A stretch of DNA of 36,876 nucleotides, taken from contig JAFYOL010000204.1 in NCBI GenBank assembly GCA_017560205.1, positions 1 through 36,876 on the forward strand. The letters run 5' to 3'. Below are positions 1 through 36,876 of the stretch, piece after piece. Origin of the DNA: Erysipelotrichaceae bacterium. GTDB taxonomy: Bacteria; Bacillota_I; Bacilli_A; Erysipelotrichales; Erysipelotrichaceae. The notes beneath the pieces were generated by a model that saw nothing but the letters and a program-made list of their open reading frames with translations, was not told where the DNA came from and did no database searches. Positions within the stretch are counted from its first letter, which is position 1. Each line of letters begins with the position of its first letter. The translations under genes and the position numbers were made by a program.

Positions 1-1
1 A

Positions 2-1108
2 GAAACTTCTGGTCTGCTTTATGTAAAGGAACTGGAAGATTTCATGGCTGAACTGAATGATGCTTCATTTGATGCAAGAATCGCATCAGGTGGCGGACGT
101 ATGGTGATCACTATGGACCGTTATGAAGCAAACTGGGGCATGGTTGAAAAGGGTTGGAAGACACATGTTCTGGGTGAAGGCAGAATGTTTGCCAACGCTA
201 CAGAAGCTGTTGAAACTTACCGTGCTGAACTGGGATGCTCTGACCAGGATCTGCCTGCATTCGTTATCGCTGAAGATGGCAAGCCAGTAGGTACTGTTGA
301 AGATGGTGATGCAGTCATCCTGTACAACTTCCGCGGTGACCGTGCAATTGAAATCTCTAAGGCATTTGATGATGCTGAATTCACATACTTTGATCGCGTA
401 CGTCATCCACAGGTTGTGTATGCTGGTATGCTGCAGTACGATGGTGACCTGAAGATCCCTAACAAGTTCCTGGTTTACCCACCTGCAATCAAGCACACTC
501 TGTCTGAACACCTGGTAAAACATGGAATCAAGTCTTATGCAATTTCTGAAACTCAGAAGTATGGTCATGTAACTTACTTCTGGAACGGAAACAACTCTGC
601 TAAGTTCTCTGAAGAACTGGAAACTTGGGTTGAAGTTCCATCTGATATCGTTCCATTCGATCAGCGTCCTTGGATGAAGGCTGCAGAAGTAACTGATCTG
701 CTGGTTGAAGCTATCGAATCTGGTGAATATGACTTCCTGCGTGTTAACTATCCAAATGGTGACATGGTTGGTCATACTGGTAACTACCAGGCTACAATCG
801 TAGGTGTTGAATCTGTTGACTTGGCTCTGAAGCGTGTTATGGATGCTTGTGACAAGGTTGGCGCAGTTCTTTTGATTACTGCTGACCATGGTAATGCAGA
901 TGAAATGTATGAAAAGGCTAAGAAGCCTGAAGCTGCACCAAAACCAAAGACAGCTCATACTCTGAATAAGGTTCCATTCATCGTTCGCGGTGCTGATGTT
1001 GAACTGAAAGACGGTGACTTCGGTCTGTCTAACGTAGCTGCAACTGCAGTTGAACTGATGGGTCTTCCTGTTCCAGCTGAATGGGATGAATCCATGATCA
1101 AACACTAA
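2..1108 (+). CDS. gpmI: 2,3-bisphosphoglycerate-independent phosphoglycerate mutase, C-terminal part (5' cut by window edge)
   Basis: Cofactor-independent phosphoglycerate mutase interconverts 3- and 2-phosphoglycerate in glycolysis, in the cytoplasm. The reading frame is open from the first bases of the window, so the ATG at 44 is internal; about 368 of the roughly 510 residues usual for the family are visible. Recognisable family blocks, in order, are RIASGGGR...MDRY, NFRGDRAIEI, the region around KYGHVTYFWNGN, LRVNYPNGDMVGHTGN and LLITADHGNADEM; the last holds the Asp-His metal ligands of the alkaline-phosphatase-like domain. Codons are strongly biased (CTG, GAA, AAC, GCT) compared with most neighbours, as expected of a highly expressed glycolytic gene. 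A U-tailed hairpin follows the stop. In many Firmicutes the gene sits downstream of tpiA/pgk, which would lie outside this window. Identification is firm. Confidence 0.97.
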   Translation, partial: ETSGLLYVKELEDFMAELNDASFDARIASGGGRMVITMDRYEANWGMVEKGWKTHVLGEGRMFANATEAVETYRAELGCSDQDLPAFVIAEDGKPVGTVEDGDAVILYNFRGDRAIEISKAFDDAEFTYFDRVRHPQVVYAGMLQYDGDLKIPNKFLVYPPAIKHTLSEHLVKHGIKSYAISETQKYGHVTYFWNGNNSAKFSEELETWVEVPSDIVPFDQRPWMKAAEVTDLLVEAIESGEYDFLRVNYPNGDMVGHTGNYQATIVGVESVDLALKRVMDACDKVGAVLLITADHGNADEMYEKAKKPEAAPKPKTAHTLNKVPFIVRGADVELKDGDFGLSNVAATAVELMGLPVPAEWDESMIKH

Positions 1109-1121
1109 GAAAACATTCTTG

Positions 1122-1150
1122 AAGATGCCTTTATAGGCATCTTTTCTTTT
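1122..1150 (+). terminator. Rho-independent terminator of gpmI
   Basis: AAGATGCC (1122-1129) pairs with GGCATCTT (1136-1143) around a 6-nt loop and is followed by TTCTTTT. It lies 13 nt past the gpmI stop. Confidence 0.85.
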
Positions 1151-1179
1151 GATAAAATAGACTCAGGTGAGGTGTTGGT

Positions 1180-2697
1180 ATGAAAAAGAAAACCATCGCA
1201 TTGACAGGTGCAACAGGAATCATGGGATATCAGACTTTTCTAGAACTGATGAAAAGAAAAGATGAAGTGAGTGTCACTGTATTGATTCGTGAAAGTAAAA
1301 AAGCGCATCAAATGTTTGATGCGTATCAAAATGATCCTGCTGTACGTATTGTATGGGGCAATCTTGTGAACTATGAAGATGTCTTGAATCTGGTGGATGG
1401 TGCAGAGTATGTTCTGCATATTGGAGGCATGGTTTCACCTAAGGCGGACTATTATCCGGTGACAACATTGAGAACCAACGTGAGTGCTGCAGAGAATATT
1501 GTCAAAGCAGTTAAGGCACAGGCGAATCCTGATGAAGTCAAAGTGGTGTATATTGGGACAGTTGCCCAGACAGGGGACCGAAATCCACCTATTCATTGGG
1601 GACGAACTGGAGATCCGATTAAAATCAGTGTGTATGATCACTATGCCATTTCCAAGACAAAAGCTGAGGCTGTGTTTGCGGAATCTGGTCTGAAATATTG
1701 GGTTTCATTGCGTCAGTCTGGAATTCTGTATCCGGACATCTTAAAAAATATGGAACCCATCATGTATCATGTGCCAATGAATGGTGTTCTGGAATGGGCA
1801 ACCGTTGAGGATTCTGGACGTTTAATGGCTAACATATGCACAATGGATTTACCGGATAGTTTCTATAGAAAGTTTTATAACATTGGATCAGGTGAACAAT
1901 ATCGTTTAACGAATTATGAGTTTGAAGATCTGATTTTAAATACACTGGGTCTGGGTTCACCAACCAAGCTGTTCAGTCCGAACTGGTTTACAACGAAGAA
2001 TTTTCATGGACAGTGGTATGTTGATAGTAATGCACTGGAAGAAATCTGTCATTTTAGAGCGAATATTCCAGTTAAAGAGTATTTTAAAGAAATGATGAAT
2101 CATGTTGAACCCTTCTATAAACTTGCGTTTTTAGGTCGTCCATATGCACCAATCCTTAAGCATACCTGGATGAAAAGCATTGCCCAAACAAAAACATATG
2201 GAACATTGTGGTGGGTGCAGCAGAATGTAGAAGAACGAATGAGTGCTTATTTTGGAAGTATGGAAGAATACTGTCAGATTCCAAAAAACTGGAAGGATTT
2301 TAAATTGACAATTCCATCCAAGAAGGCTGAATCAGAGGAAGTCATTGTTTTAAATCATGGATATGATGAAACTAAGCCATTTGATCAATTGACTTTAGAA
2401 GATTTAAGAAAAGCTGCAGAATTCAGAGGTGGCCAATGTCTCGCGAGTGAAATTGTGGATATGTACACACCTGTCTTGTGGAAAAGTGCACGTGGAAATG
2501 AATTCATGATGTCACCCAATCTGGTTCTGAAAGGTGGACACTGGTGTCCTGAAGAACTGCCTTGGCCATGGGATTATGACACAGAGGCAAAGTTGAATCC
2601 GTTCTTTGCACAGGTCTGGTATCCGTTGCATAATCAAAATCAGATGCATGTGTATGGTTCAGAGATCTTCGATAATTTTAAAGAAAAGGTGGAATAG
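1180..2697 (+). CDS. NAD(P)-dependent extended SDR (epimerase/dehydratase-like) with extra C-terminal region
   Basis: The N-terminal part (about residues 1-310) is an extended short-chain dehydrogenase: a Rossmann glycine motif GATGIMG at residues 10-16 and the catalytic YAISK (Tyr155, Lys159). Residues from about 320 to 505 are not part of the usual SDR fold; they contain many aromatic and Trp-rich stretches (for example HGYDETKPFDQLT and GGHWCPEELPWPWDYD) and I do not recognise them. At 505 residues it is well over the 300-350 usual for single-domain extended SDRs. The start is set by AGGTGAGGTG just upstream of the ATG. The cyclase-family gene begins 2 nt after its stop, so the two are very likely co-transcribed and may act on one substrate. 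The substrate cannot be told from sequence; epimerase, reductase or dehydratase activity are all possible. Confidence 0.8.
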   Translation: MKKKTIALTGATGIMGYQTFLELMKRKDEVSVTVLIRESKKAHQMFDAYQNDPAVRIVWGNLVNYEDVLNLVDGAEYVLHIGGMVSPKADYYPVTTLRTNVSAAENIVKAVKAQANPDEVKVVYIGTVAQTGDRNPPIHWGRTGDPIKISVYDHYAISKTKAEAVFAESGLKYWVSLRQSGILYPDILKNMEPIMYHVPMNGVLEWATVEDSGRLMANICTMDLPDSFYRKFYNIGSGEQYRLTNYEFEDLILNTLGLGSPTKLFSPNWFTTKNFHGQWYVDSNALEEICHFRANIPVKEYFKEMMNHVEPFYKLAFLGRPYAPILKHTWMKSIAQTKTYGTLWWVQQNVEERMSAYFGSMEEYCQIPKNWKDFKLTIPSKKAESEEVIVLNHGYDETKPFDQLTLEDLRKAAEFRGGQCLASEIVDMYTPVLWKSARGNEFMMSPNLVLKGGHWCPEELPWPWDYDTEAKLNPFFAQVWYPLHNQNQMHVYGSEIFDNFKEKVE

Positions 2698-2699
2698 AG

Positions 2700-3266
2700 A
2701 TGCTGGTGGATATTACATTAAAAATTACACCTGAAATGATGAAACAGGTGTTCAATACACAGACCGTATCTTTTTCAGGACATATTGGAACTCATTTTGA
2801 TGTCATGGATAAAGAGTTCCCATTGGACTATACAAAACGAAAGGGAATTGTGTTTGATGTCTCTTCTATTTCAGAACGAGATATTGAATGCACAGACATT
2901 GATTTATCGCGTATTGAAAAAGACATGTTTGTGCTGTTTTATTCCGGTATGATTGAACGTATTGAATATGGGACAAAACCTTATTTCAAGGAACATCCTC
3001 AGCTGTCTCATGAATTGATTGATGTCTTGATTGAAAAAGAAATATCGATGATAGGGGTTGATTTCTCTGGGGTGCGTCGTGGAAGTGAACATACACCAAA
3101 AGATCAGCTGTGCGCTGATCATGGTATCTTTGTGATTGAGAACTTATGCAATTTAAAGAATTTATTGAACGCAAAGACATGTACGGTGCATACTTATCCA
3201 TTAAATATGACACAGATGACAGGTCTTCCTTGTCGTGTAGTTGCAGAAATAGAAAAAGACGAATAA
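2700..3266 (+). CDS. Cyclase-family (KynB-like) metal-dependent hydrolase
   Basis: A 188-residue protein of the cyclase/kynurenine-formamidase-like family. These are metal-dependent hydrolases of amide or ester bonds in varied pathways. The family metal-binding signature is visible as HIGTHFD (His28, His32, Asp34), and the C-terminal half has the expected G-V-D-F-S-G...E-H...H-G-I-F-V-I-E-N-L block. The usual proline after the HxGTHxD signature is not at the standard place (VMDKEFP). The gene starts 2 nt after the SDR stop, and its RBS lies in the last codons of that gene (AAGGTGG), which points to translational coupling. Its stop codon lies inside a terminator hairpin. Function as a formamidase is not implied; the SDR neighbour suggests a small catabolic or modification step on an unknown compound. 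Confidence 0.8.
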   Translation: MLVDITLKITPEMMKQVFNTQTVSFSGHIGTHFDVMDKEFPLDYTKRKGIVFDVSSISERDIECTDIDLSRIEKDMFVLFYSGMIERIEYGTKPYFKEHPQLSHELIDVLIEKEISMIGVDFSGVRRGSEHTPKDQLCADHGIFVIENLCNLKNLLNAKTCTVHTYPLNMTQMTGLPCRVVAEIEKDE

Positions 3267-3279
3267 TTCGTCTTTTTTC
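3253..3279. terminator. Bidirectional hairpin terminator overlapping the cyclase-gene stop codon
   Basis: AAAAAGACGAA (3253-3263) pairs with TTCGTCTTTTT (3267-3277) around TAA, which is the stop codon itself. The A-rich left arm gives a T tract on the other strand, so it can also stop leftward transcription. Confidence 0.8.
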
Positions 3280-3290
3280 TCTATATAAAT

Positions 3291-3318
3291 AAAAAAACAT
3301 GGTAACCCATGTCCTTTT
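3291..3318 (-). terminator. Leftward hairpin terminator downstream of the small-RNA block
   Basis: Read on the minus strand, ACATGG (complement of 3312-3307) pairs with CCATGT (complement of 3302-3297) around GTTA and is followed by a run of T (complement of the A7 at 3291-3297). The long T tract is on the minus strand, so it best fits transcription coming from the gene-free block at 3320-3735. Confidence 0.65.
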
Positions 3319-3446
3319 TATCAATCTGTATACATATGTGATATCATGACTACAGTCTTGAGGGCAATTTTTATCTGTCTTTCTTTTTTAACTTCATTGA
3401 TAGGGAGTATTTCTGTTGGTCGAAGGTTTGGGAGGTACGCTTCGTT

Positions 3447-3650
3447 TTGCTTATTCACAGAAATTTCAGCGAGTTATCAAGTTGAACATTTTCTTAAAGT
3501 GTTTCTACATTGTGTTCAGATCTTAGGGAGAATTCACTGTTCACGGTTTGCTTATTCATGTAAATTCGCTTTAATAAAAAACTGCCTGGAATTTGACCAG
3601 ACAGAGTTGCTTATTCACTGAACTGATCAAAGTGACGTGTCACTGTTCAC
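3447..3650. repeat. Short direct repeats: TTGCTTATTCA x3 and TCACTGTTCAC x2
   Basis: Three exact copies of the 11-mer TTGCTTATTCA lie at 3447-3457, 3548-3558 and 3607-3617, and two exact copies of TCACTGTTCAC at 3534-3544 and 3640-3650, all in the same orientation. The first TTGCTTATTCA continues as TTATTCACA, which fits a relaxed DnaA-box (TTATNCACA); the other two copies deviate at the end. The repeats fall in or around the minus-strand small-RNA candidate, so they could be recurring RNA elements (UGAAUAAGCAA, GUGAACAGUGA) or protein-binding sites. I cannot tell which. Confidence 0.6.
3575..3604 (-). terminator. Rho-independent terminator of the candidate small RNA
   Basis: On the minus strand CUGUCUGG and CCAGGCAG form an 8-bp stem (one U-G wobble) around UCAAAUU, followed directly by UUUUUUAUU. 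The stem has a C-A mismatch if read on the plus strand. Confidence 0.7.
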
Positions 3651-3698
3651 AGTTAAGGCTGTGTGTGGATCGCTTGACCAATTACAAGCATAAATGAC
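3575..3698 (-). ncRNA. Candidate small structured RNA (about 124 nt), unknown class
   Basis: No believable ORF covers this stretch, yet on the minus strand it has everything needed for a discrete transcript: a perfect sigma-A promoter (TTGACA, 17 nt, TATAAT; 3733-3705), a predicted start near 3698, and an end at a hairpin with a U6 tract (3604-3576). An internal hairpin forms from AACTG/CAGTT (3654-3650 with 3625-3621) enclosing AGTGA/TCACT (3644-3640 with 3635-3631). The terminator stem CUGUCUGG/CCAGGCAG contains a U-G wobble that pairs only in the minus-strand RNA, which supports this orientation. If it reads through, the next leftward terminator at 3318-3291 would give about 400 nt. I compared it from memory with 6S RNA, tmRNA, RNase P, SRP RNA and common riboswitches and found no match. 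The class is unknown. Confidence 0.55.
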
Positions 3699-3704
3699 GG
3701 GCAT

Positions 3705-3733
3705 ATTATAACCAGTGAAATATGCGCTGTCAA
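3705..3733 (-). promoter_or_regulatory. Perfect sigma-A promoter, leftward, for the candidate small RNA
   Basis: On the minus strand TTGACA (3733-3728) and TATAAT (3710-3705) are separated by exactly 17 nt. Both hexamers match consensus fully. No coding sequence starts downstream on that strand for about 400 nt. Confidence 0.8.
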
Positions 3734-3773
3734 TAGGAAAAAACAAACTTTTTTAATGTAATCCCTTACAATT

Positions 3774-3800
3774 AAAAACGCTTATTTTAAAGCGTTTTTT
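3774..3800 (-). terminator. Terminator of the YgjV-like gene
   Basis: AAAAACGCTT (3774-3783) pairs with AAGCGTTTTT (3790-3799). On the minus strand the hairpin overlaps the last codons and stop of the YgjV-like gene. The arms are A/T-tailed on both sides, so it probably works both ways and shields the gene from the small-RNA promoter region. Confidence 0.75.
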
Positions 3801-4294
3801 TGATCTTTTAAGATCATTTTTATACCGATAATATTGGTCATAATGGACAGACAATCAAAGGTAAAAGAGACAAAATTCAGGTAGTTTAAATCATACAGAA
3901 CCCAGCAGAATGATGTACCGATAATCATCTTTTTTAATGTGATTTCACTTGGTGTATCCAGATACCAGGTAAAGAAGGAAACCGCAATAATCGGCATGAG
4001 TTCGATGAATCTGAAATTGCCTGGCTGATAGGAAAGAATGATGTAGATGATGATAAACATGATCTTCAGTTTCTTTGAAGGTGTGACTTTAAAGAAAAGC
4101 AGATTTCTGAAAATGGACACCATACCAGAGATGAATCCGGAGTACCCGCCTAACACAAAGTTTGAAATCCCAAACAGAAAGGATTGGAACGTCTGAGAGA
4201 TTAAAATGTTTTTCTTTGTCTTCAATAAACCTGCAGAGACCATTAAAATGCAGGCAACCAAGGATAAACAGTTACCTAAAAGAATTGGATTCAT
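3782..4294 (-). CDS. YgjV-family inner membrane protein
   Basis: A 170-residue, very hydrophobic protein with about five to six predicted membrane segments (for example ILLGNCLSLVACILMVSAGLL, MFIIIYIILSY and IIGTSFCWVLYDLNYL). The pattern of short helices, a conserved SQTFQSFLFGISNFVLGGYSG segment and a W-Y-D region resembles the YgjV family of bacterial inner membrane proteins, whose function is unknown. The start is placed at the ATG at 4294 because GGAGG lies 5 nt before it; an upstream in-frame ATG at 4315 has no RBS. A perfect sigma-A promoter lies just upstream on the same strand. The gene is divergent from the nitroreductase gene and monocistronic. Confidence 0.7.
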   Translation of the reverse strand: MNPILLGNCLSLVACILMVSAGLLKTKKNILISQTFQSFLFGISNFVLGGYSGFISGMVSIFRNLLFFKVTPSKKLKIMFIIIYIILSYQPGNFRFIELMPIIAVSFFTWYLDTPSEITLKKMIIGTSFCWVLYDLNYLNFVSFTFDCLSIMTNIIGIKMILKDQKNALK

Positions 4295-4322
4295 AACTAC
4301 CTCCAGAATCAGCACTAATCAG

Positions 4323-4351
4323 ATTATACGTGGTTTATTTCTGTGTGTCAA
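4323..4351 (-). promoter_or_regulatory. Perfect sigma-A promoter of the YgjV-like gene
   Basis: On the minus strand TTGACA (4351-4346), a 17-nt spacer and TATAAT (4328-4323) stand 28 nt before the ATG at 4294. The rightward nitroreductase gene starts at 4393, so its own promoter must lie in or next to this element; TATGAT at 4362-4367 is a possible but poorer -10 for it. Confidence 0.8.
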
Positions 4352-4392
4352 AAGATGGAGATATGATAAAATATAGAAAATGGAGGTTTCAC

Positions 4393-4890
4393 ATGGAAAT
4401 TATCAACACAAGAAGAAGTATTCGAAAATATACAGATCAGAGCGTATCGGATGAACTGCTGGTACAGTTATTGCAGGCGGCAATGAATGCACCAACCGCA
4501 AGAAACATGCAGGAATGGAAGTTTGTTGTGGTCAAGAATAAGGAACTGCAGAAGAAAATGGCAGAGGCGATGCCGAACACACATATGTCAGCTCATGCTG
4601 GGGCATGCATTGTGGTGTGCGGTGATACAACCATTCAGCCAAAGGCAGAATACATTTATGTGGATTGTGGGGCTGCTATTGAAAATCTGTTGCTGGAAGC
4701 ACATTCTTTGGGATTGGGCTGCTGCTGGTGTGCAGTAGGTCCGAATGAAGATCGTATTGTACCGACAAAGGAACTTCTCAACCTTCCAGAGCACTATCTT
4801 CCAGTTGCCAACATTGCGATTGGCTGGCCAGCTGAAGAAAAAGAAGAAAATCATCGTTATGATGAAAACAAAGTGACATGGGTAAAATAA
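4393..4890 (+). CDS. Nitroreductase-family flavoprotein
   Basis: A 165-residue member of the nitroreductase family, FMN-dependent NAD(P)H oxidoreductases that act as dimers in the cytoplasm. The N-terminal TRRSIRKY is the usual FMN-phosphate-binding start, followed by APTARNMQEWKFVVV, the EAHSLGLGCCWCAVG block and a C-terminal NIAIGWPAEEKEENHRY. It is short compared with the 200-220 residues of NfsA/NfsB types and matches the small 160-180 residue subgroup. The start is the ATG at 4393, 6 nt after a good GGAGG; the longer in-frame upstream ATG runs through the divergent promoter. Physiological substrate unknown. A strong hairpin separates it from the convergent YitT gene. Confidence 0.9.
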   Translation: MEIINTRRSIRKYTDQSVSDELLVQLLQAAMNAPTARNMQEWKFVVVKNKELQKKMAEAMPNTHMSAHAGACIVVCGDTTIQPKAEYIYVDCGAAIENLLLEAHSLGLGCCWCAVGPNEDRIVPTKELLNLPEHYLPVANIAIGWPAEEKEENHRYDENKVTWVK

Positions 4891-4914
4891 AATGCGGGAT
4901 ATCCCGCATTTTTA
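4890..4914. terminator. Bidirectional terminator between nitroreductase and YitT genes
   Basis: AAATGCGGG (4890-4898) pairs with CCCGCATTT (4903-4911) around ATAT, followed by TT on the plus strand and TTATTTT on the minus strand. It serves two convergent genes. Confidence 0.85.
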
Positions 4915-5778
4915 GTCTAACGATTTTGGTTTAAATCCACCGACAAAGTCTTCTGTCTTGAAGATGTTGATGATGACTTTTGGGTCGGCTTCTTTCATGA
5001 TGCGAATGATGTCTTTGACTTCATAGGAAGAGACAACTGTTGTCATGATGGTAAATGGCTGCTTACTGTAACCACCGTAACCATCCATGCAGGAGATACC
5101 GTGGTGATATTCTTTGATGTAGGCATCCAGAATAGCTTCTGGTTTGTTTGTGGTAATCTGCATGGTCAGACGTTCATAGCGTGTATGGAATGTGGAGATC
5201 GTCTTGGTTGAGATGAACTGGAAGACAATGGAATATCCAGCATAGACCCATCCTTTTGATGCACCAAAGATCGTAATCAGAATGCAGTTGAACATGAAGA
5301 CATACTGCCACAAAGATTTATTGAACTTGTTGGAGAAGTACAATGCGATAAAGTCTGTTCCACCTGTGGAAGCATTCCCTTTTAAGGCAATGACAATCGC
5401 AAAACCATACAAAAATCCACCAAAGGCAACATTCAGAATGATATCATCAAACAAAGGTTCAAATGAAGTGAACTTCAGCAGGGCTGATGTTGTGAAGACG
5501 TTGATCAAACTGAAGATGGTAAAACGTGGTGAAATGTTTTTAGCGCAAAACAATGCAACAGGAATGTTCAATGCCAACAGGACAAAAGAAGATGAAATTC
5601 CTCCGTTTGTCAGCATTTCCACCAACAAAGAAACCCCTGTAAATCCAGTTGAAATCATGGAAGATGGGCGAATCATTGTGTGGATGACATAAACCTGCAG
5701 TGCTGCAGAGAATACAACTGCACAAAGAGATACAAGATCTCTGAATTTTCTATTTTGGTTCAGTGTTCTTAAATTCAT
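4912..5778 (-). CDS. YitT-family membrane protein (membrane domain plus DUF2179)
   Basis: A 288-residue protein with five or six N-terminal membrane helices (about residues 15-185), including the family-typical STGFTGVSLL and ASTGGTDFIAL glycine-rich segments. A soluble C-terminal DUF2179 domain (about residues 210-285) contains HGISCMDGYGGYS and ends in EDFVGGFKPKSLD. Domain order and length match the YitT family, widespread in Firmicutes and of unknown transport function. The RBS (GAGGTAG) lies 5 nt before the ATG on the minus strand. It shares a short upstream region with the divergent Ntn-hydrolase gene. A role as an ion or small-molecule transporter with a regulatory C-terminal domain is often proposed but not shown. 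Confidence 0.88.
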   Translation of the reverse strand: MNLRTLNQNRKFRDLVSLCAVVFSAALQVYVIHTMIRPSSMISTGFTGVSLLVEMLTNGGISSSFVLLALNIPVALFCAKNISPRFTIFSLINVFTTSALLKFTSFEPLFDDIILNVAFGGFLYGFAIVIALKGNASTGGTDFIALYFSNKFNKSLWQYVFMFNCILITIFGASKGWVYAGYSIVFQFISTKTISTFHTRYERLTMQITTNKPEAILDAYIKEYHHGISCMDGYGGYSKQPFTIMTTVVSSYEVKDIIRIMKEADPKVIINIFKTEDFVGGFKPKSLD

Positions 5779-5842
5779 AAGCTACCTCGGAAAGTTATGA
5801 AAAAAGAATACACCTTTTTTTATCAGTTGGAAAGAGCGAATG

Positions 5843-5851
5843 TGTTATAAT
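5843..5851 (+). promoter_or_regulatory. Extended -10 promoter element of the Ntn-hydrolase gene
   Basis: TGT followed by TATAAT (5846-5851), a full extended -10, lies 25 nt before the ATG at 5876. No good -35 hexamer is seen at the usual distance. Confidence 0.6.
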
Positions 5852-5875
5852 CACAATGAAAAGGTGGGATCATTC

Positions 5876-6802
5876 ATGTGGACAATTATCGGTACATGGC
5901 GCATGGCCAAAGAGGGTGTTGAAGAAGGTGCAAAGCTGTTAGCTCAAGGCAGTAGTGCGCTGGATGCCCTTGAAAATGCAGTGAAAGCTGTAGAAAATGA
6001 TCCTTATTATAAATCAGTCGGTTATGGTGGACTTCCAAATGAAGAAAAGGAAGTTGAACTGGATGCAGGATTTATGGATGGTGATACCTTGGGGTTTGGC
6101 GCTGTCTGTGCCATCAGGGATGTGGCTAATCCGGTTTCTGTTGCGCGTAGACTTTCTCAAGAGAATGTCAATTGTGTGCTTGTAGGAAGTGGGGCAACAC
6201 AGTATGCTCTCAATAATGGTTTTGAAAAGAAAGACATGCTGACTGAGCGTGCTGAAGAATTCTATCAGAAGCGACTGGAAGAAATGAAAAAAGAACTGAA
6301 TGCGTATCGTGGTCATGATACGGTAGGAATGTTGGCAGTGGATGCACAAGGTTCAATGGGTGCAGCAACCAGCACTAGTGGTCTTTTCATGAAGAAAAGA
6401 GGCCGTGTTGGAGATAGTCCGTTGATTGGTTCTGGTTTGTATGCGGACTCTGAAGTGGGTGCTGCAACGGCAACAGGTCTTGGCGAAGATCTGATGAAAG
6501 GCTGCATCAGTTATGAAATCGTAACACTGATGAAACAGGGGCTTCATCCTCAAAAAGCCTGTGAAAAAGCGGTAAGTGAGTTAGAAGAAAAGCTGAAAAG
6601 AAGACATGGCAGCTGCAGTGATCTGTCTGTCATTGCCCTGAACAATAAAGGTGAATGGGGTTGTGCAACCAACATTGACAATTTTGCGGTTTCAGTTGCG
6701 ACTGAAGATGGATGCAAAGTCTATCATGTGGTGCGCAAAGAAGGTTATTGTGAAGCGGTTGAGGCGGACAGAGCCTGGGTTGATTTAAGAGTTGAAGAAT
6801 AA
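5876..6802 (+). CDS. Isoaspartyl peptidase / L-asparaginase / N4-glycosylasparaginase-type Ntn hydrolase
   Basis: A 308-residue N-terminal-nucleophile hydrolase of the plant-type asparaginase/aspartylglucosaminidase family. Members are made as a precursor that cuts itself before a threonine, which then becomes the nucleophile. The cleavage motif is visible as HDTVGM with Thr at residue 149, followed by GAATSTSG, RVGDSPLIGSGLYAD and GAATATGLGEDLM, the usual substrate-pocket blocks. The alpha chain is preceded by a long acidic/basic helix (EEFYQKRLEEMKKELN). No signal peptide is seen, so it is cytoplasmic. The start is the ATG at 5876 with AAGGTGG upstream; an earlier ATG at 5840 overlaps the -10 element. 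It may remove isoaspartyl residues from peptides or split N-glycosyl-asparagine; sequence alone does not separate these. cutC follows after 26 nt with no terminator. Confidence 0.9.
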   Translation: MWTIIGTWRMAKEGVEEGAKLLAQGSSALDALENAVKAVENDPYYKSVGYGGLPNEEKEVELDAGFMDGDTLGFGAVCAIRDVANPVSVARRLSQENVNCVLVGSGATQYALNNGFEKKDMLTERAEEFYQKRLEEMKKELNAYRGHDTVGMLAVDAQGSMGAATSTSGLFMKKRGRVGDSPLIGSGLYADSEVGAATATGLGEDLMKGCISYEIVTLMKQGLHPQKACEKAVSELEEKLKRRHGSCSDLSVIALNNKGEWGCATNIDNFAVSVATEDGCKVYHVVRKEGYCEAVEADRAWVDLRVEE

Positions 6803-6828
6803 ACGTTCTTTCAGAAAGGAAAAGAAAG

Positions 6829-7566
6829 ATGAAAGTAGAGATTTGTTGTGGCAGTTATGAAGATTGTCTGAGAGCTGAGCGCGGTGGTGCCAAGCGTGTT
6901 GAACTGAATTCAGCACTGTTTCTGGGTGGTTTGACACCAAGTATCGCAACAGTAAAGAAAGTACTTGATCACACATCTTTGGAAGTGATTGCGATGGTAC
7001 GTCCTCGTGGTGCAGGGTTCTGTTATCTGAATTCAGAAGTTGAAGTCATGATGCAGGATGCAGAAGAAATGTTAAGCTTAGGTGTTGATGGTCTGGCGTT
7101 TGGTTTTCTGAATGCAGACTGTACTGTTGATGTGGAAAAGACAAAGGAAATGGTGGATCTGATTCATCGTTATGGTAAGACAGCTGTGTTCCATCGTGCG
7201 ATTGATTGTGCTGTGGATTATGAAGCATCTGTATGCACATTGATTGAATTGGGTGTAGATCGTATTTTGACCAGTGGTCAGAAAGAAAAGGCGATGGATG
7301 GTGCAGATGCGATTGCGTTGATTCAGAAGAAATATGGTGATCGTCTTGAAGTGCTGCCAGGCAGCGGTGTCAATGCAGGTAATCTGAAAGAACTGTTTGA
7401 AAAGACAGGTGTATCTCAGGCACACTCTTCTTGTCGTCATTGGGAAAATGATCCAACGACAACAGGTGCTGGAGTAACTTACTCTTATCATGAAGCGTAT
7501 GATTATGATTGTGTCAGTCAGGATCTGGTCAGTAAGCTTGTGGCAGAAGCGGAGAAGATTGGATGA
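6829..7566 (+). CDS. cutC: CutC family protein
   Basis: A 245-residue TIM-barrel protein of the CutC family. Diagnostic blocks are EICCGSYEDCLRAERGGAKR and VELNSALFLGGLTPS near the N-terminus, AMVRPRGAGFCYL in the middle, VFHRAID, and ILTSGQ with GSGVNAGN towards the end. The family was named for copper homeostasis in E. coli, but a direct copper role is disputed and the substrate is not established. The RBS is AGAAAGGAAAAGAAAG. It sits between the Ntn hydrolase (26 nt upstream) and pnuC (4-nt ATGA overlap), so the three probably form one transcript. No copper-type regulator or transporter is nearby. Confidence 0.93.
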   Translation: MKVEICCGSYEDCLRAERGGAKRVELNSALFLGGLTPSIATVKKVLDHTSLEVIAMVRPRGAGFCYLNSEVEVMMQDAEEMLSLGVDGLAFGFLNADCTVDVEKTKEMVDLIHRYGKTAVFHRAIDCAVDYEASVCTLIELGVDRILTSGQKEKAMDGADAIALIQKKYGDRLEVLPGSGVNAGNLKELFEKTGVSQAHSSCRHWENDPTTTGAGVTYSYHEAYDYDCVSQDLVSKLVAEAEKIG

Positions 7567-8243
7567 ATTTTTTAAAGCGTTTGTCAGTCTTTGAGCGTCG
7601 TCTGTGGCTGATTTCTGTCACTTTGATTGCCCTGCTTCATATTTTCCAGAAGGATCAGACTGTCTTTCAGCTGATTGCCTCGTTAATTGGAGTTACATCG
7701 TTGATCTTCATGGCCAAGGGTGATGTGATTGGCCAGTGGATGGCAGTGGTGTTCTGCTGCATGTATGCGGTGATTTCATGGCAGTTTCGTTATTATGGTG
7801 AACTGATGACGTATCTGTTTATGAGTTTACCGATTGCGATGATGTCGATTATAGAATGGATGAAAAATCCTTATGCTGAAAATGAAGTGAAGGTTGCGCA
7901 CCTTTCGAAGAAACATTGGGTGATTCTGATTGTGTGTACGGTTGTTGTGACGATTGTGTTTCATTTTATTCTGAAGTTTTTCAATACTCCGAATTTATGG
8001 GTGAGTACCTTGTCGATTGCGACCAGTTTTCTGGCAGCGTCGTTGATGATGCTTCGCAGTCCTTATTATGCAGTGGCTTATGCGTTCAATGATGTTGTGC
8101 TGGTCACTTTGTGGGTTCTGGCTAGTTTTGTTGCACCGGAGAACTTGTCGATGGTGCTGTGTTTCAGTATTTTCCTGGTGAATGATATTTATGCGTATCA
8201 CAGCTGGAAACAGATGAGAAAGCGTCAGGATGAATCAATTTAA
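7563..8243 (+). CDS. pnuC: Nicotinamide riboside transporter PnuC
   Basis: A 226-residue membrane protein with about seven helices matching the PnuC family, which takes up nicotinamide riboside (formerly called an NMN transporter) by facilitated diffusion for NAD synthesis. Family signatures are the WQFRYYGE segment after the third helix and the C-terminal F-L-V-N-D-I-Y-A-Y-H-S-W-K motif. The ATG overlaps the cutC stop (ATGA), indicating translational coupling. A hairpin terminator follows. No kinase such as NadR is encoded in the window, though trapping of the substrate by phosphorylation is the known mechanism. Loop positions are positively charged (KKH, KQMRKR), consistent with the inside-positive rule. 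Confidence 0.92.
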   Translation: MNFLKRLSVFERRLWLISVTLIALLHIFQKDQTVFQLIASLIGVTSLIFMAKGDVIGQWMAVVFCCMYAVISWQFRYYGELMTYLFMSLPIAMMSIIEWMKNPYAENEVKVAHLSKKHWVILIVCTVVVTIVFHFILKFFNTPNLWVSTLSIATSFLAASLMMLRSPYYAVAYAFNDVVLVTLWVLASFVAPENLSMVLCFSIFLVNDIYAYHSWKQMRKRQDESI

Positions 8244-8250
8244 AGGTAAG

Positions 8251-8275
8251 AAAGCACAGGAAACTGTGCTTTTTG
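8251..8275 (+). terminator. Terminator of the Ntn hydrolase-cutC-pnuC unit
   Basis: AAAGCACAG (8251-8259), GAAA loop, CTGTGCTTT (8264-8272), then TT. Confidence 0.85.
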
Positions 8276-8355
8276 AAAGGTTTGTGAAATGAAAGATAAC
8301 ATTGTAGAAATGGATGAATTGTGTTATATAATGAAAAGTTAGGTAGGTGGAATCT

Positions 8356-10353
8356 ATGGATGAAAATCGTTATTTAGGTGAAGAAAAAATTTCTAAACTG
8401 CTTCTTAAATTCTCTGTTCCTTGTGTTGCCGGATTACTGATCAGTGCGTTTTACAACATTGCTGACCAGATCTTTATCGGTAACAGTTCATTAGGTTATC
8501 TCGGAAATGCTGCAACGGGTGTATCATTTCCTGTTATTTGTATTGCCAATGCGTTTGCATGGTGTATTGGTGATGGTGCCGCTTCTTTTTTGAGTATCTG
8601 CTCAGGTCGAAATGACAATGAAAGTGCTCATAAGTGTGTCGGTACTGGTATGACAGTGACAACACTGTTGTCCATTGCGTTGGCAAGTGTGTGTCTGTTG
8701 TTTGCGGAACCTTTGATGAGCATGTTTGGTGCATCTGCTCAGACATTGGGGCTGGCTGTTGATTACTTCAGAATCGTTGTGTTCTTCTTTCCTGTTTATC
8801 TGTTGATGAACGTGTTGAACAGCATGATTCGTGCAGATGGCAGTCCATCTTATGCGATGAAGGGGATGCTGATTGGGGCAATCACAAATATTGTGCTGGA
8901 CCCTGTGTTCATCTTCCTGCTGGATTGGGGTATTGAAGGTGCTGCGTGGGCAACTGTCATCGGACAGATGTTGTCTTTTGTGTTCTGTGCAGTGTATTTC
9001 AGAAAACCAAAGACATTCAAGCTGACTTTAAGCAGCTTCAAGCCAAATATGGAAGTGTTGAGAACGATGATTTCTCTGGGGGCTTCAACATTTGTCACTC
9101 AGATTTCAATCGTGCTTGTTTCTCTGACTTGCAACATCATGCTGGCAAAGTATGGTGCATTGTCTATTTATGGTCCAGACATTCCAATCTCTGTTTTCAG
9201 TATTCAGACTAAGGTGTATACAATTGTTTTAAGTATTGTTACTGGGATTGTACTTGGTGGTCAGCCAATCTTTGGATACAACTATGGTGCACGTAAGATG
9301 GACCGTGTAAAAGATATCTATAAGATGGTCTTGAAACTGACAATTCTGGCAGGTGTGATTGCGACTGTTCTGTGTCAGTTCTTTCCAAGTGTGATTTTAA
9401 GTATCTTTGGTACAGGTGATGCGCTGTACATGGAATTTGGTGTCAAGACATTCCGTATTTATCTGTCTTTAATGACCATCACTGGTCTGGTTAAGATGAC
9501 TGCTGTGTTCTTCCAGTCCATTGGTAAGTCACTGCATGCAGTTGCAGCATCTCTGGTGCGTGATATTGTGTGCTTCTGTACATTGGCTTTGATTTTGCCG
9601 AGTATCTTTGAATCGAATGCTGCAGGAAGTGGAATCAACGGGATTCTGATTGCGGCTCCTGTTGCCGATGTGGTAGCTTTGGCTGTGATTCTGGTGCTGA
9701 CAATTTCTTTCTTCAAGTCACTCAATAAGGAAACTGCAGCGGTTGAAGAAAAGGTTGTTTTCCCTGAATCAAAAGAGGGAATCATCATTACTGTGGGGCG
9801 TGAACATGGTTCAGGTGGTAAGCAGATTGCCAAGATGGTCGCTGAAATGCTGGAAGTTCCATTCTACTATAAGGAGCTGACTGTTCTGGCTGCTCAGGAA
9901 AGTGGTCTGGACAAGGAATTCCTGTCTGGAATCAATGAAAATTCACCATCCATTCTGCATGATCTGTATCTGAGCACAAATGTTGTTCAGCAGGCTGTGA
10001 TTGCGCAGGAAAAAGTCATCCGTGCTATTGCGGATAAGGGTGCTTGTGTGATTGTAGGGCGTGCTGCTGACTACATCCTCAAAGACAGAGACAATGTGTT
10101 CCGTGTGTTCCTGCATGCACCAAAAGAATATCGTATCAAAAGCATCATGGAGATGTATGGAGACAATGAAGCTCAGGCTGAAGAAAACGTACGTCATTCC
10201 GATGCTGCACGTGCTTCTTATTATCGCAATGTCACATCTCAGAAGTGGGGCGATCCTCATCATATGGATCTGGTGCTGGATGCTTCTTTGGGACGTGAAG
10301 TATGCGCAAGAATCATTGTGGATGCAGTAAAAAACATTCAGAATAAAGCTTAA
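8356..10353 (+). CDS. MATE-family transporter fused to a C-terminal cytidylate-kinase-like domain
   Basis: The first ~455 residues form a 12-helix MATE (multi-antimicrobial extrusion) transporter with the usual start EEKISKLLLKFSVPCVAGLL, the N-half YNIADQIFIG and the C-half GGQPIFGYNYGARK. These proteins exchange Na+ or H+ for cationic compounds. From about residue 475 the chain becomes a soluble P-loop kinase-like domain: IITVGREHGSGGKQIAKM (phosphate-binding loop), PFYYKEL, VIVGRAADYIL, and a basic helix with RHSDAARASYYRNVT. This matches the cytidylate-kinase-like family often found as single proteins in Firmicutes. There is no stop or frameshift between the parts, and the join has a short charged linker (NKETAAVEEKVVFPESKE). 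The start is the ATG at 8356, 8 nt after AGGTAGG; the GTG at 8347 falls in the RBS. Neither the transported compound nor the kinase substrate is known. Confidence 0.9.
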   Translation: MDENRYLGEEKISKLLLKFSVPCVAGLLISAFYNIADQIFIGNSSLGYLGNAATGVSFPVICIANAFAWCIGDGAASFLSICSGRNDNESAHKCVGTGMTVTTLLSIALASVCLLFAEPLMSMFGASAQTLGLAVDYFRIVVFFFPVYLLMNVLNSMIRADGSPSYAMKGMLIGAITNIVLDPVFIFLLDWGIEGAAWATVIGQMLSFVFCAVYFRKPKTFKLTLSSFKPNMEVLRTMISLGASTFVTQISIVLVSLTCNIMLAKYGALSIYGPDIPISVFSIQTKVYTIVLSIVTGIVLGGQPIFGYNYGARKMDRVKDIYKMVLKLTILAGVIATVLCQFFPSVILSIFGTGDALYMEFGVKTFRIYLSLMTITGLVKMTAVFFQSIGKSLHAVAASLVRDIVCFCTLALILPSIFESNAAGSGINGILIAAPVADVVALAVILVLTISFFKSLNKETAAVEEKVVFPESKEGIIITVGREHGSGGKQIAKMVAEMLEVPFYYKELTVLAAQESGLDKEFLSGINENSPSILHDLYLSTNVVQQAVIAQEKVIRAIADKGACVIVGRAADYILKDRDNVFRVFLHAPKEYRIKSIMEMYGDNEAQAEENVRHSDAARASYYRNVTSQKWGDPHHMDLVLDASLGREVCARIIVDAVKNIQNKA

Positions 10354-10384
10354 ATAAATAGTGGATAAAACAAACTGAATTTGC

Positions 10385-10412
10385 TTGCATATTTTTTCAC
10401 AAGTGGTATGAT
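10385..10412 (+). promoter_or_regulatory. Probable sigma-A promoter inside the MATE-ABC intergenic gap
   Basis: TTGCAT (10385-10390), 16-nt spacer, TATGAT (10407-10412) with an upstream TGG giving an extended -10. It would start a transcript near 10419, where no coding sequence begins. Confidence 0.5.
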
Positions 10413-10418
10413 AGATGC

Positions 10419-10556
10419 ACAGCTTAAACCGTTACGTGCAGAATCCATCCCATGTGAACTTTTCCTTCCGTGAAATGATGGTCTGCAGTAATCCTTTTCC
10501 CTTTAATTTAAGCGTAGATAAAATAGAAAGCATCTTATTAAAGATGCTTTTTATTG
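10419..10556 (+). ncRNA. Candidate small RNA or structured leader, unknown class
   Basis: The 328-nt gap after the MATE fusion has no ORF I can support. It holds a promoter-like element (10385-10412), a region with nested complementarity (TGCAG 10437-10441 with CTGCA 10483-10487, and CCATC 10445-10449 with GATGG 10477-10481), and a strong terminator at 10527-10556. An alternative hairpin (TGCAC 10416-10420 with GTGCA 10436-10440) would compete with the outer stem, as in switch-like RNAs. It could equally be the 3' untranslated region of the MATE mRNA, since no terminator lies closer to that stop. It does not match riboswitch or housekeeping RNA cores that I know. Confidence 0.35.
10527..10556 (+). 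terminator. Rho-independent terminator
   Basis: AAAGCATCTT (10527-10536), ATTA loop, AAGATGCTTT (10541-10550), then TTTATT. It ends the candidate small RNA and/or the MATE transcript. Confidence 0.85.
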
Positions 10557-10681
10557 TTTTGAAAAAGTTTTCATAAGAAACAGTAGAAAAGTTACACTTT
10601 TTTTATTTATGTGTCTTGTATGCGTTGATTTGTGATTTGAGAGTGCAATAATCAAAACATAGAAAGCAATTAGGCGTTTGA

Positions 10682-11279
10682 GTGGAAACCAGTACCTATG
10701 ATCGACGCATTTCAGAGAGCTGCTGCTTTGGTGAAAGGCAGTATGCAAGATGTAGCGAATTCATTCCAGGAGCCATTGCCGAAGGACTGATCTGGGGTCT
10801 GATGACAATCGGTGTCTACATTTCATATAAAGTTTTGGATATTGCCGATCTGACAGTGGATGGTTCCATCTGTACCGGTGGCTGTGTCTGCGCTGTCGGG
10901 ATTTCTGGCAGGTGTGCTGTGTGGTATCTTAACGGGTCTTCTGCATACTGCATTGGGGATTCCATCGATTCTGGCTGGTATTTTAACGCAGTTGATGTTG
11001 TATTCCATCAATCTGACAATTTTGGGTGGCAAGAGTCTGATGACGATTGATCCACGTTTAAATCAGCTTTTGGTCAACATGAGTGACAATCCGAAGGCAA
11101 TTATGGTCATGATTGCGATTGTTTATGGAAATCGTCTGATTATGATGCATGAAGGTGAAATTCTGATTGATGTCAAAGGGGAAGAAAAACAGAATTTGAC
11201 GATTGAACAGTTACTGAAACTGTTTGAAGCCAACAGTGGAAGTCAATTTGGTGATGACAAAGCTATCTTGTCGAAATAA
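10682..11279 (+). pseudogene. Remnant of an ABC importer: broken permease start joined to ATPase end
   Basis: The sequence reads as two genes of one ABC import system collapsed together. In one frame from about 10765 it encodes PGAIAEGLIWGLMTIGVYIS and then YKVLDIADLTVDGS, the N-terminus of permeases of the tryptophan/purine-like ABC family. Near 10885-10905 homology jumps to another frame (AVSALSGFLAGVLCGILTG, then LLHTALGIPSILAGILTQ), so there is at least one frameshift and probably a small deletion. At about 11128 the permease stops abruptly and continues in frame with YGNRLIMMHEGEILIDVKG and EEKQNLTIEQLLKLFE, the C-terminus of the partner ATP-binding protein. All of the ATPase nucleotide-binding motifs and the second half of the permease are missing. 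A non-functional fossil is the best reading; expression of a residual 139-residue product (10860-11279) cannot be excluded. Confidence 0.75.
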
Positions 11280-11291
11280 ATAAAAAACGTA

Positions 11292-11319
11292 TTGATTAAA
11301 AAATGGATTGTGATATACT
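11292..11319 (+). promoter_or_regulatory. Probable sigma-A promoter of the orphan BMP lipoprotein gene
   Basis: TTGATT (11292-11297), 16-nt spacer, TATACT (11314-11319) preceded by TGA (extended -10). It leaves a leader of about 95 nt before the ATG at 11421. I see no purine-riboswitch core in that leader. Confidence 0.6.
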
Positions 11320-11420
11320 GTAGACGTTTTGGGGTTTTATAAAAATTCCATTGTAGAATCAATCTGCATTTATGATAAAATAGGATTGATGAAAATTCAT
11401 TTTGACAGGAGGAAAAAGAA

Positions 11421-12512
11421 ATGAAAAAGTTTTTAACTTTACTTCTGGCTGCAGTTCTGTGCTTCAGCATGGCAGCTTGCGGCGGCTCAAACGACTCTGC
11501 AAACAACGATTCTGATGTGACTCGTGTTGCGATCCTGCTTCCTTATCTGGGAGACCAGTCTTATCTGGATGTAACTGCAAATGCAAAAGTTCTTCTGGAT
11601 CAGAAATATGGTTCTGACATCAGCGTAAATGTTGTGCAGATGGGGATGGATGAAGCTGACTGGGAACCTGCAAACATGCAGGCTGCTAATGAAGGCTATG
11701 ACATCATCGTTTCTGGTAACTGGCAGTATGAAGGCGCAATGCTGAGTGTTGCGGCAGAATACCCAGAAATCAGCTATCTGAACTTTGACTACTCAGATGC
11801 AAATGGAAATGCACTGGACAATGTGTATGCAATTACATATGCTGCTCACGAAATCGGATACCTGGTTGGTGCTGTTGCTGGTGTGAAGTCACAGACTGGC
11901 ATCATCGGTGGACTTGCTGGTAAGAATGCAGCAGGTATGAATCAGTTCATGGCTGGTTTCATCCAGGGTGCTGCAGATGCAAATCCAGAAATCAAAGTCA
12001 TGATCAGCTATGTTGGTAGCTATGAAGACCCTGTAACTGCTAAGGAACAGAGTATGCAGATGATCAATGCTGGTGCAGACATTCTTTGGGGATGCGCTGG
12101 TGGATCAGGTAACGGTGTATTTGAAGCTGTAGCTGAAGCTCGTAAGACAAATAAAAACATTTGGGCAATGGGTGTAGACAGCGACCAGTACGTTTCAATG
12201 AGCGCAATGCCTGAACTGGCTGATGCAATTCTGACATCAGGTCTGAAGAAGGTTGACGTTGCGGTTACAAACGCAGTTGAACAGATGTTGAATGGTACAG
12301 CTCCATTTGGAACTCAGAAGATTCTGGGTTATGCAGATGGTGCAGTTGGACTGGCTGAAAACGAACACTATCTGGCAAATATGACTGAAGCTGAACTGGC
12401 TGCAGTTAAGGCACTGGCAGATAAGGTTGCTGATGGTACAACAGTTGTAGTTGACGAAGTAGCTAATCCAGGCGTATTCGAAAAGTACTACAACCAGTAC
12501 GGATTGAAGTAG
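11421..12512 (+). CDS. BMP-family nucleoside-binding lipoprotein (orphan copy)
   Basis: A 363-residue substrate-binding lipoprotein of the BMP (basic membrane protein/PnrA) family, which delivers nucleosides to ABC importers. A lipoprotein signal peptide (MKKFLTLLLAAVLCFSMAAC) has its lipobox Cys at residue 20. The mature protein has the family blocks GDQSYLD, YDIIVSGNWQYEG, GVKSQTGIIGG and WGCAGGSGNGVFEA. It is closely similar along its whole length to the second BMP protein at 20295, clearly a paralogue. Unlike that copy it has no ATPase or permease after it and ends at a double terminator. It may supply the transporter core encoded about 9 kb downstream with a different ligand range. The RBS AGGAGG lies 9 nt before the ATG. 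Codon bias is strong, suggesting high expression. Confidence 0.93.
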   Translation: MKKFLTLLLAAVLCFSMAACGGSNDSANNDSDVTRVAILLPYLGDQSYLDVTANAKVLLDQKYGSDISVNVVQMGMDEADWEPANMQAANEGYDIIVSGNWQYEGAMLSVAAEYPEISYLNFDYSDANGNALDNVYAITYAAHEIGYLVGAVAGVKSQTGIIGGLAGKNAAGMNQFMAGFIQGAADANPEIKVMISYVGSYEDPVTAKEQSMQMINAGADILWGCAGGSGNGVFEAVAEARKTNKNIWAMGVDSDQYVSMSAMPELADAILTSGLKKVDVAVTNAVEQMLNGTAPFGTQKILGYADGAVGLAENEHYLANMTEAELAAVKALADKVADGTTVVVDEVANPGVFEKYYNQYGLK

Positions 12513-12558
12513 TTTCTTTTAAAAGTTTATTTAAAATAAACACATTCTGTGAAAATAG

Positions 12559-12591
12559 CACCTGTAAAGTTAAACTTTACAGGTGTTTTTC
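12559..12591 (+). terminator. Strong terminator of the orphan BMP gene
   Basis: CACCTGTAAAGT (12559-12570) and ACTTTACAGGTG (12574-12585) form a perfect 12-bp stem with loop TAA, followed by TTTTTC. Confidence 0.9.
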
Positions 12592-12607
12592 TTTGATTAT
12601 CGATTTT

Positions 12608-12640
12608 AAAAAGCTGAAAAATTTGTTTTCAGCTTTTTCT
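12608..12640 (+). terminator. Second, tandem hairpin terminator
   Basis: AAAAAGCTGAAAA (12608-12620) pairs with TTTTCAGCTTTTT (12626-12638), 13 bp. Two terminators in a row before the helicase gene suggest strong insulation from the highly expressed BMP gene. Confidence 0.75.
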
Positions 12641-12702
12641 TTTGTGTACTGTGTTTTCGTTGTAAAATAAAAAGAGGTACTGAATGAAAAGGAGGGGATG
12701 GT

Positions 12703-15700
12703 ATGAAGCTTAGAGAAAATGAGATTCGTAGAGTGGTGTCGAGTTATCGTAATTATTCGCTGGCTAAACGTTATACCGAAATGGATGTTGTCGAAGACAT
12801 GTGGATTACTTTGGATGATCAGATGAACTATGTTGTGAAAGCATCTTTGCGTGTCTACAACAAGATTGAAAAGTGTGAAATTCTCATCAGTCCGGAAGGT
12901 CATGTGCTGAATTATGGCTGTGAGTGCATCTGGTGTGATCGCATGAGTGCATGTGCTCATATTGGTGCGATTCTGTTTCTGATTGAACAGCTGCAGCCTG
13001 AATCGTTCCCTTTCCGTTATTTAGATGAAAAACAAAGAATCAAAGAAGAACTGGACCGTCGTCTTGAATTGATGGAACGTCGCAGAAAACGTGATACTGC
13101 ACGTTATGCAACCCGTTTCTTTATGGATGAGGTCATGGATGATTTTACCCGTCAGGTGGATGCTCAGATGAACATGACCAAGTATCGTCTGTATGCAGAA
13201 ATGAACATTGATCGTTATCGTGGATGTACATTAACCTTTAAGGTGGGTGCAGAACGTCTGTATGTGATCAAAAACATCACAGAGTTCTTAGGTCATATCA
13301 GTTCAAAAAATCGTGTCAAATACGGTAAAACCTGCGAATTTGTGCATTCCATGGATGCCTTTGATGAAGCCTCACGTGAAATCATCTCTTTTTTCAGAAC
13401 ACTGAAGGAACAGGGTGGATACAACTATTATGGACTTCAGCGTGAAGTGCAGGTCACCAATGAAATCCTGGATCTGATGTATGAGACCTTCTCTGATATG
13501 GATCAGCAGCATTGCAACTTCCAGTGTGCTGAACACGCCTTTTATCCTGAAGTGTATTGTGAGAAGGACGAGAATGAAATTGTGGTCACATTGGAAAGTG
13601 AAAACTTCTATTGCGGCAATGATGCACTGTATCGTCTGGATGCGTCCAAAAATATGCTGATCAGAAAAGAAGGAGCGAATCCAAGTGTCTTATTGAATCT
13701 GATGCGTACATTAAAGAAGAATACGCAGGTTGTACTGGAACAGAAACAGCTCATCGACTTCTATCGTTTTGTGTATGAAGAAGTAAAAGATGATGTGCTG
13801 TGGCAGGGATATCGTTTCCATGATCTGGATGCCCTTGAAGACAGTTGTGTCTTATATGGTGATGTCGATAATCGTGGTCGTATCTATTTTATTCTGGAAT
13901 GTGTTTATGAAGATGGTTCACGTACATATGCCATTGATTCCAAGAACACTCCACACAACATGACCACAGAAAGAATCTGTCGTGCTTTGATTACTTATGG
14001 TGATGAGGTGGATACAGATAAGGGAATTGTGTACTTTGATGAAACTGCAGAAAAGACCTATACCTTCTTAAAAGAAGTGCTTCCTGTCATTCAAAGTGAT
14101 TGTGATGTGTATGTGTCCAGTGCTTTAAACAACATGGGATCTTCACGTAAATATGGCATCAGTGTCGGCATTGGTGTTGAACATAATCTGCTGGAACTGA
14201 ATGTTTATTCCGATGAGATTCCTGCATCAGAACTGATGGATGTCTTGAAGGCCTATCGCAGAAAACGCAAATTCCATCGTCTGAAAAATGGTCAGCTTCT
14301 TTCACTGGAATCAGAAGAACTGGCTGAGCTGGATGAAGTGATGGAACAGTACAATGTATCAACATCACAGTTTAAAAATGGTACTGCTCATATGAATCTG
14401 TATCGTGCTGTTGCGCTCAATCGTACGGCAGATGAGATGGAACATGTGCGAGTGCGTCGCAATGATAAGTTCAATGCATTGATTGAACGTTTTAAATCTG
14501 CATCAAAAGAACCAATCGCATTGGATGAACGTTATGATGCTATTCTGCGTGATTATCAGAAAACAGGCGTTCAGTGGATGAACACGTTAAGTCAGATGGG
14601 CTTTGGCGGTATTCTGGCAGATGATATGGGGTTAGGTAAAACACTGCAGGTCATTGCCTTATTGGACGCACAGAAGAAAAAACCAAATCTTGTGGTGTGT
14701 CCAAGTTCATTGATTTTAAACTGGCAGGATGAAATAGAGAAGTTTGCGCCGCATCTGAATGTTGTGTGCATTTATGGCAGCGCTGCAGCCAGAAGCTATC
14801 TGACAACACAGATTCATGAGTGTGATATTGCGGTTACTTCCTATGATTATCTTCGTCGTGATATTGAATCACTTGAAAAGATTCAGTTTGAAACAGTGAT
14901 TCTGGATGAAGCACAGTACATTAAAAATCAGAAGACAAAGAATGCATTGTCTGTAAAACGACTGAAATCACATCATCGTTTTGCCTTGACAGGCACACCA
15001 ATTGAGAACTCATTGGCTGAACTGTGGTCTATTTTTGATTTCTTGATGCCGGATTATCTGTACAACTATCATTATTTCCAGACTCATTATGAAAAGGGAA
15101 TTGTGCGTGAGAATGATGCAGAGAAATCACGTAAGCTGAAACAATTGATTGAACCATTTGTCTTAAGGCGCACAAAGAAAGAAGTTTTGACTGAACTTCC
15201 AGACAAGATTGAAAAGACATTGACTCTTGACTTCAATGAAGAAGAAAAGAGAATGTACATTGCCAATCTGTCTCAGGTCAATCAGAAACTCAGCAATCTT
15301 CTTAAAATGGAACAGGTGGATAAGATTCAGATTCTGGCGATGTTGACAAGACTGCGTCAGATTTGTGCGGAACCACGTATTCTCTATGAAAACGTAACAG
15401 GACTCTCTTCCAAACTGGAAGGATGTCTTGAGCTGCTGGAAACATTGCGTGATTCAGGTAAGAAGACACTGTTGTTTTCAAGCTTTACCAGTGTTCTTGA
15501 TCTGATCGAAGAAGAATGCAGACGTCGTCATTTCAGTGTCATCAAATTAACAGGAAGTACTTCCAAAGAAGATCGACGTGCTTATGTACAGAGATTTCAA
15601 TCTGGCGATGCGGATGTTTTCCTGATTTCATTGAAGGCAGGAGGTACTGGATTGAATCTGACGGCTGCTGAAGCTGTAATTCATTATGACCCATGGTGGA

Positions 15701-15918
15701 ATGTCTCTGCAGAAAATCAGGCAACAGACAGAGCTTATCGCATTGGTCAAAACAACAATGTTCAAGTCTTTAAACTGATTATGAAAGACAGCGTTGAAGA
15801 ACGTATGACTGAACTTCAGCAAAAGAAGAAAGAACTTTCTGATTTGTTTGTGGAAAACAATGAAGGATCACTTTCAAAGATGACAACAGAAGATTTGATG
15901 AAATTATTTGAGTTATAG
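12703..15918 (+). CDS. SNF2-family DNA-dependent ATPase/helicase with N-terminal SWIM zinc finger
   Basis: A 1071-residue SNF2/RapA-type translocase. A SWIM zinc finger is present at the N-terminus with ligands Cys73, Cys75, Cys84 and His86 (CxC...CxH). A long middle region (about 100-610) resembles the bacterial SNF2-associated segment. The ATPase core starts near residue 620: GGILADDMGLGKTLQ (Walker A Lys646), ILDEAQYIKNQ (Walker B DEAQ 735-738), ALTGTPIENSLAELWSIFDF (motif III) and, in the second lobe, LLFSSF, ISLKAGGTGLNLTAAEAV and ATDRAYRIGQ (motifs V and VI). All ATPase motifs are intact. Family members move along duplex DNA to displace proteins or RNA polymerase; the bacterial role is not settled. 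The RBS AAAGGAGGGG precedes the ATG at 12703. There is no methylase, nuclease or DISARM-type neighbour, so a defence role is not supported here. Confidence 0.93.
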   Translation: MKLRENEIRRVVSSYRNYSLAKRYTEMDVVEDMWITLDDQMNYVVKASLRVYNKIEKCEILISPEGHVLNYGCECIWCDRMSACAHIGAILFLIEQLQPESFPFRYLDEKQRIKEELDRRLELMERRRKRDTARYATRFFMDEVMDDFTRQVDAQMNMTKYRLYAEMNIDRYRGCTLTFKVGAERLYVIKNITEFLGHISSKNRVKYGKTCEFVHSMDAFDEASREIISFFRTLKEQGGYNYYGLQREVQVTNEILDLMYETFSDMDQQHCNFQCAEHAFYPEVYCEKDENEIVVTLESENFYCGNDALYRLDASKNMLIRKEGANPSVLLNLMRTLKKNTQVVLEQKQLIDFYRFVYEEVKDDVLWQGYRFHDLDALEDSCVLYGDVDNRGRIYFILECVYEDGSRTYAIDSKNTPHNMTTERICRALITYGDEVDTDKGIVYFDETAEKTYTFLKEVLPVIQSDCDVYVSSALNNMGSSRKYGISVGIGVEHNLLELNVYSDEIPASELMDVLKAYRRKRKFHRLKNGQLLSLESEELAELDEVMEQYNVSTSQFKNGTAHMNLYRAVALNRTADEMEHVRVRRNDKFNALIERFKSASKEPIALDERYDAILRDYQKTGVQWMNTLSQMGFGGILADDMGLGKTLQVIALLDAQKKKPNLVVCPSSLILNWQDEIEKFAPHLNVVCIYGSAAARSYLTTQIHECDIAVTSYDYLRRDIESLEKIQFETVILDEAQYIKNQKTKNALSVKRLKSHHRFALTGTPIENSLAELWSIFDFLMPDYLYNYHYFQTHYEKGIVRENDAEKSRKLKQLIEPFVLRRTKKEVLTELPDKIEKTLTLDFNEEEKRMYIANLSQVNQKLSNLLKMEQVDKIQILAMLTRLRQICAEPRILYENVTGLSSKLEGCLELLETLRDSGKKTLLFSSFTSVLDLIEEECRRRHFSVIKLTGSTSKEDRRAYVQRFQSGDADVFLISLKAGGTGLNLTAAEAVIHYDPWWNVSAENQATDRAYRIGQNNNVQVFKLIMKDSVEERMTELQQKKKELSDLFVENNEGSLSKMTTEDLMKLFEL

Positions 15919-15943
15919 GGGATGGTCAAGCATCCCCTTTTTA
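15917..15943 (+). terminator. Terminator of the SNF2 gene
   Basis: AGGGGATG (15917-15924), loop GTCAAG, CATCCCCT (15931-15938), then TTTT. It starts in the stop codon of the helicase gene. Confidence 0.85.
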
Positions 15944-15973
15944 TGTAATATAATTGAGGTGAGGTTTTAAAAA

Positions 15974-17305
15974 ATGAATTATTTAAAAGAAAAACGTTTT
16001 TATCGCTTTCTGATTCCATCTTTGATAGGAATGTTTTTGTTTATTATGCCACTTTCAGTTGATGGGAATTTAACGATTCCTGTTGCGGTTTTGGCTCATG
16101 GTCTTTTGGATTTGATGGGTGATTATATGTTGATGATCATCTGGTTTCTGATTACATTGAGTGCGTTGTTGACACTGATGCATAAAGTGACAGGAGTCTT
16201 TAAGAATTATCCTAAATTGAATCATTTATTTGGTATAAAAGGTTTCTGGTTTGGGGTACGCATGATTGGTTTTGTCTTTGTGAACATGATTGTGTTTGAG
16301 GCGGGACCTGAAATCATCATTGGTGATGTGACAGGTCAAGTTGTCATCCATGATCTGATGCCTATTCTGGTTTGTGTATTCTTTCTGGCAGGTATCTTAT
16401 TGGCGCTTCTGTTGAATTATGGTCTGCTGGATTTTTTTGGAGCGTTGCTGATTCGTGTGATGCGTCCAGTGTTCAACCTGCCAGGACGCAGTGCTTTGGA
16501 CTGTGTGGCATCGTGGCTGGGAGATGGCTCTATCGGTGTTCTTCTTACCAGCAAGCAGTATGAAGAAGGCTTCTATTCAAAGCGTGAAGCAACAGTTATT
16601 GCGACCACTTTCTCAGCTGTCAGTGTGACCTTTTCACTGGTTGTGATTAGTGAAGTGGGACTTGAACATCTGTTTTTCCCTTTCTATCTGGTGGTTTCTT
16701 TATCTGGAATTGTGGCAGCCCTTGTGGTACCGAAACTGTATCCATTGTCCAGGGTGCCAGATAGTTATTTTACAGAAGCAGCACAGAAAGAAGATATCCC
16801 TGATGGACAGACTCCATTTCAGTATGGTCTTCAGCTGGCTTTGAACAAAGGGGAACATGCCCCGGGAGTAAAAGCATTTCTGATTGAGGGTATCGAAAAT
16901 GTCATGGAAATGTGGTTAGGTACACTTCCTGTGATTTTGGCTTTAGGTACAATTGCACTGATCATAGCTGAATATACTCCTGTGTTAAAGCTTTTAGGTG
17001 TACCTTTTATTCCGGTGTATAAGCTGTTGATGATTCCAGAGGCAGAGCTTGCATCACAGACGGTGATTGTGGGATTTGCGGATATGTTTCTGCCAAGTGT
17101 GATTGCCAGTACAATTGAAAGTGAAATGACTCGTTTTGTCGTTGCGGCAACCAGTGTAACTCAGTTGATTTACATGTCTGAAATCGGAAGTATTATCATG
17201 GGAAGCAGGATTCCAGTTTCATTGAAAGACCTGTTCCTGATTTTTCTGGAAAGAACGATTGTGACACTTCCTGTGATTGCGTTGTTTGCGCATCTGATAT
17301 TTTAA
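15974..17305 (+). CDS. YjiH-family membrane protein with nucleoside-recognition (Gate) domains
   Basis: A 443-residue integral membrane protein with about ten to eleven helices, matching the YjiH family. The two Gate repeats are around GALLIRVMRPVFNLPGRSAL with ASWLGDGSIGVLLTSKQYEEG, and the C-terminal MFLPSVIASTIESEMTRFVV with TQLIYMSEIGSIIMGS. Family members are presumed transporters or channel-like proteins of unknown substrate; the domain name comes from similarity to nucleoside transporters and spore maturation proteins. The RBS is GAGGTGAGG. TATAAT lies at 15949-15954, between the previous terminator and the RBS, so it probably has its own promoter. It is followed after 10 nt by the MBL-fold gene, with which it likely forms an operon. 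Confidence 0.85.
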   Translation: MNYLKEKRFYRFLIPSLIGMFLFIMPLSVDGNLTIPVAVLAHGLLDLMGDYMLMIIWFLITLSALLTLMHKVTGVFKNYPKLNHLFGIKGFWFGVRMIGFVFVNMIVFEAGPEIIIGDVTGQVVIHDLMPILVCVFFLAGILLALLLNYGLLDFFGALLIRVMRPVFNLPGRSALDCVASWLGDGSIGVLLTSKQYEEGFYSKREATVIATTFSAVSVTFSLVVISEVGLEHLFFPFYLVVSLSGIVAALVVPKLYPLSRVPDSYFTEAAQKEDIPDGQTPFQYGLQLALNKGEHAPGVKAFLIEGIENVMEMWLGTLPVILALGTIALIIAEYTPVLKLLGVPFIPVYKLLMIPEAELASQTVIVGFADMFLPSVIASTIESEMTRFVVAATSVTQLIYMSEIGSIIMGSRIPVSLKDLFLIFLERTIVTLPVIALFAHLIF

Positions 17306-17315
17306 GGAGAAGACG

Positions 17316-18116
17316 ATGAAGAGATTGACAGTCCTTTGTGACAACAACACAAAAATTGATCATTATGTCTATGCAGAACCTGCACTGAGTTTTCTGATTG
17401 AAACGGATGAGAAGAAGATTCTGTTTGATTTTGGGTATTCAGGTGTATATGTGAAAAATGCAGAAATCCTGAATCTTGATTTAAATGATGTGGATGTCTG
17501 TGTGCTTTCTCATGGTCATAACGATCATACGGGTGGTATGGTGCATTGGACAAAGAAAGTTCCTTTGGTTTGTCATCCGGATTGTCTTCATGAAACGGTC
17601 TATGATGGGCTGCAGATTGGAAGTCCTTTGCGTGAGACAGAAATCAGAGAAAAGTTTGAACTGCATCTGACAAAAGAACCGGTCTGGATGACAGAAAATC
17701 TGTGTTTTCTATCAGAAATTCCTACACTGTACGACTTTGAAAAAAGAAGTCCGATTGGACAGAAGTGCTGTGATGGCGTATGGTCTGATGATTTGGTGAT
17801 GGAAGATAGTGCGTTGGTTTTGAAGACTGAACAAGGACTATGGATTTTGACAGGGTGTTCGCATGCAGGTATCTGCAGCATCGCACAATATGCCAAGACA
17901 GTTACTGGAGTTGATCAGATTGCAGGAATTATTGGAGGATTTCATCTGTTGGAGCAGAATGAGAAACTGACAAAGACAATTAAGGTGCTGAAATCATTGG
18001 ATGTACATCGTCTGATTCCAATGCATTGTGTCAATCTTGCATCTAAGATTGAAATGGCAAAGTCACTTCAGATTGAAGAAGGCTATTCAGGAATGATTGT
18101 AGAATTTGAGAATTAA
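17316..18116 (+). CDS. Metallo-beta-lactamase-fold hydrolase
   Basis: A 266-residue MBL-fold metal hydrolase. The metal-binding signature HGHNDHTGG is intact (HxHxDH), followed by the GCSHAGI block, GGFHLL, and a C-terminal MHCVN that supplies the last histidine. The arrangement resembles the subgroup annotated as 7,8-dihydropterin-6-methyl-4-(ribofuranosyl)-aminobenzene-phosphate synthase-like, but that name was given to an archaeal enzyme and should not be taken as the function here. The protein is cytoplasmic (no signal peptide). It starts 10 nt after the YjiH gene behind AAGGAGAAG and ends at a hairpin. Its substrate may be what the YjiH protein moves; this is inference from linkage only. 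Confidence 0.88.
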   Translation: MKRLTVLCDNNTKIDHYVYAEPALSFLIETDEKKILFDFGYSGVYVKNAEILNLDLNDVDVCVLSHGHNDHTGGMVHWTKKVPLVCHPDCLHETVYDGLQIGSPLRETEIREKFELHLTKEPVWMTENLCFLSEIPTLYDFEKRSPIGQKCCDGVWSDDLVMEDSALVLKTEQGLWILTGCSHAGICSIAQYAKTVTGVDQIAGIIGGFHLLEQNEKLTKTIKVLKSLDVHRLIPMHCVNLASKIEMAKSLQIEEGYSGMIVEFEN

Positions 18117-18138
18117 CAGGGTTTACCCTGTTTTTTCT
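18115..18138 (+). terminator. Terminator of the YjiH-MBL unit
   Basis: AACAGGG (18115-18121), loop TTTA, CCCTGTT (18126-18132), then TTTTCTTTTT. The left arm begins in the stop codon. Confidence 0.85.
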
Positions 18139-18178
18139 TTTTGTATATAGTAAAATAAAGTTGTATTGAGGTGATATC

Positions 18179-20254
18179 ATGACACAATTTGAAACATTGT
18201 TGAATCAGGTTTATGCAGCTTGGCTGGGTAAACTGATTGGGATACGATTAGGAGCACCGGTTGAAAACTGGACATATGAACAGATTAGAGATACTTATGG
18301 GAAACTGAATGGTTATCCTGTGGATTATGGTGTTTTTGCCTCAGATGATGATGCCAATGGTCCGTTGTTTTTTGTAAGGGCACTGGAACGTTATGGCAAG
18401 GATGTGACTGCTGAACAGATGGGTGAAACGCTGTTGAGTGTGGCATCGATTGGACATGGCTTTTTCTGGTGGGGTGGCATTGGTGTATCGACAGAAGATA
18501 CAGCCTATCATAATTTGTTGAAAGGAATAAAAGCACCTGCATCAGGAAGTGCTGAAGTCAATGGAAAGACCATGGCAGAACAGATTGGTGGTCAGATTTT
18601 CTCTGACTGCTGGGGATATGTCAGTGCTGGCAATGTCGATGTTGCGGTGGATCTGGCTGCGAAAATGAGCAGTGTAACTCATGGTGATGACGGGATTGAA
18701 GGCGGCAAGTTTGTGGCTGCCTGCATCGCTCTGGCATTCAGTGAAACAGATGCACGTACAGTGATCGATAAGGCATTGATGTATCTGAATCCTGAAAGTG
18801 ATTATGTGGCATGTGTGAAGGATGTTCTGTCCATGAAAGATGCTGGCATGAGCATGGAAGAATGTCGTGCTGTCATTTTTGATAAGTATAGTTATGCCAA
18901 CTATCCGGGTGTATGTCATATCATTCCAAACACAGCAATTATGATCATGTCGATGGTTTATGGTGAGAATGATTTCTCCAAGACATTGACGATGCTTTGT
19001 GAATGCGGCTGGGATACGGACTGCACATGTGGTAATGTAGGTTCGATGATGGGAGCACTTGTCGGTGTTGAAGGTATCGATGAAAAGTGGGTTACTCCAA
19101 TTCAGGATATTCTGATTTCAAGCAGTGCGATGGGTTCATTGAATCTGGATACGGTCAGTGAAACAGCGTTGTATTTTGCGTCATTGGCTGCACAGATCAA
19201 TGGAATCGAAATGGATGAGAAATATCGTCGAATACTGGACGCAAAAGAAACCATTTCTTTCTTTGATTTGCCTTATGGTACACAAGGGTTCCAGTCGAAG
19301 GAAGAGCGTTACAGTTCAGTGCAGTTGAAGTGTGATGATGCGGCATTGAAATGCATTATTGGTCAAGGTTTTCCACACAAGACGGGAAGAATTTATAAGA
19401 AGACTTATTTTGTGCCTGAAGACGTGTATGATGCACGTTATCAGCCAAGCATGTCACCGCGTTTATATCCAGGTGAGACAATTTCGTTTACATTAAGCAA
19501 TCCACGCAATCTTCCATTCAAGATGAGAATCTATGCAATGGATGTAAAGAAAAATACCTATGCAGGGGACTGGTTTGTGCCTTCTATTGAGAAAGTGACA
19601 TATCAATATAAAATTGATTGTCCTAAGGATGTTCTGTTGAGTGAGTTTGGTCTTGAACTGTATTATGAGCAGAGAATTATGCATGAACTGTTTCTGATTC
19701 ATGAAGTATCCACAGATCATGTGTTTGATTATGAAATTGTATGGAAAGATCAGTGCATGGAAGACTGGGGTCTGGATTTTGGGGAAGTTCCTTGGAAAGA
19801 AGTTCGTCAGTGTACAACATTAAAAAATAATTCTGTGATTACTGATGAAGGTCTTCTTGTTGAAAACGATGGTGTGATGTGGTCTGATCTGCGTGCTGAA
19901 ACGGTTTCATTTGAAGCGGAGTTTGAGTTATCAGGGACGATGGATCTGATGCTTTGGGCGGAAGATTTCAGACATTATCATGGTTTGAGAATCAGTGAAA
20001 ATGAAATTTGTTTCGTGAAAAGAAATGGTGAAAATGTTCAAGAAACACCAATTTTTAAGTCTGAAATGGAATTAAAAGGTAAAAACGCATTGAACTTCAA
20101 GGTGAAAAATGATTTAATAGAAATGGAAATAAATCAACAATACCATATTGAAATGAAACGAACCCTTACAGAAATGAAAAAGGGCTCTTTCGGTGTTGTA
20201 TGCGATGAAAATTCCAGATGTCTTCTTTTTGGTTGCAAATTAGAGTCAATCTAA
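18179..20254 (+). CDS. ADP-ribosylglycohydrolase-family protein with large C-terminal beta-rich extension
   Basis: Residues 1-350 belong to the ADP-ribosylglycohydrolase (ARH) family, magnesium-dependent enzymes that split N- or O-glycosidic bonds to ribose. The two metal-binding signatures are present: FASDDDANG (Asp56-Asp58) and GWDTDCTCGNVGS (Asp279, Asp281), with THGDDG between. From about 350 to 691 there is an extra region not found in classical ~300-residue ARH enzymes; the last ~130 residues (SFEAEFELSGTMDLMLWAE and onward) look like a jelly-roll/LamG-like fold by their alternating pattern. No signal peptide is present, so it acts in the cytoplasm. The RBS is GAGGTGATATC. The next gene, 40 nt on, is a nucleoside-binding lipoprotein heading a full importer, with only a weak hairpin between. 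Cleavage of an imported nucleoside-like or ADP-ribosyl compound is a reasonable guess. Confidence 0.85.
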   Translation: MTQFETLLNQVYAAWLGKLIGIRLGAPVENWTYEQIRDTYGKLNGYPVDYGVFASDDDANGPLFFVRALERYGKDVTAEQMGETLLSVASIGHGFFWWGGIGVSTEDTAYHNLLKGIKAPASGSAEVNGKTMAEQIGGQIFSDCWGYVSAGNVDVAVDLAAKMSSVTHGDDGIEGGKFVAACIALAFSETDARTVIDKALMYLNPESDYVACVKDVLSMKDAGMSMEECRAVIFDKYSYANYPGVCHIIPNTAIMIMSMVYGENDFSKTLTMLCECGWDTDCTCGNVGSMMGALVGVEGIDEKWVTPIQDILISSSAMGSLNLDTVSETALYFASLAAQINGIEMDEKYRRILDAKETISFFDLPYGTQGFQSKEERYSSVQLKCDDAALKCIIGQGFPHKTGRIYKKTYFVPEDVYDARYQPSMSPRLYPGETISFTLSNPRNLPFKMRIYAMDVKKNTYAGDWFVPSIEKVTYQYKIDCPKDVLLSEFGLELYYEQRIMHELFLIHEVSTDHVFDYEIVWKDQCMEDWGLDFGEVPWKEVRQCTTLKNNSVITDEGLLVENDGVMWSDLRAETVSFEAEFELSGTMDLMLWAEDFRHYHGLRISENEICFVKRNGENVQETPIFKSEMELKGKNALNFKVKNDLIEMEINQQYHIEMKRTLTEMKKGSFGVVCDENSRCLLFGCKLESI

Positions 20255-20260
20255 TTTTCA
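20237..20260 (+). terminator. Weak AT-rich hairpin at the end of the ARH gene
   Basis: AAATTAGA (20237-20244) pairs with TCTAATTT (20250-20257) around GTCAA and overlaps the stop codon. It is almost all A-T and has only a short T run, so read-through into the BMP operon is likely. Confidence 0.35.
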
Positions 20261-20294
20261 ATAAATATTTTTATTCATTCGGGAGGAAAAGGAA

Positions 20295-21395
20295 ATGAAA
20301 AAATTATTTAGCCTGCTGCTGGTTGCAGTGCTCGCTTTGAGCCTGGTAGCTTGCGGTGGAACTGACACACCTGCATCAAATGATGAAGGTTCTGACGTAA
20401 CTAAGGTTGCAATCCTGTTGCCACACATTGGTGACCAGTCTTACCTGGACATCGTTGCAAATGCTAAGACTCTGCTGGATGCAAAGTATGGCTCTGCAAT
20501 TAGCGTAAATGTTGTGCAGATGGGTGACGACGAAGCTGACTGGGAACCTGCTAACCTGCAGGCTGCAAACGAAGGATATGACATTATCGTATCTGGTAAC
20601 TGGCAGTATGAAGGCGCTATGCTGGCTGTAGCTGCTGAATACCCTGATATCAAGTATGTAAACTTCGACTATTCAAGTGCTGATGCTAACTCTCTTCCTA
20701 ACGTATATGCAGTTGCATATGCTTGCCAGGAAATCGGTTATCTGACTGGTGTTGTTGCTGGTGTTAAGTCTCAGACAGGCATCATCGGTGGTGTAGTAGG
20801 TCAGGACAACGCATCTATGAACCAGTTCATGGCTGGTTATATCCAGGGTGCTGCTGATGCTAACCCAGACATCAAAGTAATCATCACTTACGTAGGAAGC
20901 TACTCAGACCCTGCAACTGCAAAAGAACAGTCTGAAGGTATGATCAAAGCTGGTGCTGACGTAATCTGGGGCTGCGCTGGTGGTTCTGGTAACGGTGTAT
21001 TCGAAGCTGTTACTGAAGCTCGCAAGAACGGTCAGGAAAACATCTGGGCTATCGGTGTTGATGATGACCAGTACATGACAATGAGCGCTAAGCCTGAACT
21101 GGCTGCAACAATTCTGACTTCAGGTCTGAAGAAGTGCGACGTTGCTGTTGCTGACGCTGTATCTGCTGTAATCGAAGGTACTGCACCAATGGGAACTCAG
21201 GTAACTCTGCACATCGCTGAAGGCGCAGTTGCTTTGGCTGAAAACGAATACTATCTGGCTAACATGACAGCTGATGAACTGGCAACAGTTGCTGCATTCG
21301 CTGCTAAGGTTGCTGATGGAACTACAGTTGTAGTAGATGAACTGGTAACTGCTGGTGCATTTGCTGATCTGTATGCTAAGTACGGTCTGAAATAA
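20295..21395 (+). CDS. BMP-family nucleoside-binding lipoprotein of the complete importer
   Basis: A 366-residue substrate-binding lipoprotein, close paralogue of the one at 11421. The signal peptide MKKLFSLLLVAVLALSLVAC has the lipobox Cys at residue 20, then a short Ser/Thr/Asp-rich tether. Shared blocks include HIGDQSYLD, VNVVQMGDDEADWEPAN, GNWQYEGAML, WGCAGGSGNGVFEAVTEARK and LTSGLKKCDVAV. The family (PnrA/BmpA/Med) binds purine or pyrimidine nucleosides at the outer face of the membrane. It is the first gene of a lipoprotein-ATPase-permease-permease operon. The RBS GGGAGGAAAAGG is strong, and codon use is highly biased, suggesting abundant product. A 13-bp hairpin right after the stop could lower expression of the transporter genes relative to this one. 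Confidence 0.95.
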   Translation: MKKLFSLLLVAVLALSLVACGGTDTPASNDEGSDVTKVAILLPHIGDQSYLDIVANAKTLLDAKYGSAISVNVVQMGDDEADWEPANLQAANEGYDIIVSGNWQYEGAMLAVAAEYPDIKYVNFDYSSADANSLPNVYAVAYACQEIGYLTGVVAGVKSQTGIIGGVVGQDNASMNQFMAGYIQGAADANPDIKVIITYVGSYSDPATAKEQSEGMIKAGADVIWGCAGGSGNGVFEAVTEARKNGQENIWAIGVDDDQYMTMSAKPELAATILTSGLKKCDVAVADAVSAVIEGTAPMGTQVTLHIAEGAVALAENEYYLANMTADELATVAAFAAKVADGTTVVVDELVTAGAFADLYAKYGLK

Positions 21396-21419
21396 GATCT
21401 AATAACTACTGGACATGGT

Positions 21420-21453
21420 GAATGCTCCATCATCAATTGATGGAGCATTCTTT
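21420..21453 (+). terminator. Leaky intra-operon hairpin between BMP lipoprotein and ATPase genes
   Basis: GAATGCTCCATCA (21420-21432) pairs perfectly with TGATGGAGCATTC (21438-21450), 13 bp, loop TCAAT. Only TTT follows, then AAAATTG, so it is likely a partial terminator or a 3'-end-stabilising structure for the lipoprotein mRNA rather than a full stop. Confidence 0.6.
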
Positions 21454-21471
21454 AAAATTGAGGTGATAGAA

Positions 21472-23034
21472 ATGCAAGACATCATTTTAAAGTTAGAACA
21501 TATTACCAAGATTTATCCGAACGGAACTGTAGCAAACAAAGACATCAACATTGAACTGAAAAAGGGTGAAATTCATTCAATCGTAGGTGAAAATGGTGCT
21601 GGGAAATCCACACTGATGAAAGTAATTTTCGCAATCGAAAAACAGACAACAGGAAAGATCTATTACAAAGGTAAAGAAGTTAACTTCTCCAATTCCATGG
21701 ATGCCATTGCCAACGGGATTGGGATGGTTCACCAGCACTTTATGCTGATTCCATCTTTTACAGTGGCAGAAAACATCGTTTTAGGTGCAGAACCTAAAAA
21801 GGGATTATTTATCGATAAAAAAGAAGCTGTTCGTGTTACACAAGAACTGGCTAAAAAATATAACTTTGATATTGACGTAACTCAGAAAGTTGCGGATTTG
21901 AACGTGTCTGCAAAGCAGAAGGTTGAAATTCTCAAAACTTTATATCGTAATGCAGAAGTCATCATCCTGGATGAACCTACTGCTGTATTGACTCCTCAGG
22001 AAACTGAACAGTTGTTTGAACAGCTGCTCAAGTTTAAGGAACTGGGGCACACAATCGTCTTTATCTCTCATAAGCTGAACGAAGTGAAACAGATTTCTGA
22101 CAGAGTATCTGTCATTCGTCTGGGAGAAAGTAAAGGGACTTACGATGCAGAAGGTATTACAATTGAAAAGCTGACTGAATTGATCATCGGACGCAAACTG
22201 GAAACAAGCTATGATGAATATCGTAGACCAGTTGAAAATCCAAAGATGATTCTGGATGTGCGTCATCTGTCTTACAAAGACAGTGCAGGCGTACCAAAGG
22301 TAAAAGATGCAAGTTTCTCTATCAAGGGTGGAGAAATTCTGGGTATCGCAGGTGTACAGGGCAATGGTCAGGAAGAGCTGATCAGAGCAATCACTGGTTT
22401 AATTCCATTCCAGGAAGGTACAGTGAAGATTTGTGGTAAGGAAACTCAGACCCTGACTATCATGGAAAAGCGTAATGCAGGTATGTCTTACATCCCTGAA
22501 GACCGTATGATTGATGGTTGTGCTGCTGAAGCATCAAACTCAGATAATCTGATTTCAACAACTTATACAAAGAAGCCAATCAGTGGTCTGGTGTTCTTGA
22601 ACAACAAGGTGATTAAAAACAGATCTCAGGAACTGATTAAACGCTTTGCAGTCAAGACAAATTCTGAAAAAGAAAAAGTTGGAGCACTTTCAGGTGGTAA
22701 CATTCAGAAAGTCGTTGTTGCACGTGAATGGAGTACAAATCCTGAACTGATGATCGCTGAACAGCCAACTCGTGGTATCGACGTTGGTTCTGCCAATGCG
22801 ATTCATAAGGAATTGATTGAAATGCGAAATCAGGGTAAGGGTATTCTGCTTGTCAGTGCAGACTTGAACGAAGTTATGGCTCTGTCTGACCGTCTGCTTG
22901 TTATGGATGATGGTAAGGTCGTAGCTTACTTTGATTCGATGAAGGGTGTTACTGAAAGTGAACTCGGACTTTATATGCTGGGTGTAGAACATCACAGCGA
23001 AGAAGTAATCAGGGGGGCTTGTTATGAAGAATAA
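21472..23034 (+). CDS. Nucleoside ABC importer, double-domain ATP-binding protein (NupO-like)
   Basis: A 520-residue ATPase with two ABC domains, typical of nucleoside and monosaccharide (RbsA/NupO-type) importers. Domain 1 (about 5-240) has Walker A GENGAGKST, a degenerate signature LNVSAKQKVEI and Walker B VIILDEPTAVL. Domain 2 (about 265-510) has the usual altered Walker A GVQGNGQEEL, an intact signature LSGGNIQK and Walker B LMIAEQPTRGID. This asymmetry is normal for the family. The start is the ATG at 21472 with GAGGTGATAGA before it; the longer frame from 21415 runs through the intra-operon hairpin and has no RBS. The stop overlaps the next gene by 11 nt. Confidence 0.95.
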   Translation: MQDIILKLEHITKIYPNGTVANKDINIELKKGEIHSIVGENGAGKSTLMKVIFAIEKQTTGKIYYKGKEVNFSNSMDAIANGIGMVHQHFMLIPSFTVAENIVLGAEPKKGLFIDKKEAVRVTQELAKKYNFDIDVTQKVADLNVSAKQKVEILKTLYRNAEVIILDEPTAVLTPQETEQLFEQLLKFKELGHTIVFISHKLNEVKQISDRVSVIRLGESKGTYDAEGITIEKLTELIIGRKLETSYDEYRRPVENPKMILDVRHLSYKDSAGVPKVKDASFSIKGGEILGIAGVQGNGQEELIRAITGLIPFQEGTVKICGKETQTLTIMEKRNAGMSYIPEDRMIDGCAAEASNSDNLISTTYTKKPISGLVFLNNKVIKNRSQELIKRFAVKTNSEKEKVGALSGGNIQKVVVAREWSTNPELMIAEQPTRGIDVGSANAIHKELIEMRNQGKGILLVSADLNEVMALSDRLLVMDDGKVVAYFDSMKGVTESELGLYMLGVEHHSEEVIRGACYEE

Positions 23035-24115
23035 ATCGAAAAACTTCAAATGGACAAATGAAGGCCCTTTTGAATTCCTTCGAATCATGGCTTCCATTTT
23101 CACAGCACTGCTTGTTACATTTATCGTGCTGTGTGTGGTAACCAAGAGCTTTGCGCTCAACATTTTCGTTGATTTGCTGACATATCCATCAAGAAGTATG
23201 TTCTACTTCGGATATGTACTGGTTAAGATGATTCCACTCTGTTTTGCAGGGTTGGCAACATTGCTGTATTTCCGTACCGGGTTGTTTAACCTGAGTACTG
23301 AAGGTGTCTTCTATTTCAGTGGTGTGGTTGCAACTTGGGTTGCAGTAAATCCAAACATTATGACTGGAAATGAAATTCTGGACTCTTTCATCACAATTAT
23401 GGTCGCTGGTGTTGCTGGGGCATTGATTGCGCTGATTCCAGGTTTCCTGAAGGCAAAGCTGAATGCAGATGAAATGGTAATTTCATTGATGCTCAACAGT
23501 ATTCTGTTTGGTATCGGCTATTACATCGTTCTGACTTATCTGGCAGTTCCTGGTATCTCAGGTACTGCAAGTGCAGACTTTATTGATACTGCTCGTCTTA
23601 CAAAACTGATTCCAAAGACACAGGTACATACAGGTCTGATTATCATGTTTGTGATGGTTGTTCTCGTATACATCCTGCTGTTTAAGACTAAGCTTGGTTA
23701 TGCAATTCGTATGACTGGTCTGAACAAGAACTTTGCGAAGTATTCAGGTATGAGCGCATTTGGATTGTTCATGGTCGTTCACCTTCTGGCTGGATTTATC
23801 GGTGGTATGGGTTCAGGTGTTGAATTGATGGGGCTTTACAAGAAATTTAACTGGTCATCACTTCCAGGACTTGGATTTACAGGTGCTCTGATGGCTAATA
23901 TCGGTAAGAATCATCCAATTGGAGTTCTGATTGCGGCATTTGGTATCAGCTATCTGCGTGCAGGTGCTCAGCTGCTGGCAAACTCTAACCCATTCATTGA
24001 TATCAGTATGATTTCAATCGTAGAAGTAATTCTGACTCTGCTGATCTCTTCTCAGTACTTCCTGAGAGCTTGGAGAAGCAAACAGATGTTGAAGGAGGAA
24101 CAGAAGAATGGATAA
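23024..24115 (+). CDS. Nucleoside ABC importer, permease 1 (NupP-like)
   Basis: A 363-residue membrane protein with about nine to ten helices of the branched-chain/ribose-type permease family, in the NupP-like BMP subgroup. A basic cytoplasmic N-terminus (MKNKSKNFKWTNEG) leads into the first helix. Marker segments are GLATLLYFRTGLFNLSTEG, the DEMVISLMLNSILFG stretch and the TKLGYAIRMTGLNKNFAKYSG loop, which is the predicted coupling region for the ATPase, then GFIGGMGSGVELMG. The ATG overlaps the ATPase gene by 11 nt with AGGGGGG as RBS, and the end overlaps permease 2 by 8 nt, giving tight translational coupling. It forms the membrane channel with permease 2. Confidence 0.93.
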   Translation: MKNKSKNFKWTNEGPFEFLRIMASIFTALLVTFIVLCVVTKSFALNIFVDLLTYPSRSMFYFGYVLVKMIPLCFAGLATLLYFRTGLFNLSTEGVFYFSGVVATWVAVNPNIMTGNEILDSFITIMVAGVAGALIALIPGFLKAKLNADEMVISLMLNSILFGIGYYIVLTYLAVPGISGTASADFIDTARLTKLIPKTQVHTGLIIMFVMVVLVYILLFKTKLGYAIRMTGLNKNFAKYSGMSAFGLFMVVHLLAGFIGGMGSGVELMGLYKKFNWSSLPGLGFTGALMANIGKNHPIGVLIAAFGISYLRAGAQLLANSNPFIDISMISIVEVILTLLISSQYFLRAWRSKQMLKEEQKNG

Positions 24116-25025
24116 TATTTTAAGCTCTTTCTTTAGTGCATCCTTCCTGTTCATCGTCATTCGTGTCGGTGTTCCTCTGTTGTATGCATCTATGTCTGCT
24201 TATGTGGCTGATATTTCTGGTATTCCTAACATCGCGGTTGAAGGTATCATGATCTTCGGGGCATTGTTTGGGGTTTATATCAGTGCTATTTCTGGAAGTG
24301 CTTGGATTGGACTTCTGGGTGTTATCGTTGTTGGTATTGTGATGGGTCTTGTCATGGCATTCTTCACAATGAAGATGAAGGCAAGTCCAATCATGATTGG
24401 TATCGCGTTGAACTTGTTTGCGACAGACTTCTCAGTTTGGCTGCTTCTGATCTGGACAGGTACAAAGGGAACTACAGCTTCTCTGCCTTCCAAGGTTCTT
24501 CCTAAATGGGATATACCAGTGATCAAAGACATTCCATTTATTGGTGAAGTTCTCTCTGGTCATTACTTCCTGACTTATGTATGTATCGCGTTGGCAATTC
24601 TGATTGCGATTCTGGTTTACAAGACACCATTTGGTCTGCGTATGAAGGCTTGTGGTCTTGATGAACATGCTGCTGAATCAGTAGGTATCAAGGTAAATCA
24701 GGTTCGTCTGATTGCGATTATCATGTCAGGTATTCTGGCTGCTCTGGGTGGTGCGTATTTGTCAATGGGATACATGTCGATCTTCTCAAGCAACATGACA
24801 GCTTCTCGTGGCTGGACAGGTATTGCGGCCAATGCAGTAGGTGGAGGAAACTTCCTGATTGTCGTACTGACAACATTCGTCTTCTCTATCGCACAGGGTG
24901 TTGTAAATAAACTGGCTCTGACTGAACTTCCATCTGACTTAGTCAACATCATTCCATATGTCTGCGTATTGCTGGCAATGGTCATGTTGTCAATTCAGAA
25001 GATGAGAAAACAGAAAGTAAAATAA
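24108..25025 (+). CDS. Nucleoside ABC importer, permease 2 (NupQ-like)
   Basis: A 305-residue membrane protein with about eight to nine helices, the second permease of the importer. It has the family opening TLRVGVPLLYAS-like segment (VIRVGVPLLYASMSAYV), GIPNIAVEGIMIFGALFG, the coupling loop TPFGLRMKACGLDEHAAESVGI with VNQVRLIAII, and GWTGIAANAVGGG near the end. Length matches NupQ-type proteins. RBS AAGGAGGAA lies inside the end of permease 1. A terminator follows directly, closing the operon. Confidence 0.93.
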   Translation: MDNILSSFFSASFLFIVIRVGVPLLYASMSAYVADISGIPNIAVEGIMIFGALFGVYISAISGSAWIGLLGVIVVGIVMGLVMAFFTMKMKASPIMIGIALNLFATDFSVWLLLIWTGTKGTTASLPSKVLPKWDIPVIKDIPFIGEVLSGHYFLTYVCIALAILIAILVYKTPFGLRMKACGLDEHAAESVGIKVNQVRLIAIIMSGILAALGGAYLSMGYMSIFSSNMTASRGWTGIAANAVGGGNFLIVVLTTFVFSIAQGVVNKLALTELPSDLVNIIPYVCVLLAMVMLSIQKMRKQKVK

Positions 25026-25027
25026 GA

Positions 25028-25054
25028 AAATTAGGCGACTTCGGTCGCCTTTTC
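25028..25054 (+). terminator. Terminator of the nucleoside importer operon
   Basis: AGGCGAC (25033-25039), UUCG tetraloop, GTCGCCT (25044-25050), then TTTC, with A-rich sequence before it. Confidence 0.9.
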
Positions 25055-25104
25055 ATTTGGTGGATATGCTAAAATAATGAAGTAATATTCAGGGAGATGT
25101 GCGT

Positions 25105-26376
25105 ATGAAACAAACTGTAATCAAAGTGCTGGATCAGATGGCTGATAAGACCATTGAGCTTGGAAGAAAACTGTTTAAAACACCAGAATTAGGATTTAAA
25201 GAGTTCAAGACCAAAGAAATACTGATGAAAGAATTGAGTGATGCAGGATTTAAGGTTGAACGTGAGTTTGCACGTACTGGATTTTCTGTTTCTATGGGAT
25301 CAGGACATCCGCATATTGGTCTGATTGCAGAACTGGATGCCATTCCAACATTGGGTCATCCTCATGCTAATCTGAATGATCAAAGTGCTGCACATACCTG
25401 TGCACACAGTACACAATGTGCCATCATGACCAGTGTCATAAAAGCTTTAAAAGAAGTGAACGTAACTGAACTTCCAGGTAAAGTGACTCTGTTTTTTACG
25501 CCTGCTGAAGAATTTACAGATATGGCATTCCGTCATGAACTGATTACCAAAGGTGAAATCCAATATCCTGCAGGTAAGATTCAGATGCTTTATGAAGGAA
25601 TCTTTGATGATGTGGATTTGTGTCTGCATCTGCATGCGATGGGCAATGATCAATACCGTTTTGCCAGTGACTCTCATCTTGCGGGGTTTATCTACAAGAA
25701 GTTTACGTTTGTGGGCAAGGCTTCACATGCAGCTGTTCTGCCTCATCTGGGTGTTAATGCGCTCAATGCCTTCACTTTGTTTCAAAGTGCTGCAGGCATG
25801 CTGAGAGAAACATTTGTGGATGAAGATAAGAATCGTTTCCATGGTATTGTGACTGAAGGCGGTCAGACTGTGAATTCAATTCCTGAACGTGTTGTTTATG
25901 AAGGTTATGTACGTTCATTCAACACAGAAAATATGAAGGCATTAAGTGATAAACTGACCAATGCAGCTCAGCATTGTGCACAGGCATTAGGTGCAGAATG
26001 CATCGTAGAAGATACACCAGGCTATCTTCCATTTAAACCATGTCATGAACTTTCTTTGATTGTCGAAGAAAATATGCTTCATTTCTGCAGTCCTGATCAG
26101 ATTCTGCATGATGAAAAGAGTGTTGCGGCAGGCGATATTGGCGATTTAGGTGTATTTGTACCAACCATTCAGTTTGGTTACGGTGGTGTAGGTGGTGTGA
26201 TTCATGGTAAAAATATGTTTATTGAAGATGAACAGCGTCTGTACATTGAATCAGCTAAGGTAACCGCAATGACTGTCATTGATCTGATGAGTCATCCAGA
26301 TAAAGTAAAACGTGTTGTAGACAGCTTTAAACCTGCTATGACAAAAGAAGAATATTTTGAATATTTAAATCGATAA
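25105..26376 (+). CDS. M20-family amidohydrolase (M20D-like)
   Basis: A 423-residue zinc/manganese-dependent amidohydrolase of peptidase family M20, D-type. Metal-ligand regions are visible: LIAELDAI (Asp78 region), AHTCAHSTQ (His97, Cys99, His101), FFTPAEEF (general base Glu and metal Glu), LHLHAMG and the C-terminal GGVIHGKN. The dimerisation domain starts near FTFVGKASHAAVLPHLGVNA. Members cleave N-acyl amino acids, aminobenzoyl-glutamate or short peptides; the substrate is not determinable. No signal peptide. The ATG at 25105 is chosen because GGGAG lies 8 nt upstream; a GTG at 25099 would fall too close to it. The stop lies in the terminator hairpin, so it is monocistronic. Confidence 0.92.
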   Translation: MKQTVIKVLDQMADKTIELGRKLFKTPELGFKEFKTKEILMKELSDAGFKVEREFARTGFSVSMGSGHPHIGLIAELDAIPTLGHPHANLNDQSAAHTCAHSTQCAIMTSVIKALKEVNVTELPGKVTLFFTPAEEFTDMAFRHELITKGEIQYPAGKIQMLYEGIFDDVDLCLHLHAMGNDQYRFASDSHLAGFIYKKFTFVGKASHAAVLPHLGVNALNAFTLFQSAAGMLRETFVDEDKNRFHGIVTEGGQTVNSIPERVVYEGYVRSFNTENMKALSDKLTNAAQHCAQALGAECIVEDTPGYLPFKPCHELSLIVEENMLHFCSPDQILHDEKSVAAGDIGDLGVFVPTIQFGYGGVGGVIHGKNMFIEDEQRLYIESAKVTAMTVIDLMSHPDKVKRVVDSFKPAMTKEEYFEYLNR

Positions 26377-26400
26377 ACGGTGAGAAATCACCGTTTATTT
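26373..26400 (+). terminator. Terminator overlapping the M20 stop codon
   Basis: ATAAACGGTGA (26373-26383), GAAA loop, TCACCGTTTAT (26388-26398), then TTC. Perfect 11-bp stem whose left arm includes the TAA stop. Confidence 0.85.
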
Positions 26401-26481
26401 CATGAAAAGATGAAATTTTAATCACTTTACTATGCTTTTTCAGTGAATATGATATGATGTGCATAGAAGGAGATGATGGTT

Positions 26482-27201
26482 ATGAAGAAATATTTTGTGG
26501 TTTTATTATGTGGTTTGATGCTTTGTGGATGTGGTAAAAAAGATCAGAATGATTCTGTCCCACCAACTCCAACACCTGATGTTGTGGTAAAGGATGAAAA
26601 TCCTGTATTGAACTTAGGTGAGAGACTTCCGGATTCTGTAAAGGAAATTACACTTCGTATTGAGACAACAGTGGATACAATTACGATTGAATTCAAGGAT
26701 GAAGAGATTGATGCGTTCATGAATCATCTGAAACAGATGAAGGTTTATGAGAAGTTTGATGAAGTATCAGGATCAGGTGCTTTATCATATCGCATTACGT
26801 ATACAGATGATCAGGACAATCGTCATGAGATCACTGAACAGGGCAATGTGCTTCGTTTAGCTGATGGGAAAAAGACGGGTCCTGAAGGTTCAATTGGTCT
26901 GATTCATCAGTATGTCATGAATATGGATTGGGTGATTGAAATTTCAGATTATGAAATGTTGACTCCTGTTCGTATTGAAACTGAAGACTATGTTGTGACA
27001 TGTCCTAAGGGTGAAACATCGATTTATGATCTGGCTTATCTGAAATCTGTAGGATTTGATCCATTTGAATCAGGATTTACAGTTGTCGTGGATGGAACTG
27101 ATATGGTGTTGACTGAAATGCCGACAGAAGGTGACTACCTGCTGATTTTAACAATAGATAATGCATCTTATCAGTTGAAAGTAACAAGTTCAGTTAAATA
27201 A
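26482..27201 (+). CDS. Secreted lipoprotein of unknown function
   Basis: A 239-residue protein with a clear lipoprotein signal: MKKYFVVLLCGLMLCGC, lipobox LCGC with the modified Cys at residue 17. A Pro/Thr-rich spacer (PPTPTPDVVV) follows, then a soluble domain with alternating beta-strand pattern (ITLRIETTVDTITIEF, ALSYRITYTDDQDN, YLLILTIDNASYQLKV) resembling small extracellular beta-sandwich or YcdB/DUF-like domains; no family is recognised. The start is the third in-frame ATG at 26482, which is 9 nt after AAGGAG; the two earlier ATGs at 26473 and 26476 lie on top of the RBS. It stands alone between terminators, with a possible promoter (TATGAT near 26449). It is anchored to the outer face of the membrane. 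Confidence 0.8.
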   Translation: MKKYFVVLLCGLMLCGCGKKDQNDSVPPTPTPDVVVKDENPVLNLGERLPDSVKEITLRIETTVDTITIEFKDEEIDAFMNHLKQMKVYEKFDEVSGSGALSYRITYTDDQDNRHEITEQGNVLRLADGKKTGPEGSIGLIHQYVMNMDWVIEISDYEMLTPVRIETEDYVVTCPKGETSIYDLAYLKSVGFDPFESGFTVVVDGTDMVLTEMPTEGDYLLILTIDNASYQLKVTSSVK

Positions 27202-27213
27202 AAAACATAAATG

Positions 27214-27257
27214 AAAGGTATGACTTTCTATCTTCTATAGGAGTCATATCTTTTTAT
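27214..27257 (+). terminator. Terminator of the lipoprotein gene
   Basis: AAAGGTATGAC (27214-27224) pairs with GTCATATCTTT (27243-27253, one G-U pair), with an inner CTAT/ATAG pairing, then TTATTT. Confidence 0.75.
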
Positions 27258-27300
27258 TTAGCTCTTTATTCTGATTGGAAGTGCTTAAAATTACAGGTTA

Positions 27301-27309
27301 TGATATAAT
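27301..27309 (+). promoter_or_regulatory. Extended -10 promoter of the toroid-like gene
   Basis: TGA followed by TATAAT (27304-27309) stands 30 nt before the ATG at 27340; the -35 position is poorly matched. Confidence 0.55.
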
Positions 27310-27339
27310 TTTTACAGAATTAAAGAGAGGATTTCTACG

Positions 27340-28377
27340 ATGAAGTTAAATATTCAACCCTTGATTGACCATGCAATGGAAATAATTTCAACACATAAAG
27401 TGACAGAGCAGCCAGGTGCTTATGCAAGATGGATTTGGCAGAATGAAGCGAATACACGTCGATTGGGCATCAATGAATATGGGTGTGCTGATGCAGCTAA
27501 TATCTTATATATGACGGGTCATTTTCCAAGTGAGGAGGATGAACGATCAGGATGGATTAAAACACTGCGTTCGTTCCAGAATGCTGAAACAGGATTGTTT
27601 TATGAAGAGACACACCATCCATTTCATACAACAGCTCATGTGATTGCAGCATTAGAGCTGTTTGATAAAAAAGCATTGACTCCGCTTTATGGAATGAAAC
27701 ATTGTCTGACCAAAGAGGGATTATATCACCTGCTGGATAATCTGGACTGGGATGAAAATCCATGGACGGCATCACATGAAGGTGCAGGTGTGTATGCAGC
27801 ACTCGTGTTAAATAAAGAAGCTGATTCCCAATGGCAGAAATGGTATTTTGACTGGTTGTATGAAGAAATGGATCCTAAAACAGGATTCTGGAAAAAGGAA
27901 TCAGTACGTCCGATTATGAATGGGGATTCATTTTCAGGTGTGCGTAAAGAACCTTCTGTTTTTCCATATTTAGCTGGAAGCTTCCATTACCTGTTCAATC
28001 ATGAATATGCTCATATGCCGATTCGTTATCCTGAAAAAATGATTGATACTTGTCTGGATATTTACTACAACAAACGTTGGGAAAGACTTGGGCGTGCAAT
28101 TTCATTTGCCGAAATTGACTGGACATACTGTATCACACGATCAGTTCGTCAATGTCATTATCGTTTTGACGAATGCAAACAGACTGTACGTGAGTTTGCG
28201 AAAGACTATATTGAATGGCTGTTGTCTTTGGACTACAAAACACATGATGGACTTAATGATATGCATACGTTGTTTGGGTGCATTTGTGCCTTGGCTGAGC
28301 TGCAGGCCTTTTTACCAGGAGAAATCCTCAGTGATGTGCCTTTGAAACTGGTTTTAGACCGTAGACCTTTCATTTAA
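27340..28377 (+). CDS. Uncharacterised protein with alpha/alpha-toroid-like helical repeats
   Basis: A 345-residue cytoplasmic protein that I do not assign to a named family. It has repeated units of the type found in alpha/alpha-toroid enzymes such as terpene cyclases, prenyltransferases and some glycosidases: LRSFQNAETGLFYEETHHPF and EEMDPKTGFWKKESV both fit the Q/D-x-x-x-G-x-(F/W) turn of such repeats, and pairs of amphipathic helices (THVIAAL-like, GAGVYAALVLN, MHTLFGCICALAELQ) run through the chain. It is rich in Trp, Tyr and His. The canonical DxDD or DDxxD catalytic motifs of terpene cyclases are not seen. The RBS AGAGAGG lies 9 nt before the ATG. It is monocistronic and ends at a bidirectional terminator, so context gives no hint. 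Confidence 0.7.
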   Translation: MKLNIQPLIDHAMEIISTHKVTEQPGAYARWIWQNEANTRRLGINEYGCADAANILYMTGHFPSEEDERSGWIKTLRSFQNAETGLFYEETHHPFHTTAHVIAALELFDKKALTPLYGMKHCLTKEGLYHLLDNLDWDENPWTASHEGAGVYAALVLNKEADSQWQKWYFDWLYEEMDPKTGFWKKESVRPIMNGDSFSGVRKEPSVFPYLAGSFHYLFNHEYAHMPIRYPEKMIDTCLDIYYNKRWERLGRAISFAEIDWTYCITRSVRQCHYRFDECKQTVREFAKDYIEWLLSLDYKTHDGLNDMHTLFGCICALAELQAFLPGEILSDVPLKLVLDRRPFI

Positions 28378-28393
28378 ACAAATGAATAAAAAT

Positions 28394-28440
28394 AAAAGGT
28401 ATGTACTCTTTAATATAATAGGGGTACATACCTTTTCATT
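28394..28440. terminator. Bidirectional terminator between convergent genes
   Basis: AAAAGGTATGTAC (28394-28406) and GTACATACCTTTT (28424-28436) form a perfect 13-bp stem, with T-rich tails on both strands. It stops the toroid-like gene and the leftward DJ-1 operon. Confidence 0.85.
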
Positions 28441-28455
28441 TTTAAAAGTTGGAAT

Positions 28456-28998
28456 TTAATATTGAATCGTTTTTACGACTTGATCTGCAGTTTCTTGATT
28501 GATCAGGGACGTAATGATTGCGTGAGCGAACTCAACTGCAGCGCCCAATCCTTTGGCAGTAATGACATTGCCATCTGTGACTGCTTTCTGATTGAGAACT
28601 TCTGCACCATGCAGCTGATCTTCAAATCCTGGGAAGCAGGTTGCCTTCTTGCCCTGAAGCAGCTGAAGTTCACCTAATACAGATGGAGCTGCACAAATTG
28701 CGGCAACCAGTCTGTTCTGATTGAAGTGTTCCGCCACAAGTTCATTGACTTCCTTGGATTCCATCAGATACTTGGTGCCAGGCATGCCTCCAGGCAGGAC
28801 AACACAATCAAACAGTTCATTCAGTTCATTGAGCTTTTTATCAGCTTTAACTGTGATGTTGTGGGAACCTGTCACTTCATCTGTGTTGTGAATTGAATAC
28901 ATAGTCGTATCCAGTTGTGCTCTGCGAAGCAGATCAACCGTCATTAAGGCTTCACATTCTTCAAAACCTGGTGCTAAAAATACAGCGACTTTTTTCAT
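28456..28998 (-). CDS. DJ-1/PfpI-family protein
   Basis: A 180-residue member of the DJ-1/PfpI superfamily, DJ-1-like clade. The conserved acidic residue lies in LAPGFEECEAL (Glu14), and the reactive cysteine is Cys102 in the nucleophile elbow AAICAAPSVLG; VVLPGGMPGT and the VITAKGLGAAVEFA segment are also typical. Proposed activities in the family include protection against glyoxal and oxidative damage and chaperone-like roles; the specific role here is unknown. It is the last gene of a three-gene minus-strand operon, beginning 1 nt after the CYTH stop, with GAAAGAAGG as RBS. Confidence 0.92.
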   Translation of the reverse strand: MKKVAVFLAPGFEECEALMTVDLLRRAQLDTTMYSIHNTDEVTGSHNITVKADKKLNELNELFDCVVLPGGMPGTKYLMESKEVNELVAEHFNQNRLVAAICAAPSVLGELQLLQGKKATCFPGFEDQLHGAEVLNQKAVTDGNVITAKGLGAAVEFAHAIITSLINQETADQVVKTIQY

Positions 28999-28999
28999 G

Positions 29000-29560
29000 T
29001 TAGTGACCTTCTTTCATTTTTAATAAACAGCGTGTGCGTTTAGGCTTCGCTTGTTGATAAGTAATGTTGTATCGTTGCAAAAGTTCATCAAATTCTCTCT
29101 GAGCTTCAGATTGATGCTCAACATCAATTTCAAACTCAATTTCGTAGTCCTTGATGCCACAGTATTCATTTTCATCCAGACACAGTTCACCATAATTCAA
29201 ATGAATGCTTCTGCGTACTGTATGAAGTGATCCCATGATGACAAATGGTCCTGTGATATGAAACTGATTGAACAGTTTGACAAGTTCAGGGTGATTGAGT
29301 GCTTCTGTTGAGTTTTCACTTAAATAGAGTTCATATTCCTGATGTCCTTGTGCTGCCTTCTGTTTCATTGTGAACAGGTGTTTGTCATTCAGATATCGAA
29401 TGCGCATCGCAAGGCCCATTTCTCTCATGTTGCATGACGTGGACTCATAATATGTGTTGGTTTGATCATGGACTTCAGCATCAGGATAATCCTGAATCAT
29501 GTTCTGGAATACATCTTCTGTAATCAGTGTCTTGAATTCAATTTCATGATTAATATACAT
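29000..29560 (-). CDS. CYTH-domain protein (triphosphate tunnel metalloenzyme fold)
   Basis: A 186-residue CYTH protein. The N-terminal EIEFK (Glu6, Glu8, Lys10) is the ExExK signature of triphosphate tunnel metalloenzymes. Further tunnel residues appear in LAMRIRYL and LFTMKQK, with GELCLDENEY, YEIEFEID and the C-terminal KPKRTRCL. It matches the YjbK-like Firmicute subgroup. Known members hydrolyse inorganic triphosphate, thiamine triphosphate or long polyphosphate, or make cAMP; which applies here is not clear. No CHAD domain follows. It lies between GNAT (9-nt gap) and DJ-1 (1-nt gap) genes in one operon. In other Firmicutes yjbK sits near RelA/GTP-kinase genes, which is not the case here. 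Confidence 0.88.
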   Translation of the reverse strand: MYINHEIEFKTLITEDVFQNMIQDYPDAEVHDQTNTYYESTSCNMREMGLAMRIRYLNDKHLFTMKQKAAQGHQEYELYLSENSTEALNHPELVKLFNQFHITGPFVIMGSLHTVRRSIHLNYGELCLDENEYCGIKDYEIEFEIDVEHQSEAQREFDELLQRYNITYQQAKPKRTRCLLKMKEGH

Positions 29561-29569
29561 GATGTCACC

Positions 29570-29992
29570 TTAGATTTCCTTTTCCATGGAGACATGAAGA
29601 ATATTGGCTTCTTCATAGATGTCACTGACTTCATGGAAGCCGCAGTTCAGATAGAATTCTCTTGCGGTTAATTGTGCATGAACTGCAATTTTTCCTTTTT
29701 CTTTAACGACAGGCAGTGTTTCCACAAAGTTCATCATGGCTTTGCCGACTTTCATTCTGCGATAAGGTTTCAATACGGCAACACGACCAACAGTAACACC
29801 GTCATCATTCATCAGGATTCTCAGACAGCCGACAGGTTCATTGTTCAGGGTAGCCAGGCAATGAATGGCAGTGTCATCTTTGACATCCATTTCAATTTCA
29901 GAGTCAACATTCTGTTCACGAATAAAGACTTCTGCACGTATACGGACAATCTGGAAAAAGTCAGATTGTGTTTGAGCAACTTTAATCTGCAT
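29570..29992 (-). CDS. GNAT-family N-acetyltransferase
   Basis: A 140-residue GCN5-related acetyltransferase, full family length. It has the R-x-E-V-F-I-x-E-Q-N-V start typical of ElaA/YjcF-like members (RAEVFIREQNVDSE), the acetyl-CoA-binding motif A VGRVAVLKPYRRMKVGKAMM, and a final HAQLTAREFYLNCGF block. The acceptor substrate is unknown. First gene of the GNAT-CYTH-DJ-1 operon on the minus strand. The RBS is GGAGGTATCTCT, 7 nt before the ATG, and a good sigma-A promoter stands upstream. Confidence 0.92.
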   Translation of the reverse strand: MQIKVAQTQSDFFQIVRIRAEVFIREQNVDSEIEMDVKDDTAIHCLATLNNEPVGCLRILMNDDGVTVGRVAVLKPYRRMKVGKAMMNFVETLPVVKEKGKIAVHAQLTAREFYLNCGFHEVSDIYEEANILHVSMEKEI

Positions 29993-30018
29993 AGAGATAC
30001 CTCCAAAAATCTACTTTC

Positions 30019-30047
30019 ATTATAGACGAAATCACAGTGAACTCCAA
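30019..30047 (-). promoter_or_regulatory. Sigma-A promoter of the GNAT-CYTH-DJ-1 operon
   Basis: On the minus strand TTGGAG (30047-30042), 17-nt spacer, TATAAT (30024-30019), about 27 nt before the GNAT ATG. Confidence 0.75.
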
Positions 30048-30115
30048 CAAAAGCCTTGATAAATGAGTTTTGAAGAGTGGATTTTTATGGTATCATAGAA
30101 AAAGAGGTGATGAGT

Positions 30116-31669
30116 ATGCGCAGATGGCATTCTCTGCTTGAAATCTTTTTATTTCCATTGAAACTTCTGTTTGTGGGAATTGTGTTTATTGCGTTAAGTT
30201 CTCTGGTTCTGAATACAAATACCAGTGTCTTTTTTACGATCAATGATTCAACACTTGTGATTGTGGCACATTTATTGAAGACTGTGGGTAATTTTATTGT
30301 GGTCAACTTTCCGTTCTTTGTGATGCTGAAGATGATGACAAGAAGAAATGGTCAGGGTGTTGGGATTGTATCTGGATTATTAGGGTATGTTGTATTTCTG
30401 GTAGTGACCATGTTTATGGCACCTCAGGACTTGGCTTCTGCAGCGTATGACAGCGTTTTAGGACTTTCATTGAATACGGCATCTATCAAGGGATTAAGTG
30501 GACTGACACAGTATCCGCTTCAGACAGGATTGGTTGGTGCTGTCAGTGTTGCGCTGGTTTCGCGTCTTGCCTATCAGCAGAGCCGTGGGAAGCTGCGTTA
30601 TGGTCTGTTTTCGTTCATTGACCGTGATACGTATGCACTGATTCTTTCAGGATTCTATTCACTGATTTTAGGTGTAGTGTTCTCGATTGGATGGCCAATT
30701 CTGATTGAAGGTCTGTATGGTATCTTCAAGTTTATTGCGTCTGATATTTCCAATCCGATTAATATGCTGGTGTATGGTGTGTTTGATCGTGTGCTGTCGA
30801 CATTGAATCTGGGTGGTATTATTCGTTATACATTCTGGTTCACTGAAATGGGTGGTACATGGCTGGATATGACAGGGACAAGCTATGCGGGTGATGTGGC
30901 TGTCTGGGTGGCTCAGGCTGCACGAAATCTGTATCCTTCAGGATTTGGACGTTTTATCACTCCGTACTATATTTTGAATCTGTTTGCGATTCCAGGGATG
31001 CTTCTGGCGTTGTATACAACATTTACAGATAAGATTGAGAAACGTCGTATTCGTATGCTGTTTCTGATTGCACTGCTGGTATCGATGTTGACAGGTGTGA
31101 TTCTGCCGCTTGAAATCATGCTGGCAGTGACTGCTCCGCTTCTGTTTGCGATGCATATTTTCGTAACTGGAATTATCTTTGGGGTATGTCAGGCTATGAA
31201 TCTGAATCTGGGATTTGCCTTTGCAGGGAAGACTGCAGCGGCAATGCCTGGTAATCTGTTTGATCTTCTGGTGTATGTGCGCAACATCAATGCATATCAG
31301 ACCATCATGGGAATCATGACTCTGGGTGCCATTTGTTTTGTGCTGTACTTTGTCATGACAAAAGTGTATTACTATTTCCTTGCGCTGGATTTGTTTAATA
31401 CAGGTCTGACTCGTAAGAAGATTGATGGTTTCTCTGTTGCGGTAGGCGGCATTGAAAACATCAAGATGGTGAACTCTTCGCCATTCCGTCTGTATGTACA
31501 GGTATATGATACAAATCTGATTGACTACAATCAGTTTAAGAATCTGGGGGCTTCTCGTATTCTGGAAACACGTGCAGGTTATGCGATTGACTTTGGTGCA
31601 GGAAGTACCATTTATCGTCGTGAATTGACAAAACGCATGAAAGAATGCAAGAGAAGACTGGAAAACTGA
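30116..31669 (+). CDS. PTS EIIC-like protein with degenerate EIIB domain lacking the phosphorylation cysteine
   Basis: A 517-residue relative of glucose/maltose-type PTS permeases. Residues 1-425 have about ten membrane helices in EIIC style. The normal EIIC signature GITEP is changed to GVILPLE in this protein. After a linker, about residues 440-510 align with EIIB: GGIENIKMVNSSPFRLYV matches the usual GGKENI...DACITRLRV, but the phosphorylated Cys is replaced by Ser455. The following strand (DTNLIDYNQFKNLGASRIL) is still well conserved. No EIIA domain or linked EIIA, HPr or sugar-metabolic gene is seen. It cannot work by the standard PTS route through this EIIB; a sensor role, facilitated transport, or phosphorylation by another EIIB are possibilities. 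The start is the ATG at 30116, 6 nt after GAGGTG; upstream in-frame starts are worse placed. Confidence 0.85.
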   Translation: MRRWHSLLEIFLFPLKLLFVGIVFIALSSLVLNTNTSVFFTINDSTLVIVAHLLKTVGNFIVVNFPFFVMLKMMTRRNGQGVGIVSGLLGYVVFLVVTMFMAPQDLASAAYDSVLGLSLNTASIKGLSGLTQYPLQTGLVGAVSVALVSRLAYQQSRGKLRYGLFSFIDRDTYALILSGFYSLILGVVFSIGWPILIEGLYGIFKFIASDISNPINMLVYGVFDRVLSTLNLGGIIRYTFWFTEMGGTWLDMTGTSYAGDVAVWVAQAARNLYPSGFGRFITPYYILNLFAIPGMLLALYTTFTDKIEKRRIRMLFLIALLVSMLTGVILPLEIMLAVTAPLLFAMHIFVTGIIFGVCQAMNLNLGFAFAGKTAAAMPGNLFDLLVYVRNINAYQTIMGIMTLGAICFVLYFVMTKVYYYFLALDLFNTGLTRKKIDGFSVAVGGIENIKMVNSSPFRLYVQVYDTNLIDYNQFKNLGASRILETRAGYAIDFGAGSTIYRRELTKRMKECKRRLEN

Positions 31670-32157
31670 TGAAACAGGTTCGTTTCTATAACGTCATCTT
31701 TCCCCTGTGGCTTTTGATCATGTTTCCGATTCCTGCGGTTGCGACATTGTTGTGTGTGCTGGGAAATGGATTGATTGATGCACTGGTGCTCTATTTTGGG
31801 GCGAAGCGTCAAAGTGTGACAATGGGAAAAATGACTTTTGTCAAAATATGGCTGAAAGTGTTTTTGACGGGCTGGACGATGGATTTTCTGGTGGCATTGG
31901 TGCTGTTGCTTGTTTCTATCGTTCTTCCTTATGAACTGGCTTACGCAATCCAATTTGATGCGTTCTCTCATTGGGGTGCCTTTGTGATTGTAACGTGCGC
32001 TGTTGTATTGACAGCTTATCTGATTTATGTGGTGAATCTGAAACTGAGTTTCAGGAAGCTTGATGTTTCAATTGAACAGAAAAAGAAAATGGCGCTGTAC
32101 CTGGCGTTGTGGACAGCACCATATCTGTTTTACTTACCGACAATCTGGTTTTATTAA
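31669..32157 (+). CDS. Small membrane protein of unknown function, coupled to the PTS-like gene
   Basis: A 162-residue protein with four predicted membrane helices (VIFPLWLLIMFPIPAVATLL, FLVALVLLLVSIVLP, FVIVTCAVVLTAYLIYVV and LYLALWTAPYLFYLPTIWF). No family recognised. The ATG overlaps the stop of the EIIC-EIIB-like gene (TGATG), so translation is probably coupled and the two proteins may form a complex. A further in-frame ATG at 31645 exists, but the overlap start fits better. A charged loop (RKLDVSIEQKKKM) precedes the last helix. A strong terminator closes the pair. Confidence 0.75.
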   Translation: MKQVRFYNVIFPLWLLIMFPIPAVATLLCVLGNGLIDALVLYFGAKRQSVTMGKMTFVKIWLKVFLTGWTMDFLVALVLLLVSIVLPYELAYAIQFDAFSHWGAFVIVTCAVVLTAYLIYVVNLKLSFRKLDVSIEQKKKMALYLALWTAPYLFYLPTIWFY

Positions 32158-32162
32158 TAGAG

Positions 32163-32193
32163 ATCGCATTTCATTGAAATGCGATTTTTTTTA
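32163..32193 (+). terminator. Terminator of the PTS-like operon
   Basis: ATCGCATTT (32163-32171) pairs with AAATGCGAT (32177-32185), then a T8 run. Confidence 0.9.
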
Positions 32194-32607
32194 CTGACAG
32201 TTGTTTCTAGAACACTGATAGATGCCAGTCAAGACGCAGCCAATACCTGCTAAAGCCATTGTGAGAAACAGGAAAGTAAAGCCAAGGGCCAGATCAAACA
32301 GAACTTTGACTGTACCGTTGTACAGAAGCAAGGTCATCAAAGCGAAAATGATAGTACCGATAAATCCGGTGATGGCCAGTTTTCCGCAGCAGCAGAAAGC
32401 TTCTCGGATTACTCTGTTTTTCTCAGCGTTTAACACCCCATAGAAGAACACGGCATAGAGCACAATTGCGGCAATGATGCCCAGATACATGACGTTTGCG
32501 ATCAATTCAAAGCTAAAGACATTCAGGATACTGAGGATGAATGCAGCGATTCCTGCCAGAAATGCCATAATCATCACAGTAATGCAGTTGCATGCAGAAG
32601 TATTCAT
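32191..32607 (-). CDS. Small cysteine-containing membrane protein of unknown function
   Basis: A 138-residue protein with four predicted helices and seven or more cysteines, placed at the ends and in the central loop: SACNC near the N-terminus, AFCCCGK in the middle and YQCSRNNCQ at the C-terminus. Cysteines on loops that would lie on the same side could bind metal or form disulfides. No family is recognised. The start is the ATG at 32607, 7 nt after AAAGGAGG on the minus strand; the upstream ATG at 32640 has no RBS. It is divergent from mutS and convergent with the PTS-like operon. Confidence 0.75.
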   Translation of the reverse strand: MNTSACNCITVMIMAFLAGIAAFILSILNVFSFELIANVMYLGIIAAIVLYAVFFYGVLNAEKNRVIREAFCCCGKLAITGFIGTIIFALMTLLLYNGTVKVLFDLALGFTFLFLTMALAGIGCVLTGIYQCSRNNCQ

Positions 32608-32715
32608 GAAGTATCCTCCTTTCACTGGAATTTCTTCCACTGTAGACTATGAACAGAAATCAGAAAGAAAGAGGCGAAAGCACGAATTCATCGTCAAATC
32701 AGAATAAAAATAAGG

Positions 32716-32721
32716 TATAAT
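32716..32721 (+). promoter_or_regulatory. Probable -10 element of mutS
   Basis: TATAAT at 32716-32721, 30 nt before the GTG start. No convincing -35 hexamer. Confidence 0.45.
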
Positions 32722-32751
32722 AGAAGAGTTAATGAGAAATGGGGAATACCT

Positions 32752-35277
32752 GTGGAAAATATAGAAAAGTATACACCGATGATGCAGCAGTATCTGTCGG
32801 TGAAAAAGAATTTAAAAGATGCCATCGTTTTCTATCGTCTCGGTGATTTTTATGAGATGTTTTTTGATGATGCAAAGATTGCCTCAAGTGAGCTGGATTT
32901 AGTGCTGACAGGGCGCAATGCCGGTATAGAAGAAAGAGTACCAATGTGCGGTATTCCATTTCATGCCTATACAGGTTATGCACAGAAACTGGTTAATCGT
33001 GGATATAAAGTAGCGATTGTTGAACAGCTGGAAGATCCATCAGCGGCAAAAGGGATTGTAAAACGTGATGTCATCCGCATCATAACACCGGGTACTTTGA
33101 TGGATGATGGTCTGGATGAAAAGAACTCCATTCAGATTTCTGCCATTACAGACACACAGGTTCACTTTGTGCTGTGCATGCTGGATATGTCGACAGGTGA
33201 AACGACTGCACTGAAAGTTTCAAGACGTCTGCAGACTTTGATTCAGACTTTACTGAAATACAATATTCGTGAAATCGTTGTAAAAGAAGATTTTGATGAG
33301 AAAGTACTGCACAGTATTCGTGATTTAGGTATGATTACGATTTCTTATTGTGAAAAAGAAGAAATCAAAGATCAGTATCTGCCTTTGTGTGAAGTCTTGA
33401 AGAGTGATATCTTACGAAATACATATGGTCTGCTTCTGAACTATTGTGAAGCGACAAGCTGTCAGATGTTGTCTCATCTTCAGCTGGTTCATCTTGAAGA
33501 TGAAAACAGCTATATGAACATGGATTACTCAACACTGACCAATCTGGAACTGATTCATCCATTGCGCACACAGTCCAAATCCATCACATTGTGGAATTTT
33601 TTGGATCAGTGCAGCAGTGCAATGGGAAGCCGTCTGTTGAAGAAATGGGTGGAAAGACCATTGGTGGATGAAGATCTGATTAATCATCGTCTGGATCAGG
33701 TTGAAGTGATTCTTAAGAATTATGAACTTCGTATGGAGGCGAAAGAAGCACTGTCCAAGATTTATGATCTGGAACGCTGCATTGCCCGTATTGCCTATGG
33801 CTCAGCCAATGCGATTGACTGCACACGTTTAAGAAAGACACTGGAACAGGTGCCTGTTCTGATTGATCTGTTTAAGGGATATCCTGAATTTGCGTCATTG
33901 TGTGATTTGGATGCATGTGAAGATCTGTGCAGAGAACTGACACTGGCACTGGTTGAAAATCCACCGGTTTCATTAAAAGATGGCGGTCTGTTCAATGAAG
34001 GCTATGATGCAGTACTGGATGAGCTGAGAACGTTGTCTCGTCAGGGTAAAGACTGGATTTTATCTCAGGAGCAGTATGAAAGAGAACGTACAGGAATCAA
34101 AACACTGAAGATTGGCTACAATCGTGTGTTTGGTTATTATATTGAAGTATCCAAGGGTCAGGTTCCAATGATCAAGGATGAGTATGGCTATATTCGTAAA
34201 CAGACTCTGGTCAACAACGAACGCTATATCACTCAGGAACTGAAGGAAAAAGAAGATGCGATTCTGCATGCGCAGGAAAAGAGTCTGCGTATGGAATATG
34301 ATTTGTTTATGGCCATGATTCAGGACATGCAGCAGTATCTGCCTGCATTGCATAAGATTGCCCATGTGCTCTCTTATCTGGATTGTGTAACGGCATTGGC
34401 ATGTGTCAGCGCCGAAGGCGGTTATGTGCGTCCACGCTTCAACAATGAAGTGTTTGATCTGAAAGAAGGACGTCATCCAATTCTTGCGGCATCCAAGAAA
34501 ACACGTTATGTCTCCAACAGCTGCTACATGGACAAAGACAACAGTGTACTGATTATCACAGGGCCTAACATGGGTGGTAAATCAACCTATATGCGTCAGG
34601 TTGCATTGATTGTGATTATGGCTCAGATTGGATGTTTTGTCCCTGCAGAGTCATTGCGTATGCCAATCTTTGATAAAGTGTTTACTCGTATCGGGGCAAG
34701 TGATGATATTCTTTCTGGTCAGTCAACGTTCATGGTGGAAATGAATGAAGCCAACTATGCTTTAAGCAATGCGACAGATAAATCATTGATTCTGTTTGAC
34801 GAAATTGGTCGTGGGACATCCACATATGATGGGATGAGTATCGCTCAGGCGATGATTGAATACATTGCGGTATGCATCAAAGCCAAGACATTATTCTCAA
34901 CTCATTATCATGAATTGACTTCACTGGAAGAAACACTGGATAATGTGAAGAATGTCAACGTTCAGGTCAAAGAAAAGAATGGTGAAGTAACGTTCATGTA
35001 TCGCATCATTGACGGCAAAGCTTCTCAATCGTATGGGGTCAATGTCGCAAGACTGGCAAACCTGCCTGAAAGTGTGCTGGAACGCGCAAAAGATCTGCTT
35101 TCTCAATATGAAACAGAAAAGAAACATGTTCAGCAGTCATTAGGATTCGTAGAAATGAGTCGTCCTGAACCTGAAAACCAGGAAATCATTGATGATTTGC
35201 GTCATATTGATCCAAACAACTGCACACCAATGCAGGCACTGCAGATTTTATCTGAATTGAAATCAAAACTGAAATAA
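32752..35277 (+). CDS. mutS: DNA mismatch repair protein MutS
   Basis: An 841-residue MutS1 homologue, full family length (about 850). Domain I carries the mismatch-sensing Phe-x-Glu in GDFYEMF (Phe33, Glu35). The C-terminal ATPase has Walker A GPNMGGKST (Lys610), Walker B LILFDEIGRGTSTYDG (Asp683, Glu684) and the FSTHYHEL His switch. All key residues are present, so it should be functional. It finds mismatches as a dimer and recruits MutL. The start is GTG at 32752 after GGGG at 9 nt spacing; the next ATG would cut into the conserved N-terminus. mutL is not next to it in this window, unlike in many Firmicutes. The stop falls in a terminator stem. Confidence 0.97.
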   Translation: MENIEKYTPMMQQYLSVKKNLKDAIVFYRLGDFYEMFFDDAKIASSELDLVLTGRNAGIEERVPMCGIPFHAYTGYAQKLVNRGYKVAIVEQLEDPSAAKGIVKRDVIRIITPGTLMDDGLDEKNSIQISAITDTQVHFVLCMLDMSTGETTALKVSRRLQTLIQTLLKYNIREIVVKEDFDEKVLHSIRDLGMITISYCEKEEIKDQYLPLCEVLKSDILRNTYGLLLNYCEATSCQMLSHLQLVHLEDENSYMNMDYSTLTNLELIHPLRTQSKSITLWNFLDQCSSAMGSRLLKKWVERPLVDEDLINHRLDQVEVILKNYELRMEAKEALSKIYDLERCIARIAYGSANAIDCTRLRKTLEQVPVLIDLFKGYPEFASLCDLDACEDLCRELTLALVENPPVSLKDGGLFNEGYDAVLDELRTLSRQGKDWILSQEQYERERTGIKTLKIGYNRVFGYYIEVSKGQVPMIKDEYGYIRKQTLVNNERYITQELKEKEDAILHAQEKSLRMEYDLFMAMIQDMQQYLPALHKIAHVLSYLDCVTALACVSAEGGYVRPRFNNEVFDLKEGRHPILAASKKTRYVSNSCYMDKDNSVLIITGPNMGGKSTYMRQVALIVIMAQIGCFVPAESLRMPIFDKVFTRIGASDDILSGQSTFMVEMNEANYALSNATDKSLILFDEIGRGTSTYDGMSIAQAMIEYIAVCIKAKTLFSTHYHELTSLEETLDNVKNVNVQVKEKNGEVTFMYRIIDGKASQSYGVNVARLANLPESVLERAKDLLSQYETEKKHVQQSLGFVEMSRPEPENQEIIDDLRHIDPNNCTPMQALQILSELKSKLK

Positions 35278-35300
35278 CCGTCTGATGACGGTTTTTCTTT
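35276..35300 (+). terminator. Terminator overlapping the mutS stop codon
   Basis: AACCGTC (35276-35282), loop TGAT, GACGGTT (35287-35293), then TTTCTTTTTTT. The left arm starts in the TAA stop. Confidence 0.85.
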
Positions 35301-35335
35301 TTTTGGTGTATAATATGAAAAACGAGGTGTTTTGT

Positions 35336-36346
35336 ATGAAAAGAATTGATTTAAGAAGTGATACAGTCACATTGCCTACAGATGAAATGAGAAAAGCCAT
35401 GGCCAATGCAGAAGTTGGCGATGATGTGTACATGGATGATCCGACAGTGAATCTGCTTCAGAAAAAGGCAGCAGAACTGTTAGGGAAAGAAGATGCACTG
35501 TTTGTGATCAGTGGAACAATGGGAAATCTGTTGTCGATCATGACACAGACAAGACATGGCGATGAATTGATTACAGGCAGAAACAATCACATCATTACGC
35601 ATGAAGTAGGTGGTCTGGCTGCATTGTGCGGTGTGATGACACGTTTAGTCAACAATGACAACGATATGATTTATCCTGAAGATATTGAAGCAGCAATGCG
35701 TCCGGATGATATTCATGAACCAAGAAGTGTACTGGTATGTCTGGAAAATGCACTGTCCAATGGTACAGTTGTACCTCTTGAAATCATGAAAAAAGACTAT
35801 GAAACTGCCAAAAGATTAGGCTTGAATGTGCATCTGGATGGAGCTCGTCTGTTTAATGCAGCACTGGCATTAAACTGCGATGTCAAAGAACTGGCAGCCT
35901 GTGCAGACTCTGTCATGTTCTGTCTTTCTAAAGGACTGGGATCACCAATGGGATCTATGATTTGTGGTACAAAAGAATTTATTGCACAAGCACGCAAGAA
36001 TCGTAAACGTATTGGCGGTGGCGGCCGTCAGATGGGACATATGGCAGCCTGTGGTCTAGTAGCACTGGATGTCATGACAAAACGCTTGCATGAAGACCAT
36101 GACAACGCTAAATATCTGGCTGCTGAACTCAAGAAGATTCAGGGTGTTCATCTGATGAGTGAACCTGAAATTTCCATGGTGTTCTTTAAACTGGATGCAG
36201 ATGAGGCAAAGTTTATGTCGTTGTGCAAGGATGCAGGTATCCTGATGAATCCGAGTGATCGTGGTGTTTATCGTGTTGTCACTCATGTGGGTGTAGAAAA
36301 AGAAGATCTGGATGTACTGATTGAATGCATCCATAAGGCGTTGTAA
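35336..36346 (+). CDS. Low-specificity L-threonine aldolase
   Basis: A 336-residue PLP-dependent aldolase that splits L-threonine or L-allo-threonine to glycine and acetaldehyde, cytoplasmic. It opens with the family signature DLRSDTVTLPT, followed by VGDDVYMDDPTVN, SGTMGNLL, HLDGARLFNAA and FCLSKGLGSPMGS, where Lys199 is the PLP lysine. Length is typical. The start is the ATG at 35336, 6 nt after GAGGTG; a TATAAT at 35309-35314 gives it its own promoter behind the mutS terminator. The last base of its stop overlaps the ATG of the next gene (TAATG). Fold-type I threonine aldolase (GLY1/LtaE type) is a firm call; stereospecificity is not. Confidence 0.95.
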   Translation: MKRIDLRSDTVTLPTDEMRKAMANAEVGDDVYMDDPTVNLLQKKAAELLGKEDALFVISGTMGNLLSIMTQTRHGDELITGRNNHIITHEVGGLAALCGVMTRLVNNDNDMIYPEDIEAAMRPDDIHEPRSVLVCLENALSNGTVVPLEIMKKDYETAKRLGLNVHLDGARLFNAALALNCDVKELAACADSVMFCLSKGLGSPMGSMICGTKEFIAQARKNRKRIGGGGRQMGHMAACGLVALDVMTKRLHEDHDNAKYLAAELKKIQGVHLMSEPEISMVFFKLDADEAKFMSLCKDAGILMNPSDRGVYRVVTHVGVEKEDLDVLIECIHKAL

Positions 36347-36780
36347 TGGAAAAGATTCTGGCAACAGTTGCCGGAGCCACCATGGGTCTTCTGTCTGTCA
36401 TCTTTCTGTTGATGGGGATCATAGGTTCCATGATTTTTCCTGAACAGGTACAGGTGATTGGTCTGGCATTTGTGATCATTGGGGCAGCTTTTGTGCTGAT
36501 GACATTGGTGTTTCTGCGCATGGCCTCCAAATATCGCAGACAGACACGTCAGATTACATTGAATGGCCGCAAAGTTGAGGCAGCTATCCTGGAAGTCAAA
36601 GAAGTCACAGAAATCACCATCAATGGGAAACATCCATTTGTCGTTGTCTGTGAAGCAGAAGGTCGCACCTTTGAAAGTGAATATTTCTATGAGGATGTGC
36701 ATCGTTTTGATGATAAAAAGACCATTGATGTGTATCTGAATGATGATACCAATGAAGTTCTTGTGGATATCGAAGTGTAG
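36346..36780 (+). CDS. Small membrane protein with a soluble C-terminal domain (DUF3592-like)
   Basis: A 144-residue protein with two N-terminal membrane helices (about residues 8-60) and a C-terminal soluble beta-rich domain (about 70-144: EAAILEVKEVTEITINGKHP, VVCEAEGRTFESEYFYED, DVYLNDDTNEVLVDIEV). Architecture and the pattern of strand-turn-strand resemble DUF3592-type proteins of unknown function. The ATG overlaps the threonine aldolase stop by one base, so it is translated from the same mRNA. Confidence 0.7.
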   Translation: MEKILATVAGATMGLLSVIFLLMGIIGSMIFPEQVQVIGLAFVIIGAAFVLMTLVFLRMASKYRRQTRQITLNGRKVEAAILEVKEVTEITINGKHPFVVVCEAEGRTFESEYFYEDVHRFDDKKTIDVYLNDDTNEVLVDIEV

Positions 36781-36815
36781 ATGATATAATTTCAGTGGAA
36801 TAAAAGAGGTTTTGT

Positions 36816-36876
36816 ATGAGTAGTAATCCATTAAAGAAAATTGTTCGAATTCAGAAAAACGGTCAGGCTGTAGGTA
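36816..36876 (+). CDS. Probable class II tagatose-bisphosphate aldolase non-catalytic subunit (GatZ/KbaZ-like), N-terminus only
   Basis: Only the first 20 codons lie in the window: MSSNPLKKIVRIQKNGQAVG. The pattern N-P-L-K-x-I-V-x-x-Q-K-x-G-x-A-V-G is what I recall from the start of GatZ/KbaZ-type proteins, which support class II tagatose-1,6-bisphosphate aldolase in galactitol or N-acetylgalactosamine breakdown. The RBS AAAGAGG lies 8 nt before the ATG, and TATAAT at 36785-36790 suggests a separate promoter. The call rests on very few residues. Confidence 0.5.
   Translation, partial: MSSNPLKKIVRIQKNGQAVG

Follow-up and report, generated by a model that had tools for sequence, protein, structure and literature searches.

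A homologue of ygjV-linked purine-riboswitch leaders that stands without a recognisable downstream gene in an Erysipelotrichaceae bacterium

Results

A minus-strand non-coding element behind a ygjV-like gene

The window analysed here is the whole 36,876-nt stretch of one contig from an Erysipelotrichaceae bacterium (genome G000). On its minus strand, a ygjV-like gene is followed by a short element with its own promoter and terminator (Table 1). An earlier note, made from the letters alone, had described this element as an unannotated small-RNA locus, and its reading of the signals holds: the promoter matches the consensus at 12 of 12 positions, and the terminator is an 8-bp hairpin with U6 whose stem (CUGUCUGG/CCAGGCAG) contains one U-G pair that is specific to the minus-strand RNA, the plus-strand equivalent being A-C. 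Against the 0.03 perfect promoter sites per window that first-order Markov shuffles predict, the 36.9 kb contain only two, both on the minus strand (at 3733 and 4351). The second of these (4351-4323) drives the neighbouring ygjV-like gene, which has no aptamer leader. This ygjV is the only one in G000.

The structured RNA begins at about position 3698, and most likely the element chiefly yields a terminated RNA of ~124 nt, which is more stable than its shuffles (z -2.6, 3/200). Read-through would be predicted to give an RNA of ~409 nt, reaching from 3698 to a second terminator-like hairpin, with no recognised gene within it. As the earlier note had said, the leader has no start codon preceded by a Shine-Dalgarno sequence. 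A coding gene with homologues, which that note had named for the plus strand among the findings that would speak against its reading, was rejected on either strand of 3290-3740: the ORFs tested there, a 45-aa ORF included, had no Pfam match and no convincing homologue.

Table 1. Features of the element and its surroundings, in window coordinates
Feature	Position	Strand	Remarks
ygjV-like gene (Imp-YgjV, PF10688)	3782..4294	-	Pfam 80 bits; upstream of the element
Sigma-70-type promoter	3705..3733	-	-35 TTGACA 3733-3728; 17-nt spacer; -10 TATAAT 3710-3705
Purine-riboswitch-type three-way-junction aptamer	3639..3698	-	Homology to G002 leader, R2 model, covariation
P1	3698-3693/3644-3639	-	
P2	3689-3685/3676-3672	-	
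P3	3663-3659/3652-3648	-	
Pocket U22, C51, C74	3692, 3667, 3645	-	
Variant J2/3 GAUCCACA	3664..3671	-	1 nt shorter than canonical GUUUCUAC(A); C51; from alignments
Anti-P1 hairpin AGUGA-CACG-UCACU	3644-3631	-	Sequence; constrained folds
Antiterminator 5' strand UUUGAUCAG	3631-3623	-	Sequence; constrained folds
Terminator 5' arm CUGGUCAAA	3600-3592	-	Alternative pairing with antiterminator strand (constrained folds)
Intrinsic terminator	3604-3575	-	8-bp stem 3604-3597/3589-3582 + U6
Leader-like segment region behind terminator	3443..3590	-	TGAATAAGCAA copies and a 73% copy
Second terminator-like hairpin	3291..3318	-	Predicted end of read-through RNA

Between 3575 and 3291, downstream of the element, there is no recognisable gene before the second terminator. 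Behind the terminator lie extra copies of leader-like segments. Three exact copies of TGAATAAGCAA fall within 171 nt (at 3617, 3558 and 3457 on the minus strand), and the window has no other copy, not even one with a single mismatch. In addition, 3625-3654 recurs at 73% identity at 3519-3548 on the same strand. About 3 kb from ygjV, a gene for a PnuC-type transporter (PF04973) occupies 7563-8243 on the plus strand. AlphaFold2, run with two sequences, modelled YgjV as seven helices, but with low confidence (pLDDT 62); Foldseek returned no meaningful match to this model, and no solved structural relative was found by sequence.

Homology to a purine-riboswitch leader

By blastn, window positions 3698-3594 (minus strand) are 88% identical to a segment in the genome of a sister species of the same genus (G002:C7:70774-70879, equal to L003:1501-1606), where the segment lies 5' of a ygjV gene as its leader. 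The match spans the RNA from its expected transcription start to inside the terminator. Neighbouring genes align at 75-91% and the intergenic DNA around the match is unalignable. In G002 the order is promoter, leader, terminator (GUCUGGUC/GGCCAGAC), GGAGG and the ATG of ygjV, with the promoter (TTGACT-17-TATAAT) spaced from the leader as in the window. The ygjV encoded there and that of the window are 49% identical. Among 273 genomes of the family, G002 held the only strong DNA relative of the element (E<=0.01), besides a 20-nt promoter-like match; a contig search with the YgjV protein matched only G002's own record. The element is single-copy in its own genome and had no match in the E. coli collection.

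The G002 leader is recognised by Rfam as a Purine riboswitch (RF00167; 44.5 bits against a curated cut-off of 37). The Rfam scan that the earlier note had proposed returned no family at gathering score in the window, and Purine was absent for a short stretch with the window copy even at E<=10, in keeping with the note's view that the element matches no known RNA class. That view fails on the relatives: since the homologues precede ygjV genes as purine-riboswitch leaders, the class is a known one, and an unknown sRNA class is ruled out by the homology chain to RF00167. There was likewise no 6S RNA match (RF00013) at the element; the genome encodes a separate 6S RNA (C78:1968-2128). Two purine riboswitches are recognised by Rfam elsewhere in G000 (C28:11488-11587 and C37:3778-3875, at 64 and 43 bits). 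The window also carries a gene for a MATE and cytidylate-kinase-like fusion (8347-10353, plus strand), whose homologues in two other genomes (G205 and G197; L123, L124) have a canonical purine leader. Rfam reports no purine riboswitch in the window.

Further ygjV leaders of the same architecture

Three leaders beyond that of G002 share its architecture and extend the group to two families of the order. One (G060) came to light when the upstream regions of 30 ygjV homologues from the family were read, and it scores 31.3 bits with the Purine model, below the cut-off of 37. The other two (G563 and G482) came from a search for ygjV in genomes across the phylum, belong to a second family of the same order and are not reported by the RF00167 model. 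Each of the two stands before tandem ygjV genes served by one variant purine leader (G563:C7:51534-52608 and G482:C12:64970-66034). All four leaders outside the window thus lie directly upstream of ygjV. The earlier note's hint at ygjV-like genes was apt in this respect, but in the window itself ygjV lies on the wrong side of the element.

A covariance model from three members (R2), with neither G563 nor G482 in its training, scores these two leaders at 58 bits. Over 316 genomes of the order, R2 found only the five members and three weaker matches, two of which are canonical purine leaders before a MATE-type gene, and among the matches whose context was read there was no orphan copy elsewhere. 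An earlier model from two sequences (R1) had returned mainly these loci, together with canonical purine leaders. No paper in the collection searched paired ygjV with a riboswitch, and the ygjV-linked form of the purine riboswitch is apparently previously unreported.

Aptamer, covariation and pocket

In an alignment of only four distinct sequences, made with a model that had been built from three of the rows, 89% of cells are paired and both sides change in 7 of 16 pairs, with covariation in P1, P2 and P3. None of 500 shuffles reached the covariation score, and controls with slid pairings were 20-40% paired. P3 is undercounted because the G060 stem is shifted by one position. The changes are readily seen in P2, where GCUUG/CAAGC, GCCUG/CAGGC and GCCAA/UUGGC leave the stem paired in all four sequences. 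Covariation among relatives upstream of ygjV had been put forward as a check by the earlier note; the stems covary strongly and the RNA is conserved in the minus-strand sense. The L2-L3 kissing nucleotides (GG in L2, CC in L3), U22 and C74 are invariant among the members. C74, the position that marks recognition of a guanine-type ligand, lies in each of the five immediately ahead of the 3' strand of P1.

The pocket varies within the group. J2/3 has 7 nt with C51 in the window (GAUCCAC), G060 (GUUCCAC) and G563/G482 (GACCCAC), whereas G002, the nearest relative of the window copy, is the sole member of the five with the canonical 8-nt GUUUCUAC and U51. J3/1 is AAC, ACC or AUC, and the P1 pair nearest the junction is U-A or A-U.

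Alternative folds

In constrained folds, the G060 terminator uses the 3' strand of P1. That of G563 uses the 5' strand of P3/L3, and the unconstrained fold of this leader is exactly the aptamer. Both terminators take strands of the aptamer, so that aptamer folding opposes termination in both. The folds of G002 are near balance (aptamer and antiterminator, -36.2, against terminator forms, -35.5). In the window, the lowest-energy fold (-34.1) is not the aptamer: it joins the P2 5' strand to the antiterminator strand in a long helix and adds the terminator, with aptamer plus terminator at -31.0 and aptamer plus antiterminator at -27.1. These computed energies suggest a bias of the window copy towards termination. 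The compound hairpin that the earlier note placed at 3654-3621 can form, but only as part of this larger set of alternative structures.

Discussion

The element is, with good confidence, a transcribed leader of the purine-riboswitch family, of a ygjV-linked variant that is probably ON for a guanine-type ligand, and the window copy keeps promoter, aptamer and terminator with no gene behind them. For G060 and G563 the folds indicate that ligand would turn ygjV on, and those of G002 are compatible with this. According to this model, a guanine-type ligand would stabilise P1-P2-P3 in the ygjV-linked relatives, the stabilised aptamer would block formation of the terminator, and ygjV would be switched on. 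The window copy may retain some residual switching activity.

As to the ligand, C51 confers selectivity for nucleoside over nucleobase in 2'-dG riboswitches, and U51C alone reportedly changes the preference from guanine to dG (PMC8872408). Because of C51, we propose a nucleoside, probably 2'-deoxyguanosine or guanosine by analogy, as the ligand of the relatives. The deletion in J2/3 may alter more than C51 alone suggests. One may tentatively go further and see here a distinct natural variant class (7-nt J2/3, C51, U22, C74 and J1/2 UAU) that would sense a guanine nucleoside and turn on a YgjV with a nucleoside-related role. The window and G002 aptamers would then be a nearly identical pair differing mainly in the pocket, one of them now a gene-less RNA. 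We consider this extended proposal plausible, somewhat short of an even chance.

Why the window copy stands alone may be explained in several ways. A rearrangement may have separated the leader from its ygjV, leaving a young relic in decay, a possible if rather doubtful account. It fits the missing downstream gene, the leader-like fragments and repeats behind the element, the alternative helix that outcompetes the aptamer, and the leaderless promoter of the upstream ygjV. However, the stems, L2, L3, U22 and C74 are intact and both -35 and -10 are perfect, and the J2/3 changes relative to G002 match G060 and G563 in length and in C51, unlike random decay; kept stems and pocket changes that parallel other lineages speak against long decay. 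Nor did a search of 3260-3760 find any ygjV remnant. The missing gene could also be an artefact, with real downstream sequence such as a second ygjV lost from a metagenome-assembled genome. Its fragmentation into 252 contigs, and the tandem ygjV genes behind one leader in the other family, would allow for this, yet the element, ygjV and flanking genes lie within one 36.9-kb contig whose order largely agrees with G002, and G000 has just one ygjV, which makes an assembly error quite improbable.

Since the window copy alone lacks a gene, a trans-acting role is possible for that copy. The riboswitch could have been exapted, with the terminated leader of ~124 nt serving as a trans-acting small RNA or with the read-through product acting on neighbouring transcripts. 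The perfect promoter, the kept terminator, the absence of a downstream gene, the 88% conservation of the leader and a fold biased to termination would suit such a role. However, riboswitch function in the ygjV-linked relatives explains all of the conservation, and R2 found no orphan copy in other genomes of the order, so we regard exaptation as unlikely. The free-standing regulatory RNA proposed in the earlier note is in any case not an ordinary stand-alone sRNA, its relatives being ygjV leaders and only the window copy lacking the gene. A new, unrelated sRNA class or a 6S-like RNA, to which the missing Rfam match of the window copy might point, is scarcely credible against the homology chain to RF00167 and the separate 6S RNA of this genome.

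Should the C51 variant prove to bind a guanine nucleoside, the purine riboswitch scaffold would gain another ligand class or subclass, and YgjV (PF10688), an uncharacterised family, would acquire a link to metabolism. The window and G002 would then serve as a natural experiment on how few changes in the junction suffice to shift riboswitch specificity. These purine-riboswitch variants are overlooked by Rfam.

Compared with the known Purine riboswitch (RF00167), the ygjV-linked variant has the same P1/P2/P3 junction, GG in L2, CC in L3, U22 and C74, and its G002 member passes the cut-off. It differs in the short J2/3, C51, J1/2 UAU and shorter L2, L3 and P2, in preceding ygjV, and in that the window, G563 and G482 copies go unreported by the model. 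The guanine-I riboswitch has U51 and the 8-nt J2/3 GUUUCUAC, which the window copy does not. The variant and 2'-dG-I of Mesoplasma florum both have C at the equivalent of position 51, but the variant has U at the C31 position, a longer L3 (6-7 nt against 4), another host and another gene. Rare Firmicutes variants of the guanine riboswitch, namely xanthine-II, guanine-II and 2'-dG-III, similarly have altered junctions, and several are ON switches. As described (PMC9295807), xanthine-II has U51G and insertions and guanine-II keeps U51 with an insertion in J2-3, in contrast to C51 and the shortened J2/3 here, and 2'-dG-III precedes a purine nucleoside hydrolase rather than ygjV. The pocket triad of 2'-dG-II, U22/C51/C74 (PMC8872408), is present in the window, G060, G563 and G482, although the variant is without the two-nucleotide J3/1 insertion and the junction-proximal P1 G-C pair of 2'-dG-II.
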